Source: Spirochaetota bacterium (GTDB lineage Bacteria > Spirochaetota > UBA4802 > UBA5550). From it: a stretch of DNA of 64,000 nucleotides. Under the pieces are notes generated by a model that saw nothing but the letters and a program-made list of their open reading frames with translations, had not been told where the DNA came from and ran no database searches. Within the stretch, counting starts at the first letter, position 1, and every line of letters begins with the position of its first letter. Positions 1 through 64,000 of the stretch are shown here, piece by piece. Both the position numbers and the translations under genes were made by a program. The stretch covers positions 62,001-126,000 of the forward strand of contig JAGNKX010000002.1 of assembly GCA_017999915.1 (NCBI GenBank), given 5' to 3'.

Positions 1-1
1 G

Positions 2-94
2 GACGTCATCAGGCGCCATTTCGGCATCGACGTGCTCATATCGCGGAACGTCTACAACGGGAAGCCCGAGATACACCTCTTTCCCGACGCGTAG
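2..94 (+). CDS. 3' end of an unidentified gene (partial)
   Basis: The reading frame is open from the window edge to a TAG at 92-94 and gives about 30 residues ending in IHLFPDA. I do not recognise the family. It is convergent with the DUF362 gene on the other strand, 10 bases away. GC-rich codon use looks like the neighbouring genes. The call as coding rests only on the open frame at the edge, so it is tentative. Confidence 0.4.
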   Translation, partial: DVIRRHFGIDVLISRNVYNGKPEIHLFPDA

Positions 95-104
95 GACGCG
101 CCGG

Positions 105-1262
105 TCACCCCATGATCCACTGCAAGGAGCCGCGCTTGAGGGTGATGGCCGCCTGGGGGCAGATCTCCCTGCAGCAGTAGCAGCGGATGCACTTTTGATA
201 ATCGTAGGCCGGCACTTTTTTCTTTCCGGCGGATTCGCCGATGGCCCCGGCGGGGCATATCTTCCTGCACTGGTAGCAGAGGGTGCAGTCCCCTTCCACC
301 GGGACCGGTCTTTCCGTGAAGATGTTTTTGAAAGCGGCGGTGTTCACCGGCCACCGCGCGCCGAAACTCGTCAGGAAGGCGTGGCCGGTGGGGACAAAAT
401 CATCGACCTTCAGGTCATTGATGGCCGCGCCCACAACCTCTATGTCGGAGGCGGACCTGACACCGAGGTCCCTGGCAAAACCGCCGGTGATAGTGGGCAC
501 CTTTTCCACTTCAAGGCCAGCCACGGCCACGGCGACCCAATCGACCGCGACGGGACTCTCGCCTATAACGATGGCCCCGATCTTCCTCGGGGTACCTGAC
601 GGCCCGGGGCCGTCCTTTTCCTGTGTGACGATGGCGTCCATGACGTGGAGTATCCGCTTTTTTTCCTCGAAGCCGTGGAGCAGCGCCTCGTTCAGGTCCA
701 GGAGGAAATCGGAAAAAGCGGCCGGCGTCGAGGCCTTGATATGCCACCTGGACTTGTCAAGGCCGGGGATCATGCCGAAGAGGTTCTTGGTCGCGCCGGT
801 GATATAGGTGACGCCGTGGGTCTTGAATTTCGGCAGGTTGATGATGATGTCCGCGTCAAAGAGGGCCCTGGAGATGTCAAAGCGCTTGTATTTGCCCTTT
901 GTCTCATAGGCGAGGGTTTTCGCCTCCGATACGTCGGCTACCTCGATCCCCTGCTTCGCTATAATATCGGAGTAGTCCGATTTTTTCAGGGTCCCCTCGA
1001 GGCCGGTCATGGCCGGCGATTCGATGATGACCGGCGTCCCGCCGTTGTCCCTGACGATTTCGGCCATGGCCCCCGTAAAGGCCGGGTGCGTGGTGATGGC
1101 CTTTTCCGGCCTGGCCGGCATCAGCAGGTTCGGCTTCAGGGCAACGCGCCGGCCCCTGAAATCCCCGGGATTAAATCCTATTTTGACCAATCCCTCCTGC
1201 ATCAGCTTCTTCATGGCGCCATGATCGTATTCGGGACAGGAGGCCAGGTATACTTTATTCAT
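105..1262 (-). CDS. DUF362 domain protein with two C-terminal [4Fe-4S] ferredoxin motifs
   Basis: The 385-residue protein has a DUF362 region (about residues 35-310), including a conserved-looking stretch LPKFKTHG. A C-terminal di-cluster ferredoxin domain follows, with two C-x2-C-x2-C-x3-C-P motifs (CTLCYQCRKICP and CIRCYCCREICP). It is likely a cytoplasmic electron-transfer iron-sulfur protein; the substrate of DUF362 proteins is not settled. The ATG at 1262 is preceded by GGAG at good spacing. It is the last gene of a same-strand group with an ArsR regulator and a nitroreductase, which suggests a shared redox role (inference). Confidence 0.85.
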   Translation of the reverse strand: MNKVYLASCPEYDHGAMKKLMQEGLVKIGFNPGDFRGRRVALKPNLLMPARPEKAITTHPAFTGAMAEIVRDNGGTPVIIESPAMTGLEGTLKKSDYSDIIAKQGIEVADVSEAKTLAYETKGKYKRFDISRALFDADIIINLPKFKTHGVTYITGATKNLFGMIPGLDKSRWHIKASTPAAFSDFLLDLNEALLHGFEEKKRILHVMDAIVTQEKDGPGPSGTPRKIGAIVIGESPVAVDWVAVAVAGLEVEKVPTITGGFARDLGVRSASDIEVVGAAINDLKVDDFVPTGHAFLTSFGARWPVNTAAFKNIFTERPVPVEGDCTLCYQCRKICPAGAIGESAGKKKVPAYDYQKCIRCYCCREICPQAAITLKRGSLQWIMG

Positions 1263-1321
1263 TGATTTTCTCCATTATTTCATCATGGCCGATCTCGTCG
1301 GCGGATATCATCACCGGGAAA

Positions 1322-2191
1322 TTAAACTCCTCTCCAGGTGGCGATATATTCGCATTCGCCGGAGGGAAGCTCCAGCTTCGGCGCCTCAACGGCCCAGGTC
1401 CCTTTCAGCTTCAATTCGGCTGCGGCAGCCTCGAAATGATACATGGCTATGCCCATGTCCACTCGCTGGAGGTCCTCCATGCCGACGAACTTCCAGTTGC
1501 GGTTGTAATTCTTCGTGCGCTCAAGGATAAAATGGAATGCATTGCGGCCGCTTTCCCTGACGATGCGCCACGGCTGCTTGTTGGAGGCCGACGGCGCCCG
1601 GCGCAGCATTTCGAGGGGAACGCGGTAGGCGCCGGCCGATTCCCCGGAAAGGGCTGTATTGAAATCGCCGCTGAAAAAAAGCTCTTCCCACGGCTTCCGG
1701 TGCTTTGACCCCGCGCCGAAGCGCATGATCGAATCGAGGAGACCAGGCTTATCCGCGGAATAACCCGTGGCTATGACGGCGGGAAGCGCCTCACCCTCTC
1801 CGAGGGAAATGGCCCGCCCGAACCCGCTTTTGCGGAAGGTGCCGCCCAGCCAGCAGGTTCCGAGGCCGAGGCCGGTGGCATGGAGGACTATCCCCTCGAG
1901 GAGATACCCGTAATCCTCCAGGTAGCGGTCACTCTTCCCGATCGCCCCGACGATGAACCCGGCAGGGTTCCTGATGATTCCATATGTGCCGAGCTCCTTC
2001 AGGGACGCCGTATCTTCACCGGAGGCAGCGACGAGCTTGAACCGCGCCGTTCCGCCGAAGGGACCCGCCAGGTTCCGCGCCAGGTATTTGTCCATCATGT
2101 CCCGGTGCTCGCCGCTGATCGGTTCCTTCCGGTAGGTCCTGTTGGCGTACCGCTCGCCGATTATCTCTGTCATGCTTCTTTTACTATCCAT
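1322..2191 (-). CDS. nitroreductase family protein (TM1586-like)
   Basis: Flavin-dependent nitroreductase-fold protein of about 289 residues. The N-terminus has the family's R-x-A-N-R-T-Y-R-x-E-P-I stretch, and mid-protein GLGTCWLGG and a late KQPWRIV match the double-domain putative nitroreductases of the TM1586 type, in which one chain covers both halves of the usual dimer. I chose the ATG at 2191 rather than an upstream frame extension because GGGAGGG lies about 7 bases before it. Its start overlaps the end of the small upstream gene by 8 bases, so translation is probably coupled. Physiological substrate unknown. Confidence 0.8.
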   Translation of the reverse strand: MDSKRSMTEIIGERYANRTYRKEPISGEHRDMMDKYLARNLAGPFGGTARFKLVAASGEDTASLKELGTYGIIRNPAGFIVGAIGKSDRYLEDYGYLLEGIVLHATGLGLGTCWLGGTFRKSGFGRAISLGEGEALPAVIATGYSADKPGLLDSIMRFGAGSKHRKPWEELFFSGDFNTALSGESAGAYRVPLEMLRRAPSASNKQPWRIVRESGRNAFHFILERTKNYNRNWKFVGMEDLQRVDMGIAMYHFEAAAAELKLKGTWAVEAPKLELPSGECEYIATWRGV

Positions 2192-2354
2192 TCTGAATCC
2201 CTCCCATGGCGTAAACATCGGCGGGACGCACGGAAGTTTGATACACTTCCCTGGTGATCTCCAGTATTTCCATCAGGGCCAGGCTCACTCTTTCAATGGG
2301 ATAATTCCCCGGCTGTTTCAGTATTTCAACGATTCTTCTTGTCTGCTCGTTCAT
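2184..2354 (-). CDS. small conserved-looking protein, 56 residues, unknown function
   Basis: A short frame between the ArsR regulator and the nitroreductase. The ATG at 2354 has a strong GGAGG five bases upstream, whereas the in-frame ATG at 2366 has none, so 2354 is preferred. The protein is mostly helical in appearance (EILKQPGNYPIERVSLALMEIL) with no signal peptide or cysteines. Its stop overlaps the nitroreductase start by 8 bases, which supports a real translated gene. No family recognised; perhaps a small partner of the nitroreductase (inference). Confidence 0.6.
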   Translation of the reverse strand: MNEQTRRIVEILKQPGNYPIERVSLALMEILEITREVYQTSVRPADVYAMGGIQNG

Positions 2355-2381
2355 GCTATCCTCCATTTTACACTTTCATAA

Positions 2382-2399
2382 GTATCGAATTGTATCATA
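2382..2399. promoter_or_regulatory. candidate operator motif, copy 2
   Basis: Upstream of the 56-residue gene, GTATC, five bases, then GTATCATAA. The same GTATCATAA preceded by CTATC and three bases lies at 2742-2758 upstream of the ArsR gene. Sharing within one small operon led by an ArsR regulator suggests autoregulatory sites, but spacing differs and TATGAT on the minus strand could simply be a -10-like box. Confidence 0.25.
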
Positions 2400-2413
2400 A
2401 AAAAATTTTACTT

Positions 2414-2710
2414 TTAATGCTTTATTGAAAGCATGGCATTGACTTCATCGATGGTGTCTTCAATAATATGGGCCACCAGGAATTTTCCCTTCCGCTCGGT
2501 TGATATGAGGCCGGCATCGGCCAGCTCTTTTAGATGATGTGATATGGTCGGTGCGCCGATATTGAACGAGCACATGACATCGCTCACAAGGCATTCCCTG
2601 TGCTCTGTCTCAAAGCTCGCTTCGCACTTCTTCAATATCTCGAGGTAAAGCTCGAGACGATTCGGATTTGATAGGGCCTTCATGACCCTGGCCATTTGCT
2701 TGGTATCCAT
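2414..2710 (-). CDS. ArsR family transcriptional regulator
   Basis: Winged helix-turn-helix repressor of 98 residues from the ATG at 2710 (a TTG at 2722 is also possible; neither has a clear ribosome site). The N-terminal helix with ALSNPNRLELYLEIL, the recognition helix GAPTISHHLKELADAG and the wing RKGKF are typical of ArsR/SmtB proteins. There are three cysteines, one in KKCE, one in RECL and one in VMCS, but no classical CxCxxC metal site, so the inducer may be a redox signal or thiol-reactive ligand (inference). It leads the small redox operon 2354-105. Confidence 0.85.
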   Translation of the reverse strand: MDTKQMARVMKALSNPNRLELYLEILKKCEASFETEHRECLVSDVMCSFNIGAPTISHHLKELADAGLISTERKGKFLVAHIIEDTIDEVNAMLSIKH

Positions 2711-3093
2711 AGGATTTATCAATATTTTTTCATTTCGACAACTATCAAAGTATCATAATTATTTAAAAAAGTCAAGGCCCTCCACCTATTTTTTTTAATG
2801 AACGATAAAATTTTTCATAATAATTGCATACGCTGGGTGGTGTAAAAATGCAGTCCAGTAAAAGAATTATTATTCGCGGTGGGTTCATCAGCGAGTAGGC
2901 GACAGGGACGTCGCCGATTCCGCCGAGTCAACATGGTGCGCTGGACAGGATGTCCGAGTGCAGAGCCGCGACAGGACGTCGCATTTGGCTCTGCTTATAC
3001 GAGGCGGACGAGCGATGAACCCCCGCGAATAATTCATCATAAAAATCTTCTCAAATCGAATATCTTTTCAAGCGGGTATATAACTTAGTTTTT
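2711..3093. other. 383-base gap: ArsR promoter region plus a structured repeat
   Basis: The first ~60 bases upstream of the ArsR gene are AT-rich and include TTGACT on the minus strand (2770-2775) and the possible operator at 2742-2758. The rest holds the hairpin element 2864-3037. A frame of 69 codons crosses the element on the plus strand but its composition is that of the repeat, so I do not call it a gene. Confidence 0.6.
2864..3037 (+). repeat. structured intergenic element with terminal inverted repeats and three GGA-loop hairpins
   Basis: The ends (about 2864-2889 and 3013-3037) are imperfect inverted repeats around ATTCGCGG-GGGTTCATC. Between them are three short perfect stems that each show GGA or GGGA in the loop on the plus strand: GGCGACAGGGACGTCGCC, GGACAGGATGTCC and GCGACAGGACGTCGC. 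The third is shared with an element at 23487-23501 on the opposite strand. It may be a miniature mobile or REP-type repeat, or a transcribed structured RNA; sequence alone does not decide. Confidence 0.55.
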
Positions 3094-3435
3094 TCACGTG
3101 AAAAATTTTATTTTCATCTTCGCCTCATCGATGCTCTGGGCGAAAATCAGGTAATTATACACCCCCAGGGTCTCCGCCATCTTGAGGAGCTCCTTTTCCG
3201 GCCAGAGGATGATGACCCGCTTGTCATGGTCCTTGGCGAAGAAGGAAACATCCACCAGGGCGTTCATGCCCGCGGACGTGATGAGGGTCACGTTCTCGAA
3301 ATTGATGATCAGGCTCTCGCGCTCCGCAACCTGTCGTACGATGGACTTGAAGGTCTCGATCGTGTCGGCCGTGAGGCTGCCGCTCACGACAAGTACCTTG
3401 ACGCCTTCTATTTCGTTGATGGAATAATTCAGCAT
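3094..3435 (-). CDS. STAS-domain anti-anti-sigma factor-like protein
   Basis: A single STAS domain of 113 residues of the SpoIIAA/RsbV type. The conserved switch motif LITSAGM has the phosphorylatable serine at about residue 54. Such proteins bind an anti-sigma kinase when unphosphorylated. No partner kinase, phosphatase or sigma factor gene is adjacent; downstream genes are none on this strand before the structured repeat, and upstream (42 bases) is aroB. The stop codon sits inside a 16-base palindrome (3090-3105). Confidence 0.85.
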   Translation of the reverse strand: MLNYSINEIEGVKVLVVSGSLTADTIETFKSIVRQVAERESLIINFENVTLITSAGMNALVDVSFFAKDHDKRVIILWPEKELLKMAETLGVYNYLIFAQSIDEAKMKIKFFT

Positions 3436-3477
3436 TGCCGACCTTTTATCACTGCCATGACCGGGACCCCCGCCCGG

Positions 3478-4572
3478 CTACTGGCCAAGGATCTCTTTCA
3501 TGACGCCCTTGAGCAGATCCGGGGGTATCCGCTGATTAATAAGGGGCCTGCCAAGGCCTTTGAGCAAGACAAAATTAATGGCCCCGGCGAAATTTTTCTT
3601 GTCGTACTCCATGTGGCCGATGACGCCGTCCGGGTCGAGACCCCACCGCCGCCGGATCAATCCGTACCGCTCGATGAGGGCCCGCACCCGCCCGGCCTCC
3701 TCGTCGGAAAGAAAACCAAGGCGCCGGGAAATCTCCGTCGTGACGCGCATCCCCGCGGCCACCGCCTCTCCGTGGGAGACGCCCCGGTACCCCAGGTGCG
3801 ACTCGATGGCATGGCCGACGGTATGGCCGAAATTCAGGATGGCCCGGAGGCCGCTTTCCCTCTCGTCCCGCTCTACGACCCCTGTTTTAAAGGATACGGA
3901 CCGGGCCACCAAGTCCGCGACCGCCGATTCGTCCCTGATCGAGGCGGGGTCGTTGCGCTCCAGGAGCCCCAGGGTGGTATCCTCGCCTATCAGGCCGTGC
4001 TTCAGCGCCTCGGAAAGACCGTTCCTGAACTCCTCGTCGGGAAGCGTCCCGAGGAACCTCACGTCGCTCACGACCAGCCTCGGCTGGTGGAAGAGGCCCG
4101 CGATGTTCTTGCCCACGGACAGGTTCACCGCCACCTTGCCGCCGAGGCTCGAATCGACCATGGCCAGGAGGGTCGTCGGTACGTGCACCACCGGCACGCC
4201 GCGCATGTACAGGCCGGCGCAGAACCCGGCGAAGTCACCCGTCACGCCGCCGCCTATGCCGATAACGGCCGACCGGCGGTTCATCTTCCCGCCGATGAAC
4301 TTCTCCAGAAATTCCTCGGCGCGGCCGTAGCTCTTGTTCTCCTCGCTGTCCTCATAGAGCATGAGATCGCACCGGTCGCCCAGGACGGACAGGGACTCGT
4401 CGATGTAATCGCGGTGCAGGCCATAGACGCGGAAGCTCGCCACCACAGCCACGCGCTCGAAGCCCGCCATCTCAGGCCGGGCCAGCGACGCGGGCAGGAT
4501 CGAGCTCCCGATGAGGACATCGTAGGAATGGGCCCCCGCCCTGGCGGTAATGGCACGCGTCATTTCACCCAT
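3478..4572 (-). CDS. aroB: 3-dehydroquinate synthase
   Basis: Second step of the shikimate pathway: NAD- and metal-dependent cyclisation of DAHP to 3-dehydroquinate, in the cytoplasm. Recognised by the nucleotide-binding IGIGGGVTGDFAGF, the HVPTTLLAMVDSSLGGKVAVN stretch, and the metal-ligand region ALKHGLI and NFGHTVGHAIE. Length of about 361-364 residues is normal. Two starts are possible: ATG at 4572, or ATG at 4563, which forms an ATGA overlap with the NUDIX stop codon. Same strand as the following rnc-acpP-rpmF group. Confidence 0.95.
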   Translation of the reverse strand: MGEMTRAITARAGAHSYDVLIGSSILPASLARPEMAGFERVAVVASFRVYGLHRDYIDESLSVLGDRCDLMLYEDSEENKSYGRAEEFLEKFIGGKMNRRSAVIGIGGGVTGDFAGFCAGLYMRGVPVVHVPTTLLAMVDSSLGGKVAVNLSVGKNIAGLFHQPRLVVSDVRFLGTLPDEEFRNGLSEALKHGLIGEDTTLGLLERNDPASIRDESAVADLVARSVSFKTGVVERDERESGLRAILNFGHTVGHAIESHLGYRGVSHGEAVAAGMRVTTEISRRLGFLSDEEAGRVRALIERYGLIRRRWGLDPDGVIGHMEYDKKNFAGAINFVLLKGLGRPLINQRIPPDLLKGVMKEILGQ

Positions 4573-5021
4573 ATGCTGCCCAGGTAATAATCGTGTTCTC
4601 TCCCGTCCAGCACCTTCTCCAGCAGTGCGTTGACAGGGGGATAAATCCGCATCGAGGAAAGCTCTTCTTTCCTGAAAAAACCGTAATCATGGAGGCGTCG
4701 CTCCTTTCCGATCCGGTATTCGCCGTCCCGGTGGCTGCAGTTGAAGGATATGTTCAGTATGTGCCGCCTCCCCAGGGGATCGATGGAATCGCACATGAAC
4801 GCCGGCTTGCCGACGTCGATCCCTACCCCGAGCTCTTCCCTGAATTCCCGGCAGAGAGCCTCGGTGAGGGATTCGCCTCGCCGGACGCCGCCTCCGGGCA
4901 GGAGCCAGTAAATGTCGTTTTTTTTCCTGTGGGCTATCAGCAGGAGGGAGCCGTCCCGGACGATGATGCCGGCTACCCGGACCGTAACGCTTCTCTTGAA
5001 AGGGTCAAATATCAATGTCAC
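4560..5021 (-). CDS. NUDIX hydrolase
   Basis: A 153-residue NUDIX-fold hydrolase of nucleoside-diphosphate-linked substrates; the particular substrate cannot be told. The full Nudix box is present in GGVRRGESLTEALCREFREE followed by LGV, matching GX5EX7REUXEEXGU. The start appears to be GTG at 5021 with GAGG just upstream, overlapping the end of rnc by 17 bases. It also overlaps aroB, so the three genes are probably co-translated. Confidence 0.85.
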   Translation of the reverse strand: MTLIFDPFKRSVTVRVAGIIVRDGSLLLIAHRKKNDIYWLLPGGGVRRGESLTEALCREFREELGVGIDVGKPAFMCDSIDPLGRRHILNISFNCSHRDGEYRIGKERRLHDYGFFRKEELSSMRIYPPVNALLEKVLDGREHDYYLGSIWVK

Positions 5022-5763
5022 CGTCCTCGATTTTCTTCAGCGATGCCCGGGCCGCGTTCATCTCGGCCTTCCGCTTGCTGGGGCCTTCGCCGGTAACGAT
5101 CTCCCGGCCGTTGATGACGAGCCTTACGGTGAATTCCTTCATGTGATCCGGCCCCCGCTCATTGATGACCTGGTACACGGGCCGCTCCTTGTATTTCTTC
5201 TGTACGTATTCCTGGAGCGCTGTCTTCGGATCGCGCAGGTAGGTGAGGTTGTTCACGCTGTCTATCTCGTCCCGGAGCAGGGAGAGGACGAAGGTGCGGC
5301 TCGTCTTGAGCCCCGAATCGAGGTACACTGCGCCGATGATCGCCTCGAGGGTGTTCGCCAGGATGGAGGGACGCCCCCTGCCCCCGCTGTGCTCCTCTCC
5401 CTTTCCCATGAGGATATAATCGCCGAGGGCCATCCCCCCGGCTATCTTCGCGAGGGTGGCCTCGGAAACCACGGCGGACTTTATCTTGGCGAGCTTCCCT
5501 TCACGGTACTCCTCGAACACCTTGAAAAGATATTCGTTCACCACCAGGCCGAGGACTGAATCACCCAGGTATTCGAGGCGCTCGTTGTCCCTGACCGTTC
5601 TTCCCGATTCGTTAACGTAGGACCGGTGGGTCACGGCCCGCATGAGGAGGCTTTTATTCTTGAATTTTACTCGCAGGGTCTTTTGAAGCCGGTCAATGTT
5701 CCTGTTTTCGATCTTCTTTTGTTTCCGGTGGTCTTCTGATGTATGGCTCTGTTCCCGTCCCAT
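5005..5763 (-). CDS. rnc: ribonuclease III
   Basis: Double-strand-specific endoribonuclease for rRNA and mRNA processing. The catalytic domain (about residues 30-165) has the signature NERLEYLGDSVL and a later ALTLEAIIGAVYLDSG-type segment (NTLEAIIGAVYLDSG) carrying the second acidic cluster. A dsRNA-binding domain follows (about 180-248) with the GPSKRKAEMNAARASL end. There is an ~22-residue basic N-terminal extension. The gene is downstream of acpP (29 bases), a common bacterial order. Confidence 0.95.
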   Translation of the reverse strand: MGREQSHTSEDHRKQKKIENRNIDRLQKTLRVKFKNKSLLMRAVTHRSYVNESGRTVRDNERLEYLGDSVLGLVVNEYLFKVFEEYREGKLAKIKSAVVSEATLAKIAGGMALGDYILMGKGEEHSGGRGRPSILANTLEAIIGAVYLDSGLKTSRTFVLSLLRDEIDSVNNLTYLRDPKTALQEYVQKKYKERPVYQVINERGPDHMKEFTVRLVINGREIVTGEGPSKRKAEMNAARASLKKIEDGDIDI

Positions 5764-5792
5764 GCGATTCCATCGGTCCCGCGGCGCGGGCC

Positions 5793-6038
5793 CTATTTCT
5801 GATTTTCGATGCGCGACTCCAGAAACTTGACGACATCGTCGACCTTCTGGAATCCCTCGGCGTCCTTTTCGGAGATGTCCAGCTTAAACTCCGCCTCAAA
5901 GGCCATCACCAGCTCGACTGAATCGATCGAATCCGCGCCGAGGTCGTCGACGAACATGGCGTCGTGCGTAATCTGCTCTTCATCCACGTTGAGCTGTTTC
6001 ATTATGATCTTCTGTACACGTTCAAACACAGTCGCCAT
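5793..6038 (-). CDS. acpP: acyl carrier protein
   Basis: Carrier of growing acyl chains in type II fatty acid synthesis. The 81-residue acidic protein has the phosphopantetheine site DLGADSIDSVEL with the modified serine at about residue 37; isoleucine replaces the usual leucine after it. GGGAGGA precedes the ATG at 6038. It lies between rpmF and rnc. Confidence 0.97.
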   Translation of the reverse strand: MATVFERVQKIIMKQLNVDEEQITHDAMFVDDLGADSIDSVELVMAFEAEFKLDISEKDAEGFQKVDDVVKFLESRIENQK

Positions 6039-6154
6039 GATATTCCTCCCAGACTGATAAAAACCGGCATGGAAAAGGTATCCGCCACCATGCTATTCTT
6101 ATGGGTGAACACAAAATTGTCAAGCAATTGTGCAATGATATGCGTTTCTGTTAA

Positions 6155-6174
6155 CGTGGGGTTTAAACCCCACG
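6155..6174. repeat. 20-base perfect palindrome with TTTAAA core
   Basis: CGTGGGG, TTTAAA, CCCCACG read identically on both strands. It lies in the acpP leader, between acpP and the rpmF terminator. A 46-base palindrome with the same GGGTTTAAACCC centre is at 30785-30830. Confidence 0.7.
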
Positions 6175-6178
6175 CACG

Positions 6179-6204
6179 AAAAAAGGGATGCCGCGGGGCA
6201 TCCC
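6179..6204 (-). terminator. Rho-independent terminator after rpmF
   Basis: On the minus strand an 8-base stem (GGGATGCC / GGCATCCC, loop CCGC) is followed by six T. It is about 29 bases past the rpmF stop and implies that acpP also has its own promoter. Confidence 0.8.
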
Positions 6205-6232
6205 TTTCCTGATGATATCGATACGCTGGATA

Positions 6233-6424
6233 TTATTCCTTGATCTTGACCTTTTTTTCAACGATGATCTCTCCCTTATACGAACCGCACTCGGGACATA
6301 CCCTGTGGGGAAGCACGTAAGCGCCGCACTTCGGGCAGGGACGCAGATTGGGAGCGCCGATCGCGTCGTGGGATCTTCTCATTCTCGACTTCGACTTGGA
6401 TTTTCTTCTCTTTGGTAATGCCAC
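6233..6424 (-). CDS. rpmF: 50S ribosomal protein L32
   Basis: Small zinc-ribbon protein of the large ribosomal subunit, 63 residues. The basic N-terminus [16 protein letters not shown] and the two zinc pairs CPKCG and CPECG are diagnostic of the zinc-binding form. The start is GTG at 6424, with GGAG seven bases upstream. A strong terminator follows it. Confidence 0.97.
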
Positions 6425-6497
6425 GGTAAAACTCCATAGTTACTTATTATCTATACTGTATATAAATCGGTCTTCCACTTGTATTGCAGCCTTCCAC

Positions 6498-6524
6498 CGC
6501 CTTCGCCGGGGGAAGGCGCTTTTT
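6498..6524 (+). terminator. hairpin plus T-run, plus-strand orientation
   Basis: CGCCTTC / GAAGGCG stem with 7-base loop, then CTTTTT on the plus strand. No plus-strand gene ends here, so it may instead fold in the rpmF 5' leader, or block antisense transcription. Confidence 0.35.
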
Positions 6525-6552
6525 ACATGCGAAATAACGATTTCTTATCGGT

Positions 6553-6580
6553 ATAATAGCACGTTATCAGGGATTTTCAA
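6553..6580 (-). promoter_or_regulatory. sigma-70 type promoter for rpmF
   Basis: Read on the minus strand: TTGAAA, 16 bases, TATTAT, with TGC before the -10 (extended -10). It lies about 130 bases upstream of the rpmF start in a 268-base gap; the transcript leader would contain the hairpin at 6498-6518. Confidence 0.5.
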
Positions 6581-6692
6581 TATTTTGCCGGAATTCTGTC
6601 AAGATATTTTTTAACAGTATCGCGGAAAGATCCCCTCCGGGCTCCGGTGCGCGGGCAGCTTCAACGGCCCCGTCCGCCGGCCTGTCCCGCCC

Positions 6693-7403
6693 TCAGAGAG
6701 CTCCCAGCATGAAAAGGCGCTTCCGCGCCTGCTGCGCGTAGGCCGATTCCGGGAAGGACGCTATCACCTTGTTGTAATAACTGCGCGAGTTGACCAGGTC
6801 CTTCTTCTTTGCGTACACGCGGGCTGCATTAAAAAATATCTGGTCGGCGATGATGCTGTCGCCATAACGGTCTTCCAGGCGCCTGTATATCTCGAGGGCT
6901 CCCTTGAGGTCGCCGGTCTCTTCAAGGGCTATGGCCGCCTTCAGGAGCGCCAGGGGGGCCAGGGTCGTCTTGGGCGCCTTGTCCGCGTACCGCACCAGAT
7001 TCGCGTGAGCCTCCTTGTATTCTTTCCGGCCGTAGAGGATGTTCCCCAGCGCGTAATATGCCATGGTGCGGGTAAAACCGAAATAGGTGGAATCGACGAA
7101 GCTCTTCAGCTCCTTGACGACGCCGTTGACCTTTTCGGTGTCCCCGGCGGATGAAAACGCGCCGTAATCATCCATGATTTTTTCAAAACGCTTCTCGTTC
7201 CGGGTGTTCACGGTGTCGACGGCAACGATGATCCCAATGGCGACGACGCAGGCGGCTACCAGGCCGATGACGGAATAGAGGACGATATTCTTATTCTTCC
7301 GCACGAGCTCCTTCGCGTCCATGAGGAACCGCTCGATGACGTTGCGTTCGATCTCGATTGTTTTCGTTTCGCGTTCGGGTCTGGTGCGCGGTTTCCGGGC
7401 CAT
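6693..7403 (-). CDS. membrane-anchored tetratricopeptide (YfgM-like) protein
   Basis: A 236-residue protein with a basic cytoplasmic N-terminus, one membrane helix at about residues 40-63 and an outside domain with at least three TPR-like repeats (for example YYALGNILYGRKEYKEAHANL and AARVYAKKKDLVNSRSYYNKV). The plan resembles YfgM/tol-pal-type periplasmic scaffolds, which is why I call it YfgM-like; a specific partner cannot be read. Its start follows the rpsA stop by 3 bases, so it is in the scpA-rpsA operon. It may assist protein export or envelope assembly (inference). Confidence 0.75.
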   Translation of the reverse strand: MARKPRTRPERETKTIEIERNVIERFLMDAKELVRKNKNIVLYSVIGLVAACVVAIGIIVAVDTVNTRNEKRFEKIMDDYGAFSSAGDTEKVNGVVKELKSFVDSTYFGFTRTMAYYALGNILYGRKEYKEAHANLVRYADKAPKTTLAPLALLKAAIALEETGDLKGALEIYRRLEDRYGDSIIADQIFFNAARVYAKKKDLVNSRSYYNKVIASFPESAYAQQARKRLFMLGAL

Positions 7404-7406
7404 TGA

Positions 7407-9077
7407 TTATTTGTTCTCCAGGTTTATGTTGACAAAATCTCCCAGCGTGACGGTGCTCGGCCTCGTCCCCTTCATTATCTTTTCAAGCTCTTCCTTCTCC
7501 GAGGCCGACTCGAAGCTCTTGATGCTGAGGGAAAGCCGTTTCTTTTCCACGTCGACGTCGAGAACGACGGCGCTGACGGCGTCGCCGATCTTGAAATGCT
7601 CTTCAAGTTTTTCGATCCGCTTTCTCGAAACCTCGGATATGTGAACGAGGCCCTCGATTTCTCCTTCAAGCTTCACGAAAAGTCCGAAGAGGGTGATCCC
7701 GGAAACGGTCCCTTCCACCCGGGTCCGCGGAGGATACTTCTGCCTGATCTCCTCCCAGGGCGACCTGGTCAGGTGCTTGATGCCGCAGGCTATCTTCATG
7801 TCGCTTTTGTTGATATCCAGTATCTTGATCTCCACCTCGTCGCCCACCGCGTAGGTGCCGGGAACGCTCTTGACGCTGTCGTCCCACGAGATATCGGAGG
7901 TGTGGACAAGGCCGTCTATTCCGTCTTCGAGCTCGACGAACATGCCGAACTTCACGATCTTTTTTATCTTCTTGCGGTGAACCGATCCGACCGGGAACCG
8001 CTCGTCGATGGTGTCCCAGGGGTTGGTCCTGAGCTGCTTGTAGCCCAGGGTCAGCTTCCGGTCCGCCTGGTTGATGTCGAGGACCATGAAGTCGTAGGTC
8101 TCGCCCTTGACCAGCATGTCCTTCGCGTTGAAGCTGTTCTTGTTCCAGGTGAGGTCCGCGTTGTTGACGAATCCCTCGATCCCGTCGGTGATCTCCACGA
8201 AGGAGCCGTGGTTCGTCAGGGTGACGACCCTTCCGGAAACCCGGTCGCCCTGCTTGTATCGCTCGTTTATCGTTATCCACGGATCTTCCGCCAGCTGCTT
8301 CAGTCCGAGGGAAATGCGGCGGTCCGCGCGGTTGATGTCGAGTATGACGAATTCCTGCTCCTTGCCCAGCTTCAGCACTTTCCGCTGCTTGAAGACCTTC
8401 TTCCACGACATGTCATTGCGGTGCAGAAGCGCGTCAAGGCCTTCCACGCGGACGAAGATGCCGAATTCGACGTACTTGACGCCCTCGCCCTTGACAACGT
8501 CGCCGGCCTTGTACTTGGACGTGAAGCTTTCCCACCGCGCCTCCAGCTCCTCGTCGAGGAATTCCTTGCGCGACAGCACGATCGATTTCTTCTTCTTGTC
8601 GATGCTCTTTATCTTGAATTCATATTCCGTGTCGGATTCGTTCTTGTTCTTCAGGTCCGCGGTGAGGGAAAAGGGAAGGAAGGCGATGACGCCGCTGCAG
8701 TCCACGAGCTTGCCCTTGTTGATGGAGCTTTTTATTTTCCCCATGATCGTCTTGTGGCCCTCGTTGTACCAGTCCATGAACTTCTTCCAGTAAAGCTCCG
8801 CGCTGGCCGAGTTCTTGGAAAACTGCAGCATCCCGTCGATCATCCGCTTGTTCTGGAGCATCACCGGCACCATGTCGCCGATGCCCGGCTTTTCCTCGAA
8901 CTCGTGGAGAGGGATCCTGCCGTCGGACTTGGTCCCGACGTTCACGTAGGCGTATTCGCTGTCGATGGTCACGATCTCGCCCTGAACGATCATTCCGGGC
9001 TGGATCTCATCCATGGTAGAATCCGCCACATGTTCCATGTCTATGTTTTCATTTATTTCAGGGGTGAGATTCTCCAT
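7407..9077 (-). CDS. rpsA: 30S ribosomal protein S1
   Basis: RNA-binding protein that helps mRNA onto the ribosome. About 556 residues with six S1 (OB-fold) repeats at roughly 25-95, 105-180, 195-265, 280-350, 365-435 and 455-525; the later repeats show the usual GLVHxSDxSW and LDIN signatures. I chose ATG 9077 over upstream in-frame codons because AGGA lies about 9 bases before it and the protein then begins MENLTPEI. It directly follows cmk, a conserved order in many bacteria. Confidence 0.95.
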   Translation of the reverse strand: MENLTPEINENIDMEHVADSTMDEIQPGMIVQGEIVTIDSEYAYVNVGTKSDGRIPLHEFEEKPGIGDMVPVMLQNKRMIDGMLQFSKNSASAELYWKKFMDWYNEGHKTIMGKIKSSINKGKLVDCSGVIAFLPFSLTADLKNKNESDTEYEFKIKSIDKKKKSIVLSRKEFLDEELEARWESFTSKYKAGDVVKGEGVKYVEFGIFVRVEGLDALLHRNDMSWKKVFKQRKVLKLGKEQEFVILDINRADRRISLGLKQLAEDPWITINERYKQGDRVSGRVVTLTNHGSFVEITDGIEGFVNNADLTWNKNSFNAKDMLVKGETYDFMVLDINQADRKLTLGYKQLRTNPWDTIDERFPVGSVHRKKIKKIVKFGMFVELEDGIDGLVHTSDISWDDSVKSVPGTYAVGDEVEIKILDINKSDMKIACGIKHLTRSPWEEIRQKYPPRTRVEGTVSGITLFGLFVKLEGEIEGLVHISEVSRKRIEKLEEHFKIGDAVSAVVLDVDVEKKRLSLSIKSFESASEKEELEKIMKGTRPSTVTLGDFVNINLENK

Positions 9078-9171
9078 AGTGTTCCATCCTGACATGTAGA
9101 TAGTGAGACCGGGCAACGGCCGCCGTCGATTTTCCGGCGGCTACCCTCGTGTGCCGCGGCCCATTCCGGTT

Positions 9172-9843
9172 TCACCGAATTTGAAGAACGAGTTCCTTGA
9201 TGCGGTTGATCACCTGATCCATCGGCATGTCTGAAGTATCAATATATACTGCATCGCGCGCCCGGACCAGCGCCCCGAAAGGCCGCCGAGTGTCCTGTTC
9301 ATCACGCTGTATAATCTGTTTTTTGATTAGATTTTCGTCAACATTTTTTCCCAATTCCCGGTACTCTTTAATGCGGCGCCCAGCCCGCACTTCCACCGAG
9401 GCGTCAAGGTAAATCTTCAGGTCGGCGTCCGGGAACACCACGGACCCTATGTCCCTCCCGTCCATGATTATGGAATCTTCCCGCGCCCAGGTCCGCAGCA
9501 TGGCGTTGACATGGCCCCGGACATCACGGTCGTCAGAAATGATGCCGATGTTGCGCGCTATCTCCTCGTCCCGTATCAGCCGCGTCACGTCCGTGCCGTT
9601 CACGCAGGTCAGCGATGAGCCGTCCGGAAGGAACTCCTGCCTGATATCCATACCCGCTATATCGGGGGTGAAGGCGAAATCCTTCGCCACGCTCCCGTCG
9701 CGCTTCAGCACGTACCACGTGATGGACCGGTATATGGCGCCGGAGTCTATGTATTTGATCCCCAGGGCGACGGCCGCCTGGCGCGATACGCTGCTCTTGC
9801 CCGATCCGGCGGGGCCGTCGACGGCAACCACGATCTTTTTCAT
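9172..9843 (-). CDS. cmk: cytidylate kinase
   Basis: Phosphorylates CMP and dCMP with ATP. The 223-residue protein has the P-loop GPAGSGKSS at residues 10-18, the DSGAIYR substrate motif and the DGRDIGSVVFPDADLKIYL region typical of bacterial Cmk. Its ATG overlaps the tyrA stop as ATGA, so translation is coupled. rpsA follows after 94 bases. Confidence 0.96.
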   Translation of the reverse strand: MKKIVVAVDGPAGSGKSSVSRQAAVALGIKYIDSGAIYRSITWYVLKRDGSVAKDFAFTPDIAGMDIRQEFLPDGSSLTCVNGTDVTRLIRDEEIARNIGIISDDRDVRGHVNAMLRTWAREDSIIMDGRDIGSVVFPDADLKIYLDASVEVRAGRRIKEYRELGKNVDENLIKKQIIQRDEQDTRRPFGALVRARDAVYIDTSDMPMDQVINRIKELVLQIR

Positions 9844-10721
9844 TGGCTCAAACCATCCCTGATTTTTTTAGCCGCGGCAAAATAATCATGGACCGGGCCG
9901 CCGGTCCCGGCTTCATCGATTACCGCCTTTAGCCGCTTCAGCTCTCCGATCATGACCTCGATCGACGCGGATATGTTGCCGCGATTCTGAAGCACGATGT
10001 CGCGCCACATGTCCGGGGAGCCGGCCGAGATGCGCGTCGCGTCACGGAAGCCGTTCCCGATGAAGGCGCCGATGCCGCAGGCCGGGTCGTGGGCCGCGCG
10101 AAAATCGTCGAAGACCGCCACCAGGGCGCTGGCGACCAGGTGCGGCAGATGGCTGGTGTAGGTAACGAGGAGATCGTGCTCCTCCGGCGAAACCGTGACG
10201 GTCCGCGCCCCGAGGGACTCCCAGAACCGCGCCACCTGGCCGACATCCTCCGGCCGGTTGCCGCCGTGGGGGGTGATGATGACGGAGGAGCCATTGTAGA
10301 GGTCGGGACGGCCCGAATCATACCCGGTCTTCTCGGAGCCCGCCATGGGGTGGCACCCGATGAACTGCCCTGCCCGGTCGAGCCTCCCGATCTCCCGCAT
10401 GATGACATCCTTGACACTGCCCACATCGATCACGATGGTCCGGGGGTCCAGGTCTCCGGCGGTGAGTATTTTCCCGATGATTTCCACCGACGAGTCCACC
10501 GGCGTCGACACCACCGCCAGATCCACTCCGGATAGGGATATCCGGTCAAAGGCGCCGATCGAGTCCACGAATTTTTCGGCGAGGGCCGGTTCCAGCCTGG
10601 CCGCATTGCGGCCGTAGGCGGCAATGAAAATCCCCGGATCGATTTTTTTCAGGGCCCGGCAGATCGATCCTCCCAGCAGTCCCAGGCCGAATATGGCTAC
10701 TTTGTTGAACAATGACGTCAC
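9840..10721 (-). CDS. tyrA: prephenate dehydrogenase
   Basis: Tyrosine branch: NAD(P)-dependent oxidative decarboxylation of prephenate (or arogenate; the specificity cannot be told). 293 residues with the Rossmann motif GLGLLGGS at residues 12-19 and the active-site regions VDVGSVK and GCHPMAGSEKTG. There is no ACT or chorismate mutase domain. The start is GTG at 10721, overlapping the pheA stop (GTGA). Co-transcription with pheA and cmk is very likely. Confidence 0.93.
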   Translation of the reverse strand: MTSLFNKVAIFGLGLLGGSICRALKKIDPGIFIAAYGRNAARLEPALAEKFVDSIGAFDRISLSGVDLAVVSTPVDSSVEIIGKILTAGDLDPRTIVIDVGSVKDVIMREIGRLDRAGQFIGCHPMAGSEKTGYDSGRPDLYNGSSVIITPHGGNRPEDVGQVARFWESLGARTVTVSPEEHDLLVTYTSHLPHLVASALVAVFDDFRAAHDPACGIGAFIGNGFRDATRISAGSPDMWRDIVLQNRGNISASIEVMIGELKRLKAVIDEAGTGGPVHDYFAAAKKIRDGLSQ

Positions 10722-11770
10722 TGCCTGCCTATCGGATACGACCCGAGTATCTTGAGAAAGATCGTCTCGTTCTTCACCTTCCCGAGGGCCTTCCGGACCG
10801 TGTCGTCCTCCGCGTGCCCCAATATGTCGATGAAGAAATTATACTCCCACATCTTCTTCTTATCGGGACGCGACTCGATCTTCGTCATGTTGATGCCGGC
10901 CTCGCTGAACGGCTTCAGGAGATCGAGGAGCGCTCCCGGCCTGTCCTTGACGGCGCACACCAGGGAGGTCTTGTCGTTGCCGGTCGGCGCGGCGGGCTTC
11001 CTGCCGACGAGGAAAAACCTGGTGAAGTTCTGCCGCGAATCCTCGATCATCGTGGCCAGTGTGTTCAGCGTGTAGATCTCACCGGCCAGGCCCGAGGCAA
11101 TGGCCGCGGCCCCGTCCTCCCCGGCGGCGATCTCTGCCGCCCGCGACGTCGAATCCACGCTGACGATCTCCGCGGAGGGCAGGTTCGCCCTTATCCAGGC
11201 CTTGCACTGACCCAGGGTCTGCGGATGGGAGTATACTTTTTTCACGGCGGAAATCCCGCTCGCCCGCGACAGCAGGCTGTAGGTCACGCGCACGTACTGC
11301 TCCGCCATGATCGATAGGGTCGTTTCCATGAGCTCGTCCAGGGTGAAGGTGACGGCGCCCTCGGTGCTGTTCTCGACGGGCACCACGCCGTAGCCCGCCG
11401 ATCCGGCCTCGACCTGGAGGAACACGTCCTGTATGGTGCGCTGGGGCAGCTTGGCGATGGCTTCGCCGAAGAGGCCCCTGACGGCGATGGCCGTAAAGGT
11501 CCCCTCCGGCCCCAGGAAGGCCACCCTGACCGGGGCGATGGCGGCCATGGAGGCCGTCAGGATGTCGGTGTACACCCGCTTGATGGTCTCGCCGGAAAGG
11601 GGCCCGGCGTTGCATGAATCGATGAGATCGTAGAGCCTGCTCCTTTCCTCCGGCGCGAAGGAGTCTTCTCCGGTCCGCGCCCGGAGCCGCTCCATGTACA
11701 GCTCGCTCCGCCGCGAGATCAGGCCGATGATCTCCCTGTCGATCCTCGCGATGTCGTCATGGTCGGCCAT
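10718..11770 (-). CDS. pheA: bifunctional chorismate mutase / prephenate dehydratase (P-protein)
   Basis: Phenylalanine branch from chorismate to phenylpyruvate. In 350 residues: an AroQ-type chorismate mutase domain (about 1-80, IDREIIGLISRRSELY), prephenate dehydratase (about 80-260, with VAFLGPEGTF, VENSTEG and NFTRFFLV), and a C-terminal ACT domain (about 265-345, with DRPGAL and KIESRP) for feedback by phenylalanine. The ATG is one base after the scpB stop, and the stop overlaps tyrA. Confidence 0.96.
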   Translation of the reverse strand: MADHDDIARIDREIIGLISRRSELYMERLRARTGEDSFAPEERSRLYDLIDSCNAGPLSGETIKRVYTDILTASMAAIAPVRVAFLGPEGTFTAIAVRGLFGEAIAKLPQRTIQDVFLQVEAGSAGYGVVPVENSTEGAVTFTLDELMETTLSIMAEQYVRVTYSLLSRASGISAVKKVYSHPQTLGQCKAWIRANLPSAEIVSVDSTSRAAEIAAGEDGAAAIASGLAGEIYTLNTLATMIEDSRQNFTRFFLVGRKPAAPTGNDKTSLVCAVKDRPGALLDLLKPFSEAGINMTKIESRPDKKKMWEYNFFIDILGHAEDDTVRKALGKVKNETIFLKILGSYPIGRQ

Positions 11771-11771
11771 G

Positions 11772-12410
11772 TCATTCGTCCCAGTTCAAAGAGAATTCCT
11801 TAATCTCCGAAAGCTTCGGCAGGTCCGATAGCTTGTTCAGTCCGAAATAACGCAAAAACTCGTTGGTCGTTCCGTAGGCCAGGGGACGGCCCGGCAGCTC
11901 CTTGCGCCCCACCGGCTTGACCAGGGTCCGCTCCATCAGCTTCACCACCATCATCCGGGACGAAACGCCCCGGAGCTCGTCGATCTCCGCCAGCACGATG
12001 GGCTGCTTGTAGGCGATAATCGAAAGGGTCTCCAGCATTCCCTTGGAGAGCCCTTCACGTTTCCTGACCCCGATGACGCGCCGCAGCTGCTCGCCATACC
12101 GCTCACTCGTGACGAACTGGTATCCCTTGGCGATCTCCTGGAGCTTGATGCCGCCGTCACGGTCCTCGTATTCGTCGACCAGCGTGTCGAGGAGTATCTT
12201 GGCGTGGGTCTGATCGATGGAAAAGCTGTTCACGAAAAACGCGAGGGGCACCGGCTCGTTGCTCAGAAAGAGCACCGCTTCCAGCAATCCCTTGATGACA
12301 TCGTCATCCTTATGGCTGTCATCGGGACCGGCTTCCCCGCCGTTCTGCCCGATGACGTCGTCTTTTATATCCTGTGACATGTTGCTATTTGTTCCCTGCG
12401 AATAATTCAT
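11772..12410 (-). CDS. scpB: segregation and condensation protein B
   Basis: Partner of SMC and ScpA in chromosome condensation; tandem winged-helix protein. The core from VIKGLLEAVLFLSNEPV to LRYFGL with KQPIVLAEIDELRG and GRPLAYGTT is typical. The start is uncertain: ATG 12410 (212 aa) has GAGG at 7 bases, but that GAGG is inside a repeat element; ATG 12380 (202 aa) is the alternative and fits usual ScpB length. The extra N-terminus is acidic and low in complexity. Confidence 0.92.
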   Translation of the reverse strand: MNYSQGTNSNMSQDIKDDVIGQNGGEAGPDDSHKDDDVIKGLLEAVLFLSNEPVPLAFFVNSFSIDQTHAKILLDTLVDEYEDRDGGIKLQEIAKGYQFVTSERYGEQLRRVIGVRKREGLSKGMLETLSIIAYKQPIVLAEIDELRGVSSRMMVVKLMERTLVKPVGRKELPGRPLAYGTTNEFLRYFGLNKLSDLPKLSEIKEFSLNWDE

Positions 12411-12492
12411 CCCTCCCCCTCGATGGGGGAGGCGAGGTGGGGGTGAATTGATTATCACCCTCCCCCCTGCCCCTCCCATCAAGGGAGGGGTG
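12411..12492. repeat. GC-rich palindromic repeat, family B copy 1, between scpA and scpB
   Basis: Two hairpins of the CCCTCCCCC-GGGGGAGG type (12411-12432 and 12470-12490) flank a GTGGGGGTGA / TCACCCTCCCCC pair. Similar blocks are at 23563-23622, 26028-26140 and 30404-30470. Here it sits inside an operon and abuts the possible scpB start. Confidence 0.7.
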
Positions 12493-12523
12493 ATTACACC
12501 TGCATCGTATAGTCATATGCCGC

Positions 12524-13300
12524 TTACGCCGGAGCCGGAGCCGGAGCCGCATGCTTCACGATGCGGATGGTACCGAAAACCTTATGCTGGAGCAGCTTGA
12601 TGATCCTCGTTCTCGCCAGCTCCAGTATGGCCATGAAGGTCACCACGATCTCGATCCGCGACGGCTTCGCCGTAAAGATATCGGGAAACTGTATGACATC
12701 CGCCTTGTCCAGCATGTTCTTGATATGCTCAATCCTGTCGCTCACCAGTATCTCGTCAAATACAATTTCCTTCTCGTCGACTTCCTTCTGCGACTGGATG
12801 ACCTCCGCGAAGGCCTTCAGCAGGTCAAAGAGCGACACATCGCCGTAATCGTCGATTTCGATGATCTCCTCGATCCTGTTCTCCCTTGTGTACCGGTTCG
12901 CGCTGGTCTCGAACTCCTCCATGAGCCTCCGCGAGGCGTTCTGGAACTTCTTGAACTCCAGCAGCTTCTGGACCAGCTCGGGGGGAAGGGGCGGCACGAA
13001 ATATTCATCCTCGATCTGGCCCGCCGGAAGCAGGGCGCAGCTTTTATAATACAGGAGCTCCGACGCCATCCGGATGAAATCCGTGGCGATGCGGACGTTC
13101 AGCTTCTCCATGACCTTGAGGTAGCCTAGGTACTGCTCGGTGATGTGGGATATGGTGATTTCCGTTACATCGATCTTTGCCTTTTTAATCAGGTCCCAGA
13201 GCAGATCCAGGGGCCCCTCAAAGTTATCGATATGGATGATGGGATTATTCTCGGGGCTTTCGCCCGGTTCCGCTTCAATTTTATCTTCAGTATCGCTCAT
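12524..13300 (-). CDS. scpA: segregation and condensation protein A
   Basis: Kleisin subunit that bridges SMC heads. About 258 residues from ATG 13300 (MSDTEDK); an upstream frame extension is rich in cysteine and proline and unlikely. The N-terminal kleisin motif NFEGPLDLLWDLIKKAKIDVTEI and the C-terminal winged helix TFMAILELARTRII are clear. The C-terminus ends in an Ala-Pro run. First gene of the scpA-scpB-pheA-tyrA-cmk-rpsA run; its promoter must be in 13301-13371. Confidence 0.94.
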   Translation of the reverse strand: MSDTEDKIEAEPGESPENNPIIHIDNFEGPLDLLWDLIKKAKIDVTEITISHITEQYLGYLKVMEKLNVRIATDFIRMASELLYYKSCALLPAGQIEDEYFVPPLPPELVQKLLEFKKFQNASRRLMEEFETSANRYTRENRIEEIIEIDDYGDVSLFDLLKAFAEVIQSQKEVDEKEIVFDEILVSDRIEHIKNMLDKADVIQFPDIFTAKPSRIEIVVTFMAILELARTRIIKLLQHKVFGTIRIVKHAAPAPAPA

Positions 13301-13371
13301 AGTGTCAACGCAGTGCACAGGATGTTTCCGGGGGGTGTTGCAAAGACCCCCGGATCCACAGGCCTTCACGC

Positions 13372-13401
13372 AAAAAACCCCTCTTTATGGAGGGGTTTTT
13401 T
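13372..13401 (-). terminator. bidirectional intrinsic terminator between cheY and scpA
   Basis: CCCCTC / GAGGGG stem with 6-base loop, flanked by six A and six T, so it can end transcripts on either strand. It separates the chemotaxis block from the scpA operon. Confidence 0.8.
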
Positions 13402-13436
13402 ATATAACCGATAGGTATTATGTCAATCAGTTTATT

Positions 13437-13796
13437 TCAGGCAAGTGCCTTCTCCGCCGCTTTCTGGAGCCGCTCGGGCGGAAAGGGCTTGACCACGAAG
13501 TCCCTGACACCGAGCTTGATGGCCTTGGTAAGAAGGTTTTCCTGGCCCAGCGCCGTTACCATGATTATCCTGGCGTTCGGGTCCTGGCGGAGAATCTCCT
13601 CCGCGGCCTCGATCCCGTCCTTTTCACGCATCGTGATATCCATGGTGACCAGGTTCGGCTTCAGCCGCTTGTATAACTCGATAGCCTCATTACCGTTCTC
13701 GGCTTCGCCGATGATCTCATGACCGGCGGGAACCAGGGCGTCTTTAACGAGGGTCCTCATGAATTTTGCGTCGTCTACTATCAAAATGGTCGCCAT
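13437..13796 (-). CDS. cheY: CheY-like single-domain response regulator
   Basis: 119-residue receiver domain without an output domain. The acid pocket D8-D9, phospho-acceptor D53 (VTMDITM), T81 and K103 (VVKPF) are all present. It lies 157 bases downstream of cheB, on the same strand, and is followed by a terminator. Likely phosphorylated by the nearby CheA-CheC and acting on the flagellar motor, but single receivers can serve other outputs. Confidence 0.88.
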   Translation of the reverse strand: MATILIVDDAKFMRTLVKDALVPAGHEIIGEAENGNEAIELYKRLKPNLVTMDITMREKDGIEAAEEILRQDPNARIIMVTALGQENLLTKAIKLGVRDFVVKPFPPERLQKAAEKALA

Positions 13797-13953
13797 GCAC
13801 CTACCCCATTTACTGTGTCGTCATACGGACGAGAAAAATTATAGCTAGATATTCAAATTTTCGTACTTTTGTCGTTCCGATAATAGATAAAATATTACCA
13901 TAAACTTAAAAAAGCAACAAAAAAACAATACACAATCATAATACAGTACCGTG

Positions 13954-15024
13954 TTAAATATATTCAACAATTTTTTTTGGAATTTCCGATAAAGGGACAA
14001 CATCATCGATTCCGCCCTTTTCCACCGCCACCCGGTTCATGCCATACACAACGGATGTTTCCTCGTTCTGGGCTATTGTTTTACCGCCGGTTTTCTTTAT
14101 CCTGGTGATCCCGTCCGCTCCGTCCCGTCCCATCCCGGTCATGATCACGGCAACCGTGTTCTTCCCGGCAGTATCGGCCAGGGAATTGAATAGCACGTCA
14201 ATGGAGGGCCGGTGTCCGCTCACCTTTTCCCCGTCGAAAACCCTGACATAGCGGTTGTTATTCTTCTCCTCCAGGGCTATATGCTTGTTCCCTGGGGCCA
14301 CGAAGGCGCACCCGGGCAGCACCTGGTCCATGTCCTGGGCCTCTTTCACCTTCAGCTGGGACATCAGGTCAAGCCGCTCGGCGAAGGCCTTGGTGAACCC
14401 TTCAGGCATGTGCTGCACCACCAGGATCGACGAGGGAAAATCGGGCGGGATGTTCGTAAACACCTGTATGAGGGCCGCCGGCCCTCCCGTCGATGTGCCG
14501 ATCCCGACGATCCGGGTACTGGCTGTTTTTTTCAGGATCGGAGCCGCCGCTTTTATGTCCGCCCTGACGGCCGGCGCTCCGGCCGGTCTTTTATCGACCG
14601 GCGTCTCCTTGCTGTCGACCTTCGATTTGCTTACCGACTTGACCTTCGTGCGAAGCAGCTCGCTGATATCATTCAGCGACAGGGAGACCATCGATGACGG
14701 CTTTGGAATGAAATCGACGGCGCCGTATTCCAGGGCCTTGAATGTCTCCTCCGCCCCGTGCTTGGTGAACACGCTCAGCATGATGACCGGTTTCGGGTTC
14801 GTCGCTATTATGGTCCTCAAGGCAGTGAGCCCGTCCATGACGGGCATCTCGATGTCCATGGTGATGACGTCCGGGTTCAACTCCTTCGCCAGCTTGACGG
14901 CCATTTCGCCGTTGTCCGCCGCCCCGATGACCTTGATCATGGGATCGCTTTCAAGGCTGTCGGTTACGATCTTCCGTACAAGAGTTGAATCGTCGACTAC
15001 CAGTACCTTAATTTGACCCGACAT
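13954..15024 (-). CDS. cheB: protein-glutamate methylesterase/glutaminase
   Basis: Removes methyl groups from chemoreceptors for adaptation. 356 residues: receiver domain (1-125, phospho-acceptor D57 in VITMDIEMP), a linker rich in Lys and Pro (130-165), and the CheB catalytic domain with the triad S178 (GTSTGGP), H205 (VQHMPEGF) and D301 (GMGRDGADG). It overlaps the end of the CheA-CheC gene by 17 bases, so translation is probably coupled. A second cheB is at the right edge of the window; no cheR is seen. Confidence 0.95.
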   Translation of the reverse strand: MSGQIKVLVVDDSTLVRKIVTDSLESDPMIKVIGAADNGEMAVKLAKELNPDVITMDIEMPVMDGLTALRTIIATNPKPVIMLSVFTKHGAEETFKALEYGAVDFIPKPSSMVSLSLNDISELLRTKVKSVSKSKVDSKETPVDKRPAGAPAVRADIKAAAPILKKTASTRIVGIGTSTGGPAALIQVFTNIPPDFPSSILVVQHMPEGFTKAFAERLDLMSQLKVKEAQDMDQVLPGCAFVAPGNKHIALEEKNNNRYVRVFDGEKVSGHRPSIDVLFNSLADTAGKNTVAVIMTGMGRDGADGITRIKKTGGKTIAQNEETSVVYGMNRVAVEKGGIDDVVPLSEIPKKIVEYI

Positions 15025-18000
15025 TGGTCCTCATGCGCTCAACAATGATCTTAAGTGAATCGGCCTCGGGAAGAAGAAGGAGGTTCCCGATGATCTTGTC
15101 ATTCTCGAAAAAGAACGCCGTATCCATGATTACCGCATAGTCGCTCAGCATGTTATGAAGAACGAGTATCGAATCAATGACCGACTGAAGATAGTCGTGC
15201 ACTATGGTGGGCAGGCCCGCCCGTATGACCAGGTTCGATTTCTCGGCAATTACGTTGATGACCGCCGCCCCGACGATGTTGGTCAGCTCCTGGAGCGCCG
15301 ATTGTCCGTCCTCGTTGAATTCATGGGTCGTTTTCGAGGCGAGGCCGTACAGGAGATCCACCACCTCGAAGCCGATGGTTTCCTTGAATATGAAGAGCAC
15401 GGTGCCGCGCGTATCGCCCAGTATGGGCATCATGATGCCCATGTAAACGCTGTCGACATCGCCGATATGCTTGGGGATCTGCTCGATGGGCATGACCGAC
15501 ACTTCCGGGATCGACAGGTCGATCTGCTTGTTCAGTATCTTCGAAAGGGACTCGGCCGCATTGGCCGCCCCGATGTTCGCGACGAGCTGGAATTCACGCA
15601 GCTCGTCCTGCGTGAGCGAAATGGATTCGGCCATGTGTTCCGAGGGCGCCCCGGTCCCGGTCGTCGTCTTTATGCTTTCGCGCAGCTCATCCCTGAACTC
15701 GTCAAGGGCCCTGGTGACCCTCTGCCCGATCTTTGCGTCGGTCTCCGGGGACTCCTCCCGGGCGGGGGGCGCGGGCTGTTCGGCGAACATGTGAATGCGG
15801 CGATCGGTCCCGGGCCCCGAGGTGATGGATGAAGGCTTGTCCGCCGTCACCGGCTTTTTCTCTTCGACGACCGGCGCCTCCGGTTTCTGCGCTTCCGGTG
15901 CCTTCGGCTCGGTGAAGAGCATAGCGCCCGATTTGCGCTCAACGGCCGGCGCGGCTTCCCGGACGGCGGCCCTCCCGGCGGGTTCCTTCGCCTTGACCAG
16001 GTCCTCCTCCTCCACTTCTTCTATATCCGCCTCGTCCGCCTCGATAACGCGCTTGCGGTCGTATCGCGTCATCTTGTCCTGCTCGGTGATAACCTTGTTT
16101 ATCATCGACGAGATATCAAGGATAAGGCATATGCTTCCATCGCCGAGGATCGACGCCCCGGCCAGGCCTTCAACGGTCTTGTAATTCTGCTCGAGGGACT
16201 TGATGACGATCTCCAGCTTGCCCTCGAGGTAATCGACGATGAGGCCGATCTTGCGGGTGCCGAAACCGACGACCACGACCGGCATCTTGTCGTCAGGGCC
16301 GAGGGCGCTTTCCAGGTTGATGAACCGCGACAGGCGCAGCAGGGAGAGGATCTCGCCCCTGAGGTTGATGACCTCGTGCCCCTCTATGGTCGTGATGTCC
16401 GATTGCGATATCTTGATGGTCTCGATGACGTCGGTCAGCGGAATAGCGTACATCTCGTTGCGGACCTTCACCATGATGGCGGGAATGATCGCCAGGGTTA
16501 TCGGAAAAGAAAGCACGAAGCGCGTCCCCATGCCCATCTCCGTCTCGATGGACACCGAGCCGTTCAACTCGCTCACGATCTCCTTCACGACATTCATGCC
16601 CACGCCGCGTCCGGAAATGTCGGTTATCTTCTCGGCCGTCGAGAAGCCCGGCGTGAAAATGTAGTTGTATATGTCAGTATCGTCCATGGCCGCGATCATC
16701 TCCGGCGTTGCAAGGCCCATGGCGACGGCTTTCCGCTTGATATGGTCCAGATTGAGGCCGCGGCCGTCGTCGCTCACGTCGACGAAGATCTGGTTGCCGC
16801 TCTGGTAGGCGTTCAGGGTGATGTGGGCCATTTCAGATTTGCCCAGCCTCTTTCTCTCGTCGACCGTCTCGATGCCGTGGTCGGCGGCGTTGCGCAGGAG
16901 ATGCAGGAGAGGCTCGCCGATGGAATCGATGACTTTCTTGTCGAGCTCGGTGTCCTCGCCCTTGATGGTGAGCTCAACCTCCTTGTTGAACTCCTTGGCA
17001 AGGTCCCGCACCAGGCGGCGAAAACGGGTAAAGACCTGGCCGATGGGGACCATCCTCGTCTTCATGATGCCGCTCTGCAGGTCCTTGGCGATGCGCGACA
17101 TCTGTTCCATGCGGCTCTTGAACTCGTTGATGATCGATTTTTCCTCGCTGATCTTCCGCATCTCCTCGTAAAGCTTGAAGAATCCCGAGTTGGCTATGAC
17201 CAGCTCACCGACATTGTTCAGCAGCAGGTCCAGCTTGTCGATGGAGACCTTCACGGTCTTGAGCATCGCGACCTTTTTCTTTCCCTCTTTATCGGCGCCC
17301 CTGACGCCGGCATGCTCCGCCTCGGCGCCTTCCTCTTCGTCCTCGTCCTCATCAACGGCTTCCTCCACCTCTTCATCGGCGGATTCCTTCAAGTCCGGAA
17401 CCGAGGCGGACGCGGCTTTCCCCTCCTCCGCCTCTGCGCCCTGGTCGCCGTAAAAGGATTCGCTCTCGCTGAAACTCAGCACCATCTTGTCGTCCTTCCT
17501 GGTGAGGCGGATGGTGCGAATGTCGATCCGGTGTATCAGGTCCAGGTTGGCGGCGCGGCGTATTTCGTCATTGGACTGCTCCGTGATGATAACGATCTTG
17601 ACGACATTGTTGACGCTGTCGTCGCCCATGTCCTCCATGGAGGGGAAGGTTGTCACGATCTCGCCCATCTTGCCCAGGTTGTTGACGACCAGCTGGGCCT
17701 TGACCCATTTCATCTGGGCCTTGTCGTCGATGAACACGGTCACCTCGCAGCATGACCGGCCGGATTCCAGGCCGCTCTTTATCCGTGACCGCATCTCCCC
17801 GTCGAGGATTGTCTTGGGCACCTCGTAACTGGTCTTGCCGTCGGTGACGATCTCCGGGACCGCCTTCTTCTCGGGTTTCTTCGGCTTAACGGATTTATCA
17901 CAGATGGCCTTGATGTCGTCGATGAGCCATTTCAGATCCTGCTCCGGCTTCTCGCCCGACGCTACGGTGTCGATGACATTGCGGATTTCGTCGAAGCATT

Positions 18001-18277
18001 TGAATATGATGTCTATGATCTCGGAGGTGATGCCCATGCTGCCGTCCCTGATGCCCTGGAGAAGGTTCTCCATCATGTGGGCCAGGTCGCTGAGCTCGTT
18101 GAGGCCGACGAAGGCGGCGGAGCTTTTCAGTGAATGGGCGGCGCGGAAAATATTATTTATAATTTCAAGATTATCCGGATTTTTCTCCAGTTCCAGGAGA
18201 TTCTGATTCAATTCCTGGAGCTGTTCATCAGCCTCTTCGAGAAAAATATCCTGGTATTCGCCAAGAGAAAAAGCCAT
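15008..18277 (-). CDS. cheA: chemotaxis histidine kinase CheA fused to a C-terminal CheC phosphatase-like domain
   Basis: 1089 residues from ATG 18277 (GGAG 8 bases upstream). Order: Hpt domain with H48 (RAAHSLKSSAAF); a possible P2-like region; a long acidic linker; dimerisation domain (VSIDKLDLLLNNVGELVI); ATPase with HLLRNAADHGIE and GRGVGMNVV; CheW-like domain (PAIMVKVRNEMYAIPL); a Pro/Glu-rich linker; then about 200 residues of CheC type (LVANIGAANAAESLSKIL and SALQELTNIVGAAVINVI). The kinase would phosphorylate CheY/CheB; CheC proteins dephosphorylate CheY-P. The first CheC site lacks the usual Glu of E-x2-N, while the second keeps S-x3-E-x2-N. Between cheW and cheB. Confidence 0.93.
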   Translation of the reverse strand: MAFSLGEYQDIFLEEADEQLQELNQNLLELEKNPDNLEIINNIFRAAHSLKSSAAFVGLNELSDLAHMMENLLQGIRDGSMGITSEIIDIIFKCFDEIRNVIDTVASGEKPEQDLKWLIDDIKAICDKSVKPKKPEKKAVPEIVTDGKTSYEVPKTILDGEMRSRIKSGLESGRSCCEVTVFIDDKAQMKWVKAQLVVNNLGKMGEIVTTFPSMEDMGDDSVNNVVKIVIITEQSNDEIRRAANLDLIHRIDIRTIRLTRKDDKMVLSFSESESFYGDQGAEAEEGKAASASVPDLKESADEEVEEAVDEDEDEEEGAEAEHAGVRGADKEGKKKVAMLKTVKVSIDKLDLLLNNVGELVIANSGFFKLYEEMRKISEEKSIINEFKSRMEQMSRIAKDLQSGIMKTRMVPIGQVFTRFRRLVRDLAKEFNKEVELTIKGEDTELDKKVIDSIGEPLLHLLRNAADHGIETVDERKRLGKSEMAHITLNAYQSGNQIFVDVSDDGRGLNLDHIKRKAVAMGLATPEMIAAMDDTDIYNYIFTPGFSTAEKITDISGRGVGMNVVKEIVSELNGSVSIETEMGMGTRFVLSFPITLAIIPAIMVKVRNEMYAIPLTDVIETIKISQSDITTIEGHEVINLRGEILSLLRLSRFINLESALGPDDKMPVVVVGFGTRKIGLIVDYLEGKLEIVIKSLEQNYKTVEGLAGASILGDGSICLILDISSMINKVITEQDKMTRYDRKRVIEADEADIEEVEEEDLVKAKEPAGRAAVREAAPAVERKSGAMLFTEPKAPEAQKPEAPVVEEKKPVTADKPSSITSGPGTDRRIHMFAEQPAPPAREESPETDAKIGQRVTRALDEFRDELRESIKTTTGTGAPSEHMAESISLTQDELREFQLVANIGAANAAESLSKILNKQIDLSIPEVSVMPIEQIPKHIGDVDSVYMGIMMPILGDTRGTVLFIFKETIGFEVVDLLYGLASKTTHEFNEDGQSALQELTNIVGAAVINVIAEKSNLVIRAGLPTIVHDYLQSVIDSILVLHNMLSDYAVIMDTAFFFENDKIIGNLLLLPEADSLKIIVERMRTNVGSN

Positions 18278-18412
18278 AATCGATCTCCACGATTTCAATT
18301 ACCAGGCGGTACTGATTACCGCCTGGGATCGGAGATACCGCCGCGGCATCCCCGGATATTCACGCACCATGAAAATCATGGCCACGGCCCGTGCCGCCTG
18401 AAGGGCGCCCCG

Positions 18413-18940
18413 TCACTCCTGAACCTTGTCTTCCTCGAGGAACAGGATGTTCGACAGGTTCAATATGACAATCAGCCGGTCCTTCAGCCTGCCGATGCCC
18501 CATATGTATTCTTCCGATACTCCCTCTATCAGCTCGGAAGGAGGATCGACATTGTTCCGCGAAATACGGACGACCTGGTGCACGTTATCCACCATCAGCC
18601 CCGTGAGCTTGTCGCTGGTCTCAATGACGATGATGCGGGTCAGGTCGGTCACCTTTGCCCGGGAAAATCCGAACCTCTTGCGCACGTCGACAACGGGAAT
18701 CACGTTGCCCCGGAGGTTGATGACTCCCTTGATAAAATCAGACGTGTTCGGCAGGCGGGTTATTTCCGGGAAGCGAAGTATTTCATGAACGGCGAGGATG
18801 TCCACCCCGTATTCCACGTCTTCAAGGACGAAGCTGACGAGCTGGATAATGGAGCCCTCGGCGATAAGCTCTTCTTCCTCGTCGCCGGAAATCTTGACTT
18901 TCAGCCGTTCCTGCTTGTCTATCAGTTCATTCAGATCCAT
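18413..18940 (-). CDS. cheW: CheW chemotaxis coupling protein
   Basis: Scaffold joining CheA to receptors. 175 residues from ATG 18940, preceded by AGGA. The CheW fold runs from about residue 30 (IIQLVSFVLEDVEYGVDILAVHEI) through GVINLRGNVIPVVDVRKRF to the C-terminus. A ~25-residue charged N-terminal extension precedes it. It is 135 bases upstream of the cheA-cheC start and is first in the chemotaxis block. Confidence 0.93.
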   Translation of the reverse strand: MDLNELIDKQERLKVKISGDEEEELIAEGSIIQLVSFVLEDVEYGVDILAVHEILRFPEITRLPNTSDFIKGVINLRGNVIPVVDVRKRFGFSRAKVTDLTRIIVIETSDKLTGLMVDNVHQVVRISRNNVDPPSELIEGVSEEYIWGIGRLKDRLIVILNLSNILFLEEDKVQE

Positions 18941-19340
18941 AGAGGTTGTCCTGAAATTATTTATATGTCTTTTCACTTTCCCGAAAGGCTCCACAGTCGG
19001 ATCCTATCGGGAAGGGCATTACGGGATACATCCGCAAAACCCCAGGCTCATCCCGGTACAGGCCGCGGGAAACGGCGATACATCTTCATGTCATCTTGAT
19101 TCCCTTTCCAGCGGGACAGCATAACAACAAAGTGCTAAACGATTTACTTTAAAATAAAAGCCTTACTTTTCAAGCATTTTTTTTAAATAAAATACCCATC
19201 CCGTCATAATGAGACATTTTTCGCATAATGTTTGGCACACTCTGTCAACCCCGGGGCTTGGCTCCGGTTTTCAAACACACGGTGATACCCGGGCAGATAC
19301 GCCGATATAGGATGCCGTAAAGCCATCCTGCAGGAATGAG
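18941..19340. other. 400-base gap upstream of cheW
   Basis: Holds the cheW promoter region (see 19146-19173). A further GC-rich patch at 19249-19273 resembles part of the CCGG-type repeats elsewhere. No open frame of credible composition and no terminator with T-run for the FecR/PQQ gene was found. Confidence 0.5.
19146..19173 (-). promoter_or_regulatory. candidate sigma-70 promoter for cheW
   Basis: Minus strand: TTGAAA, 16 bases, TAAAGT, in an AT-rich tract about 200 bases upstream of cheW. The -10 match is weak. Confidence 0.3.
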
Positions 19341-21293
19341 CTACTTTTTAAGGCTGGACAGTCGTTTTTCCCAGGTCTCGAAGTAGATATGCCCCCTGGA
19401 TACCGTCACGTTATTCGAAGTTATTTGCGGCACCATGAGGGACCAGGTGACAGACCCGCTGTTTTTATCAACGACAAAGAGCGTTTCAGGGGCAGGGATA
19501 TAGAAGCTGGAGCCGTCCTCGGAGGGCCGCTTTGCAATGGGCACCCCGATATCGCGTCTCCACATGAGTTCGCCCCCGGTGCCGATCCTGTATATCCTCC
19601 CGCCTCTGCCGAAGCAATACAACGAATCGCCTTCAAGGACCATCTCGCCCAGCGGAATATCATCGAGCTGGTATTCCCAGAGGATCCTGTCTTCGCCGAA
19701 GTTATAGCAGGAGAGGCGGCCGGTGTCCGCCGCGATGAATATGTTCCTCTTCCTGGCCGTGATCGACACGATCCCGCCGCCGACGCTGACCCTCACCGAC
19801 TTCGCCCCGTTCAACAGGTCGAATCCGTACAGGCTGCCGGCCCGTGTAGACACGAACGCCAGCTGCTCCGTAATGACGGGTCTCGCCGAAATGTATTCTC
19901 CGGTCTGCGAGGTCCACTGCACGTCGCCGCCCCGGTCGATTTTGCTCAATGTCCCGCCGGAGGAAGCGCAGTAGAGCCCGCTGCCGTCCATGGTCAGGCG
20001 GATGAATTCGCCCCTGACGGCCGGCGCCCGCGCCTTCCACACTCTGGCGCCGTTTAAAAGATCGAATTTCGTCACCGATCCCCCTGCGGTGGGGACATAG
20101 AGCGACGTCGCCTCATAAGCGGGGAGCGAGCTTATGGCCCCTTCCAGCGGCACCGACCAGAGAACCTCGTCGGAACGGATCGAAACCAGGCGGCCGCCGC
20201 CAATCCTGAGAACGCAGTCGGGTCCCGGCACATACATGAGGAATACGCCGGACTCCTCCGGAACGGCCTCGCGCGCCCCCTGCTTCCGCCGCGGGACCTC
20301 CTTCCCGCCGCCCTGTAACGGCGCGGCGCCGGTGACGGATGTTACCATCCGATCCATGTCTTCCCGCATTACCGGCGCGTCCCGGACGAGCCGCGGCATC
20401 GCCAGTGACGCCATGAGGTCCTTCTCAGGGACTCCGGAGATGCCACTGAGGGAAACGGCGTCATTTCCTATGTCGCAGGCCTGGCCGCCGGTCACGTCAA
20501 GGGCGCCCTTTTCGAAATACCGGTCGAGGATGTTCGCCGTCTTCGCGTCCGCCGGGCCGTCGTCAGGCAGGCGCCTCCGCACGCGCACCGTTCCTTCGAA
20601 GACTTCATACCGGACATCCCCCGCTTTCCCGATCCTCACGCCGAACCTGGTACCCCGCACGGTGGCAACGCTCCCCGGCGTATGCAATGAAACCGTCTCA
20701 CCGGAAGCAAGCCTGGCTACGTCAAGGACGCAGCCACCCTTCGACACCATGGCGTCGAAGGCCCTGGCGCCGCCGTCGAGGTCCATCGCGCGAAGGGCGA
20801 TGCGGCTCCCGCCGAGGACCCTCATCCGCACCAGGCCCCCGAACCGTATGTCGGCCGACGAGGCCGCGCCGGTGATGATAACGTCGCCGCGAAGGATCTG
20901 ATTCCCGGCCCTCAGCGTCCGGTCGATGCCGCCGCGCCGCACCATGACGTCGCCCGAGACGATCCCGGCGGCGCCGGCGCGGCCGCCGCGCATGAAATCG
21001 ATGGCGCCCGTGATAAAAAGAATTATAATGGCGGCTGCAGCCACGGCAGGCACCAGGGCCCACCAGGCTTTTTTCGGGATCCCGAACGGGGCTGATCGCC
21101 CGCGCCGCGGCAGGTCCCTGATCCGTGTCAGAAGCGCGACCGGGTCGGAGGGAGAATTCAGCCACGCCTCCGGCGCGTTCAACTCGGCGCGTTCCGCCAG
21201 GCGGGCCAGCTTCGCATGATCGATATTCCTGTAGCGCCTCTTCGTCCGAAGGGATTCCATCGCCCGCTCCATGTCATGTTCCGGTTTCGTCAC
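19341..21293 (-). CDS. membrane FecR-domain protein with PQQ-type beta-propeller
   Basis: 650 residues: cytoplasmic N-terminus (1-70), one membrane helix (77-97), a FecR domain (about 110-225, with GDVMVRRGG, GSVATVRGTRFGV and YEVFEGTVRVRRR), and a C-terminal half of repeated PQQ-like blades (LYVPTAGGSVTKFDLLNGARVW, AFVSTRAGSLYGFDLLNGA and similar). GTG 21293 has GGAG 7 bases upstream and lies 12 bases after the ECF sigma gene, so it is likely its membrane regulator. FecR-type proteins carry signals to sigma factors; the propeller would be the outside sensor or binding part (inference). No TonB receptor is adjacent. Confidence 0.85.
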   Translation of the reverse strand: MTKPEHDMERAMESLRTKRRYRNIDHAKLARLAERAELNAPEAWLNSPSDPVALLTRIRDLPRRGRSAPFGIPKKAWWALVPAVAAAAIIILFITGAIDFMRGGRAGAAGIVSGDVMVRRGGIDRTLRAGNQILRGDVIITGAASSADIRFGGLVRMRVLGGSRIALRAMDLDGGARAFDAMVSKGGCVLDVARLASGETVSLHTPGSVATVRGTRFGVRIGKAGDVRYEVFEGTVRVRRRLPDDGPADAKTANILDRYFEKGALDVTGGQACDIGNDAVSLSGISGVPEKDLMASLAMPRLVRDAPVMREDMDRMVTSVTGAAPLQGGGKEVPRRKQGAREAVPEESGVFLMYVPGPDCVLRIGGGRLVSIRSDEVLWSVPLEGAISSLPAYEATSLYVPTAGGSVTKFDLLNGARVWKARAPAVRGEFIRLTMDGSGLYCASSGGTLSKIDRGGDVQWTSQTGEYISARPVITEQLAFVSTRAGSLYGFDLLNGAKSVRVSVGGGIVSITARKRNIFIAADTGRLSCYNFGEDRILWEYQLDDIPLGEMVLEGDSLYCFGRGGRIYRIGTGGELMWRRDIGVPIAKRPSEDGSSFYIPAPETLFVVDKNSGSVTWSLMVPQITSNNVTVSRGHIYFETWEKRLSSLKK

Positions 21294-21305
21294 TATGCAC
21301 TCCGT

Positions 21306-21875
21306 TTAAATAATTCCCTTCTCGGACAGGTACTGCGCTATCTTCTCCAGGGCCTTTTCCATCCTCCATTTCGCCGTCCGCTCGGAACAATTCATGATCC
21401 CGGCGATATCGGAGTATTTCATCTTATGGTCGTGCCTCAAAATGAAAACGGCCCTGAACTTCTCCTTGAGGCTTTCAACGGCACGGTTGAATTCCGCCAG
21501 GTCGTTTTCCCTGATGCAGATGTCTTCGGGCGAACCCCGCCTCCCCTGGTCGTCGGCAATCCTGTACCGCTCCTGTTCCAGCAGATGGGTCTCCCGCACG
21601 CTTTTGCCGATGTAATTCTTGCTGCAGTTGATCGTGATCTGGTAGATCCAGGAGGAGAAGGATTTGTTCACGTCAAATGATTCGATGTGCCGGAACACCC
21701 GGATGACGGCGTCCTGGAGTACGTCGTTCGCCTCTTCGACATTGGGAACATAGTGGTAAATAAGGCGCTTCAGCTTCTGCTCGTACCGCCCGTAAAGCTC
21801 GCTGAAAGCCGCATCGTTTCCGCTTTTATACATTCGCACCAGTTCCTCGTCGGTAAACCCCTTAACATCCTGCAT
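21306..21875 (-). CDS. RNA polymerase sigma factor, ECF subfamily
   Basis: 189 residues with region 2 (FSELYGRYEQKLKRLIYHYV to SFSSWIYQITINCSKNYI) and region 4 (FRAVFILRHDHKMKYSDIAGIMNCSERTAKWRMEKAL). The order sigma factor then FecR-domain protein suggests an auto-controlled signalling pair. The sigma gene has its own upstream gap (21876-22046) but I could not point to an ECF-type promoter there. Confidence 0.93.
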   Translation of the reverse strand: MQDVKGFTDEELVRMYKSGNDAAFSELYGRYEQKLKRLIYHYVPNVEEANDVLQDAVIRVFRHIESFDVNKSFSSWIYQITINCSKNYIGKSVRETHLLEQERYRIADDQGRRGSPEDICIRENDLAEFNRAVESLKEKFRAVFILRHDHKMKYSDIAGIMNCSERTAKWRMEKALEKIAQYLSEKGII

Positions 21876-22046
21876 CGGCTTATTTAGTATACCTCGGGAT
21901 AGGGTAAAAGTGTAAATTAATCCGCGGCGCGCCGGGATTCGTCGAAATCACAGTTTTGCAACAGGCCAATATCTCGATATGTTGTATGAAACACGGATTG
22001 GAACCGGGCCGAAGATTTCCCGAGGCGCGGGCTGGAAGGGTTTATA

Positions 22047-22370
22047 TTAATTTTTCGCGGCCGGGGCGGCGCGTGAAAAGACATCGCCGATAAGGCCCTC
22101 GTCAAGCATCGATATGAGGGCCAGGGCGCGCCGCTCCACCTCGCTGTCGATCCCCGTTTTCGTGTTTTTCAGCTGGAAGTACTCGTCGGCGACGTTCAGG
22201 GCAGCCAGGATCGCCACATGGGTCGGATTGGTGATGGCGCAATTGACGCGAACCTCATCCATCTTGCCGTCCAGGTATTCGGCGATCTGGTTGATATATT
22301 CGCGCGGGGCCTCCCCGTTTATGGTATAGGTCTGGCCGAATATGGTTACTTTTACGCTGTTTCCTTCCAC
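22047..22370 (-). CDS. zapA: cell division protein ZapA
   Basis: Small FtsZ-ring-associated protein, 107 residues. The N-terminal strand VKVTIFGQTYTINGE, the helix with YLDGKMDEV and the central HVAILAALNVADEYFQLK match ZapA. It lies 18 bases downstream of an acidic coiled-coil gene on the same strand, a layout seen for ZapA with a ZapB-like partner. Confidence 0.88.
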   Translation of the reverse strand: MEGNSVKVTIFGQTYTINGEAPREYINQIAEYLDGKMDEVRVNCAITNPTHVAILAALNVADEYFQLKNTKTGIDSEVERRALALISMLDEGLIGDVFSRAAPAAKN

Positions 22371-22388
22371 GGCACACCTCGTCAGGGC

Positions 22389-23144
22389 TTACTTGTCGTC
22401 CTCTTCAATGATCAGGAACTCGTCGTCCTTGTTCTTGGCCTTATTCTTGTCCTTGTTCTTGGCGGAGCGGTCATCTTCGTCGATGATGATGGAGTCGTGA
22501 TCGACGTCCTCGATGATGATCTCCTCGTCCTTCTCGTCCAGGAGGATGATATCGTCGTCCTTCTCATGGACGGTTTCCAGGGCGACGCCGTCGCTCCCCT
22601 TCTTGCCCAGGTCGCCCTCTTCATCGATTATGATGATGTCTTCATCGTCGTCTATAGTGACGGTCTCGGACTTTTTCACGGTCTCGACCTTAACTTCCTC
22701 TTCCTTGTAATCGTCTATCGATTCGTCAAGGATTATGGTATCCTCGTCGGCGACCGCGGTCTTTGCTTCTTTCCTGGGAGGCGCGCTGACCGGAGACGGC
22801 CTGGGCGCTGCAAAGGTTTTCTTTTCGATCTTTTCGCCGGCAGGTATGGAGCCGCCCGGCGCAAGGGTGTCCAGTTTCCCCAGAAGGCCGATGACCTTTT
22901 TCTCCAGCACTTCTTCCTTGGCGTTCAGTTCGGCGAGCTCACGGGTCGCTTCGTCGAGCTCCTTCCGGATCTTTTCGACTTCCTGTTCCTTTTCCTCAAG
23001 AGTCAGCTTGGCTTCTTCCAGTTCGCTCTTGATCTCTTCATTCTCGTTCTCGAGTTTCGAATTCTCAGTCCTTAAATCGCCTATCAGCTGCAGGGCCTTA
23101 ACAACACGGCTTTCAAGCTCTTCGAGTTGCTGCATGGAAATCAT
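22389..23144 (-). CDS. coiled-coil protein with ZapB-like N-terminus and acidic repeat tail
   Basis: 251 residues. The first ~95 are a continuous heptad coiled coil (LRTENSKLENENEEIKSELE onward), similar in style to ZapB. A Pro/Ala linker (about 100-125) leads to a strongly acidic low-complexity tail in which the pattern (I)IIDED / IILDEKDEE recurs at least five times. No membrane segment or enzyme motif. Its place just before zapA suggests a division-ring role, perhaps with the tail as a binding platform (inference). Confidence 0.7.
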   Translation of the reverse strand: MISMQQLEELESRVVKALQLIGDLRTENSKLENENEEIKSELEEAKLTLEEKEQEVEKIRKELDEATRELAELNAKEEVLEKKVIGLLGKLDTLAPGGSIPAGEKIEKKTFAAPRPSPVSAPPRKEAKTAVADEDTIILDESIDDYKEEEVKVETVKKSETVTIDDDEDIIIIDEEGDLGKKGSDGVALETVHEKDDDIILLDEKDEEIIIEDVDHDSIIIDEDDRSAKNKDKNKAKNKDDEFLIIEEDDK

Positions 23145-23460
23145 GGGTTACCTCCGTTACCCTGCGCGTGACGGTCGCAAGGAAGTGAATCACTGTAATT
23201 TTATTTTCGGCTTATCCGACTTCCGGCATTAATACTATCCGCTGTTTATTAGCCTAAAATTATATAATAGCACTTAATTAATAATAATAATTATTCATTA
23301 AGTCAAGACTTATTTTGAGGGCGCCCACTACAGGGCCGTAGGCGGTATTCTAATAAGGTTGTAGGAAGAAATGAAGACATTCTGTAGGAATTGTTTGGTT
23401 GCAAATCAAAACAATTCGTTTCAACCCCTCACCCGCGCTCCGCGCACGTCGAGCGCTTTT

Positions 23461-23501
23461 CGGCCGTCCTGGCCGCACTCGGCACTGCGACGTCCTGTCG
23501 G
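23461..23501 (-). repeat. GGA-loop hairpin element, second copy
   Basis: On the minus strand two stems carry GGA in the loop: CCGACAGGACGTCGC (23487-23501) and CGGCCAGGACGGCCG (23461-23475). CGACAGGACGTCGCA is identical to the third hairpin of the element at 2864-3037. Confidence 0.55.
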
Positions 23502-23562
23502 GAGCCTCTCCCATTTATTTTTTGAAAAAAGAGAGGGTTCCCGTAATGCAAAATTGATCCAG

Positions 23563-23622
23563 AGCCCCCCCCCCTCTCCTTTCTTCATTCTTAATGGGAG
23601 AGGGGGCCTGGGGGGTGAGGGT
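23563..23622. repeat. GC-rich palindromic repeat, family B copy 2
   Basis: CCCCCCTCTCC ... GGGAGAGGGGG followed by GGGGTGAGGG. It belongs to the same loose family as 12411-12492 and 26028-26140 and lies downstream of the outer-membrane-type gene ending at 23641. Confidence 0.65.
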
Positions 23623-23640
23623 ATAATAAGGCATGCACTA

Positions 23641-24564
23641 TTATATCTGCAAACTCAGTTCCAGGCCGTAAATAGCCTGTATATAGTTCTTCTGCGATGA
23701 CCGGAGCGGGTTCTGCACTGTATAGGCGCCCAGGTAGAGGGCCTCGAGGATAAAATAGCGAAGACCGGCGCTCATCAAAAAAGTGTTATACTTAGCCGCC
23801 TCTATGGGCACATCGGCCGCTTCGAAGCGGTCCTTGCTGACCCGAAACGATCCGTAAAACTCGACATAAGGAACAAAGGGATAAAAATAATTTGTATTCC
23901 AAGCCATGGAAAAGGATAAATAATCGTTCTTTATCCTGTCAACGCTCAGGAATGTTTTCTTTGCCCTGGGATTGAGACCGAAGACCTTCTGCCACGTTTC
24001 CTTCTTTGTAATATCCAGGTAGAAGCCCCCCCAGAAGTCCTCCCCGTTGGATTCCCTGAAGGTGTAGAACATGTTCAGGTGTATGAAAAAGACATCCAGC
24101 ACATCGAAGCGGAAGAATGGTCCCATCTTCAGCTCGTACTTGCCCAGGGCAAGGTTGCGCCACCCGGTGTTGTTGTAGGCGTTCTTGGCGAGGGGAAACC
24201 GTAGGCTTATCAGGAAACCGATGTGGACCTGGTTCCGGGCGTAATCGCCGATGAAGAGCTTGCCCTTGAAGAACAGGTCGCCCAGGTCCGACTTCGTAGC
24301 CTTGAAGGCGCGCTGGCTCAGGTAGTCGAACCTGATCCAGAGCGAGAAATCGTCGGTCGCGCCGAAGCCCAGGCTCACCGAGTCCCTTCTGGAGTAACGG
24401 TCGGTCTGGCACACCTCGTCCTTCAGCGACAGTTCCACCGCGTATTCGGGCACCATGTAGATCGTCTCTGTGAGGGGAAGGGCCGCGGTCCTTTCCGCCG
24501 CCGCGGCCAGAAACAGAAATAGCGCTATACCGATAGCGCTAATCTTCTGTTTCACACCTATCAT
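23641..24564 (-). CDS. probable outer membrane beta-barrel protein
   Basis: 307 residues from ATG 24564. A signal peptide (IGIALFLFLAAAAERTAA) is followed by alternating strands rich in aromatic residues (FSLWIRFDYL, FFKGKLFIGDYARNQVHIGFLISLRF, VPYVEFYGSFRV) and an end with alternating hydrophobics (AIYGLELSLQI). This is typical of an outer membrane barrel. No exact family recognised. The gene starts 21 bases after rplT stops, so it may be read from the thrS-rplT operon. It resembles the protein at 39467-40555 in style, not clearly in sequence. Confidence 0.65.
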   Translation of the reverse strand: MIGVKQKISAIGIALFLFLAAAAERTAALPLTETIYMVPEYAVELSLKDEVCQTDRYSRRDSVSLGFGATDDFSLWIRFDYLSQRAFKATKSDLGDLFFKGKLFIGDYARNQVHIGFLISLRFPLAKNAYNNTGWRNLALGKYELKMGPFFRFDVLDVFFIHLNMFYTFRESNGEDFWGGFYLDITKKETWQKVFGLNPRAKKTFLSVDRIKNDYLSFSMAWNTNYFYPFVPYVEFYGSFRVSKDRFEAADVPIEAAKYNTFLMSAGLRYFILEALYLGAYTVQNPLRSSQKNYIQAIYGLELSLQI

Positions 24565-24584
24565 TGCAGGATGAGCCGCTCTGG

Positions 24585-24941
24585 CTAAGCGGCCGTTTCT
24601 TTTACCTTGTCCACTATTTTCTGGAAGGCGTTCATGTCCTTCGCCGCCAGGTCCGCCAGCATCTTGCGGTTGATCTCGATGTTGGACGATTTCAGGCCGG
24701 CGATGAACTTGCTGTACGAAATGCCGCACATCTTGGCGGCCGCGGCTATCCGCACGATCCAGAGCGCCCTGAAGTCACGCTTCTTCTTCTTGCGGTCGAT
24801 GTAGGAATTCTGCAGGGCCCGTCTCCGCGCGTCCTTGGCGGTCCGAAAAATGGTGCTCCGGGCGCCTATGAATCCCTTGGTGGCTTTTAATATTTTTTTT
24901 GCTCGCTTGCGATGCACTCTACCAGTTGTTGCTCTCGGCAT
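24585..24941 (-). CDS. rplT: 50S ribosomal protein L20
   Basis: 118-residue, very basic rRNA-binding assembly protein. MPRATTGRVHRKRAKKILK, RRALQNSYIDRKKKKRDFRALWIVRI and the GISYSKFIAGL region are characteristic. In many bacteria L20 represses its own operon by binding leader RNA. GGGAGAG precedes the start. Order infC-rpmI-rplT is conserved. Confidence 0.97.
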   Translation of the reverse strand: MPRATTGRVHRKRAKKILKATKGFIGARSTIFRTAKDARRRALQNSYIDRKKKKRDFRALWIVRIAAAAKMCGISYSKFIAGLKSSNIEINRKMLADLAAKDMNAFQKIVDKVKETAA

Positions 24942-25010
24942 GGTGGTACTCTCCCTCGTATCGTGTTAAATATATGTCGTCGTTTCGGGGCCCGAAGCGG
25001 GGCATGACAG

Positions 25011-25034
25011 GCGCCGCGGATTGGGACGCGGCGC
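25011..25034 (-). promoter_or_regulatory. stem-loop between rpmI and rplT
   Basis: GCGCCGC / GCGGCGC 7-base GC stem with 10-base loop, without a T-run. It could be a processing, attenuation or L20-binding site; no direct evidence. Confidence 0.35.
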
Positions 25035-25065
25035 TTCCCCGGGGCCCGCCTTCATAACAGCGGAC

Positions 25066-25263
25066 CTATTTGTACGGAATCATCCTCTTGACCCGCTTGG
25101 TCTCGGCCTCACTCGTCACCGTTGTCCCGCGGAGCTGACGCTTACGCTTCGACGACTTGCTCTCCAGCAGGTGGCTTTTAAAGCCCTTCGCGCGAACGAC
25201 CTTTCCGTTTTTTGTAACGCGGAACCTTTTCTTGGCTCCGCTGTTTGATTTCACCTTTGGCAT
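25066..25263 (-). CDS. rpmI: 50S ribosomal protein L35
   Basis: 65 residues, basic, starting PKVKSNSGAKKRFRVTKNGK, with the K-R-x-LRG end region. It sits 22 bases after infC and 124 bases before rplT. Confidence 0.97.
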   Translation of the reverse strand: MPKVKSNSGAKKRFRVTKNGKVVRAKGFKSHLLESKSSKRKRQLRGTTVTSEAETKRVKRMIPYK

Positions 25264-25285
25264 CTTGCTACCCCTTGTGCGTTTA

Positions 25286-25843
25286 TTATTTCGCTTTGCC
25301 CCCGCTGACTTTGGCGGAAACGATCATCGTTATATTTCTTCCTTCCTGGGACATGTCCTTTTCAATCTGGACGAAATCCTCGATCTGGGCCTTTACCTTA
25401 TTCATGACCTCGAAGCCGAGCTCGGGATGGACCATCTCCCGGCCCCGGAACATAAGGGTGAATTTCACTTTATCACCGCCGTCCAGGAATTCCCTCGCGT
25501 GCTTGATCTTGTGCTCAAAGTCATGGGAATCTATATTCGGCCGCATTTTTATCTCTTTAACATGGATGACTTTCTGCTTTTTCTTGGCCTCTTTGGCCTT
25601 CTTCATCTGTTCGAACTTGAACTTGCTGTAGTCAATGATCTTCACGACCGGCGGATTCTGGTTCGGGGATATCTCCACGAGATCAAGCTCCCTCTCCCGC
25701 GCCATCCGGAGCGCATCGGCGGTGGGAATCACCTTGGGTTCTCCCTCCTCCCCGACAAGCCGCACCTCCTGTGTTTTTATATCCTCATTGACGTTATACT
25801 TATCGAACTTATCTAAGCTGGATCGCCTTCCTTTGTCTATCAA
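25286..25843 (-). CDS. infC: translation initiation factor IF-3
   Basis: Prevents premature 50S joining and checks start codons. About 185 residues with the N-domain (NVNEDIKTQEVRLVGEEGEP), a Lys-rich linker (KKAKEAKKKQK) and the C-domain (IKMRPNIDSHDFEHKI to FRGREMVHPELG). No ATG is in the right place: the frame begins with TTG 25843, followed directly by ATA. A non-AUG start is the rule for infC in many bacteria, where it gives autoregulation; the exact codon is uncertain by a few residues. Confidence 0.94.
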   Translation of the reverse strand: MIDKGRRSSLDKFDKYNVNEDIKTQEVRLVGEEGEPKVIPTADALRMARERELDLVEISPNQNPPVVKIIDYSKFKFEQMKKAKEAKKKQKVIHVKEIKMRPNIDSHDFEHKIKHAREFLDGGDKVKFTLMFRGREMVHPELGFEVMNKVKAQIEDFVQIEKDMSQEGRNITMIVSAKVSGGKAK

Positions 25844-26201
25844 GCGCTGCGCACCCCCCTGGTTATTAGTATAATGTGCGGCGCCCTGTCGAGCGCCCTC
25901 TTCAGTGTATAATATTTAAGAATTTTACAAAATTGCTACACTATTTGTCAAAATCAACTAGTTTTTCAAAATTTTACAATTTTTAATCATCCCGCCCCAC
26001 GGAGGGAGCGTTTGATATGAGATTATACCTCACCCCCTCGGTCCCCCTCTCCCACGGGGAGAGGTGGAGGCCCCCGAAAACATCTTAAATCGAAGCCCTC
26101 TCGCTGTGGGAGAGGGCACGCCGGGGGCGGGGTGAGGGTTGATCCCTTTTATGACAGAGGGGATTGAGTAAGTGCTGTCAGGTTTTATAATTATACCACG
26201 T
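25844..26201. other. 358-base gap between thrS and infC
   Basis: Contains an AT-rich stretch next to infC (about 25905-25990), which could hold an infC promoter, and the family B repeat 26028-26140 just after thrS. No credible open frame. Confidence 0.5.
26028..26140. repeat. GC-rich palindromic repeat, family B copy 3
   Basis: Begins CCTCACCCC and ends GGGGTGAGGG as terminal inverted repeats. Inside, CCCTCTCCC-GGGGAGAGG and CCCTCTC-GAGAGGG form hairpins. It lies between thrS and infC in an otherwise conserved operon. Confidence 0.7.
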
Positions 26202-28163
26202 TTACTGCCTTTTACTATTCACATCCTCGCTAATAAGATTGATCAAGTCATCGACCTTCATGGTAACGGATTTGTTCTCACCCAGCTTCCGTACGGAGAT
26301 CGTGTTTTCCGCCACCTCCTTCTTGCCGATGACGCCGATATAGGGGACCTTCTGGGAGATGGCGTCCCGCACCCGGTAGCCCATGGTCTCGTCGCGGCGG
26401 TCGATCTCGGGCCGGAGTCCCAGCTCAACCATGCGTAGGCGCAGCTTGTCGACCGCCTCCGCCTCATCGTCGGAGACGTTGATGAGCATCACCTGCACCG
26501 GGGCGAGCCATACCGGGAACTTCCCGCCGTAGTGCTCGACCAGGACGCCGATAAAGCGCTCAAGGGAGCCCAGGAGCGCCCGGTGTATCATGTAGGGACG
26601 GTGCTTCTTGCCGTCGGAATCGACATAGGTCAGGTCGAACCGCTCGGGAAGGTTGAAATCGAACTGTATGGTGGAACACTGCCATTCGCGGGCAAGGATG
26701 TCCTTGATCTTGATGTCGATCTTCGGGCCGTAAAAGGCGCCGCCGCCCTCGTCGACCTCGTACTCGATGCCGGCGCGCTTCACCGACGCCTCCAGGGCCT
26801 TGATCGCCTCCTGCCACATCGACTCCTCGCCGACTGACTTTTCGGCCGGGCGGGTCGCCAGGTAGACCTTGAAATCCTCGAACCCGAAGGAGCGCAGCAT
26901 GTAGATGCAGAACTCGAGAACGCGGTCTATCTCGTCGGGCATCTGGTCCGGGCGTACGAAAAGGTGCGCGTCGTCCTGCGTGAAGCCGCGCACCCTGAGG
27001 AGGCCGTGGAGCACGCCGCTCCGCTCATAGCGGTACACGGTGCCCAGCTCGGCCCACCGGAGGGGAAGCTCCCGGTAGGACCAGCCCTTGTTCATGTAGA
27101 TCATTATATGGAAGGGGCAGTTCATCGGCTTGACGTAATATGGCTGACCGTCGATGTCCATGGACGAATACATGTTCTCGGTGTAGAACCCGAGGTGGCC
27201 GCTGGTCTCCCAGAGCTGCGATTTCCCGATATGGGGTGTCGCCACCAGGTCATAGCCGTTCTTGAAGTGCTCCTTGCGCCAGAAATCTTCTATGATGTTC
27301 TTAAGGCACGCGCCCTTGGGGTGCCAGAGCACGAGGCCCGCGCCGGTCTCATCATGGATGGAGTAGAGATTGAGCTCCTTTCCGAGGCGGCGGTGGTCGC
27401 GGCGCTTGGCCTCCTCCAGGAACTCCAGGTGCGCGGCCAGCTGCTTTTTATCGGGGAAGGCTATCCCGTAGATGCGCTGGAGCATCTTGTTCTTCTCGCT
27501 GCCGCGCCAGTAGGCGCCGGCTATGGAGAGAAGCTTCACCGCCTTGATGTACGACGTGCGGGGAACGTGGGGACCGCGGCAGAAGTCGACAAATTCACCC
27601 TGGCGGTATATGGACACGGTGTCGTCTTTCAGATCGCCGATCATTTCCACTTTATAGGTCTCGCCGGCGTCGGAAAAGAGCTTCATGGCGTCGGTCCGCT
27701 TGATATCCTCGCGGCGTATCTCCAGGTCCTCGGCGGCTATCTTCTTCATTTCTTCCTCGATACGGGAGAGGTCTTCAGGCGCGAGGGCGGCTCCCATGTC
27801 GATGTCATAGTAAAACCCGGTCTCGATGGCGGGTCCGATGGCGAATTTAGCGTCCGGGAAGAGGCGCTTCACCGCCTGGGCCATCAGGTGGGACGCCGAG
27901 TGCCAGAACACATCCTTTCCCTCGGGGGAATCGAAGGTGATAGCCTTCAGGGCGGCGTCGCGTTCCACGGCCCGGGAAAGGTCAGCGGGAACGCCGTCAA
28001 TGACCGCGGCCAGGGCCGCGCGTTGGAGGCCGGGGCTGATCTTCCCGAGAATGCTGTGGGCAGACTCGCCGCTGTCGGCCCTGAGGGTCGACGCGTCCGG
28101 CAATGTAATGGTGATCTGGCTGGCCAACGATCCACTCCGTGTAAAGGCGTTTTCCGGAGACAC
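26202..28163 (-). CDS. thrS: threonyl-tRNA synthetase
   Basis: Charges tRNA-Thr; 653 residues from GTG 28163, which has AGGGGG shortly upstream. Domains: TGS (about 15-78), editing/SAD domain with HSASHLMAQAVKRLF and the CRGPH motif, class II core with GMNCPFH-type segment MNCPFHIMIY and RVRGFTQDDAH, and the anticodon-binding domain (about 540-645, PVQVMLINVSD). A tRNA-Val gene lies 95 bases upstream on the same strand and infC follows downstream. Confidence 0.97.
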   Translation of the reverse strand: MSPENAFTRSGSLASQITITLPDASTLRADSGESAHSILGKISPGLQRAALAAVIDGVPADLSRAVERDAALKAITFDSPEGKDVFWHSASHLMAQAVKRLFPDAKFAIGPAIETGFYYDIDMGAALAPEDLSRIEEEMKKIAAEDLEIRREDIKRTDAMKLFSDAGETYKVEMIGDLKDDTVSIYRQGEFVDFCRGPHVPRTSYIKAVKLLSIAGAYWRGSEKNKMLQRIYGIAFPDKKQLAAHLEFLEEAKRRDHRRLGKELNLYSIHDETGAGLVLWHPKGACLKNIIEDFWRKEHFKNGYDLVATPHIGKSQLWETSGHLGFYTENMYSSMDIDGQPYYVKPMNCPFHIMIYMNKGWSYRELPLRWAELGTVYRYERSGVLHGLLRVRGFTQDDAHLFVRPDQMPDEIDRVLEFCIYMLRSFGFEDFKVYLATRPAEKSVGEESMWQEAIKALEASVKRAGIEYEVDEGGGAFYGPKIDIKIKDILAREWQCSTIQFDFNLPERFDLTYVDSDGKKHRPYMIHRALLGSLERFIGVLVEHYGGKFPVWLAPVQVMLINVSDDEAEAVDKLRLRMVELGLRPEIDRRDETMGYRVRDAISQKVPYIGVIGKKEVAENTISVRKLGENKSVTMKVDDLINLISEDVNSKRQ

Positions 28164-28257
28164 AAAACCCCCTCAAGGTCCCCGGTGTCACCTGATGCTT
28201 GCGGCTTTCACGTCGGGGGGATCGAGGGGGTACGGAAACAATAATCCCGTCTGTCTG

Positions 28258-28332
28258 TGGGCGATGCTGGGATCGAACCAGTGACCTCCTGCGTGTCGAG
28301 CAGGCGCTCTAACCAAGCTGAGCTAATCGCCC
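28258..28332 (-). tRNA. tRNA-Val, anticodon GAC
   Basis: The minus strand folds as a cloverleaf: acceptor stem GGGCGAT / ATCGCCC, D-arm GCTCAGCTTGGTTAGAGC, anticodon stem CCTGC / GCAGG with loop TCGACAC (anticodon GAC), and T-arm with GGTTCGATCCC. CCA is not encoded. Two oddities: position 33 reads C instead of the near-universal U, and the first T-stem pair is A-C. It is just upstream of thrS and may share its transcript. Confidence 0.9.
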
Positions 28333-28376
28333 GATGGTGTGAAACCATCTGCTTCACAAATTATGGTTACTATTTT

Positions 28377-28742
28377 TTAGTAACGGCCATTGTCAACAAT
28401 TTTTTTATATACTTCCTGCTCCGGCTGATGGGTGAATATCACCACCGCCGTTACGCCTTCCTCATTGTTCAGAACCCTCAGGACCCTCCCCTTACGGTGA
28501 AGGCGGAATGATATCTCGGGGTTTTCGGAAAGCAGCCGGACACCGTTTCCGACGGAGCGCTCGGTGACATACTTCTTATACTCGTCGTTGACCAGGAGGG
28601 ACGCACCGCCCTCGGAGATATCGCGGAGGACACAGGTGATCGCCTTGTCCCTGAGGAAGAACCGCTTCATGACGAGCGTCACGGAAAACCCGGTTTTCTT
28701 CGCGGAGAACCTGGTGCGCGGTGATGTGCGCCTCTCCTTCAT
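28377..28742 (-). CDS. PilZ domain protein
   Basis: 121 residues from ATG 28742, with AGGAG 10 bases upstream. The RRTSPRTRFS start gives an R-x3-R-type motif and VLRDISEGGASLLV gives the D-x-S-x2-G part, together the c-di-GMP-binding signature of PilZ domains. It is probably a single-domain c-di-GMP effector. Its gene ends just upstream of the tRNA-Val gene on the same strand. Confidence 0.8.
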   Translation of the reverse strand: MKERRTSPRTRFSAKKTGFSVTLVMKRFFLRDKAITCVLRDISEGGASLLVNDEYKKYVTERSVGNGVRLLSENPEISFRLHRKGRVLRVLNNEEGVTAVVIFTHQPEQEVYKKIVDNGRY

Positions 28743-28851
28743 AGCGTGCCGGCTCCTTGTACGCCCATAACCATGGGCCAACAACATGAAAAAAGCAAAC
28801 TCTTTTTCCGGCAGGGGAAAAAAAAGGAGGACGGCTTGAGCGGATGGCTGA

Positions 28852-29469
28852 TTATTCGCCGAGTTGTATGGCGCGTTTGATCTTGCTGGATTCGAGCCGC
28901 GAGGAACTGTCTTTATACAATTCGAGGCGATATACCAGGGCCAGGTAATAGGAATAGTACTGCTTTATAACATCCCTGCGGGAATCCGGCCTTTCCAGAT
29001 CGGAAAGGGTGAATTTCTCCTTCTGGCCGGTATTGTTTTCATATTCTATGGTCAGCGACCCGAGGTCGCCGCTGTCCGGTGCGGTGGCGGTAATGGTCTT
29101 CAATTCACGGACCTGGGTGGTCATGTTGAACTGGTAATACTTGAACGCGATCTTCGAGACTCGGCCCTGGGCCGAGTGGATTTCAGCCCTTTTATTGCAC
29201 AGCAGGAACACCCGGTCCACCAGGTCGTACCTGTTGTCCTTGCTTATCGTGATCGAGTATTTTCCCTCGTCATCGGGCTTGAGCTTGAGGGCCTGGATGA
29301 CGTCGGCGAGGCGCTTGTAGAGCTGGGGGACCCGCTCGTCCCTGGTATACTCTTCACCGGCCTTATTCCCCGCCTGCTTCCGGGGCGCTTCTTTTTCCTG
29401 GGAAAAGGCGATTCCCCACCCCAGGATGACCGCGCAGACGATGCTATATATGACGACTTTCTTCATCAT
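28852..29469 (-). CDS. secreted protein of unknown function
   Basis: 205 residues with a signal peptide (KKVVIYSIVCAVILGWGIAFS, cut likely before QEKE). The mature part is charged, with a central region of possible beta strands (KYSITISKDNRYDLVDRVFLL, IAFKYYQFNMTTQVRELKTITA) and helical ends. No family recognised. AGG precedes the start. It is divergent from the crotonase gene and upstream of the PilZ gene by 109 bases. Confidence 0.6.
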   Translation of the reverse strand: MMKKVVIYSIVCAVILGWGIAFSQEKEAPRKQAGNKAGEEYTRDERVPQLYKRLADVIQALKLKPDDEGKYSITISKDNRYDLVDRVFLLCNKRAEIHSAQGRVSKIAFKYYQFNMTTQVRELKTITATAPDSGDLGSLTIEYENNTGQKEKFTLSDLERPDSRRDVIKQYYSYYLALVYRLELYKDSSSRLESSKIKRAIQLGE

Positions 29470-29626
29470 TGTGACCTTTTGATAATTATCGGTATATCTG
29501 ATGCGGCGAATATCAATAAAAATTGTCCCTGGCGACTATTTTTTCCTTGTCTAAAATGGCGCCGCCATGGGGAGATGAAGGGCGGCACCCCGCCGGAGGA
29601 TTATCCTACAACAAAGGAGAACAATC

Positions 29627-30397
29627 ATGCTACAACAACGGACCGAAGACAACATAATCATCGCCACCTTTGACGATGGGATCACCAATACAATAACCGA
29701 AGACGTCATCGATACCCTGGCCGCGATCATCAAAGAGGTCAACGGGAACAACGACATCAAGGGGCTCGTCCTGACCGGCGCCGGCAAGGCCTTCTGCTCC
29801 GGCTTCGACCTTCCCATGTTCCTGGCCTTCAAGGACCTGAAGGAGGTGATCGCCTTCTTCGAAAAGGAGGAGGAGGTCCTCATCAACCTGTTCATGTGCA
29901 AAAAGCCGGTGGTGGCCGCCTGGAACGGCGCGGCCGTGGCCGGGGGATTCATCTTCTCCATGGCCGCCGACTACCGCCTCGTCAAGAACCACCCGAAGAT
30001 CAAGCTCGGCATGAACGAGATCAAGATCGGCCTGGGCCTCTCCATCGTGCAGACCGAGGTCATACGCTTCGGCATGGACAGCGACAGGAAATACCGCGAC
30101 CTGATGTACAACGGCGACATGTATGACGTTACCGGGGCGAAGGAGTTCGGCATCGTGGACGAGGTCATTGAAGAGGACCGGCTTATCCCCCGGGCCAAGG
30201 AGATCGTCTGCAAGTGGATCGACAATCCGGGCCGCGCCTTCATGATGCTCAAGTATTCCATGCGCAAACCCTACGAAGACCGCATGCGCCAGCGCCTGAA
30301 AGACGAGGACTGGCAGTCGGGCTTCAACATCATGTTCGACCCGCAGACGCGCAAGTTCCTCGAACTGGGCGCGATGATGCAGCATCCTAAGAAATAG
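29627..30397 (+). CDS. enoyl-CoA hydratase/isomerase family protein
   Basis: Crotonase-fold protein, 256 residues, acting on an acyl-CoA; the reaction cannot be assigned. The oxyanion-hole segments GAGKAFCSGFDL and NGAAVAGGF are present, but the usual catalytic Glu pair of hydratases is not obvious (region ELGMNEIKIGL-like: KLGMNEIKIGLG). AGGAG is well placed before ATG. It is first gene of the plus-strand block, divergent from the secreted protein; a hairpin follows the stop. Confidence 0.85.
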   Translation: MLQQRTEDNIIIATFDDGITNTITEDVIDTLAAIIKEVNGNNDIKGLVLTGAGKAFCSGFDLPMFLAFKDLKEVIAFFEKEEEVLINLFMCKKPVVAAWNGAAVAGGFIFSMAADYRLVKNHPKIKLGMNEIKIGLGLSIVQTEVIRFGMDSDRKYRDLMYNGDMYDVTGAKEFGIVDEVIEEDRLIPRAKEIVCKWIDNPGRAFMMLKYSMRKPYEDRMRQRLKDEDWQSGFNIMFDPQTRKFLELGAMMQHPKK

Positions 30398-30403
30398 CTA
30401 TTT

Positions 30404-30470
30404 GCGAGGGCAAGAGGGCTACGCGCCCTCTCACCCTCGCGCTCCCTCTCACCCCGCGCCTGCGGCGGGT
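30404..30470. repeat. nested hairpin after crotonase gene, family B-like copy 4
   Basis: GCGAGGG / CCCTCGC encloses AGAGGGC / GCCCTCT (30404-30440), starting 7 bases after the stop; CCCTCTCACCCC continues the family B theme. No T-run follows, so termination would need Rho or processing. Confidence 0.55.
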
Positions 30471-30502
30471 TAATCTTTAACTAAGAAAATATTACCACTG
30501 TT

Positions 30503-30634
30503 CGTCGATCGTATGCAGCATCCTGCAGACGATCGACGCCCGCGTCATCCATGACGCGGGTATTTATAAAATACTTATAACAACGAGTCGCCGGGCACGA
30601 GGGCCGGCGTCGCGAGGATGCCACAGGAGGTGGC
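30503..30634. repeat. GGA-hairpin cluster, third copy
   Basis: 30503-30538 is a long hairpin (CGTCGATCGT / ACGATCGACG plus inner TGCAG / CTGCA). 30539-30562 contains CCCGCGTCAT / ATGACGCGGG. Both show GGA at the tip on the minus strand (GCAGGATGC, CATGGATG). 30620-30634 is GCCACAGGAGGTGGC, with GGA in the loop on the plus strand. Confidence 0.5.
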
Positions 30635-30784
30635 TTCCGGAGCGAAAGGCGTAATACTTTTATGGCCATCGCCTTAAAACGAACAATCAACTCAAGCTTT
30701 CAAAAACAGATAAACATGAAATTATAAATAACTTTAAGAAGTGAGCCTCCGCCGGCGATTGAGGCGGCGCGGGTGATGGGGGCC

Positions 30785-30830
30785 CGGGGGGCCATAGCCC
30801 CGGGTTTAAACCCGGGGCTATGGCCCCCCG
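30785..30830. repeat. 46-base perfect palindrome with TTTAAA core
   Basis: Every base from 30785 to 30830 pairs across the centre 30807/30808. The centre is CCCGGGTTTAAACCCGGG and the arms continue as CCATAGC on one side and GCTATGG on the other. It is 147 bases upstream of ribH. Shares its GGGTTTAAACCC centre with the palindrome at 6155-6174. Confidence 0.85.
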
Positions 30831-30977
30831 CAAAATATTCCCGACCCGCATCCGGGTCACTCCCCTACCCCGGGCCGGGGTCAATGTAAAAAATGGCTTG
30901 ACGGAAAGGCAAAATGCCGATGATTTCTGTAAAGGCATGTCATTCCGTGCCCCAACATAAACAACAAGGCAACAATC

Positions 30978-31442
30978 ATGAAACTGATAGAAGGCAAAAT
31001 CGACGCGACCGGGCTCAAGGTGGCCATTGTCGTTTCCCGCTTCAACGAATTCATCACCAACAAGCTCCTGGGCGGGGCCATGGACTGCCTGAAGCGGAAC
31101 AACGCCAGCGAGGACGATATCACCGTGGCCTGGGTGCCGGGCTCCTTCGAGATCCCGGCGGTGACCCGGGTCCTGGCTGCCTCCAAGAAGTACGACGCGA
31201 TCATCTGCCTGGGCGCCGTCATCCGGGGCTCCACGCCGCACTTCGACTACGTCGCTGCCGAGGTCTCGAAAGGCGTCGCCAGCATAAGCCTCAGCGCCAC
31301 GATCCCGGTGATATTCGGCGTCCTTACGACGGACACCATAGAGCAGGCCATTGAGCGGGCCGGCACCAAATCGGGAAACAAGGGCTTCGACGCAGCCATG
31401 TCCGCCATCGAGATGGCGAATCTATACAAACAAATAGGATAA
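30978..31442 (+). CDS. ribH: 6,7-dimethyl-8-ribityllumazine synthase
   Basis: Penultimate step of riboflavin synthesis; forms icosahedral or pentameric shells. 154 residues with [42 protein letters not shown] and the [17 protein letters not shown] stretch, all canonical. Its stop TAA overlaps the nusB ATG by one base (TAATG), a common ribH-nusB arrangement. No other riboflavin genes are in the window. Confidence 0.96.
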
Positions 31443-31870
31443 TGGGCCACAGACGGAAAGCCAGGGAATTTGCCCTCCAGGGCCTGTACATGTACGAGAT
31501 TTCAGCGGCCCCCGTTGAAACGCTTACCAGGCTCGAGTGGGTCGAGAACCCAATCCCCGATGGCATCCGTGACTTCGCGGTCACGCTCATTGAAGGATCC
31601 ATCACGAACATCGGCGAAATCGACGAGCTCATAATCAAGTACTCGAAAAACTGGAAATTCGAACGCCTGAGCGCGGTGGACAAGTCCATACTCAGGATCT
31701 CAATCTATGCCATGCTCTTCCTCAAGGACATCCCCGTTATCATCACCATCAATGAAGGCATTGAGCTGGGGAAAATCTACGGCGGCGAAAGCTCCGGCCA
31801 GTTCATCAACGGCATCCTTGACGCGGTGCGGAAACAGGAGCTGCGGGAAGAGCAACAGGAGCGCCAGTGA
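31442..31870 (+). CDS. nusB: transcription antitermination protein NusB
   Basis: Binds boxA RNA with NusE in rRNA antitermination. 142 residues with the all-helical NusB fold: RRKAREFALQGLYMYEIS at the start, the LSAVDKSILRISIYAML core and NEGIELGKIYGGESSGQFINGILD near the end. Translationally coupled to ribH and, by a TGATG overlap, to the next gene. Confidence 0.95.
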   Translation: MGHRRKAREFALQGLYMYEISAAPVETLTRLEWVENPIPDGIRDFAVTLIEGSITNIGEIDELIIKYSKNWKFERLSAVDKSILRISIYAMLFLKDIPVIITINEGIELGKIYGGESSGQFINGILDAVRKQELREEQQERQ

Positions 31871-33951
31871 TGCAGGATAAAAGGACCCCCCCCCTGACGG
31901 GAACACCGGTGGACCCTGAAGACGGGCACCGGCATAAGAACAGGATCTTCGGCATACGGGCGGAGAATGCCGGGGCGCCCGACATGGTCGAGGGAATCGA
32001 AACGGAACCGGCCCCTGGTAAAAAGAAATTCGACAAGATTCCTATCATCATCGTCTCCATCGTGGCGGCGTTCCTGGTCATCGGCGTCCTGGTGCTCACG
32101 CAATTCGTCTATAAAAAGCCTTCCCCGTTCACTTCATCAAAGAGCGGCCCCGCCTCCCTCTTTGACGGGGACCGGAGCGTGGACAACCTCACTTCCGACA
32201 ACCCCGGCATCAAGCGGGGCAAAGAGAGCTACTCCCGCGGATACCTGACCGACGCGATCAGCGAATTCAACGCCGTCGTGGAATCGGACGCCCCGGACCG
32301 CGACAAGGCCATCGCCCTCACCTACCTGGGCATGATCAGCGACGACAAGGGCGATTACGACAAGGCCGTTGATTTCTACACCCGGGCCCTCTCCTACGAC
32401 AAGAAGAACCCGGACATATACAAGAACCTCTCCATGACGTACCGCCACAAGAAGGACTTCGACAAGGCCCTGGAAACCGCGGAGAAATCGGCATCGATCA
32501 ACGCGGACGATACGGAATCGAAGATACTCCTGGGCAACATCTACTACGAGACCGGCAAGTACGACGAGGCGGTTGCGGCCTACCGCGATGTGCTGGAGAA
32601 GTCCCCGGACAACGCCCGGGTCCTCTACAACATGGGCTCCGCCCTGATGCAGAAGGGGGACGAATTCGCCGCCATGGAATATTTCAAGAAGGCGGGCGCC
32701 GCGGACCGCATCGGCGAAGTGGCCCACAAGGCCTATTCCCGGCTGGGGGTGATTTACACGGAGCGCAAGGATTTCGCCGAGGCCGAGAAATACCTCAAGG
32801 AAGCCGCGGCCATCAGGCCCAACGACGCGCTGAACCATTACAACCTGGGCATCGCCTACCTGCGGCAGAAAAAGACCGCGGAGGCGATGGAAGAGCTTTC
32901 CAAGGCCGAGTCGCTGGGGGAAAACGACGCGGCCATGCTGGAGGGCATCGGCGAAGCCTATTTCTCGATGAAAAACTACGACAAGAGCCTCGAGCTCTAC
33001 AACAGGGTCAGGAAAACGAACGAGCGCAACGTGAAGATACTGTCGCGCATCGCCGAGATCCATTATGAAAAGGGCGATCTCGACAACGCCTACGAGCTGT
33101 ACCGGAAGATCACGGTGCTGGAGCCGGCCACGGAGAACGCCCGCGTGGCCTACCTGAACATGGGAAACATCATGGACGACGCGCAGCGCTTCGATGACGC
33201 CATCGAGGCGTACCAGAAGGCGCTGGCCATAAGCCCCAAGGACGACGCGGCTTTTTACAACCTGGGTATCGCCTACAAGCACGCCGGCAAGCCGGAGCTG
33301 GCCATCACCGCGTGGCGGAAGGCGTCGGAGCTCGACGCCGCCGACCCGGCTCCCCTGGTCGCCATCGCCGACTACTATTACGAGCGCGGGCACTACGACC
33401 TGGCGGAGACGGAGTACCGGAAGATAGCGGGACGGTGGCCCCAGATACAGGAGCCCCACTTCAAGATGGGCACCATGTACTACAAGCGGGGCAATTACGA
33501 TTACGCCATGAACGCCTACAACAAGGTCATCGAGATAGATCCCCGGTCCGACCTCGGACGGAAGGCCCTCATCAACAAGGCCATCCTCGTTTCGAAGGAC
33601 GCCAAAAACCCGGAAAGCCTTGAGAAATCGATGAACCTCGTGCAGAAGGCCCTTGTCATGGAGCCGGAGGACAAGGACGCCCTTTTCGCCCTGGGCATCA
33701 TCTACATGAAAAAAGAGATGTACGATAACGCCATGGACACTTTCTACCAGGTCGTCAAGGGCTCGAACGAGCCGAAGATGACGGCCGACGCGTACAACAA
33801 TATAGGCAAGTGCCACTTCAAGAAACGCCAGTACAAGAAGGCCCTGCAGGCCTTCACGCGGGGCATTGACGAGGACCCCTCAAACGAAGAAATAAGAATG
33901 AACCGCAAGGCGGCATCGCAGGCCTACGAGGCGGAGATAGGCAGGGACTGA
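31870..33951 (+). CDS. large membrane-anchored TPR protein
   Basis: About 693 residues from ATG 31870 (TGATG overlap with nusB; GTG 31867 also possible). A cytoplasmic ~55-residue N-terminus and one membrane helix (about 57-78, IPIIIVSIVAAFLVIGVLVLT) precede about fifteen tetratricopeptide repeats running to the end (for example AEKYLKEAAAIRPNDALNHY, FDDAIEAYQKALAISPKDDA). It is a protein-interaction scaffold facing the periplasm; partners unknown. Coupled to the dGTPase gene by another TGATG. Confidence 0.85.
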   Translation: MQDKRTPPLTGTPVDPEDGHRHKNRIFGIRAENAGAPDMVEGIETEPAPGKKKFDKIPIIIVSIVAAFLVIGVLVLTQFVYKKPSPFTSSKSGPASLFDGDRSVDNLTSDNPGIKRGKESYSRGYLTDAISEFNAVVESDAPDRDKAIALTYLGMISDDKGDYDKAVDFYTRALSYDKKNPDIYKNLSMTYRHKKDFDKALETAEKSASINADDTESKILLGNIYYETGKYDEAVAAYRDVLEKSPDNARVLYNMGSALMQKGDEFAAMEYFKKAGAADRIGEVAHKAYSRLGVIYTERKDFAEAEKYLKEAAAIRPNDALNHYNLGIAYLRQKKTAEAMEELSKAESLGENDAAMLEGIGEAYFSMKNYDKSLELYNRVRKTNERNVKILSRIAEIHYEKGDLDNAYELYRKITVLEPATENARVAYLNMGNIMDDAQRFDDAIEAYQKALAISPKDDAAFYNLGIAYKHAGKPELAITAWRKASELDAADPAPLVAIADYYYERGHYDLAETEYRKIAGRWPQIQEPHFKMGTMYYKRGNYDYAMNAYNKVIEIDPRSDLGRKALINKAILVSKDAKNPESLEKSMNLVQKALVMEPEDKDALFALGIIYMKKEMYDNAMDTFYQVVKGSNEPKMTADAYNNIGKCHFKKRQYKKALQAFTRGIDEDPSNEEIRMNRKAASQAYEAEIGRD

Positions 33952-35105
33952 TGGTGCGGGTCGATCGCAATTTCCTGCAGGACCTGGAGAAAAAGACGCT
34001 GGCCCCCTACGCGGCCCTGTCGTCCGCCTCCAAGGGAAGGATTTTCAAGGAAAAGCCCCATCCCTACCGCACCGAGTTCCAGCGTGACCGGGAGCGCATC
34101 ATCCATTCCCGGGCCTTTCGCCGCCTGGAGTACAAAACCCAGGTCTTCATCAACCACGAGGGGGACCATTACCGCACCCGCCTCACCCACACCATCGAGG
34201 TGGCCCAGATAGCCCGGAGCATAGCCCGGGCCCTGCGGCTGAACGAGGACCTCGCCGAGGGGATCGCCCTTGCCCACGACCTGGGCCACACGCCCTTCGG
34301 CCATGCCGGGGAGCGGGAGCTGAACGCCCTCCTGGCCGACCATGGCGGCTTCGAGCACAACCGCCAGAGCCTGCGCGTGGTGGACGAGCTGGAAAAGCGC
34401 TATCCCGACTTCAACGGCCTGAACCTCACCTGGGAGACCCGGGAAGGCATCATCAAGCATTCGTCGGCCCATGACCACCCGGACTACAAGGACTTCTCCC
34501 CGGGCACCCAGCCGTCCCTTGAGGCGCAAATCATAGACCTGGCCGATGAGATCGCCTACAACAACCACGACCTGGACGACGGCCTGTCGTCGGGAATCCT
34601 CAACGCCAACGACGTTAAAAAGCTCGCCCTCTGGGTCCTGGGCGAAGAGCGCTACAACCGGGAGCCCAAGGGCGACCTAAAGGTGCGGCGCCAGGGGATT
34701 ATCCGCTCCATCATAGACATGCTGGTATCGGACCTGATCGAGAACACGTTGCACCGTATCGGGCAGTTCTCGATAAAAAATTCCAACGATGTCGTAAAAG
34801 CGGAAGCCAAGACCGTCGCCTTCTCGCAGAAGATCGAATCGGCCAACCTGGAGCTGAAGAATTTCCTCATGGACAACCTCTACCAGCACTACCGGGTGGC
34901 GCGCATGACCATCAAGGCGGAAATGGTGATCCGCGACCTCTTCCAGATATACACGAACCATCCGGACACCCTGCCGGAAGATTACCAGAAAAAGTATTCC
35001 CGGGACGGGGTGGTGATCACCGCGCGGGACTACATCGCGGGCATGACGGACCGCTTCGCCCTCGAGGAGCACCAGAAGCTGACAGACCCCATGATTCGGG
35101 TGTGA
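33951..35105 (+). CDS. dgt: deoxyguanosinetriphosphate triphosphohydrolase-like protein
   Basis: HD-superfamily dNTP triphosphohydrolase, 384 residues. It has HSRAFRRLEYKTQVF, the HD motif in RTRLTHTIEVAQIARSIARAL, AHDLGHTPFGHAGE (about residue 108) and LADEIAYNNHDLDDG, as in the dGTPase-like type 2 family. It likely controls dNTP pools; substrate preference is not readable. Starts inside the stop of the TPR gene. Confidence 0.93.
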   Translation: MVRVDRNFLQDLEKKTLAPYAALSSASKGRIFKEKPHPYRTEFQRDRERIIHSRAFRRLEYKTQVFINHEGDHYRTRLTHTIEVAQIARSIARALRLNEDLAEGIALAHDLGHTPFGHAGERELNALLADHGGFEHNRQSLRVVDELEKRYPDFNGLNLTWETREGIIKHSSAHDHPDYKDFSPGTQPSLEAQIIDLADEIAYNNHDLDDGLSSGILNANDVKKLALWVLGEERYNREPKGDLKVRRQGIIRSIIDMLVSDLIENTLHRIGQFSIKNSNDVVKAEAKTVAFSQKIESANLELKNFLMDNLYQHYRVARMTIKAEMVIRDLFQIYTNHPDTLPEDYQKKYSRDGVVITARDYIAGMTDRFALEEHQKLTDPMIRV

Positions 35106-35140
35106 TCGCAACATGTCATAAAAAAGAATAGGATGTGCCC

Positions 35141-35638
35141 ATGGAAAATGCCTTCCCTGAAATCCCCGAAGAGATTAAAGAGCTCTTCGAAAAGGGTAAA
35201 CTGAACGACGAGATACGCCTCGATAAAGACGGAAAATGGTTCCATAATGGCGAGCCCTTCATAAACAAGAAGATTATCGAATTTTTCAACCAATCGATAA
35301 ACATAACCCGCGAGGGGACATACGTCATCCATTACGGACAGTACACCTACCCGATCATAGTGGAGGACGCGCCCCTGTTCGTCACCGGGCTCATATTCAA
35401 GGGTTTCGGGAGATTTGAAAAAATCACCATCAACCTGACCAATGGGACAGAGGAACTGCTTGACATCTATTCTCTGTACTATAAGAATCAAACGATGTAT
35501 TGCCGCGTATCCGGCGGAAGGATGACAGCCAAGTTCAGGAATTCGCCCTTCTACCACCTGATGGAGCGGCTTGACGAGGTTGAGGGACAATTCTACCTTA
35601 ACCTCTGCGGAGAAAAAATCCATATCAAGCAGGATTGA
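35141..35638 (+). CDS. DUF1285 family protein
   Basis: 165 residues. The pattern IRLDKDGKWFHNGEPFINKKIIEFF and then GTYVIHYGQYTYPIIVEDAPLFV matches DUF1285 proteins, whose function is not known. ATG 35141 is preferred to GTG 35135 because AGGA lies 7 bases before it. It is between dgt (36 bases upstream) and the VKOR-DsbA gene (4 bases downstream), with which it is probably co-transcribed. Confidence 0.8.
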   Translation: MENAFPEIPEEIKELFEKGKLNDEIRLDKDGKWFHNGEPFINKKIIEFFNQSINITREGTYVIHYGQYTYPIIVEDAPLFVTGLIFKGFGRFEKITINLTNGTEELLDIYSLYYKNQTMYCRVSGGRMTAKFRNSPFYHLMERLDEVEGQFYLNLCGEKIHIKQD

Positions 35639-35641
35639 ACC

Positions 35642-36880
35642 ATGAAAAAAATCGTATACCCCTTACTCGCCCTTGCGGTTCTCGGCGCCGTCCTGTCGGG
35701 ACTGCTCCTTATCCAGCATTACTATCCCGACATGAGGCTCGGCGCCATATCCTGCGGCGAGGGAATAGTCAACCCCTGCCTTTCGCTGTCGCAGTCCGGG
35801 TACTCCACCCTGTTCACGATTCCCGTGGCCGCCTATGGGCTGCTCTGGTACCTTCTGGCCCTCTTCATCCTCCTTATAGCGGATTACGCCGAAGGCCGCT
35901 ATCACGACTACGCCCTGGCCATGATCATGCCCCTCTCGGTAGCTGCGGTCCTGGCCGACATTGCACTGGGTGTCATACTGATCATAACGCAGCTCCTGTG
36001 TAAATTCTGCATCGCCACCTACGCGGTAAACATCGCGATGCTCGCCCTGGTCGTTGTCTGGTATAGGACCGCGGCCAGGGACACCCAGTTTTCCCTTCCC
36101 GGGGTTTACCGCGACCTGATACTGCCCAAAGAGCCTTCTCCGGACCGCAAGGCCTTCTATTTGGCCTTCGTGCTCTTCATATTTCTCCTTGGCTTCGCCG
36201 TTTTCTCAACATCCTACATACTCAAGATGAAGACGGAAAAAGCGAAGCTCCCCGATGACAGGGCCGCGGCATTCATCTCGAACTTCTACAAGTCGCCCGT
36301 TGAGAAGCTCGACCTGCCGGATACCGGCATCGTACTGGGAAACCCGAAGGCCGACCTGACCATCGTGGCCTTCACCGATTTCCTCTGCAGCGCCTGCTAT
36401 GAGTTTTACAGGATCGAAACATTCCTTCTGGCTAAATACAGGGACCGCATCAAGACCGTGTACTACAACTACCCCCTGGACATGGGGTGCAACCGTGAAA
36501 TGAAACGGACCGTGTACGTCAATTCCTGCGTGGCCTCACGGGCCTTCATCGCGGCGTCGGACGCGGGGATCCTCGATCAATATATCCTTAAGCACTTCGC
36601 GGACTATCAGAACACCCATACACGCTATGCGCCGGCACTGGCTATTACGGCTTTTAACCAGATCAGTCAAAACGAACGGAAGGGGATGGATGAAACGCGG
36701 TTTTTGGCGGCAATGAATTCGGAAGGAACGACCCGGCGCCTTGAAGAGCACATGAAGCTGGCCAAGCAGCTCCGCGTGGACGCCACACCCACCCTTTTCA
36801 TCGGCGGCAGACGGCTGGTGGGCGTACCCCCGGCTGAAATTCTGGACCAGATAATCAAAACCGAGCTGGATAAAAAATAA
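35642..36880 (+). CDS. VKOR - DsbA-like fusion, disulfide-forming membrane protein
   Basis: 412 residues. N-terminal VKOR domain with about four to five membrane helices, the loop cysteines C38 and C46 and the redox motif C119-K-F-C122. One more helix (about 172-192) leads to a periplasmic thioredoxin/DsbA domain with C248-S-A-C251 in AFTDFLCSACYEFY and the cis-Pro segment VDATPTLFIGG. The fused pair would make disulfides in exported proteins and pass electrons to quinone. Such fusions are known in several phyla that lack DsbB. Confidence 0.92.
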   Translation: MKKIVYPLLALAVLGAVLSGLLLIQHYYPDMRLGAISCGEGIVNPCLSLSQSGYSTLFTIPVAAYGLLWYLLALFILLIADYAEGRYHDYALAMIMPLSVAAVLADIALGVILIITQLLCKFCIATYAVNIAMLALVVVWYRTAARDTQFSLPGVYRDLILPKEPSPDRKAFYLAFVLFIFLLGFAVFSTSYILKMKTEKAKLPDDRAAAFISNFYKSPVEKLDLPDTGIVLGNPKADLTIVAFTDFLCSACYEFYRIETFLLAKYRDRIKTVYYNYPLDMGCNREMKRTVYVNSCVASRAFIAASDAGILDQYILKHFADYQNTHTRYAPALAITAFNQISQNERKGMDETRFLAAMNSEGTTRRLEEHMKLAKQLRVDATPTLFIGGRRLVGVPPAEILDQIIKTELDKK

Positions 36881-36884
36881 TACC

Positions 36885-38840
36885 CTACATCAGCTCATAG
36901 GGATCGATATCGATCTCGAGATAGACATCCCTGCCCGTAACGGCTCCCCGGGAAGCCCCAATGGTTTCCTGAAGGGCCGTCACGCTGCTTGATTTAACGA
37001 TAATGTGATGGCGGTAATTCCCCCCGATCCTGCCGAACGGCGCCGAAGACGGCCCCAGGATCCTGATATCCGCCTTGAGCGCCGCGGCCTGTTCTTCCAG
37101 GGCCTGCTTCAGGGAATTGATCGAGGCGATCACCCTGGCCTCATTGGCGCCCCGGACCAGGAGGCGCGCCAGCCGCGTGAATGGCGGATACTGGAGCATC
37201 CTCCGCGCTTCCAGCTCCGATCTGTAAAATCCGTAATAATCATGATTTCGAATGAAGCGGAACAGGGGGTTCTGATCGTCCAGGGTCTGTATGATGACCC
37301 TGCCCGGCGCGTCGCCCCTGCCGGAGCGGCCGGCAACCTGCATGAGGAGGGAAAATATGCGCTCGGAAGAACGGAAATCGGGCATGTTCATGCCGATATC
37401 GGCCAGGAGAACGCCCACGAGGGTGATGTTGTGAAAATCGAAGCCCTTGGCCACAAGCTGTGTCCCCACCAGGATATTGACCTCGCCGCGGTTCATGCGG
37501 GCGATCAGCTCCGGCACCGTGTCCTTTTTTCGGGAGCTGTCCTGGTCGAGGCGGAAGATGGTGAAATCGGGGAATTCCTTTTCGATGATCTCCTCTACGC
37601 GCTGGGTCCCAGAACCGACTTTTTCAATCTGCTCTGACCCGCATTTCGGGCATGCGGCCGGAACGGCCTGCCGGTGCCCGCAATAGTGACAGAGCATGTG
37701 CCGGTCCCTGTGATAATTCATGCCTATGCTGCACTGGGGGCACTCCATGGTCCACCCGCATTTCCCGCAGATCACAATGGGGGCGAATCCGCGCCTGTTG
37801 AGCAGGTATATCACCTGGCGGCCCGCATCAATGGTCCGTTTCGTATTGAGCTTCAGGGCGGTTGAAATGATATGTTTCGGCTTGGTGGAATTGATCCTGA
37901 CGATCTCTATCTCCGGGAGAGAGGCGTTGCCATAACGGCTCTTCAGGGTATGAAGCTTCATGACGCCCTTTTCACACGCATAAAGAGTCTCCACGGCCGG
38001 CGTCGCCGACCCCATGACCACCAGGGCCCCTTCGGTTTTGCTCCGATACAGGGCGATGCGGCGCGCGTTGTACCGCGGCGTGCTGTGCTCCTTGTACGAA
38101 CCATCGTGCTCTTCATCTATAACGATCATGCCAAGCTTCGGGCACTGGAGAAATACGGCCGAGCGGGTCCCCACGGCGATACGGGCCTCGCCCCGGTAAA
38201 AACGGATCCAGTTGTGGAGCCTCTGATTGGGAGTAAGGTGGCTGTGATATATAATCAGGTCATCGCCGAAAACGCCGTACATACGCTCGAATATCATGGA
38301 TGACAGGGATATTTCCGGCACAAGATAAATGACCGACAATCCCTGCGGGATGAGTCTTCGCGCTAATTCGATGTATATCTCCGTTTTTCCACTGCCCGTG
38401 ATGCCAAAGATCAAGTGGGCCAGAGCAGCTTTATTATCTATTATATCATCAAAGATTATTTTCTGTTCATGATTAAGCTGAGTTTCAATGACGACACCTA
38501 GCTTATCGAAGGGTATCTTGTAACGCTTCGATGGTTTTAAACCCGAAGGAAGGGCCATTGCCAAAGCTTCGCCTATTGAAGATAGATAATTTAAAGCGGT
38601 ATAACGGGCCAAATCCATGAGACGTTCGTCATAAATCGGATCATGATCGATCAGATCGATGATATCTTTTAATTCGAAATCTTTAGGCTCATTATCATGT
38701 ACTCTCAGGACATAGGCAGTCAGATTCTTACCGGCAAAATTTACCCTGACCCTCGAATAAGGGGCAATATTCATGCCGACAGGGACACGATAGGTATAAA
38801 ATTCTTCAAGCGGATATGATATATAAACGTCAGCTAACAT
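36885..38840 (-). CDS. priA: primosomal protein N' (replication restart helicase)
   Basis: 651 residues from ATG 38840 (MLADVYISYPLEEFYTYRVP), the PriA-type N-terminus; there is no clear ribosome site. Walker A GITGSGKTEIY (about 150), DEEHDGSYK (about 240), eight zinc cysteines in the CGKCGWTMECPQC to CPKCGSEQ region (about 360-405) and helicase motifs GTQLVAKGFDF and QVAGRSGRGD are present. Slightly shorter than E. coli PriA. Convergent with the VKOR-DsbA gene, 4 bases apart. Confidence 0.95.
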   Translation of the reverse strand: MLADVYISYPLEEFYTYRVPVGMNIAPYSRVRVNFAGKNLTAYVLRVHDNEPKDFELKDIIDLIDHDPIYDERLMDLARYTALNYLSSIGEALAMALPSGLKPSKRYKIPFDKLGVVIETQLNHEQKIIFDDIIDNKAALAHLIFGITGSGKTEIYIELARRLIPQGLSVIYLVPEISLSSMIFERMYGVFGDDLIIYHSHLTPNQRLHNWIRFYRGEARIAVGTRSAVFLQCPKLGMIVIDEEHDGSYKEHSTPRYNARRIALYRSKTEGALVVMGSATPAVETLYACEKGVMKLHTLKSRYGNASLPEIEIVRINSTKPKHIISTALKLNTKRTIDAGRQVIYLLNRRGFAPIVICGKCGWTMECPQCSIGMNYHRDRHMLCHYCGHRQAVPAACPKCGSEQIEKVGSGTQRVEEIIEKEFPDFTIFRLDQDSSRKKDTVPELIARMNRGEVNILVGTQLVAKGFDFHNITLVGVLLADIGMNMPDFRSSERIFSLLMQVAGRSGRGDAPGRVIIQTLDDQNPLFRFIRNHDYYGFYRSELEARRMLQYPPFTRLARLLVRGANEARVIASINSLKQALEEQAAALKADIRILGPSSAPFGRIGGNYRHHIIVKSSSVTALQETIGASRGAVTGRDVYLEIDIDPYELM

Positions 38841-39066
38841 GATATTGTAATGTATGAAGCATACTATTCTGATAAAGCGGTTTTCATAATCCTGGAATTG
38901 ATTATGTGACAATAACTTTATATAATATTAAAAGTCAATATAAAGATTATTATGGTGTCAGAGTAATTGATTTCACAGCTTGTTCATTCAGGATAAAATC
39001 TAATTGACAGAATAAAATATAATGCAAACTAATAAACATCACAAGACACAAGACAAGGAGAAACTG

Positions 39067-39513
39067 ATGAACCTTCTTGAAAAAATTGACAGCGACCTGA
39101 AAACCGCGATGAAAAGCGGCGATACCGTTCGAATTGAAACGCTGAAAATGATCAAATCCGACTTTGCCTATGAAAAAGGCAAAACGGGCAAAGACCTCAC
39201 CGATGATCAATTAATAGAAATAGTAAGCCGATCGGCCAAACGCCGGCGCGAATCGATAAAAGAATTTCAAAAAGGAAACCGCCAGGACCTGGTCGATAAC
39301 GAGACAAAACAGCTTGCCGTAGTCGAGGAATACCTTCCCAAACAGATGTCGGAAGATGAAATCGAAAAATATATAACGGATAAAATAGCCGCCATCGGTA
39401 CGATTACGCAGAAAGAAATCGGCAAAATAATGGGAGAAATAATGAAGGAACTCAAGGGAAAGGTTGATGGCAGTGTCGTCAAAGCGATCTTGTCTAAAAA
39501 AATCAGTCAATAA
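39067..39513 (+). CDS. yqeY: GatB/YqeY domain protein
   Basis: 148 residues from ATG 39067, with AAGGAG 7 bases upstream. LLEKIDSDLKTAMKSGD, the RRESIKEFQKGNRQDLVDNETKQL region and the C-terminal GKIMGEIMKELKGKVDGSVV are typical of YqeY, which resembles the tail domain of the amidotransferase GatB. Function is not firmly known; often near rpsU/dnaG, which are not seen here. Confidence 0.92.
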   Translation: MNLLEKIDSDLKTAMKSGDTVRIETLKMIKSDFAYEKGKTGKDLTDDQLIEIVSRSAKRRRESIKEFQKGNRQDLVDNETKQLAVVEEYLPKQMSEDEIEKYITDKIAAIGTITQKEIGKIMGEIMKELKGKVDGSVVKAILSKKISQ

Positions 39514-40555
39514 AGCCATTCTTCTCTCATTAATCTTCTTTGCTCTCGGTGTACATGCCGTCCATGGCGATGAAATAAAAAAGGACGAGGGGACACTTAA
39601 AGGTACGATTGACAGCCCTCAAGCCGAGTCGGGAACGACAATCGGCCAATTTAACATTGAAAACGGTTTTGAGCGCTTCTTTTTCTACACGCTGTATCAG
39701 ATCGGCGGTAGAACCCTTACCCGCGGCGGCGTTAATTATTATCACTTTCCTATCAGCGAATTAAAATTCCCCCTCGATGTTTTCATGTTCTACGTGGATT
39801 TGAACCTGAATCTATTGAACAGGCTCACGATTCACTACGGCGTCCATGTCAATATCGACAAACAGGTCGGCAAGATGAAGGATTCCGACTGGGTCCCCTT
39901 CCATAAGATCAAAACCATCTATTCTGAAAGCGATGCGAGGCTTAACGCTGTTTTTACCGAAGCGGATATGTCGGTCAGGTTATTTACCGTATCTTTCTTC
40001 TCTTTGAAATTAGGAGCCGGATTCATGCACCAGTACATGAATTACTGGTGCAGCAATGTCGAGCAGATCAGCGCTTATGATACTTCTTCTCCAATATATA
40101 TCGGAAGGCCGGATTACAAAAAACTTCTCGGCAAAGTCATAACCTACAAGTTAAACTATTACATTTTCACACTGCAGGTTACGCCTGTTTTCATGGTCCC
40201 GATAGGAAAGGGGACCCTTGAAATCATCGCCGCCATACGCTTTTCTCCATACCTCAAGGCCAAGGACATTGATGATCACATCTTGCGCGGCAAGATCTCG
40301 AAAAACGACAGCTCCGGAACCGCCTTAATGCCTTTCCTTAAATTACGCTATACGTTTTCCAGCAGGATTTTCATGGCCGCGAAACTGGAATACCTCTACC
40401 TGACCGCCAAAGGCGAACAGAACCAATACTATTATAACCCATTTTTCGATTCCAGCGCCAATAATATACCCGGCTGGTCGGCCAGAATCAAATGCAAATT
40501 AAAAAGCGAACAGCTTTCGATCAGTCTTGGAGCCGGGTACTCCTTCGAATTCTGA
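39467..40555 (+). CDS. probable outer membrane protein
   Basis: About 362 residues from ATG 39467, overlapping the yqeY end by 47 bases; the start is uncertain. A signal peptide (NKAILLSLIFFALGVHAVHG, cut before DEIKK) precedes a beta-rich chain of alternating aromatic strands (FMFYVDLNLNLLNRLTIHYGVHV, LLNYYIFTLQV-like, MAAKLEYLYLTAKGEQNQYYY) ending in LGAGYSFEF, with the C-terminal aromatic typical of barrel proteins. No exact family recognised. Confidence 0.65.
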   Translation: MAVSSKRSCLKKSVNKAILLSLIFFALGVHAVHGDEIKKDEGTLKGTIDSPQAESGTTIGQFNIENGFERFFFYTLYQIGGRTLTRGGVNYYHFPISELKFPLDVFMFYVDLNLNLLNRLTIHYGVHVNIDKQVGKMKDSDWVPFHKIKTIYSESDARLNAVFTEADMSVRLFTVSFFSLKLGAGFMHQYMNYWCSNVEQISAYDTSSPIYIGRPDYKKLLGKVITYKLNYYIFTLQVTPVFMVPIGKGTLEIIAAIRFSPYLKAKDIDDHILRGKISKNDSSGTALMPFLKLRYTFSSRIFMAAKLEYLYLTAKGEQNQYYYNPFFDSSANNIPGWSARIKCKLKSEQLSISLGAGYSFEF

Positions 40556-40563
40556 CATTAGGC

Positions 40564-41220
40564 TCACAGAAGATACAATTCCTTCATCTTCTCCATGATA
40601 AGCTTGAGCGTATTCCAGGCATTGCGCTTCAAGTCGGGGTTCTTCAGCAGGGTGATGGGGTGCTCGATATTGAACCAGACAAGGTCAACGCTTTCCTTTA
40701 TAATCTTCTGAAGGGGAATAATGTCGCCGAACACGATTGCTATGCGCGGCTTAATGAACTCTATCTCACGACTGATGATATATTCGCAGTTTTTCACGAT
40801 CTGGCTCGGTTTCATCAGCGGATCGGCCACCTCGCATTTCACCAGGTTCGTGATGTAGCAATCGTTGAATGACAGCTGCGCGGCCTGGACGATCTTTTTC
40901 AGGAGATCCACCGAATCCTTCTTTAATACTTTTTTTTCGACAACGTTGACCAGCTGCGGGGAGTTGAGGATTATCATGACCCTGTTGGTCCCCGTCCCGA
41001 TGCCGAACTTCTTTTCCTCGACCCCGGAGCACTTGAGGCACGATTCGACGAGCTTTTTCAGGTCCTCGTCCCTCTCTTCGCCGCGGGACCGCTCCTTCCG
41101 GCAGACCCATCCGGAAAGCCGGTCCAGTTCCTCCTCGCCGCGGTACAGGAGGATCCGGTCGCGGTAACGGCCTTTTCTCAATACCGATGTCATATCCTTG
41201 TAAATATCGCGGGAATCCAT
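40564..41220 (-). CDS. family-4 uracil-DNA-glycosylase-like Fe-S protein with degenerate active site
   Basis: 218 residues from ATG 41220. Four cysteines (C61, C64, C129, C145: C-x2-C and C-x15-C) and the NDCYITNLVKC, IKPRIAIVFG and EHPITLLKNPDLKRNAWNTL segments follow the family 4/5 UDG plan with a [4Fe-4S] cluster. The catalytic motif I (GEAPG and PFVG) is replaced by LNSPQLVNVVEKK, and motif II reads EHPIT. It may bind nucleic acid without cutting, or have another role. It is the last gene after ntrX, only 26 bases downstream. Confidence 0.75.
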   Translation of the reverse strand: MDSRDIYKDMTSVLRKGRYRDRILLYRGEEELDRLSGWVCRKERSRGEERDEDLKKLVESCLKCSGVEEKKFGIGTGTNRVMIILNSPQLVNVVEKKVLKKDSVDLLKKIVQAAQLSFNDCYITNLVKCEVADPLMKPSQIVKNCEYIISREIEFIKPRIAIVFGDIIPLQKIIKESVDLVWFNIEHPITLLKNPDLKRNAWNTLKLIMEKMKELYLL

Positions 41221-41246
41221 GTATCCAAACCTGCCGTGCGGCTGCG

Positions 41247-42602
<1,356 letters not shown>

Positions 42603-42614
42603 GATTGATATTCC

Positions 42615-44402
42615 TCAATTTATGATGGGCAGCTCGATCACGAACTCAGTGCCCTTGCCGTATTCAGAATTGCATGAGATCTCGCCCCGGTGCTCCATGA
42701 TTATCTTCTCGACGATGGCGAGGCCCAGGCCGGTCCCGGACGACTTGGTCGAGAATCCCGGATTGAATATCTTCTCCTTGTCGCGCTCCATGATGCCGAT
42801 GCCGTCGTCGCGTATGGATATCCGCGCCATGTCCACGCCCTCGCCGGCGACCAGCTGGGACTTGATATAGATGTTCCCGGATTTGTCGACGGCATCGATG
42901 GCGTTCTGTATCAGATTGTTCAGTGTCTGTTTTATCAGATTCTTGTCAATATAGATTTCCGGAATTCTTCTGTCTATTTCCGCGTGAAAGGCGACCTGCT
43001 CATGGCCCGCGTGGAGGTTGACGCAGCTTTCTATCAGCGCGTTGATGTCGGTTTTTACCGGCTTCATCTCGGGTAGCCTGGCGAACTCGGTGAACTCGCT
43101 CAGTATGTTCTTCAGCACGCCCACTTCCTCGACGATGGTCTCGGTCCCGGCCATGATGATATTTTTAATGTCCGGATGATTTTCGATATAGCGCTTCCGT
43201 ATCCGCTCGGCGGAAAGCTGGATCGGCGTCAGGGGGTTCTTGATCTCATGGACCACCTGGCGGGCCATTTCACGCCACGCCTCCAGGCGCTGCTTCTGGT
43301 ATATGATCCTCCGGTTCCGGTTGAGCTCATAGACCATGCGGTTGAACGACTTGAAAAGGACCCCGAGCTCGTCTTCCGAGTCCCGGTAGAGCGATATGTC
43401 GAAATTTCCCCCGGAAACGTCCCGCACCGCCTCGGACAGCTCAAGTACCGGCCTGACGATATTCTTCGAGAGATAGAGGCTCATGAGCACCGATACGATG
43501 ATGATGAACAGCGTGATGCCGAAGAGATAGAGGCCGCTGTCGCTCTTCAGGTCGTTTATGATGTTGGCCAGGCGCCGGTGATCGTTCAGGGATTGCGAAA
43601 AGAGAACCGTCCTTTTCGCCATGTCCTCGGGGATGCTCTTGCAGAGGACCAGGAGATAATTATTGTACCTGAGGGCCCCGGCCAGGTAATCCCTCTTCTG
43701 TATTGACAGCTTGTCGATACGGGAATTCTCCTTCAGATCGGACACGGAATAAAAATCCCCCACGGCCTTCTGGACGTCGTCGGGCATGTCGTCCAGGAGC
43801 CAGAGGCTGTTGGTCCCTTCTCCCAGGTAGAGGTTGAAGCTGTAGGCGGATATGCCCTTCATGGCGTACATGTTCCGCACGTAAAACCTCCCGTCCTGCG
43901 TGGCCACCGAAAGGGTGCCGTTGTCCATCTGGTACCTGACGGCCTGGAGCTCGCCGCGCATGTCCTCCATCATCTGCACCACCGGATCGTTGGACATGGT
44001 GACCGCCTCGTTCAGCGCTGTGGAGGTCTTGTCCAGGACAATGCTCGATAGGATCTGGTTCAGCAGGTAATTGGATGTGAAGACCAGAGGCAGAGAGGGA
44101 AGCACCGCCACGAACACGAAGGCCATCGCCATCTTGCTCTGGATGCTCGACCGTGTGCCCGGCATGCCGGTATACAGGTTCCGGCGCAGCGACATGATGA
44201 TGAAGTAGAGGGCGGCGACCATGGGCACCGTCATGGCCGCGAAAATGAAGAACTCCTGGCTCCTGCCGATCTTGACGTTCTTGCCCGGGAACAGGCCGAT
44301 GATAAGGATAGAGATAAAGACAAAGATACCCACCAGGAACAGGACGTCCTGCACGCGGGTATCCTCCGGAAAAAAATTAATTTTTTTGAGAAGGTTCTTC
44401 AT
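42615..44402 (-). CDS. ntrY: membrane sensor histidine kinase, NtrY type
   Basis: 595 residues. Membrane helices at about 20-40, 53-72 and 90-113, an outside region, another helix at about 295-315, a HAMP segment (about 315-367), a HisKA site in ARQVVHEIKNPLTPIQLSAERI and an ATPase domain with NNLIQNAIDAVDKSG, DDGIGI, GTGLGLAIV. No PAS domain is obvious between HAMP and HisKA. The ATG overlaps the end of ptsH by 26 bases, so the kinase is translated with HPr. Signal unknown. Confidence 0.9.
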   Translation of the reverse strand: MKNLLKKINFFPEDTRVQDVLFLVGIFVFISILIIGLFPGKNVKIGRSQEFFIFAAMTVPMVAALYFIIMSLRRNLYTGMPGTRSSIQSKMAMAFVFVAVLPSLPLVFTSNYLLNQILSSIVLDKTSTALNEAVTMSNDPVVQMMEDMRGELQAVRYQMDNGTLSVATQDGRFYVRNMYAMKGISAYSFNLYLGEGTNSLWLLDDMPDDVQKAVGDFYSVSDLKENSRIDKLSIQKRDYLAGALRYNNYLLVLCKSIPEDMAKRTVLFSQSLNDHRRLANIINDLKSDSGLYLFGITLFIIIVSVLMSLYLSKNIVRPVLELSEAVRDVSGGNFDISLYRDSEDELGVLFKSFNRMVYELNRNRRIIYQKQRLEAWREMARQVVHEIKNPLTPIQLSAERIRKRYIENHPDIKNIIMAGTETIVEEVGVLKNILSEFTEFARLPEMKPVKTDINALIESCVNLHAGHEQVAFHAEIDRRIPEIYIDKNLIKQTLNNLIQNAIDAVDKSGNIYIKSQLVAGEGVDMARISIRDDGIGIMERDKEKIFNPGFSTKSSGTGLGLAIVEKIIMEHRGEISCNSEYGKGTEFVIELPIIN

Positions 44403-44664
44403 GGGACCTGAAATTGTTCTCTATCATCGCGACAATCGTTTCAACGACTTTCACTTCCCCTTCGCCGCTGGCCCGCACGATAAGCCTGGACCCGGATATT
44501 ATTGCCAGTCCCAGAACGGACATGATAGATTTGCAATCGGCCTCCACGTCATCCTTGATGAGCTTCACATCGCAAGGATATTTCATCGCCTCTTTGACGA
44601 TCATCATTGCCGGCCGCGCGTGCACGCCGGCGTCGCTCTTCACGACCACTTCGCGCTCGGTCAT
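44377..44664 (-). CDS. ptsH: phosphocarrier protein HPr
   Basis: 95 residues. H15 (DAGVHARPA) is the PTS phosphorylation site and S46 (CKSIMSVLGL) is the site used by HPr kinase. The C-terminus is extended by about 8 residues. It overlaps hprK by 4 bases and ntrY by 26 bases. No enzyme I or sugar transporter is here, so HPr may act in regulation (inference). Confidence 0.95.
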   Translation of the reverse strand: MTEREVVVKSDAGVHARPAMMIVKEAMKYPCDVKLIKDDVEADCKSIMSVLGLAIISGSRLIVRASGEGEVKVVETIVAMIENNFRSHEEPSQKN

Positions 44665-45611
44665 CGCCTGTTCTTCTCCCTCATCAGGTTCTCCTGGATG
44701 TTCCGGTCCAGATCGCGGGCCGTGAATATGCCCAGCTTCTTGAGGCGCTGGTTCAGCGCCGCGGTCTCCACGATGATGGGGATGTTCCTTCCCGGCCTGA
44801 CCGGCACCATGATGCTCGACACGTCGATGTCGAGGACCGGGTAGGTCTGCTCCTCGAGGCCGAGGCGGTCATACTCCTTGTTCTGGACCCATTCCTCGAG
44901 GATGACGACGAGCTCGACGCGCTTGCGGTCCCGCACCGAGCGGATGCCGAATATGTCCTTCACGTTGATGATGCCCAACCCCCTGATCTCCATGTGGTGC
45001 TTGAGGATCGGCGATCCGCTCCCCATCAGGATGGATTCGTCCACCCGCTTGACCATGACCACGTCGTCGGCGATGAACCGGTGGCCCCGCTCGACGAGCT
45101 CCAGGGCGCATTCGCTCTTGCCCACGCCGCTCTTGCCGATCAGGAGCACCCCGATGCCGTACACGTCAACGAAGGTGCCGTGCATCGATATGGCCGGGGC
45201 GAAGGCCTCGTTCAGGAGATAGATAAGCGAACTGGTGAACCTGGTCGTGTCCTTGCGGGTCACGAAGACCGGCACGCCTTTCCGGTCCGCGACCTCGAGG
45301 AACTGTCCGTCCGGCTCCTCGTCGTGGGTAAAAACGCAGCAGAGCACGTCGTATGAAAAAAACTTCGATATGACGTCCCGCTTGTCATCGGCCGAGAGCT
45401 GGCGCAGGTACGCGCTCTCTCCCAGGCCGAATATCTGTATGCGATCATGGGCGAAAAATTCGTAGAACCCGGCAAGGGTCAGGCCGGGCCTGTTGATGTC
45501 GCCGATCCTGATCTCCTTTTCGAGACCGGACGCGCCCGCCACCAGGCGTATCTGCAGATCTATCACCCCGGTGTTCTCAAGAAAATTTTTAACCAGTATC
45601 TTGTTTTCCAT
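44661..45611 (-). CDS. hprK: HPr kinase/phosphorylase
   Basis: Phosphorylates and dephosphorylates HPr at Ser46. 316 residues: N-terminal MurF-like domain (1-130) and the kinase domain with P-loop GKSGVGKSE (about residue 155), FIADDVV, and the family signature RGLGIINVKDIFGIRSVR. GLEEQTYPVLDID and VRPGRNIPIIVETAA complete the pattern. Its stop overlaps the HPr start. Confidence 0.95.
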   Translation of the reverse strand: MENKILVKNFLENTGVIDLQIRLVAGASGLEKEIRIGDINRPGLTLAGFYEFFAHDRIQIFGLGESAYLRQLSADDKRDVISKFFSYDVLCCVFTHDEEPDGQFLEVADRKGVPVFVTRKDTTRFTSSLIYLLNEAFAPAISMHGTFVDVYGIGVLLIGKSGVGKSECALELVERGHRFIADDVVMVKRVDESILMGSGSPILKHHMEIRGLGIINVKDIFGIRSVRDRKRVELVVILEEWVQNKEYDRLGLEEQTYPVLDIDVSSIMVPVRPGRNIPIIVETAALNQRLKKLGIFTARDLDRNIQENLMREKNRR

Positions 45612-45715
45612 TTATTGTGTTATATGGCGCCGCGAAACGTTAATTTCTGCAAACAGACGGCATACGCCCCCGGCGCGCCGCGCAACGACGCGCGGTCCGC
45701 CGGGCCGCGCCGGCT

Positions 45716-46516
45716 TTAGAAAGCCGGGACCATCACTTCATACTTGTTGCCGTTCTTGCTTATGATGTTGATGAACTCGGACTCGATGTTGAAAAACGGC
45801 AGGAAATGCTGCCTGGATTTTTCAATCTCGAGTATCGCCTCGTGGAGCGTGAGCTTCAACATATCGCATGAACTGAGCTTTTTGAATTCCACCCGCGGAT
45901 TGGCCGGGGTGTCATCGAAAATATCAAGGGCATAGGTGACAAAATGACCGGCATGGGAGCCGCTTTCCGTCTTGTCGGCCGGAACCTCGACCATCTTCAG
46001 GCCGTTCGTCCCCCGGAAAATGACCGCGTAATTCTTGTTCGACGACGACACGTCGGTCTCTATCTTGCTGTCGCCCTTCTTGAACAGGATATAGTCTTTC
46101 TTATCGACCCTCATCTGCAGCAGCGCCTCGATGTTGTCGACAGGCTTGTTGCTTACCTGCCGGAGGACCACCTCTTTTCCCCCGTTGCTGGTGACATCTA
46201 TGGAAGCGACCTCGCCCCGTTCGGGGCCCTTGTGCATCTGGTGCTTCTCTTTGTAACGGCGGACCTGTTTCTCCATTTTCTCGAACAGGAGGTCAATAGC
46301 GGAGAAGAGATCGGCCGCTTTTTCCTTGCCGTGGAACTGCACACCGTCGCCGTTCAGCACGACCTCGGAAATATGGTCCAGCTTTTCAACCGACAGTATG
46401 ATGTGCGCGTCTATCAGCTGATTGAAATGCCGGTCCAGCTTTTTTATCTTTTTTTCCGCATAGTCACGCAGGCTATCCGAGACATTCAGATGCCTTCCGG
46501 TTACTGTGATGTTCAT
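45716..46516 (-). CDS. hpf: ribosome hibernation promoting factor, long form, with an extra C-terminal domain
   Basis: 266 residues. The N-terminal S30AE domain (1-95, MNITVTGRHLNVSDSLRDYAEKKIKKL) blocks the decoding centre; residues 118-180 (KPVDNIEALLQM, YILFKKG, YAVIFRGTNGLKMVEVP) match the dimerisation domain of long HPFs. Residues 215-265 (LKLTLHEAILEIEKSRQHFLPFF, KNGNKYEVMVPAF) look like a second copy of that domain. Usual long HPFs are about 180-190 residues. The start overlaps the rpoN stop as ATGA, with GAGGAG upstream. Confidence 0.88.
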   Translation of the reverse strand: MNITVTGRHLNVSDSLRDYAEKKIKKLDRHFNQLIDAHIILSVEKLDHISEVVLNGDGVQFHGKEKAADLFSAIDLLFEKMEKQVRRYKEKHQMHKGPERGEVASIDVTSNGGKEVVLRQVSNKPVDNIEALLQMRVDKKDYILFKKGDSKIETDVSSSNKNYAVIFRGTNGLKMVEVPADKTESGSHAGHFVTYALDIFDDTPANPRVEFKKLSSCDMLKLTLHEAILEIEKSRQHFLPFFNIESEFINIISKNGNKYEVMVPAF

Positions 46517-47955
46517 GTACGCTCCTCTGTTTTAATTTTATTGATCTTCTTTCGTCTACCGGACGTCGGGATGTTCAGAATCCCCCGGTATTTCGCGACG
46601 GTTCGGCGGGCCACATGCATGCCCGCCTTGCCGAGTATCCTCACGATCTCCTCGTCGCTGTAGGGCCGCTCCGCGTTCTCGCGCTCGATGACGTCACGAA
46701 TAAGGTTCATGGCCTCGTCGGACGACACCTCCGCGCTGTTCTGGCCGGCCTTGAGCCGCGACACGAAAAAATATTTCAGATCAAAGACCCCCCACCCGGT
46801 CTGCACATACTTGTTGCTGGTGGCGCGGCTCACGGTCGACTCGTGGAGGCCCAGCTCGCGCGCCACCTCGCTGTGCGTCAGCGGATGCAGATGGCCCGGC
46901 CCCTTTTCCAGGAATTCGCGCTGGCGCTTCATGATGGATTCGACAACCCTGAGTATCGTGGCGCGCCTGTTCGCTATATTTTTCACGAGGTAACGGGCCG
47001 ACTGCATTTTATCCTGAATATAGTCCCTTAATTTTTTTTCAATGTTTTTTTTCTTCAGCAGCGAAATATAGTATGAATTGATGCGCAGCCCCGGGACCCA
47101 ATCGTCATTGAGGCCCACGATGATCTCCCCGTCCACCAGGCGGACGTCGATGTCGGGGACAATATAGCGGATGGTTCTGTTCGAATACTGGCGGCCCGGA
47201 TACGGATCAAGGTTCTGTATCATCTTCGTCTTCTCCAGCACGTCCGCCATGGCCATGCCGAGGGTGCCGGCGATTTTCTTGTAATCCAGCTTCTCGAAAT
47301 GCTCGAAGCAGTCGGCCACGATCCTCCTGAGCACGTCGTCGGCGGGATAAAAATGGCCGCACTGGACCAGCAGGCTTTCCCGGACGCCCCGGACGGCGCA
47401 CCCGACGGGGTCAAAAAGGCTGACGGCTCCGGCGAACCGCTCAGCGTCGGCGGGAGTGCAGATGTCCTTGAGGAGCTCGGCCGGGTCCTCGTCCAGGAAC
47501 CCGTTCTCATTGATGGACGTTATGATCGCCTGGTAGATGTTCAGCTCGCGCTCATCACGGGCCGTCATCCGCGCCTGCCAGAGCAGGTGCTCGGAGAGGG
47601 ATTCCTCCTGGGCCGTTATGTTCTCGAAATAATTTCTCTTTCTATCTTCCTCGTCGGAATAGCCGGTATCGCTGGCGTCCTCGTACATCGCCCGCTGTTC
47701 CTCGCCCCTGGTTATCAGCGACTCGTCGCCGCTCAGGTTCCTGGCGACGCCGGCTTCAACGTCCGTTCCCGGCGTCGTCTGCGAGGACATGACGACGCCG
47801 TCCTCTTCCAGGACCGGGTTTTCAACAAGTTCATCTGATATTCTGTCGTAGAGTTCTACCGTGGAAAGCTGTAACAGCTCAATAGCCTGTTGCAGGGACC
47901 GGGTCATTACCAGCTTTTGTGATTGCTTCAATCCTGTCTGGAGAGAAATGGTCAT
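46513..47955 (-). CDS. rpoN: RNA polymerase sigma-54 factor
   Basis: 480 residues from ATG 47955. Region I starts MTISLQTGLKQSQKLVMTRSLQQAIELLQLS; the core-binding and helix-turn-helix regions include LTHSEVARELGLHESTVSRATSNKYVQT; the RpoN box is ARRTVAKYRG (in HVARRTVAKYRGILNIP). It directs transcription from -24/-12 promoters with NtrX-type activators. First gene of the hpf-hprK-ptsH-ntrYX run. Confidence 0.96.
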   Translation of the reverse strand: MTISLQTGLKQSQKLVMTRSLQQAIELLQLSTVELYDRISDELVENPVLEEDGVVMSSQTTPGTDVEAGVARNLSGDESLITRGEEQRAMYEDASDTGYSDEEDRKRNYFENITAQEESLSEHLLWQARMTARDERELNIYQAIITSINENGFLDEDPAELLKDICTPADAERFAGAVSLFDPVGCAVRGVRESLLVQCGHFYPADDVLRRIVADCFEHFEKLDYKKIAGTLGMAMADVLEKTKMIQNLDPYPGRQYSNRTIRYIVPDIDVRLVDGEIIVGLNDDWVPGLRINSYYISLLKKKNIEKKLRDYIQDKMQSARYLVKNIANRRATILRVVESIMKRQREFLEKGPGHLHPLTHSEVARELGLHESTVSRATSNKYVQTGWGVFDLKYFFVSRLKAGQNSAEVSSDEAMNLIRDVIERENAERPYSDEEIVRILGKAGMHVARRTVAKYRGILNIPTSGRRKKINKIKTEERT

Positions 47956-48002
47956 GTTATCAATCACCGCTGAGCGTACTCGCGCCAATAATCCATATCA
48001 TA

Positions 48003-48031
48003 ATAGTATACATAAACAACGATAAAATCAA
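48003..48031 (-). promoter_or_regulatory. sigma-70 type promoter for rpoN
   Basis: Minus strand: TTGATT, 17 bases, TACTAT, about 48 bases before the rpoN ATG. Confidence 0.42.
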
Positions 48032-48381
48032 TAAGGATATAAAAATAATGAAGGAGTCTACATGAAATTATCGTTCCTGGCCGATGGCATATCCGCATTA
48101 TAAAGCCCCTCCGGGACTTTTTAGAAACCAATTACTTTTGAGTATGCTATAATAAAATGTTACAAAAAATGTATTATTGTTCTTTTAAAGGAAATCTATG
48201 AAATATAATACTTGCTGTATAACTTATTAAAATCTATACGCTTCGCCCACGCCACCTTCGGCTGCGGGGGCGGATTCAGCTAATCAATAAGTTGTACACA
48301 ATGTCTGATATTCGTAATATTTTCAATGAATATATTTGCAAGCATTAATTAGAAACCCTCTTAAAAATGGCAGATAATGAT

Positions 48382-48413
48382 AAAATACCCCGCAGCAAGA
48401 TACGGGGTATTTT
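48382..48413. terminator. perfect hairpin, possible bidirectional terminator
   Basis: AAAATACCCCG / CGGGGTATTTT with a 10-base loop. The A/T ends of the stem give a short T-run on either strand. It could end the transcript of the uspA-like gene on the minus strand about 320 bases past its stop. Confidence 0.5.
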
Positions 48414-48440
48414 GTCGCATAATGTTTTGCGCGTTCTCAT

Positions 48441-48478
48441 CCCCGGAGCAGAGCTCCGGGGTTTGCGCGCGCTGCGAT
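48441..48478. repeat. family C repeat, copy 1
   Basis: CCCCGGAG / CTCCGGGG stem followed by TTTGCGCGCGCTGCGAT. A related block with CGGAGC-GCTCCGG then TTTTCGCGCGCAGCGAT is at 56151-56187. Confidence 0.5.
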
Positions 48479-48484
48479 CAAATC

Positions 48485-48630
48485 TGTCATTGCGAGGAGT
48501 CCCGATTACATCGGAGCGATGCATCAATCTTGATCTTGATTTTGATTCAGAATGTAGACATGGGAAACCTTTTCATCATTATCCTATATGTAATGATACT
48601 CATGATCGCTTCGCTTTGCTCGCAATGACA
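48485..48630. repeat. TGTCATTGCGAG ... CTCGCAATGACA inverted repeat unit
   Basis: Perfect 12-base inverted repeats at 48485-48496 and 48619-48630 bound a 146-base unit. The TGTCATTGCGAGGAG type end is a motif that I recall from dispersed intergenic repeats in diverse bacteria, so this is probably a non-autonomous repeat. No transposase is inside. Confidence 0.6.
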
Positions 48631-48733
48631 AAAAAAGCAAGAACAATTGCATTTTTTAATATATCTATTAATCGTATCAATAACCCACGGCCAATCCCGC
48701 AGCCTTTTAAAAAGGGAGCTCCGGAAATTCCCG

Positions 48734-49165
48734 CTATTTAACGACGCACACGGAGCAATGGGCGTGGTGCACCACCCGGTCGGATATGGAGCCGACCAGG
48801 AACCGCGCTACGGCGGAGCGGCCCTTGCTGCCCATGACGATCATGTCATACCCGCCCTGTTCCGCGATCTCGCAGATCTTGTCCGCCGGGTATCCCTCCA
48901 CCACGATCCGGTCCCACTCGATGTTCTCATGGTCCAGCATGGGATGGACTTCCTCGAAGCGCTGCTCCGAGAGCCACTTCACGCGGTCGACCCCCTCCGG
49001 CGCGGCGCCGTAAAATCCGGGCAACGGGCCGAATTCCTCCACGACCTCCAGGACCGTCAATTTCGCGTGGGACTCCTTGGCTATGACGATGGCCATTTCC
49101 AGCGCCTTCTTCGAGGATTCCGATCCGTCCACCGGGGCCAGCACCTTCTGGATATACCGTCTCAT
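48734..49165 (-). CDS. universal stress protein (UspA family)
   Basis: 143 residues, single Usp domain. [20 protein letters not shown] at the start and the ATP-binding motif [21 protein letters not shown] near the end indicate the nucleotide-binding type. GGAGAAGAACAG precedes the ATG. It stands alone between the hairpin-rich gap and the large lipoprotein's terminator. Likely a stress or starvation protein; no specific partner seen. Confidence 0.92.
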
Positions 49166-49353
49166 CTGTTCTTCTCCATGAACCGTATTTGGTTGAACTA
49201 TAAATAATAGTTACCCATTATCAACAGGGGAGTCAAGAAATTTATTGAAGGTGTGATTGCGAATCCAGAGGAGCCAGATAGCTGCCGGATTGCCATTGTC
49301 TTTGAACATCGCTCGGATCAAATCATGGGAAAGCCATGTATGCAAAACGCGCA

Positions 49354-49389
49354 AAAAGAACACCCGTCCTGCAACGGGCGGGTGTTCTG
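49354..49389 (-). terminator. Rho-independent terminator after the 1423-aa lipoprotein gene
   Basis: Minus strand: AGAACACCCG / CGGGTGTTCT, 10-base stem with inner pairing, followed by five T. It is 27 bases past the stop codon. Confidence 0.85.
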
Positions 49390-49416
49390 CCGTTTAATAC
49401 CGTACTTACGCCTTTA

Positions 49417-52400
49417 TTAATCGGCCTGGAATCCAAGGTTCTTGATAATCACATTGATATCAACCCTCGGATCGTTCATGTCCGCCATGGCCTCCAGCAT
49501 CAGCACCAGGTCGTCCCAGAGGGGCGAATTGGGATCGCTGACAATGCTCCAGCCCAGGAAACGGTCCAGGTCCTCAATGATATACTGCATAGAGTAAGGC
49601 GTCGTCATGGTCGTCACCGCGTAATTCAGGATGCTGTCGTTGTTCTTGAGGAGAATATCGACATTCTTCAGCATCCGTTCGTATTTCTCTCCGGTGCCGC
49701 CGGACGTTTTCATCACGTCATGCACCTGGGGAAGGTAGGCCACCATGTCAATCAGCTGGTCATAAGCGTCCGTATTCCCCGTGCCATGGTCGTACCCGTG
49801 GTAGTGCCAGCCGGCGCTGTCGTGCTTCGCGAAGATCTTGCCCGCCGTGTACAGGAGCCCGTGGACCTGCTCTTCGGTCAGGGATTGGGCCAGGACGGCA
49901 TTGACGATATTCACCAGGTTCGGCGTGATGTCGCGGGAGCCGCCGACGAACTGCTTCAGTTTGCTCATGGAATCTGTAAATGTGGTCCACTGGGCATCAT
50001 GGGCTTCATTCCCGGCGCCTGTCCTGAACGGCCCTTCATACCCGAGGAAGTCCTCGAGGGAAATGTCCTCGTTTCTCTGCGAGAATACCCACTGGTAATT
50101 GGTGTAATTAAGGGTCTTATGATAGCCGTTGGTTATGGCTTCGCTCTTGTTGATCTTCATAGCCGTCATCAGCTGTTCAAGACCAAGCGCAACATTCTGG
50201 CGCTGGGCGCTGTTGGGTGTTTCGCCCAGTTTCTGCAGCAACGCCATGAGGCGGGTCACCAGCCGCGTATTGTCGGTGACCATGGGCAGAAGCCCGTTGG
50301 TATCCGTCATCCCGCTGCCGGTCATTACGCTGAGTACCGTCCTGAGAGGCGTTGTGCCGTTTGTAGCGACCTCTCGCGGGAGGTACGGGGTCGTGTCATG
50401 GGCCGTATTCGGGTTGAAATACTGGTAATCAAACCCTGATTCGGTTTTCACCCTGGGCACCCACCGGTTATCGGCCGTGTAGTAGCGCATCAGCGGCTTC
50501 GAAAGCGGTATAAAGATTCCTTCGAGAAGGTCCGCAAGGGGATACTTGTGCTGCGACACGGTATAGTTGTAATTATGACCGGAAGTCGTCTTGGTATAGC
50601 TGGTCCCTTCCCACAGCGTTCCGGTTATGGCCAGGAGAAGCGGGAAGAACTTATTCCGGTTGTCCCAGAGGGTAGTGCCGTCAACGCCGATGTCTGCATT
50701 GGATGATTGAATGTAGCCCTCGTTCTGATCGGTCCCGTCAACATCGGCATTCAAGAATCCCATACGCACAACGGGATCTATATTCCTCCCCACAGCATCG
50801 GGAAGAACATAGCCGTTCCCCAGGATGGTCCCGAAGAGATAATCATTAGAAATGGTTATCAGCGCCAGGTTGAGGTATCTTACAAATACGAGTATACGGC
50901 CGTCCCCGGGCCTGCTGGAATCCCTGTAATCCGGGACATTGGCCGTTGCCACATCGCCAAGATGGATTTTTGACGAATAATAATGATCGGATGCCCAATG
51001 GCCGTTCTCATCACCCTTGCGGGCATTGGCCAGGCCAACCGCACCGTTGGCTTCAATTATTACAAAGGCGCCGCTATGACCGAGGGTTATGCCTGCCAGG
51101 GCAGCCTTCATGTACATCGGAATGGTGAATACAAATTTTTTCTCAAGCAGGAACCACTGGAGGTTCCGATACATCGCTTCCTCCTGCGAGCGGCATTCGC
51201 GGATGGCGCTCTGCTCAGGAATCTTTTCGAAGAACCTGAAATTACCGCTTGTCCTGCTGCCATTTGAACTCTGGTTGAGATGGAACATGTCATTTCCGCT
51301 GGTTCCATCCACCCAGCTGTCACCACCAGCATTCATGGGCGGCGCAAGATATTTCCGACCGCCATCATCATAGGTTATGACGAAATAATCCGATTCAAGC
51401 ACCGGCCGGTACCGGTTCGCCCGCTGGGAATTCACATCTGAATCATTGTCCGGATTGTCTGAAACATCATTGGCATTTTCAGCCGTGTGACCCTTGTGGG
51501 GATACCAATACTCCCATGTGGACACAGTGGAGCTGGGCTTGTACACGTAGGCATATACTTCACCGTTCGGCTTGTAATAGCGGCACACGGTGCGGTTGCC
51601 CTTGCCCGGCCAGTTGAAGGTCATGGTGTCGGCGTCCTTGTTGTCTTTCTCCGGGCTGTAATAGTAGGGTCCGCCGCCGTCCCAGCATGAGCGGGCCAGC
51701 CAGCTCATGAGGAACTGTGCGGTATTCAAAATGCCCTTTCCGTCAGCAACCTTCGGGAAATAGGTCCGGTAATCATTTTCACTGCCCGTTGTGGAAAGGG
51801 TCTGTTTGCTAGTGACCGAGACTGCAGTCTCACCGCCGTTGGGTATGCCGGCATCGCCGGCGCATCCCGCCGGGAGCAGTCCGAGGGTCGGGAAATCATA
51901 GCCGAGATAAAACTTGTGTGAGCCGTAGGAGTTAACAGAGTACGGAAATGAGCTCCGGGCAACATGGTCGCCCTGGTCCAGCCGCTCGTCAAGGGCCAGC
52001 GAATAGGAGTGCATCCCCAGGGAGCAGCCGGCAACCGTAACCTGTCCGGAGGTCAGGGCATACATCGAGTCGTTTATGGTGATGATGCCGTTCGTTGATG
52101 CACCGTGCGTGCGGTTCCAGTTGCTCGCCGGTTCCTCGCCGTCGCTACTCAGCTGGGTCAGGAAACCGAAATTATAACTTCCCGCTATCGTAAAAACAAG
52201 ATGATCCAGGTACGACAGACTCGACCAGCTTCCGTCGGCGGAACGCAAACGTCCGCGGCCATTGTACTCAAGCATTCTCTTGATGGAAGGCTCAAGGGTC
52301 ACCGTATTGTAATCGATCCCGGCGTTCTTCAGCTTGGCCAGCGAAACGGTGAGTTCCTCCACCGGCGAGCGGCCGCTGCTGTTGCTGAAGATCTTCATTG

Positions 52401-53688
52401 TATCGTCCAGTGTCGAGCTGTCGTCGTCCCGAATAAAAAGCTTGGCCACGTTTGGAACCATGTCGCGGACAGTTTCCTTAAGAGAGGCGTTGACATAGGG
52501 ATTCGTGTTGTGGTAGTCCGCCACCGTGTCGTAGGCATTGTCCCCGAACTCATGGGTGCCGAAGTACTCGGACAGGTTGATAATGGCGCTCTTCATCTTG
52601 GCCGTGCCGTCCGGTGCGTTAAGAAGCGCCGCCACGTCTTCGGCAAGGATGCTGTCAATGATGTCCCGCGCTTCGGAATCATTGGCAATCACATTATTGA
52701 GACCATAGAGCAGCTTGACTAGTCCCTTCGTGGCGTTGCCCAGATCCGTATTCCTGGTATAGTCGCCGGTAAGGACCAGATCCCTGCTCGCCGGGGGCGT
52801 GTAACTGCCGTTGACCCACATCGGGTAATCGCAGCTCATGGTCATCTTCCCCAGCAGCTTGGCCAGCTTGGTGACGTCATATTCGATCCTGACGCGCGTC
52901 GCCCGGTCGTTCCAGTTATTCACGGTCGCACCGACGAGATTATCGGTGAGACAGCGGTCGTTGGAAGTCAATTCCACGGAATTGCCGGAACCATCGTAGA
53001 GCGTTACCTTCATGCCGATCGGAATTTCCAGTGATGAGATATCCCCTGAGGATATGCCGTTTGAAGGAAGGGTGTAATCGCCCGCCGGCAGGTCCACGGC
53101 ATACCCGGAGGCGTCATACATGCAGTGCTGGAAAAACCTCACCTTCATCATGCGCCCCATGTCCGACTCGATCTCGACCGGGTCCTTTTCGTTGACCATG
53201 TAATCCACCACCTGTCCGGCCATGGCCAGAATATCACTGCTCAGATTGGTATTGTCAGCGACCTGGTCAAGGGCGCTGTAAAACTGCGCCAGCCGGTCAA
53301 CACTGGTGTTGTCATAATAACCCTTATCAGCCTGGCCTGAATCCTTGTAGTGATAATCGGCTGGATCCATCATGATCTTCAGCAGCCCGTGGAGCTCCCC
53401 TACCATGGGAACCAGGAAGGGCGCCTGGACCAGGTCGACAGCGTCCCTTAGAAACAGAGGAATCTCAAATCCATTGAGGAGCATATCCCCCAGAGTGTCG
53501 TTGAGCCTCTGGGAGTCCAATGAATCAATGGCGCTGTGCAGGGCCGGAAAGCCGTCAAAAAGCTTGAGGAGATTGTATTGCGGCTCCTGGTCATTTTGTT
53601 GAAATGAAGCAAGCTGTTTCTTGGAACAGCCGGAACCGATCACCAATACCAGCATGATGCTGATTACTATAGATATGAATTTATTCAT
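49417..53688 (-). CDS. very large lipoprotein of unknown function
   Basis: 1423 residues. The signal sequence ends in the lipobox VIGSGC with the lipidated cysteine at 21, followed by SKK. The mature protein has no recognised domain, no internal repeats that I could see and no membrane segments. It is rich in Asp, Asn, Gly and aromatic residues, with a helical first 150 residues, a mixed middle with many Tyr/Trp/Gly (for example TWEYWYPHKGHT), and a helical C-terminal 300 residues. It is a single-gene unit with own promoter and terminator. Probably a surface or outer-membrane lipoprotein (inference). Confidence 0.85.
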   Translation of the reverse strand: MNKFISIVISIMLVLVIGSGCSKKQLASFQQNDQEPQYNLLKLFDGFPALHSAIDSLDSQRLNDTLGDMLLNGFEIPLFLRDAVDLVQAPFLVPMVGELHGLLKIMMDPADYHYKDSGQADKGYYDNTSVDRLAQFYSALDQVADNTNLSSDILAMAGQVVDYMVNEKDPVEIESDMGRMMKVRFFQHCMYDASGYAVDLPAGDYTLPSNGISSGDISSLEIPIGMKVTLYDGSGNSVELTSNDRCLTDNLVGATVNNWNDRATRVRIEYDVTKLAKLLGKMTMSCDYPMWVNGSYTPPASRDLVLTGDYTRNTDLGNATKGLVKLLYGLNNVIANDSEARDIIDSILAEDVAALLNAPDGTAKMKSAIINLSEYFGTHEFGDNAYDTVADYHNTNPYVNASLKETVRDMVPNVAKLFIRDDDSSTLDDTMKIFSNSSGRSPVEELTVSLAKLKNAGIDYNTVTLEPSIKRMLEYNGRGRLRSADGSWSSLSYLDHLVFTIAGSYNFGFLTQLSSDGEEPASNWNRTHGASTNGIITINDSMYALTSGQVTVAGCSLGMHSYSLALDERLDQGDHVARSSFPYSVNSYGSHKFYLGYDFPTLGLLPAGCAGDAGIPNGGETAVSVTSKQTLSTTGSENDYRTYFPKVADGKGILNTAQFLMSWLARSCWDGGGPYYYSPEKDNKDADTMTFNWPGKGNRTVCRYYKPNGEVYAYVYKPSSTVSTWEYWYPHKGHTAENANDVSDNPDNDSDVNSQRANRYRPVLESDYFVITYDDGGRKYLAPPMNAGGDSWVDGTSGNDMFHLNQSSNGSRTSGNFRFFEKIPEQSAIRECRSQEEAMYRNLQWFLLEKKFVFTIPMYMKAALAGITLGHSGAFVIIEANGAVGLANARKGDENGHWASDHYYSSKIHLGDVATANVPDYRDSSRPGDGRILVFVRYLNLALITISNDYLFGTILGNGYVLPDAVGRNIDPVVRMGFLNADVDGTDQNEGYIQSSNADIGVDGTTLWDNRNKFFPLLLAITGTLWEGTSYTKTTSGHNYNYTVSQHKYPLADLLEGIFIPLSKPLMRYYTADNRWVPRVKTESGFDYQYFNPNTAHDTTPYLPREVATNGTTPLRTVLSVMTGSGMTDTNGLLPMVTDNTRLVTRLMALLQKLGETPNSAQRQNVALGLEQLMTAMKINKSEAITNGYHKTLNYTNYQWVFSQRNEDISLEDFLGYEGPFRTGAGNEAHDAQWTTFTDSMSKLKQFVGGSRDITPNLVNIVNAVLAQSLTEEQVHGLLYTAGKIFAKHDSAGWHYHGYDHGTGNTDAYDQLIDMVAYLPQVHDVMKTSGGTGEKYERMLKNVDILLKNNDSILNYAVTTMTTPYSMQYIIEDLDRFLGWSIVSDPNSPLWDDLVLMLEAMADMNDPRVDINVIIKNLGFQAD

Positions 53689-54138
53689 AACCTCATGACC
53701 TCCTCAAGTTAAGCTTCCCTTCTATAACTTACTAATCAAATCCGATAACAATCTTAATTAAATAACCGTCCAGCCGGTTTTTTTATAAATCTTTCTTTTA
53801 AAATAATCATTAATAATGCTAAAAAAAATAATCCTATCTTTATGAATTATTATGCCACCTGTTCAATAAAAACAATATACAATAAAAAATCCGCTTAGGC
53901 TATAATATTGATAAAAATAATCAGCCCGTGTCGGCTTTTTATAATAAATAAATTAATTTTCCTTACAAAAACCTATCAATGATAATATAATCAGTGATCA
54001 TCAAATACTGATATGAGAATAATAAATACTAAAATTGTATAATTGTCTGGCCAATTTCAGGTATCATCAGAAAATGACATTATCATACACGGCATTGATG
54101 ATTAGATAATCCCACTCTGAGTCCGGCAAGAAGGTCTT
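53689..54138. other. 450-base AT-rich gap between pyrG and the large lipoprotein gene
   Basis: Very AT-rich compared with its flanks. Apart from a candidate promoter next to the lipoprotein gene (53722-53751) I see only runs of A and T; no credible open frame. TCCGGCAA / TTGCCGGA arms straddle the pyrG stop, without a T-run. Confidence 0.6.
53722..53751 (-). promoter_or_regulatory. candidate promoter of the 1423-aa lipoprotein
   Basis: Minus strand: TTGTTA, 18 bases, TTATAG, about 34 bases before the ATG at 53688. GAGGAGGT is the ribosome site. Match is moderate. Confidence 0.35.
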
Positions 54139-55764
54139 TTATTTGCCGGAGCGTCTTTCCACCGAGGCCCTGATAAAATCCCTGAAAAGAGGGTGCGGTT
54201 TCGTGGGTTTTGATTTAAACTCCGGATGAAACTGGGTTGCTATGAACCAGGGATGACCGGGAAGCTCGATGGTCTCAACCAGGTTAATAGGCACATGGAT
54301 CCCGCCGAAGGCCATGCCGCATTTCTCGTAAGTTTCGCGGTAACGGTTGGTGAATTCATACCGGTGACGGTGCCTCTCCATGACCGATTCTTTGCCGTAT
54401 ATCTCCCTTACCCTGCTTCCTTCATTAAGATGGCACTGGTACGCGCCCAGGCGCATGGTGCCGCCCATGTCAAGGACGATCTCCTGGTCCTCAAGGAGGG
54501 ATATGACAGGGTGAGGCGTGGAGGGATCGAATTCCTTCGAATTGGCCCCTGCCAGGCCGCAGACGCTGCGGCCGAATTCGATGACTGCGCACTGCAGGCC
54601 GAGGCAGATGCCGAAGAAAGGGATATTGTTGGTGCGCGCATGGTTAATGGCCAGCACCTTCCCCTCGATTCCCCTGTCGCCAAAGCCGCCCGGCACCAGG
54701 ACGCCGTCAATGCCGTCGAGAAGGCTCGTGATGCTATCCGGGGACTTCTCGATATCCTCGGAATCGATGCGGACTATGTCCAGGCGGGCCTTGTTGGCAG
54801 CCGCCCCGTGAAGGATCGCCTCGTATATGGATCGATAGGCGTCCTGGAGCGAAATATACTTGCCCACCACGGCGATGCGGACATTCTTTTCCGGGTTCTT
54901 CAGGGACTTGATGAAGCCGTCCCAGGCGGGGATCTTGAGGGGCTTCGCGTCCATCTTGAAGTTTTCCAGCACGATGTTGTCGTATTCCTGCTCATGGAAC
55001 ATGTAGGGGATCTCGTAGATGGACCCGGGGACGTCGATGGCGGATATGACATTGCGCTCCGATACGTTGCAGAACAGGGCTATCTTGCTTTTCAGGTCCG
55101 TGGTCAGCGGGTTGGCCGAACGGCAGAGGAGGATGTCGGGAATGATCCCTATTTCCATCAGCTCCTTGACCGAATGCTGCGTCGGCTTCGTCTTCTGCTC
55201 CCCCGCGGCGGACAGGGTGGGCACCAGGGTAAGATGGACATTGAGGACCCGGTTCGAGCCGAGCTCCTGGCGGATCTGGCGGATGGCCTCCAGGAAGGGG
55301 ATCGATTCTATGTCACCCACAGTGCCGCCGATCTCGACCATGACGAAGTCCAGGTCGTAGTTGGCCGCGACGCTGTAGATGCGGCTCTTTATCTCGTCGG
55401 TGATATGGGGAATGACCTGGACGGTGCGGCCCAGGTAATCGCCCCGCCGCTCACGCTGGATGACGGTGTTGTAGATCTGGCCCGTGGAAATCGAGTTCTT
55501 CCTGGTATACTCTGCGCCGGTGAAGCGCTCGTAGTAGCCCAGGTCCAGGTCTGTCTCGGCGCCGTCCTCCGTCACGTACACCTCGCCGTGCTGGAAGGGG
55601 CTCATGGTGCCCGGGTCTATGTTTATGTAGGGATCCATTTTGATGATCGAAACCCTGTAGCCGTGGCCTTCCAGGAGCATGCCCAGCGAGGCTATGGAGA
55701 TGCCCTTCCCCAGTGAGGAGCATACTCCCCCGGTCACGAAAATGAATTTTGTATTAATGTTCAT
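54139..55764 (-). CDS. pyrG: CTP synthase
   Basis: Makes CTP from UTP with glutamine nitrogen and ATP. 541 residues: synthase domain with FVTGGVCSSLGKGISIASLG, MDPYINIDPGTMSPFQHGEV and EIGGTVGDIE; C-terminal class I glutaminase with GFGDRG, catalytic Cys in FFGICLGLQCAV and the HPEFKSKP end with its His-Glu pair. Normal length. A leader hairpin lies 76 bases upstream (55840-55874). Confidence 0.97.
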   Translation of the reverse strand: MNINTKFIFVTGGVCSSLGKGISIASLGMLLEGHGYRVSIIKMDPYINIDPGTMSPFQHGEVYVTEDGAETDLDLGYYERFTGAEYTRKNSISTGQIYNTVIQRERRGDYLGRTVQVIPHITDEIKSRIYSVAANYDLDFVMVEIGGTVGDIESIPFLEAIRQIRQELGSNRVLNVHLTLVPTLSAAGEQKTKPTQHSVKELMEIGIIPDILLCRSANPLTTDLKSKIALFCNVSERNVISAIDVPGSIYEIPYMFHEQEYDNIVLENFKMDAKPLKIPAWDGFIKSLKNPEKNVRIAVVGKYISLQDAYRSIYEAILHGAAANKARLDIVRIDSEDIEKSPDSITSLLDGIDGVLVPGGFGDRGIEGKVLAINHARTNNIPFFGICLGLQCAVIEFGRSVCGLAGANSKEFDPSTPHPVISLLEDQEIVLDMGGTMRLGAYQCHLNEGSRVREIYGKESVMERHRHRYEFTNRYRETYEKCGMAFGGIHVPINLVETIELPGHPWFIATQFHPEFKSKPTKPHPLFRDFIRASVERRSGK

Positions 55765-55839
55765 ATGCCACCAGAATTAAAAAGCGTTAGGGCTTTCATG
55801 CCATGTTTCCGGATCCGGCAAAGACCCGGGAAATGCACA

Positions 55840-55874
55840 TAAGAGCGCGCCCCATGTTTTGGGATGCGCTCTTA
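55840..55874 (-). promoter_or_regulatory. hairpin in the pyrG leader
   Basis: TAAGAGCGC / GCGCTCTTA 9-base arms with inner CCCA / TGGG pairing. No T-run follows on either strand, so it is not an ordinary terminator. It lies in the 5' leader if the promoter at 55925-55953 is right; a role in pyrG control is possible but unproved. Confidence 0.4.
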
Positions 55875-55924
55875 ACAGGCATCGGCCCTTTGGCAGATAT
55901 TATCGAATATCATTCCAACTGAAT

Positions 55925-55953
55925 AATATGACATAATAATTGGACATTGTAAA
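55925..55953 (-). promoter_or_regulatory. candidate promoter for pyrG
   Basis: Minus strand: TTTACA, 17 bases, CATATT, about 160 bases upstream of the start. Confidence 0.3.
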
Positions 55954-56150
55954 TCCAAAAAATGGGCTTTATATTACATGGATGTTAATTTTTTAATGCA
56001 ATTTGTCTAGCTCCGCCCCCCCCCTTGGTTTTAAACATATATCAAATAATTAATATAAAAATTTAATGACTGTGCCAATGAAATACCCCACGGTCCGGAC
56101 ATGACGTTACGGGGGCATTCTGCCATATATTGTTTTAACCGGTTTCAACT

Positions 56151-56187
56151 ACGGAGCGGAGCTCCGGGCTTTTCGCGCGCAGCGATA
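56151..56187. repeat. family C repeat, copy 2
   Basis: CGGAGC-GGA-GCTCCGG-type palindrome followed by TTTTCGCGCGCAGCGAT; related to 48441-48478. Confidence 0.5.
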
Positions 56188-56326
56188 AAACATGGCTTGA
56201 CATAATACTCGCGATCGGTTTAATTTTATACGGACACGGTCGGATTATCCCGTTGGCCATGAAGCCCGGCCGGCCCGGACAAATGTGACGTCGTATCATG
56301 CAAAATATATTCACCAGAGGACCGAA

Positions 56327-56701
56327 ATGGTAGAAAAGCGCAGATTTCCCCGCCATCAGTGCAAGCTTAAAACGGTATTCAATTATTATGAAGGGAACCC
56401 CGATGATATTGACAACGAGATAACGGTCCCGAGCAAGGGAAAGGGCGTCATCTGCGACATCAGCCAGGGCGGCGCGCTCCTGGTCACCTCGGCCCGCGTT
56501 TCTCCCGGCGTGCCGGCCCTTCTCAATTTCAAGATAAAAAAGCAGAAGATGGCGATACATGGCCGCATCGTCAGGACAGGATTGTTAAAGAACAACCCGA
56601 CCGAGGTGGCCCAGAAGATGGCCCGTTTTTCCTCCTTCGGCGACGCATACATAGCGATAGAATTCAAGGAGCCCATCTCATTTTCATCTGAAGATCTGTG
56701 A
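56327..56701 (+). CDS. PilZ domain protein
   Basis: 124 residues from ATG 56327, with GAGG 7 bases upstream. KRRFPRHQCK supplies the R-x3-R motif and ICDISQGGALLVTSARV the D-x-S-x2-G motif, so c-di-GMP binding is likely. A following beta-rich part (LLNFKIKKQKMAIHGRIVRT, DAYIAIEFKEP) is the usual PilZ barrel. Only 6 bases separate it from the next, unknown gene. Confidence 0.82.
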   Translation: MVEKRRFPRHQCKLKTVFNYYEGNPDDIDNEITVPSKGKGVICDISQGGALLVTSARVSPGVPALLNFKIKKQKMAIHGRIVRTGLLKNNPTEVAQKMARFSSFGDAYIAIEFKEPISFSSEDL

Positions 56702-56707
56702 TACGAC

Positions 56708-57568
56708 ATGAAAAACGTTATCATCCGCATCAACGACATAGCCGATATCGATACATCCAAGATATCGGTCTATGACCTCAATAACCGCTATGTGGACTCC
56801 CACGGGACGATGTACGGCCTCAGGTACAACAAGGCACAGAGAAAGATCGAGGTCATTAAGATCGTGAGGACCCATGAAAAGAACGCCGCCACGTACCAGC
56901 AGAAGATCATCCAGAAAAAGAGGGGCGCCGGGGATATGGCCGCCAACGGCTTTGACGCGATGAGCGGCCATTATGAAGAGCCGGAAGACGAATCGGAGGA
57001 ATATTACAATCCCGAAGGCTTTATCGAAAAAACGATGGAGCTCACCAAGACCCACCGGGAGCGGCTCAAGGCGATCATAATGATGATACGCAACTCCAAC
57101 ATCATTCCCAAGGAAAACAAGACCGACAACACCCATCTGGAGGATTTATTCAGGAACATGGATATCGACGGAATGCAGCCCCTTGAAAACCTGGCCAACT
57201 ACCAGAAGGAGCTGATAAACTATCCCCGGTCCCTTACCTACTACCAGGCAAAAATGGACGACAAGAGCCGCGGAATAATCGACACCCTGGCGACCAGCAA
57301 CAGGAAAGTCATGCGCTTCATATACCTCGCGGAGATGCTCGAGAACACCCGCATGCTCTATCGTAACATCGACAAGCTGGTAAAAAACCTGAAAAAATTC
57401 CTCGAAGAAAAAAACCCCGACGACGTAAAGTGGGTCACGGCCCATGAAAGACAATCCTTCAAGGACGGGATGGTGTCGATCAACACCACCATCCAGGAGA
57501 TAGAAGACCTCCTTGACGATCTCACAAAGCTCGAGGAATACACCTTCAACCTGGAACATTATTCATAG
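56708..57568 (+). CDS. unknown protein, 286 residues, linked to a PilZ gene
   Basis: No family recognised. The N-terminus (1-60) looks beta-rich (VIIRINDIADIDTSKISVYDL), then a Gln/Lys-rich stretch, an acidic Tyr-rich stretch (YEEPEDESEEYYNP), and from about 110 mostly helices with coiled-coil-like segments (LEDLLDDLTKLEEYTFNLEHY near the end). No signal peptide or membrane helix. Its stop is part of a 26-base palindrome. It probably works with the PilZ protein (inference from spacing). Confidence 0.7.
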   Translation: MKNVIIRINDIADIDTSKISVYDLNNRYVDSHGTMYGLRYNKAQRKIEVIKIVRTHEKNAATYQQKIIQKKRGAGDMAANGFDAMSGHYEEPEDESEEYYNPEGFIEKTMELTKTHRERLKAIIMMIRNSNIIPKENKTDNTHLEDLFRNMDIDGMQPLENLANYQKELINYPRSLTYYQAKMDDKSRGIIDTLATSNRKVMRFIYLAEMLENTRMLYRNIDKLVKNLKKFLEEKNPDDVKWVTAHERQSFKDGMVSINTTIQEIEDLLDDLTKLEEYTFNLEHYS

Positions 57569-57591
57569 GCGAGGATGCGCATCCTCGCCTA
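57566..57591. repeat. 26-base perfect palindrome including a stop codon
   Basis: The TAG of the upstream gene begins the palindrome; the other arm ends CCTA. Centre GATGCGCATC. It could act as an end-of-transcript hairpin, but no T-run follows. Confidence 0.75.
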
Positions 57592-57710
57592 CGCAGGCAA
57601 TGCCGCCCCCGCGCATGGATCATCACGCAAAAAAATTCCTTGCATTATAACACCATTGGAAAAAATGTACCTCTGACAGAGGCCGGTATATAAATCCCGG
57701 ATGGAAAGAC

Positions 57711-60700
57711 ATGACCCTCAAACCCTTATGCGACATATTCAGGCGGTCCGACGAGTTCGGCGAGCTGCGGAGGGCCCTCGGGGAGAAGGACCGCGGCGGA
57801 AGCGACGGCCCCCTCCTGGTCGAAGGGATATCTCCCGCTTCGTTCCCGCTGATCGCCGCGTCGGTCTTCCATGAATCGCCGCGGCAGGTGATCGTGGTTG
57901 CCGAGAATTACCAGAAGATGCACGAGACGCACCTGGACCTGAGCGCGATGGTCGACGAGGCCTCGCTCTTCCTCTTCCCCCCCTGGGAGACCCTCCCCTA
58001 CGAGTTCGTGTCGCCGCCGGAAACGACGGAGCGGGAGCGGATCACCGCCCTCTACCGGCTCATCAAGGGCGGGCCGGCCCTGGTGGTGACGGCCGTGGAA
58101 TCGGTCATGAGGAAGATCCCGAACCGCGGTTTCTTCGAGAAAAAAGGGGTCGTCCTCGAGGCCGGCGCTGACTATCCCTTCGACGACATCGTGGCGATGC
58201 TGGCCGCGTACGGCTACTCCCGGGAAAAGCGGGTCGAGTCCTTCGGGCATTTCGCCATCAAGGGAGGCATCATCGACATCTTCCCCCCGTCCCACGATAC
58301 GCCCCTGCGACTTGATTTTTTCGGCGACACCCTTGAATCGATACGGGAATTCGACCTGGCCAGCCAGATCTCGAGCGCCGAACACCGGTCCGTCACCGTA
58401 TACCCGCGGAAAGAGCTGGTCCTGTTCGGGACCGAGCGTGAGAAGCTGCAGGGCCTCCTTTCCGAAGCGCGGTCCGGCGGCCTGGACCTGCCGGAGAACA
58501 TCCTCTCCCGGCTGAAGGAAGGATCGCTGGATGATGTGAGCGGCATCGAAGACCTGTTTCCGCACATAATACCGGGCGACACCCTCTTTTCATATCTCCG
58601 GGAGGATGCCATCATCATATACCTGGAACCGGCGGAGCTCTCGGTTAAGCGCAATCACATCGAAAAGACGTTCCACGAGCTGTATGACCGGAAGCGCGCC
58701 GCGACCCTCTGCCTTCCGCCGGAGAGCCTCATCGATCCGGAGGCCTATGACCGGGGGCGCGCGAAGGCCCTCTGCCTCCAGGCTTTCACCGCCTCCCCGC
58801 ACTCCATGAAATGGCAGCTCCGGAGCATCCCCAATTTTCACGGCAGGATAAAGCAGGTCCGCGAGGAGATCGCCGCGCGGTTCGAGCAGGGGTGGCGCGT
58901 GGCCGTCACGACCGGCTTCGAGGGCCAGGCGCGGCGCCTCTACGACCTCCTCGCCGAGTTCAAGCCGGACGGCAAGTTCGAGGAATTCACCGACGCTGAC
59001 CTGAACATCCTTCTATCCCCCCTCAAGGAGGGGATCGAGATCGCGTCCGCCAGGCTCCTCGTCATAACGGACCACGAGATCTTCGGCAAGAGCTACCGCA
59101 AAAAGCGGGAATTCAAGAAGAAGACCTCCCGGCCCATCGACTCGTTCCTCGACCTGAAGCCGGGCGACTACGTCGTCCACATCAACCACGGCATCGGCAC
59201 GTTCCGGAAAATCGAGCGGATGTCCGCCGGCGGGGTCGAGCGTGACTTCCTCCTGATCGAGTACGCCGAGGGGGACCGGCTCTACGTCTCCCTGGACCAG
59301 ATCACCATGGTGCAGAAGTATATCGGGCTCGAGGGACGAAAGCCCCGCATCGACAGCCTGGGAAAAAAATCGGCGTGGAACCGCATCAAGGAGAAGGTCC
59401 AGAAATCCGTCGAGGAAACGGCGGCGGAGCTCATCAAGATATACTCCGCCCGGCGCGCCCTGAAGGGTTTCCAGTTCCCGCCGGACACCACCTGGCAGGA
59501 GGAGTTCGAGTCCCAGTTCGATTACGAGGAGACGCCGGACCAGATCACGGCCATCGAGGACGTGAAGGACGACATGGAAAACCCGCGCCCCATGGACCGC
59601 CTCATCTGCGGCGACGTGGGCTTCGGGAAGACAGAGGTGGCCATCCGGGCCGCCTTCAAGGCCGTCATGGCGGGGCGGCAGGTGGCGATACTCGTCCCCA
59701 CCACGGTGCTGGCGATGCAGCACTTCACCACCTTCACGAAACGCTTTTCCGGCTACCCCATCGAGATCGACATGATATCGCGCTTCCGCACCTCCGCCGA
59801 GATAGGCCGCATCAAGGCCAGGCTGAAAGAGGGGAAGATCGACATCATCATCGGCACCCACGCGATGCTGGCCAGGGACATGATCATCAAGAACCTGGGC
59901 CTCCTCGTCATCGACGAGGAGCAGCGCTTCGGCGTGCGCCACAAGGAGCAGCTGAAGAAATTCCGCACCCTGGTGGACGTCATGACCCTCTCCGCCACGC
60001 CGATCCCCCGCACCCTCCACATGGCCATGGCGGGCATCCGGGACCTGACGATCATCCTCACGCCGCCGGAGAACCGCCAGTCCATCGAGACCTACGTTAT
60101 GGAGGACAACCCGGACATCCTCCGCATGGCCGTCATGAACGAGATCGAGCGGGGCGGCCAGGTCTTCTACGTGCACAACCGCGTCCAGACCATCGAGGCC
60201 CACGCGGTCATGATGCGGGAGCTTGTGCCCGAGGCGACCTGCGCCGTCGCCCACGGCCAGATGCACGAGCACGAGCTCGAGGACGTCATGATCGACTTCC
60301 TCAACCACAAGTTCGACATCCTGGTCAGCACCTCCATCATCGAGTCGGGCCTGGACATGCCCAACGTCAACACCATCGTCATCAACCGCGCCGACGCCTT
60401 CGGCCTGTCGCAGCTCTACCAGCTCAAGGGGCGCGTGGGCCGCTCGAACCGCAAGGCCTACGCATACCTCTTTTACCCGAAGCACCGCCCCCTCACGGAG
60501 GAGGCGATGAAGCGCCTTCGCGTCATCGCCGAGTACTCCGAGCTCGGCAGCGGCTTCAAGATCGCCATGAAGGACATGGAGATACGGGGGGCCGGCAACA
60601 TCCTGGGCGTGGAGCAGTCGGGCAACATCTTCGAAGTGGGTTTCGAGCTGTATCTGAACATGCTCGAGGACGCGGTACAGCAGCTCAAGGGCGAGCCGGT

Positions 60701-61148
60701 CTCGTCGCAGTTCCGGACCCCACTTTTCCTGAAGACGGACTTCTTCATCCCCGACGCCTACATCGGCGACGAGAAGCAGAAGATAGAGTTCTACAAGCGC
60801 TTCGAGTCATGCGATTCCGTCGAGGAGGTCGAGCAGGTCGAGAAGGAGATGGTGGACCGCTTCGGCCCCTACCCGGAGGAGGTGAGAACGCTGATCCAGA
60901 TCGAGCAGATCCGGGCCATGGCCTCGCTCCTGGCCATCGACGAGATAATGGAGGATTCCCGCTCCATCAGGATCACAATTTCGGGGAGCGCCCGGGTCGA
61001 CGTGAAGAAGGTGGTGGGGCTGATGGCCGCGGACCGGCGCCTGTCCATCGACCAGGCCGACCGGGAGACCCTTATCTTCGTGCCGGAATCGATGAAAGCC
61101 GAAAAAAAGGTGCCGGAGCTGAAAAAATTGTTGCAACAATTGATGTGA
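57711..61148 (+). CDS. mfd: transcription-repair coupling factor
   Basis: Removes stalled RNA polymerase and recruits UvrA. 1145 residues: UvrB-like N-terminal modules (about 1-330, with FPPWETLPYE and GGIIDIFPPS), RNA-polymerase-interaction (CarD-like) domain (about 480-540, KPGDYVVHINHGIGTF), translocase with Walker A GDVGFGKTE (about 633) and DEEQRFG (about 736), motif QLKGRVGRSNRKAYAY, and the C-terminal TRCF domain (about 990-1110). Normal length. Confidence 0.97.
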   Translation: MTLKPLCDIFRRSDEFGELRRALGEKDRGGSDGPLLVEGISPASFPLIAASVFHESPRQVIVVAENYQKMHETHLDLSAMVDEASLFLFPPWETLPYEFVSPPETTERERITALYRLIKGGPALVVTAVESVMRKIPNRGFFEKKGVVLEAGADYPFDDIVAMLAAYGYSREKRVESFGHFAIKGGIIDIFPPSHDTPLRLDFFGDTLESIREFDLASQISSAEHRSVTVYPRKELVLFGTEREKLQGLLSEARSGGLDLPENILSRLKEGSLDDVSGIEDLFPHIIPGDTLFSYLREDAIIIYLEPAELSVKRNHIEKTFHELYDRKRAATLCLPPESLIDPEAYDRGRAKALCLQAFTASPHSMKWQLRSIPNFHGRIKQVREEIAARFEQGWRVAVTTGFEGQARRLYDLLAEFKPDGKFEEFTDADLNILLSPLKEGIEIASARLLVITDHEIFGKSYRKKREFKKKTSRPIDSFLDLKPGDYVVHINHGIGTFRKIERMSAGGVERDFLLIEYAEGDRLYVSLDQITMVQKYIGLEGRKPRIDSLGKKSAWNRIKEKVQKSVEETAAELIKIYSARRALKGFQFPPDTTWQEEFESQFDYEETPDQITAIEDVKDDMENPRPMDRLICGDVGFGKTEVAIRAAFKAVMAGRQVAILVPTTVLAMQHFTTFTKRFSGYPIEIDMISRFRTSAEIGRIKARLKEGKIDIIIGTHAMLARDMIIKNLGLLVIDEEQRFGVRHKEQLKKFRTLVDVMTLSATPIPRTLHMAMAGIRDLTIILTPPENRQSIETYVMEDNPDILRMAVMNEIERGGQVFYVHNRVQTIEAHAVMMRELVPEATCAVAHGQMHEHELEDVMIDFLNHKFDILVSTSIIESGLDMPNVNTIVINRADAFGLSQLYQLKGRVGRSNRKAYAYLFYPKHRPLTEEAMKRLRVIAEYSELGSGFKIAMKDMEIRGAGNILGVEQSGNIFEVGFELYLNMLEDAVQQLKGEPVSSQFRTPLFLKTDFFIPDAYIGDEKQKIEFYKRFESCDSVEEVEQVEKEMVDRFGPYPEEVRTLIQIEQIRAMASLLAIDEIMEDSRSIRITISGSARVDVKKVVGLMAADRRLSIDQADRETLIFVPESMKAEKKVPELKKLLQQLM

Positions 61149-61248
61149 TGGGTAACTTCTGCAACCTGTAGTGTTTCAAAAAATCATGGCTCCCCTGTTC
61201 CATGGCGAGCCTCATACCCAATATTATATCACGCATAAGGAAAAGATA

Positions 61249-61929
61249 ATGAAAAAGTGTACAATGGCCCTGGCGATCACCCTCTTTATCGCCGCAACGC
61301 TGGTATCCGGCTGCAAGAAGGAAGGCAACGAGGTAGTGGTCAAAATCGACGACGAAAAAATCACCCTCGACGAGTTTAACAACTATTACTACATGTTCGC
61401 CAAGATGATGCTGAACATGGACAAGAAGGAAGTGGACAAGATGGCCGCCAACCCCGAGATAGAGAACCATCCCACACTCAACCTGCTTAACAAAACAAAG
61501 TTTCTTGATTTCCTTGTCAGCAGGAAGCTCCTCTACAACAAGGCTTTTAACGACGATTCGATGAACAAAGACGACCTGAAAACAATCAAAGAGCTTTCCG
61601 ATCTCCAGTTCGTTTCATCATACTACCTGAGCCAGAAGCTCAAGGACGAGATCAAGGTCAGCGACGAGGAAAAAAACAATTTCTACAACAGGAACAAGGA
61701 GCGGCTCAAAGGCATGCCGGTGAACGAGGAAATGGACAACTGGATCAAGCAGCAGGTGTTCATGGAAAAGCTTGAGATCAAATCCAACCAGTTCATCCTC
61801 GAGCTCCTCGGCGAGGCCAAGGTCAACAAGGAAGGTTTCAAGAAACACCTGGCCAAGGCGCAAAAAACCGACGAGAAAAAAGACGAAACGAAGGACGAGC
61901 CCAAGGAAAAGAAAGCCGACAAGAAATAA
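61249..61929 (+). CDS. lipoprotein with SurA N-terminal-like region
   Basis: 226 residues from ATG 61249, with AAGG 8 bases upstream. The lipobox is LVSGC (Cys at about 21). The mature part (VVVKIDDEKITLDEFNNYYYMF, KFLDFLVSRKLLYNKAFN, VSDEEKNNFYNRNKERL) follows the pattern of SurA/PrsA-type chaperone segments, but I see no parvulin prolyl-isomerase domain. The tail is a Lys/Asp/Glu-rich low-complexity stretch. It lies 100 bases after mfd. Likely an extracytoplasmic chaperone-like lipoprotein (inference). Confidence 0.7.
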   Translation: MKKCTMALAITLFIAATLVSGCKKEGNEVVVKIDDEKITLDEFNNYYYMFAKMMLNMDKKEVDKMAANPEIENHPTLNLLNKTKFLDFLVSRKLLYNKAFNDDSMNKDDLKTIKELSDLQFVSSYYLSQKLKDEIKVSDEEKNNFYNRNKERLKGMPVNEEMDNWIKQQVFMEKLEIKSNQFILELLGEAKVNKEGFKKHLAKAQKTDEKKDETKDEPKEKKADKK

Positions 61930-61969
61930 CCGCTCGGCAATCGATGAGCAGTGTAAACGGAATTTCCTG

Positions 61970-61995
61970 CATCGCCCCGCGCCAGCGGGGCGATG
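61970..61995 (+). terminator. strong GC hairpin after the SurA-like lipoprotein gene
   Basis: CATCGCCCCGC / GCGGGGCGATG, 11-base perfect stem, 4-base loop, 41 bases past the stop. Followed by TCATATGG, not a T-run, so it is a weak intrinsic terminator at best. Confidence 0.45.
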
Positions 61996-62167
61996 TCATA
62001 TGGTGATAACCGGGGTGGATGCGGGTTTTGGATCGCGCTCCTATTGATTGTTGACAAAATAATCGCCTCCCCTGTAATATGTTTCAGGCACAGAGGGAGC
62101 GGCCCGGTAAAAAAATGAAACAAAATCTCTTTTCTTTTCCTAATACTATGTGCAACCAGGAATAACC

Positions 62168-62905
62168 ATGAAATTGATCAACCTAATAACGCTTATCCTG
62201 ATCATGGGCGCTGCCGCCGCAACGGTCGGATGCAAAAAAGACAGCGACAGCTCGATCATCCCCGGGTACTGGTCCCCCGGCGATTTCCGCCCGAGGGGCC
62301 TCGCGCGGGAAAAGGCGTACAAGCTCCAATTTTTAGATAATTCATCCGCTCCAACTGCCACCAATTATTGTTCCTCTGGCACCACCATCACCGATCCCAA
62401 TACGACCGATCCGACAAACACCGCGTCAACGGGCCGGTGCGGCGCCGTCTACGGCATCTGGCTCACCGGTACATCGTACCAGAACAGCCTGGGATCGGAG
62501 GGGATCGCCGTCAAGAACACCCATCTGCCCTCCGCCACCATGATGATAAAAATAGTCCGATTCATGGGCCAGCCATGGGACATCATCCTGAACCTGAACG
62601 GCATAGTCTATACGGCCCAGAGTTCGGCCCTGGAGCTGATGTCATGCGAAAGCGTGGATTGGACGACCCCGGACTACACTGCTCCGGACGGCACAATATA
62701 TGCCAACTCCGGCGTGAGGCTCAAATTGATGTATGTGCGATTTCTCCAGGATATAACCCTCACTTCCTCGGCCGGAACCATAACGATAGTGCAGACAGGC
62801 ACTCTGCCTGATCCGACCCATCCGCCCACCTGGTATGATTCGTCGAATGTGCAGCACTTCAATCTTCCGGCCACGGGAGATTTCATCCTGGCCCAGGCGT
62901 TATAA
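62168..62905 (+). CDS. lipoprotein of unknown function
   Basis: 245 residues from ATG 62168 with AGGA upstream. Signal sequence with lipobox ATVGC (Cys at about 22) followed by KKDSDSS. The mature part is Ser/Thr/Asn-rich with probable beta strands and a Thr-rich insert (TTITDPNTTDPTNT). Two further cysteines in NYCSSG and GRCGAV plus one in MSCESV could form disulfides. No family recognised. Confidence 0.65.
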   Translation: MKLINLITLILIMGAAAATVGCKKDSDSSIIPGYWSPGDFRPRGLAREKAYKLQFLDNSSAPTATNYCSSGTTITDPNTTDPTNTASTGRCGAVYGIWLTGTSYQNSLGSEGIAVKNTHLPSATMMIKIVRFMGQPWDIILNLNGIVYTAQSSALELMSCESVDWTTPDYTAPDGTIYANSGVRLKLMYVRFLQDITLTSSAGTITIVQTGTLPDPTHPPTWYDSSNVQHFNLPATGDFILAQAL

Positions 62906-62966
62906 ATGCCGCTCCCGAAATGCGGGAAGCTTTCGAGGAAGATTTCGATAAACCGGCAGGACGCGT

Positions 62967-64000
62967 CTAGTCGTTGAAGGATTTAATATAATCTATCATG
63001 CCCTTGATGTTCCGTTCCATGGCCGCGGCGCCCAGCTTTTGCGCCTCGTTGGGCATGCCGTAGACCACGCAGGACGCCTCATCCTGGGCGATGGTAACGG
63101 CGCCGGCCTGCCTCATTTCGAGAAGCCCCGCGGCCCCGTCGGCGCCCATGCCGGTGCAGATGATGCCGAGGGCGGACTTCCCCGCCACCAGGCTCACCGA
63201 CCGGAAGAGGACGTCCACCGACGGCTTGTGGCGGTTCACCGGCGGGCCGTCGTTGATCTCGGTCCAGTAGCCGTTCCCGTCGGCCCTGAGGATCATGTGC
63301 TTCCCGCCGGGTGCGATCAGCGCCATTCCCTTGTAAAGGCGGTCCTTGTCCTTCGCCTCGCGCACCATGATGGCGCACTTGTCGTTAACCCGGTTGGCGA
63401 ACGCCTCGGTGAACTTCTCGGGCATATGCTGAGTGATGACGATGCCCGGGAGGTTGTCGGGGAGGTTCACCAGGATCTCGTCTATCACCTCGGTGCCGCC
63501 GGTGGAGGCGCCGATTGCTATGACCTTTTCGCTGCGCGCCCTGATCTCGCGCGGGTCCTTTTTCTGAAGGATGACGTCGGCGGAATACTTCTTGTCGACG
63601 ATCATCGGCATCGGCTTTTCTTCGGGAAGTATCCTCGTTGACGCGCTCCGCTTCACCTTGGAATTGCTGGCCATTATTATCTTCTCTATCAGCGATTCGG
63701 CGAACTCCTTCATGCTGGCGCCGTCCTGTATCGAGGGCTTCAGTATGAAATCAACGGCCCCGCTCTCCAGCGCCTGAAGGGTGACCTTCGCGCCGCTGTC
63801 GGTGAAGGAGCTGACCATGATGACCGGCATGGGCGACGCTATCATCAGCTTTTTCAGGAAGGTCAGGCCGTCCATCCGCGGCATCTCTATATCCAGGGTG
63901 AGGACATCGGGACGCGCCTTGTTGATCTTGTCGGCGGCGATATACGGGTCCAGGGCGGTCCCCACGACCTCGATCCGCGACGATTGGGACAGGGCCTCGG
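62967..64000 (-). CDS. cheB: protein-glutamate methylesterase/glutaminase, second copy (5' end beyond window)
   Basis: The frame is open to the window edge, so the N-terminal part of the receiver domain is missing; what remains starts within it (SSRIEVVGTALDPYIAADKI). The phospho-acceptor segment VLTLDIEMPRMDG and the catalytic domain with GASTGGTEV, TQHMPEKF and GMGADGAAG are present. The first segment at the catalytic Asp reads GMGADG, where other CheB have GMGRDG or GMGKDG. It has the same plan as the cheB at 13954-15024 but differs clearly, so it probably serves another receptor set. Confidence 0.92.
   Translation of the reverse strand, partial: EALSQSSRIEVVGTALDPYIAADKINKARPDVLTLDIEMPRMDGLTFLKKLMIASPMPVIMVSSFTDSGAKVTLQALESGAVDFILKPSIQDGASMKEFAESLIEKIIMASNSKVKRSASTRILPEEKPMPMIVDKKYSADVILQKKDPREIRARSEKVIAIGASTGGTEVIDEILVNLPDNLPGIVITQHMPEKFTEAFANRVNDKCAIMVREAKDKDRLYKGMALIAPGGKHMILRADGNGYWTEINDGPPVNRHKPSVDVLFRSVSLVAGKSALGIICTGMGADGAAGLLEMRQAGAVTIAQDEASCVVYGMPNEAQKLGAAAMERNIKGMIDYIKSFND

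Follow-up and report, generated by a model that had tools for sequence, protein, structure and literature searches.

A spirochaete CheA fused to a CheC domain with one degenerate and one intact site

The cheA-cheC gene and its neighbors

The window analyzed here is a 64,000-nucleotide stretch from a Spirochaetota bacterium (assembly GCA_017999915.1, contig JAGNKX010000002.1, positions 62,001 to 126,000 of the forward strand), and all positions below count from its first letter. It contains a chemotaxis gene cluster in which a CheA and a CheC domain share a single reading frame:

18413..18994, minus strand: cheW, upstream of cheA-cheC in the cluster
15008..18277, minus strand: cheA-cheC fusion gene, 1089 aa (ORF and Pfam)
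13954..15024, minus strand: cheB, with a 17-base overlap between its start and the end of cheA-cheC
13437..13796, minus strand: cheY, a single receiver domain with D53, the likely substrate

The cheA-cheC frame begins with an ATG at 18277 and ends with the stop codon at 15008-15010. An earlier reading made from the letters alone (the sequence-only reading) had placed the gene at exactly 15008-18277 without stating its strand, which is the minus one. The 17-base overlap of cheB with cheA-cheC suggests translational coupling. The usual gene order, cheW–cheA-cheC–cheB–cheY, is kept in the taxonomic order to which the window belongs and in families f11 and f34. In families f28, f10, f27, and f9, cheD directly follows cheA-cheC; in the window, cheD does not adjoin it.

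In the same region, at 19341-21293 on the minus strand, lies a gene for a 650-residue protein with a FecR domain (residues 137-237) followed by PQQ/BamB-type beta-propeller repeats, an unusual pairing. It adjoins, on the downstream side, a gene for an ECF-type sigma factor (21306-21875, minus strand).

By Pfam, the fusion protein has the Hpt-P2-P3-P4-CheW order of a five-domain CheA, and then CheC:

17963..18256, minus strand: Hpt (P1) domain, residues 8-105, phospho-acceptor H48 present (Pfam)
17519..17746, minus strand: P2 CheY/CheB-binding domain, residues 178-253 (Pfam)
17057..17260, minus strand: P3 dimerization domain (H-kinase_dim), residues 340-407 (Pfam)
16499..16909, minus strand: P4 HATPase domain (HATPase_c), residues 457-593, with the N-box LLRNAADHG and DDGRG (Pfam)
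16094..16477, minus strand: P5 CheW-like domain, residues 601-728 (Pfam)
15614..16072, minus strand: linker, residues 736-888, 153 residues, rich in E, A, P, and K, fast evolving
15011..15613, minus strand: CheC domain, residues 889-1089, strongly conserved (Pfam, NCBIfam, and phmmer)

The sequence-only reading, too, saw a complete CheA joined to CheC in one frame, and Pfam bears this out; the P2 domain was missing from its list. The CheA part has Hpt, P3, P4, and CheW in order, and it retains H48 together with the N-box and the DDGRG and SGRGVGM boxes for ATP binding, so that the kinase looks active.

Judged by profile and pairwise matches, the C-terminal ~200 residues are a full-length CheC domain, which agrees with the CheC-type assignment made before any search. 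Pfam CheC matched in two stretches with an E of 3e-10, above the Pfam cutoff, and Pfam CheX matched the same domain more weakly. The NCBIfam profile CheC_Thtogales matched residues 891-1082 with an E of 3.6e-32, under that equivalog's own cutoff, and phmmer aligned Thermotoga CheC (1xkr) over 187 residues with an E of 2e-21. An AlphaFold2 model of the domain, built from six sequences, had a pLDDT of 40, too poor for judging geometry.

Strong purifying selection acts on the CheC domain. Compared with one relative that is 94% identical in this domain, dN/dS was 0.022 for CheC, 0.036 for the P3-P5 core, and 0.23 for the linker; the values come from that one pair, for which synonymous divergence is close to saturation.

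Spread and origin of the fusion

Among 393 spirochaete genomes, the fusion was present in 44 of the 46 sampled from the order of the window and, outside it, in about 34 belonging to several families. The fused frames mostly exceeded 900 residues; a few were cut by contig ends. One could ask whether two adjoining genes had been merged through an assembly or frame error. Nothing was found in favor of such an artifact, and dozens of genomes from several families, each assembled independently, have this very frame, which argues against both chance and assembly error. Since, moreover, the fused CheAs form one clade, we regard the artifact as ruled out for practical purposes.

In a tree of the CheA core, 29 fused CheAs and one unfused paralog (L275) formed this clade with support of 99/96, and its neighbors were CheAs of families that lack the fusion. 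The simplest account is therefore one old fusion event, widely kept, with one later loss. The tree of the CheC domain is consistent with a single origin without demonstrating it: it requires 2 changes, and 1 change suffices in 8% of the bootstrap trees. The unfused L275 (genome G036, family f27) stands beside L074, a fused protein from its own genome, and apparently lost its CheC domain following a duplication.

The two CheC sites and a predicted phosphatase

The CheC class definitions are said to come from Muff and Ordal in 2008, with a site consensus that reportedly reads D/S-x3-E-x2-N-x22-P. The relevant features here are as follows:

15575..15598, minus strand: degenerate CheC site 1, residues 894-901 (REFQLVAN), with L898 replacing Glu and N901 kept
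15278..15301, minus strand: intact CheC site 2, residues 993-1000 (SALQELTN), with E997 and N1000 invariant in 75/75 fused proteins
15209..15211, minus strand: P1023, the x22-P of the site 2 consensus, invariant in 75/75 fused proteins

Site 1 had been read as lacking the Glu three residues before the Asn, and L898 is indeed found there (N-3); the D/S is absent as well, with R894 in its place (N-7), and N901 and a later Pro (P924) are retained. Site 2, read as intact, follows the full consensus (S993-x3-E997-x2-N1000-x22-P1023). The domain thus has one complete CheC site, and at site 1 it departs from the two intact sites of B. subtilis and T. maritima CheC.

This pattern extends well beyond the window. 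In an alignment of 75 fused CheC domains and 15 free-standing spirochaete CheCs, both Glu and Asn of site 1 were present in 0/75 fused proteins, compared with 13/15 of the free ones; both residues of site 2 were present in 75/75 and 14/15, respectively. Most of the fused proteins have lost the site 1 Glu, and 3/75 keep it and lack the Asn instead. Across the 75 fused CheC domains, full invariance is limited to E997, N1000, and P1023. A broken site 1 paired with a fully conserved site 2 is therefore general to the fused class and not an accident of this genome. While the sequence-only reading was sound on the domains and the sites, it missed this general loss and the possible weight of the CheD surface discussed below.

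We think it fairly probable that the protein is a CheA kinase to which a one-site, CheC-type phosphatase for CheY-P is attached through a long flexible linker, and the idea of a kinase and a CheY-P phosphatase in one chain is plausible from the sequence. The invariance of the site 2 residues favors a one-site phosphatase, as does the contrast with free spirochaete CheCs, which mostly keep both sites where the fused proteins never keep site 1. The low dN/dS of the CheC domain, the kept gene order, the single fused clade, and a CheC fold predicted from sequence point the same way. CheX has one catalytic site per chain within the CheC family, so one per chain can suffice.

We imagine that P1-P5 would phosphorylate the CheY (and CheB) from their own gene cluster, and that the CheC domain would then dock CheY-P via site 2 only (E997/N1000), speeding its dephosphorylation at the receptor array. 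Kinase and phosphatase would be present at the array in a fixed ratio, CheY-P would be hydrolyzed by the protein that made it, and its lifetime would be tied to the copy number and position of the kinase. Site 1 would have lost catalysis and kept its helix for the fold.

Several considerations temper this explanation. The two free CheX-like proteins of the same genome could do the bulk of CheY-P hydrolysis, and in B. subtilis the CheC phosphatase contributes little to chemotaxis. The conserved E/N could also serve CheY-P binding without useful turnover. Another reading would make the CheC domain a noncatalytic module for docking CheY/CheB or buffering phosphate, with the conserved residues used for binding only. 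No fused protein has more than one working site, and docking would be compatible with that, though P2 already docks; that the catalysis-defining residues and the consensus Pro alone are invariant is hard to explain by docking alone, and we consider such a module quite improbable.

A possible CheD contact and comparison with known systems

A second function for the CheC domain, perhaps alongside hydrolysis, is suggested by a single residue:

15194..15196, minus strand: D1028, aligned with B. subtilis CheC D149 (CheD contact), Asp in 42/42 in the window's order

In the B. subtilis CheC sequence used for this alignment, the Asp falls at residue 149. D1028 is also aligned with an Asp of T. maritima CheC. 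With Asp at this position, the domain resembles the class I (B. subtilis-like) CheCs, which regulate CheD. In B. subtilis, D149 is at the CheD interface, and D149K strongly decreases CheD binding and impairs chemotaxis with CheYp phosphatase activity normal; CheD binding is the major and phosphatase activity the minor contribution of CheC to chemotaxis in that organism (PMC3513319). On the CheD side, the Met-Phe pair M101-F102 is reported to be conserved only where CheC exists (PMC3513319). The Asp being kept throughout the window's order, the domain probably still binds CheD, either beside hydrolysis or regulating it, and may thus be a CheD-binding module as well.

It is possible, if on balance unlikely, that holding CheD is the main role of the domain, with hydrolysis secondary. 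CheY-P at site 2 would then raise the affinity for CheD and pull it off the array receptors, as in the CheC-CheD-CheYp adaptation loop of B. subtilis, only with CheC fixed to the kinase. Beyond the 42 Asp residues and the D149 change to Lys, which separates CheD binding from phosphatase activity, the genomic context has something to say for this. Outside the order, the Asp is retained by five fused proteins (L052, L065, L074, L076, and L238, from f28, f10, f27, and f9), and each has cheD immediately downstream. The window's genome encodes six CheDs, two of them (L083 and L084) with the Met-Phe pair, and apart from the CheX-like proteins, no second free CheC was found in it. A Met-Phe CheD was present in 45/47 sampled genomes with the fusion compared with 5/26 without it, though these are related genomes and not independent events. 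Against a main role in holding CheD, cheD is not a neighbor of cheA-cheC in the window, and of the 33 fused proteins outside the order, only 5 have Asp at the D149-equivalent position and 22 have Gly there, although Met-Phe CheDs are kept.

Co-variation of the CheC Asp with the CheD Met-Phe pair would have pointed strongly to CheD binding, but it fails inside the fused class, where f11 and f34 have fused CheCs mostly without the Asp and still retain Met-Phe CheDs. The Met-Phe signature is thus suggestive and no proof of binding. One can envision a combined arrangement, rather doubtful at this point, in which CheA-CheC is an array-resident CheD trap gated by CheY-P: site 2 would sense CheY-P and D1028 would hold CheD, so that the diffusible loop of B. 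subtilis would become local, and in f11 and f34 the CheD arm would have been lost, leaving only the phosphatase.

Other CheDs in these genomes are divergent. A second chemotaxis cluster lies past the window end (L289, C2:125500-134000), with cheY, cheW, cheD, cheR, cheD, and cheB and an unfused CheA of about 708 aa. Both of its CheDs are without the Met-Phe pair, and L088 has GSSV where the active-site motif GSCV is usual. Divergent CheD paralogs include L087 and L088 of the window's genome and the second CheDs found elsewhere in the order (L206, L208, and L215); the GSC motif is altered in several members of this group (GSS, GAT, and GAC), so some may be inactive deamidases.

The architecture itself and the proposal of a dual function are already known. 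Berry, Andrianova, and Zhulin (2023) described CheC/CheX fused to F1 CheA in class Leptospirae and proposed a dual kinase/phosphatase role (PMC10782961); the protein described here has the same architecture and comes from the same phylum. Their text names class Leptospirae only and is without site-by-site analysis, CheD analysis, or a tree of the fusion (PMC10782961), whereas the fusions found here come from several spirochaete families. Our analysis adds the universal loss of site 1 with an invariant site 2, the single clade, the conserved cluster, the purifying selection, and the lineage-specific CheD residue.

The free CheCs of T. maritima (1xkr and 2f9z) and B. subtilis are homologous to the fused domain over its full length and share site 2 and the CheD-contact Asp with it. 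They are separate proteins with both sites intact, whereas here the domain is part of CheA and site 1 is dead. CheX, like the fused domain, has one catalytic E-x2-N site per chain. It is, however, a short free protein, whereas the fused domain is a full-length CheC with a recognizable dead first site. To our knowledge, the phosphatase region of Rhodobacter sphaeroides CheA3 is not a CheC domain. CheA3 is likewise a CheA-type protein with kinase and phosphatase functions, as represented in the citing paper (Porter et al. 2008, cited in PMC10782961).

If the one-site phosphatase works as we propose, the kinase and phosphatase acting on one messenger would always be present 1:1 at the receptor array, whereas in model systems CheZ, CheC, CheX, or FliY is a separate protein. 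The sharpness and reach of CheY-P spreading would depend on this, a point of consequence for cells as long as those of spirochaetes. Some natural fusions have the CheD Asp and others lack it, and comparing the two kinds would make it possible to separate the CheD function of CheC from its phosphatase function.

The phylum has other unusual CheA architectures: L297 (G110) and L283/L284 (G068) are CheAs, about 1215 and 1061 residues long, in which nothing matches CheC.

Follow-up and report, generated by a model that had tools for sequence, protein, structure and literature searches.

A giant spirochaete lipoprotein and its FadL-type partner channel: a probable two-part system for hydrophobic uptake

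Results

The giant lipoprotein gene and its surroundings

The window, i.e., the whole stretch of 64,000 nucleotides analysed here, derives from a Spirochaetota bacterium and encodes a 1423-residue protein, whose reading frame was confirmed with exactly the boundaries originally predicted (Table 1). The existence of paralogues and a 37-sequence alignment show that this is a conserved protein and not a chance reading frame. The AT-rich character of the upstream gap was borne out (28% GC across 450 bases, compared with 53–56% inside the gene), as was the terminator, a stem-loop followed by a T-run. A promoter belonging to the gene itself had also been proposed but could not be established: the gap holds a single minus-strand sigma-70-like match (9/12, positions 53968–53941), and the scanned region contains 14 such matches against 5.6 in shuffled sequence. 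No Rfam family reaches its gathering score between positions 48000 and 56500. The upstream CTP synthase gene marks the syntenic position of the lipoprotein gene within the genus.

Table 1. Features of the giant lipoprotein locus (window coordinates)
Feature	Position	Strand	Basis or remark
Giant lipoprotein gene, 1423 aa	49417..53688	−	ORF, ATG start; paralogues and homologues
Cys21 codon, presumed lipidated residue	53626..53628	−	Alignment and signal-peptide script
Beta/gamma-crystallin domain, residues 181–274	52867..53148	−	PDB sequence and profile search
Conserved core, residues ~423–1100	50389..52422	−	Alignment conservation
AGGAGG ribosome-binding site, 10 nt ahead of ATG	53699..53704	−	Read from sequence
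Operator-like palindrome ACCGGCTGGACGGT, 76 bases from start codon	53765..53778	−	Common to paralogues and FadL gene
Intrinsic terminator, stem-loop and T-run	49361..49380	−	Starts 36 nt beyond stop codon
Upstream neighbour, CTP synthase	54139..55764	−	By inspection; outside the system
Downstream neighbour, universal stress protein	48734..49165	−	By inspection; outside the system

As for the predicted lipobox, a hydrophobic signal peptide does lead to Cys21, but the residues before the cysteine (VIGSGC, with glycine at −3) depart from the narrow lipobox pattern. Of the 66 family members whose 5′ end was called, 34 match this pattern as coded, and the window protein does not; a looser script test finds a signal peptide ending in cysteine in 62 of the 66. 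Cys21 reaches a conservation of 90% or more across the 37-row alignment, and so do Phe29 and Asn32 in the FQxN tail that follows it. Judged by its signal peptide and Cys21, the protein is presumably a bacterial lipoprotein, with lipidation predicted.

Family and distribution

A profile search inside Spirochaetota located the lipoprotein family in 38 of 392 genomes, a figure that may underestimate its presence since the profile scoring took two candidates per genome (up to four for the FadL profile described below). Four copies are present in the window genome, namely the window gene and three paralogues. A pattern-seeded scan across prokaryotes, with one genome per species, returned 14 loci, 12 of which are titled Spirochaetes, Spirochaetota or Spirochaetia; one is titled “bacterium”, and one Thermoplasmata, the last probably being mis-binned. 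The suggestion that the protein is lineage-specific holds as far as these searches reach. Among the best-ranked open-licence PMC titles and abstract starts, no account of the lipoprotein family or of a FadL–lipoprotein uptake pair was found, and the giant lipoprotein is a member of a large spirochaete lipoprotein family so far undescribed.

Domains, conserved core and predicted structure

No known family covers most of the protein in Pfam, NCBIfam or PDB searches, and neither Pfam nor NCBIfam gave any match at E ≤ 10. The original claim that recognised domains are absent is thus close to correct, the exception being residues ~181–274, an insertion in the N-terminal helical region that corresponds by sequence comparison to a beta/gamma-crystallin domain. 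As judged from the match to Protein S (E 7.9e-6 with the single sequence, E 4.9e-18 with a 4-row profile), this segment is homologous to Protein S and other beta/gamma-crystallins. When four crystallin segments were searched against Pfam, Crystall_3 was matched by two (best 1.6e-6), Inhibitor_I36 by three (best 2.7e-4) and Crystall by two (best 0.0066), and the window protein's own segment matched no family. Of 74 family ORFs, with fragments counted, 7 were found to have the domain. The calcium-binding motif of beta/gamma-crystallins is N/D-N/D-X-X-S/T-S; its counterparts here, SGDISS (motif A) and NDRATR (motif B), are degenerate by inspection.

The conserved core features the motifs HGxxTxGxxTxND, AGDxGxPNGG, RxCWxGxGPYY and RECxSQEEAxxRNxQW, and its invariant polar residues in the 37-row alignment are Arg482, Arg578, Asp612, Glu821, Arg830, Cys832 and Asn842. 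Two AlphaFold predictions were made, each from 20 rows comprising the window protein and 19 homologues from all 14 loci L072–L085. Mean pLDDT was 58.5 for residues 22–1110 and 58.0 for residues 480–1423. In the core (residues 422–1080), 40 of 66 ten-residue blocks have a mean pLDDT of at least 70 (range 46–93); the N-terminal helical region with the crystallin insert is mostly below 50, as is much of the C-terminal helical part. With both models, of low confidence (mean pLDDT ~58), a Foldseek search against the PDB gave nothing at E ≤ 0.001, and in a second structure comparison (VIA) one model reached a best Z of 2.2, while the other had no match at Z 2. The core may have a fold that has perhaps not been solved so far. 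Other PDB sequence matches were judged to be due to chance: neuroglobin and chlorophyll-binding chains matched the window protein over short stretches (E ≥ 1.1), and the matches of the 37-row profile to designed helical proteins and to HA2 chains of influenza (best E 0.0044) were limited to helical stretches. The same profile also matched one 49-residue chain at E 0.33.

Pairing with a FadL-type channel

The operon count started from 79 lipoprotein ORFs of at least 250 aa, of which 11 lie at a contig or locus edge and 13 precede another family member. For 33 of the remaining 55, the next gene downstream encodes a FadL, on the same strand in every case, and eight of the 33 pairs overlap by four bases. 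If five FadL-fetched loci are excluded, a FadL/TodX/AupA-type channel follows directly on the same strand in 28 of 50. The pairing recurs with one FadL subfamily in several families of the phylum, and 13 loci also contain a gene resembling alpha/beta hydrolases (one was scanned, with matches under the cutoffs).

Neither the window gene nor the other family genes of its genome have a FadL neighbour, and the one strong FadL of this genome is unlinked to the window gene. The description of the window gene as standing alone is accurate in this sense, but incomplete in view of the FadL coupling elsewhere and the operator-like site that it has in common with the FadL gene.

The FadL subfamily exceeds 100 bits in 38 of the 392 Spirochaetota genomes, and 35 of these are among the 38 with the lipoprotein (Fisher p ~6e-43, inflated by common ancestry). 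The 100-bit line was chosen after the gap had been seen, and the FadL profile, built from lipoprotein-linked FadLs, favours that subfamily. In two of the three genomes that seemed to have FadL only, a lipoprotein is located upstream after all, and in the third the FadL is truncated by the contig start. The gene partnership of lipoprotein and FadL is well supported.

A common palindrome and a TetR-type regulator

The palindrome ACCGKCYGGACGGT is found upstream of both the window lipoprotein gene and the strong FadL gene of the genome. Exact ACCGNCYGGACGGT occurs six times in the 5.46-Mb genome, where it precedes two lipoprotein genes (the window gene included), the FadL gene, a cadherin-like lipoprotein gene and a gene for an alpha/beta hydrolase with a signal peptide; one occurrence is inside an ORF. 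Within the genus, exact ACCGKCYGGACGGT is present at 24 distinct sites in six genomes (27 strand matches, compared with 3 for the reversed pattern). Half of these sites precede a giant lipoprotein (8) or a FadL (4); the other half precede neither family, and at least two of them are inside ORFs. Cadherin-like and fn3 lipoproteins also carry the palindrome. Once a single mismatch is tolerated, the number of strand matches in the window genome is 39 and that of the reversed control 20, which indicates that weak sites are mostly noise. Several more distant family members have no site within three mismatches.

In the window genome, a TetR gene at positions 2018–2704 of locus L161 is transcribed divergently to the FadL gene, and its product matches TetR_N above the cutoff (E 1e-13). 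The best NCBIfam match of this protein is FadR (TetR type) (E 5.6e-14, residues 32–211), with a score of 52.4 bits that falls short of the equivalog cutoff of 200. Two other genomes of the genus differ from this arrangement: the one with locus L140 has a FadL with a neighbouring TetR-like gene and no site within three mismatches in 400 bases, and the one with locus L139 has no TetR beside FadL in the ORF list. From position, we infer that a FadR-like TetR regulator probably binds to, and acts through, ACCGKCYGGACGGT.

Identity of the channel and its hatch

A 22-row FadL profile matched TodX and TbuX in the PDB at E 3.6e-9 to 8.7e-9 (TodX 3.6e-9, TbuX 4.4e-9) and FadL chains at E 5.5e-6 to 2.6e-5, over 93–163 of 483 profile positions, i.e., part of the barrel. 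By this comparison the partner channel is a homologue of solved FadL-family barrels. AupA is the top NCBIfam match of all four FadL partners scanned (E 2.1e-6 to 1.6e-11), and also of the FadL encoded in the window genome (E 1e-4). Since all four partners are far under the AupA equivalog cutoff of 840 (best 43.4 bits), the cargo cannot be read from this name. In Pfam, two of the four matched Toluene_X under the cutoff and two had no match. On the strength of a PorV_fam match (E 3.9e-5 over 32 residues), a PorV-like role was also considered for the channel.

When cleavage sites were predicted by a simple A-x-A rule, the options in 21 of 22 FadL partners included a mature tail of 32–33 residues to a conserved asparagine. 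The TodX chain has the same asparagine at position 33, as counted from a negative-score alignment and an assumed start of the mature N-terminus. The hatch is likely to be of canonical, TodX-like length, and a BamG-type N-terminal extension appears to be absent from the spirochaete channels, which argues against a BAM role.

Discussion

FadL-family channels are usually regarded as single-component transporters. Because its genes either adjoin a FadL channel or have the control site of one, the giant lipoprotein probably represents the outer component of a machinery for fat uptake, a two-part hydrophobic uptake system that it would form with a dedicated FadL/TodX/AupA-type channel. The observed family, gene pairing, co-occurrence and common site are consistent with a mechanism in which a surface-exposed lipoprotein would dock onto the barrel, with the lipid anchor and FQxN tail holding it on the extracellular side. 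The conserved core and helical arms would capture hydrophobic cargo and then hand it to the channel, and a hatch of canonical length would allow lateral movement of the cargo into the membrane. This cargo may consist of fatty acids or of molecules that resemble alkanes or derive from esters, part of it being released by secreted alpha/beta hydrolases. Several lipoprotein paralogues (four in the window genome) would use one channel, each with a different ligand, and the crystallin insert would be a clade-specific spacer, possibly calcium-stabilised. Lipoprotein and channel genes would be under the control of the FadR-like TetR-type regulator via the palindrome.

A different role is suggested by Bacteroidota, where the BAM complex is reported to have a FadL-family barrel, BamG, with the elongated surface lipoprotein BamH docked, and BamG2–BamH2 form a putative operon (PMC12578637, PMC12611786). 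The spirochaete pair could similarly be an assembly unit, with a FadL-fold barrel-assembly accessory and an extracellular scaffold lipoprotein for maturation of outer-membrane proteins or surface lipoproteins, and weak matches to the BamG model of NCBIfam do occur in some FadL partners (E 6e-6 to 0.024). We consider this unlikely. The N-terminal extension of BamG is reported to run ~10 residues through the lateral opening, whereas the tail of the spirochaete partners appears TodX-length. A core assembly subunit would not be expected to show such a patchy distribution (38/392 genomes) and multiple copies (four here), the presence of an operator-like site and a FadR-like regulator points to a catabolic regulon, and no BamH-named chain is among the PDB sequence matches of the 37-row profile. 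We rank a BAM-type role below uptake on account of the length of the hatch, the number of copies and the distribution of the family.

The lipoprotein might alternatively be a surface adhesin or a structural coat protein, next to a FadL that is independent and merely co-regulated. Its large size, tandem copies and clade-specific crystallin insert would fit such a protein, as would the window copy without a FadL neighbour and the presence of the palindrome on cadherin-like and fn3 lipoproteins, but the recurrent same-strand pairing, with overlapping genes in 8 of 33 pairs, and the near one-to-one co-occurrence with the FadL subfamily make this improbable. It is also improbable that the lipoprotein acts as an enzyme outside the cell, such as an esterase, lipase or glycosidase, and supplies the FadL channel with its products, for although invariant polar core residues would agree with such a function, no catalytic family was found in Pfam, NCBIfam or PDB sequences, the low-confidence models gave no significant fold match, and the palindrome sits on separate hydrolases.

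Comparison with known systems

The likeness of the proposed uptake system to Protein S and the beta/gamma-crystallins is confined to one inserted domain in a small part of the family (7/74 ORFs), with a calcium motif that is degenerate by inspection. As for BamG–BamH and BamG2–BamH2, a FadL-fold barrel is combined with a large lipoprotein, here of predicted surface location, and the putative BamG2–BamH2 operon resembles the gene pairing described here (PMC12578637, PMC12611786). The phylum differs, however, no sequence relation was detected between the giant lipoprotein and BamH, and the spirochaete partner appears to be without the N-terminal extension; the system is also multi-copy and patchy, with an operator-like site and a FadR-like regulator. 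The parallel raises the question whether barrels of the FadL family more generally have a surface lipoprotein docked on them. AupA is reported to be an outer-membrane alkane-uptake protein of Marinobacter that is encoded in an operon with the inner-membrane protein AupB (PMC5989066). The spirochaete channel, with AupA as its top NCBIfam match, likewise has a co-encoded partner, but this is a giant lipoprotein instead of an inner-membrane protein.

In the SusC–SusD systems, a barrel transporter works with a dedicated nutrient-capturing surface lipoprotein, and many paralogous pairs exist; SusC is TonB-dependent and takes glycans. The spirochaete system is similar in its barrel, dedicated lipoprotein (with surface capture proposed here) and paralogous sets, but its barrel belongs to the FadL type, and no SusD match was obtained for the lipoprotein in Pfam or NCBIfam. 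We tentatively suggest that Spirochaetota may possess their own FadL-based counterpart of SusCD, in which a giant surface lipoprotein captures hydrophobic nutrients and loads FadL, in paralogous sets and within a FadR-type regulon that includes secreted hydrolases. If this is true, a surface lipoprotein can catch oily nutrients ahead of a barrel, as is the case for glycans in Bacteroidota, and channel, site, regulator and hydrolases together offer a function-linked handle on a large family of lipoproteins that lack domain annotation.

A FadL-type channel accompanies the lipoproteins

Gene clustering around members of the large spirochaete lipoprotein family that includes the window gene gave one recurrent neighbour, typically of 440–545 residues, whose N-terminus comprises a signal peptide and a hatch like that of FadL. 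The profile of this partner matches solved TodX, TbuX, and FadL chains across part of the barrel, and for all four partners scanned the best NCBIfam hit is to AupA, which functions in alkane uptake. In an audit of 79 lipoprotein ORFs, 33 are followed by a same-strand FadL gene (28 of 50 without the five from loci fetched for their FadL), 13 by another family member, tandem copies being common, and 11 lie at an edge. Another same-strand ORF follows in 10 cases and an opposite-strand ORF in 12, some of them spurious because ORFs were picked mechanically; at the window, an opposite-strand ORF was chosen over the stress-protein gene. The two genes overlap by 4 bases in 8 of the 33 pairs, seven of these in the more distant families f11 and f34, the eighth in genome G020, and 12 of the 20 lipoprotein genomes of the window's order contain an adjacent pair. 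Ten loci carry a third gene beside the lipoprotein gene (upstream in L115, L116, L117, L118, L120, L123, L127, and L132; downstream in L121 and L122), encoding about 1000 residues where complete. Both products scanned match the bacterial Ig-like Big_5 domain, and the gene is possibly a third system component in those lineages.

The original prediction, a surface protein that is lineage-specific, has partial support. Its lineage-specific part is backed by a 9-row profile search within the phylum (two candidates scored per genome), in which 38 of 392 Spirochaetota genomes had a member; the surface location is predicted. FadL proteins that exceed 100 bits against the partner profile are likewise found in 38 genomes, 35 of which are among the lipoprotein genomes. 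The Fisher value for this co-occurrence is overstated, since the 100-bit line was drawn once the separation of strong from weak matches was visible, the partner profile was built from lipoprotein-linked FadLs, and the genomes are related to each other. Of the genomes that break the pattern, G144 and G167 in fact carry the lipoprotein gene directly upstream of FadL, and the FadL of G213 is cut by the contig start; the lipoprotein gene runs off the locus in G155, is a fragment in G034, and is a weak match (E 4.6e-4) in G079.

A shared palindrome and a putative TetR-like regulator

The single strong FadL of the window genome is situated on a different contig from the window gene, to which adjacency therefore does not apply. 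When the upstream regions of eight family genes were aligned, one common block emerged, the palindrome ACCGKCYGGACGGT, in some cases altered at one or two positions.

Features of the window gene region
Feature	Position	Strand	Detail	Basis
Giant lipoprotein gene	49417–53688	(-)	1423 codons	ORF reading
Palindrome ACCGKCYGGACGGT	53765–53778		76 bases before the window gene	Upstream alignment

ACCGNCYGGACGGT matches exactly at six places in the window genome. Five stand before genes, namely two lipoprotein genes, the FadL gene, one for an alpha/beta hydrolase with a signal peptide, and one for a cadherin-like lipoprotein; the sixth lies within an ORF. With one mismatch allowed there are 39 strand matches versus 20 for the reversed control, and weak sites should therefore not be read. 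Across the genus, exact ACCGKCYGGACGGT gave 27 strand matches versus 3 for the reversed pattern, with 24 distinct sites in six genomes: eight before giant lipoproteins, four before FadL, three before a cadherin-like lipoprotein, two before other lipoproteins, and one before a hydrolase-like protein; at least two of the remaining six lie within ORFs. The cadherin-like carriers come from three genus genomes (L159 1578–3014, assigned by Pfam; L197 and L191, alike by inspection). Beyond the genus, the site precedes family genes exactly at loci L056 and L079 and with one mismatch at L047 and L060, and the scanned upstream regions of several more distant members contained none. The contig of L079, titled Thermoplasmata archaeon, has two spirochaete-type giant lipoprotein ORFs along with the exact site, and is probably mis-binned. 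Contig 4 of the window genome also has a gene for a protein with a START (lipid-binding) domain (L170 1603–2337), which follows a site with one mismatch; it is only a lead, as such sites are mostly noise.

In the window genome, and in three of the four other genus genomes whose unlinked FadL locus was read, FadL is divergent from an adjacent TetR-like gene. Family search, applied to the window-genome copy only, matched TetR_N, with the TetR-type FadR of fatty-acid metabolism as best NCBIfam model (E 5.6e-14, below the curated cutoff). We infer that this protein may bind the palindrome. By inspection, a second TetR-like gene is divergent beside the fourth lipoprotein paralogue (L169 2–1039, contig 2 of the window genome), whose upstream site has one mismatch. 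On contig 9 (L173), yet another TetR-like gene, also assigned by inspection, has the near-match ACCGATCGGACGGT at its start; the two are perhaps a related regulator and site.

The window gene and its protein family

The original observation holds up. The ORF encodes a signal peptide ending in cysteine (Cys21) and, as originally described, has a terminator, 36 nt beyond the stop codon, and an AT-rich stretch of 450 bases upstream (28% GC). AGGAGG precedes the ATG; the promoter claimed for the gene could not be assigned upstream. In the window the gene is isolated; its upstream and downstream neighbours, named by ORF inspection, encode CTP synthase and a universal stress protein, respectively. 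In several genus genomes, one or two giant lipoprotein genes occupy the slot that separates CTP synthase from the usp-rpoN-hpf-hprK block, all named by inspection (window 44661–55764; L042, L043, L048, L049, and L050), and this slot is a stable site of tandem duplication. The housekeeping genes on either side of the window's lipoprotein gene also neighbour a FadL in G031, which belongs to another family: there, a channel gene of the partner type (L151 2483–4021) is close to rpoN, hpf, and CTP synthase, as named by inspection.

The window genome (5.46 Mb, 29 contigs) has three more family members. Two align over the full length (59% and 53% identity) and the third over residues 271–1404 (44% identity). 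The family occurs in 20 of the 59 genomes searched, the window genome counted. Full-length members have about 1130 to 2180 residues and a recurring layout, in which the predicted lipid anchor is followed by a short FQxN tail, a helical region, a conserved core, and a helical C-terminus; by script, the signal peptide ends in Cys in 62 of 66 members with a called 5′ end. The supposed absence of any recognised domain does not hold for residues 181–274, which by sequence form a beta/gamma-crystallin domain, the match to Protein S having E 7.9e-6 for the single window protein and E 4.9e-18 for a 4-row profile; Pfam made no crystallin call on the window protein's own segment. Among 74 family ORFs, with fragments counted, seven contain this domain as an insert, and all seven belong to the window's genus. 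For the remainder the claim stands, with no convincing sequence match in Pfam, NCBIfam, or PDB, and the predicted models, which are long and of middling confidence, gave no significant match to PDB folds.

Comparison with known systems

The simplest reading is that the lipoprotein and FadL probably constitute an uptake pair, in which the lipoprotein would be positioned on the outer face, hold onto the FadL barrel, and deliver hydrophobic cargo. That a barrel of the FadL family is able to dock a large lipoprotein at the surface is shown by the Bacteroidota BAM structures (PMC12578637, PMC12611786). A role in membrane assembly is the alternative. Nutrient uptake fits better than membrane assembly because of the patchy distribution, the several paralogues, and the FadR-like regulator. 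Compared with transporters, the spirochaete barrels appear to retain a short hatch of 32–33 residues, the TodX alignment being low-scoring; compared with BamG, they appear to be without the extension that marks it. The literature searched gave no published description of the FadL–lipoprotein partnership, which is the main point here. The libraries searched contain no model of the lipoprotein family itself, and the arrangement of a barrel with a dedicated lipoprotein is already known.
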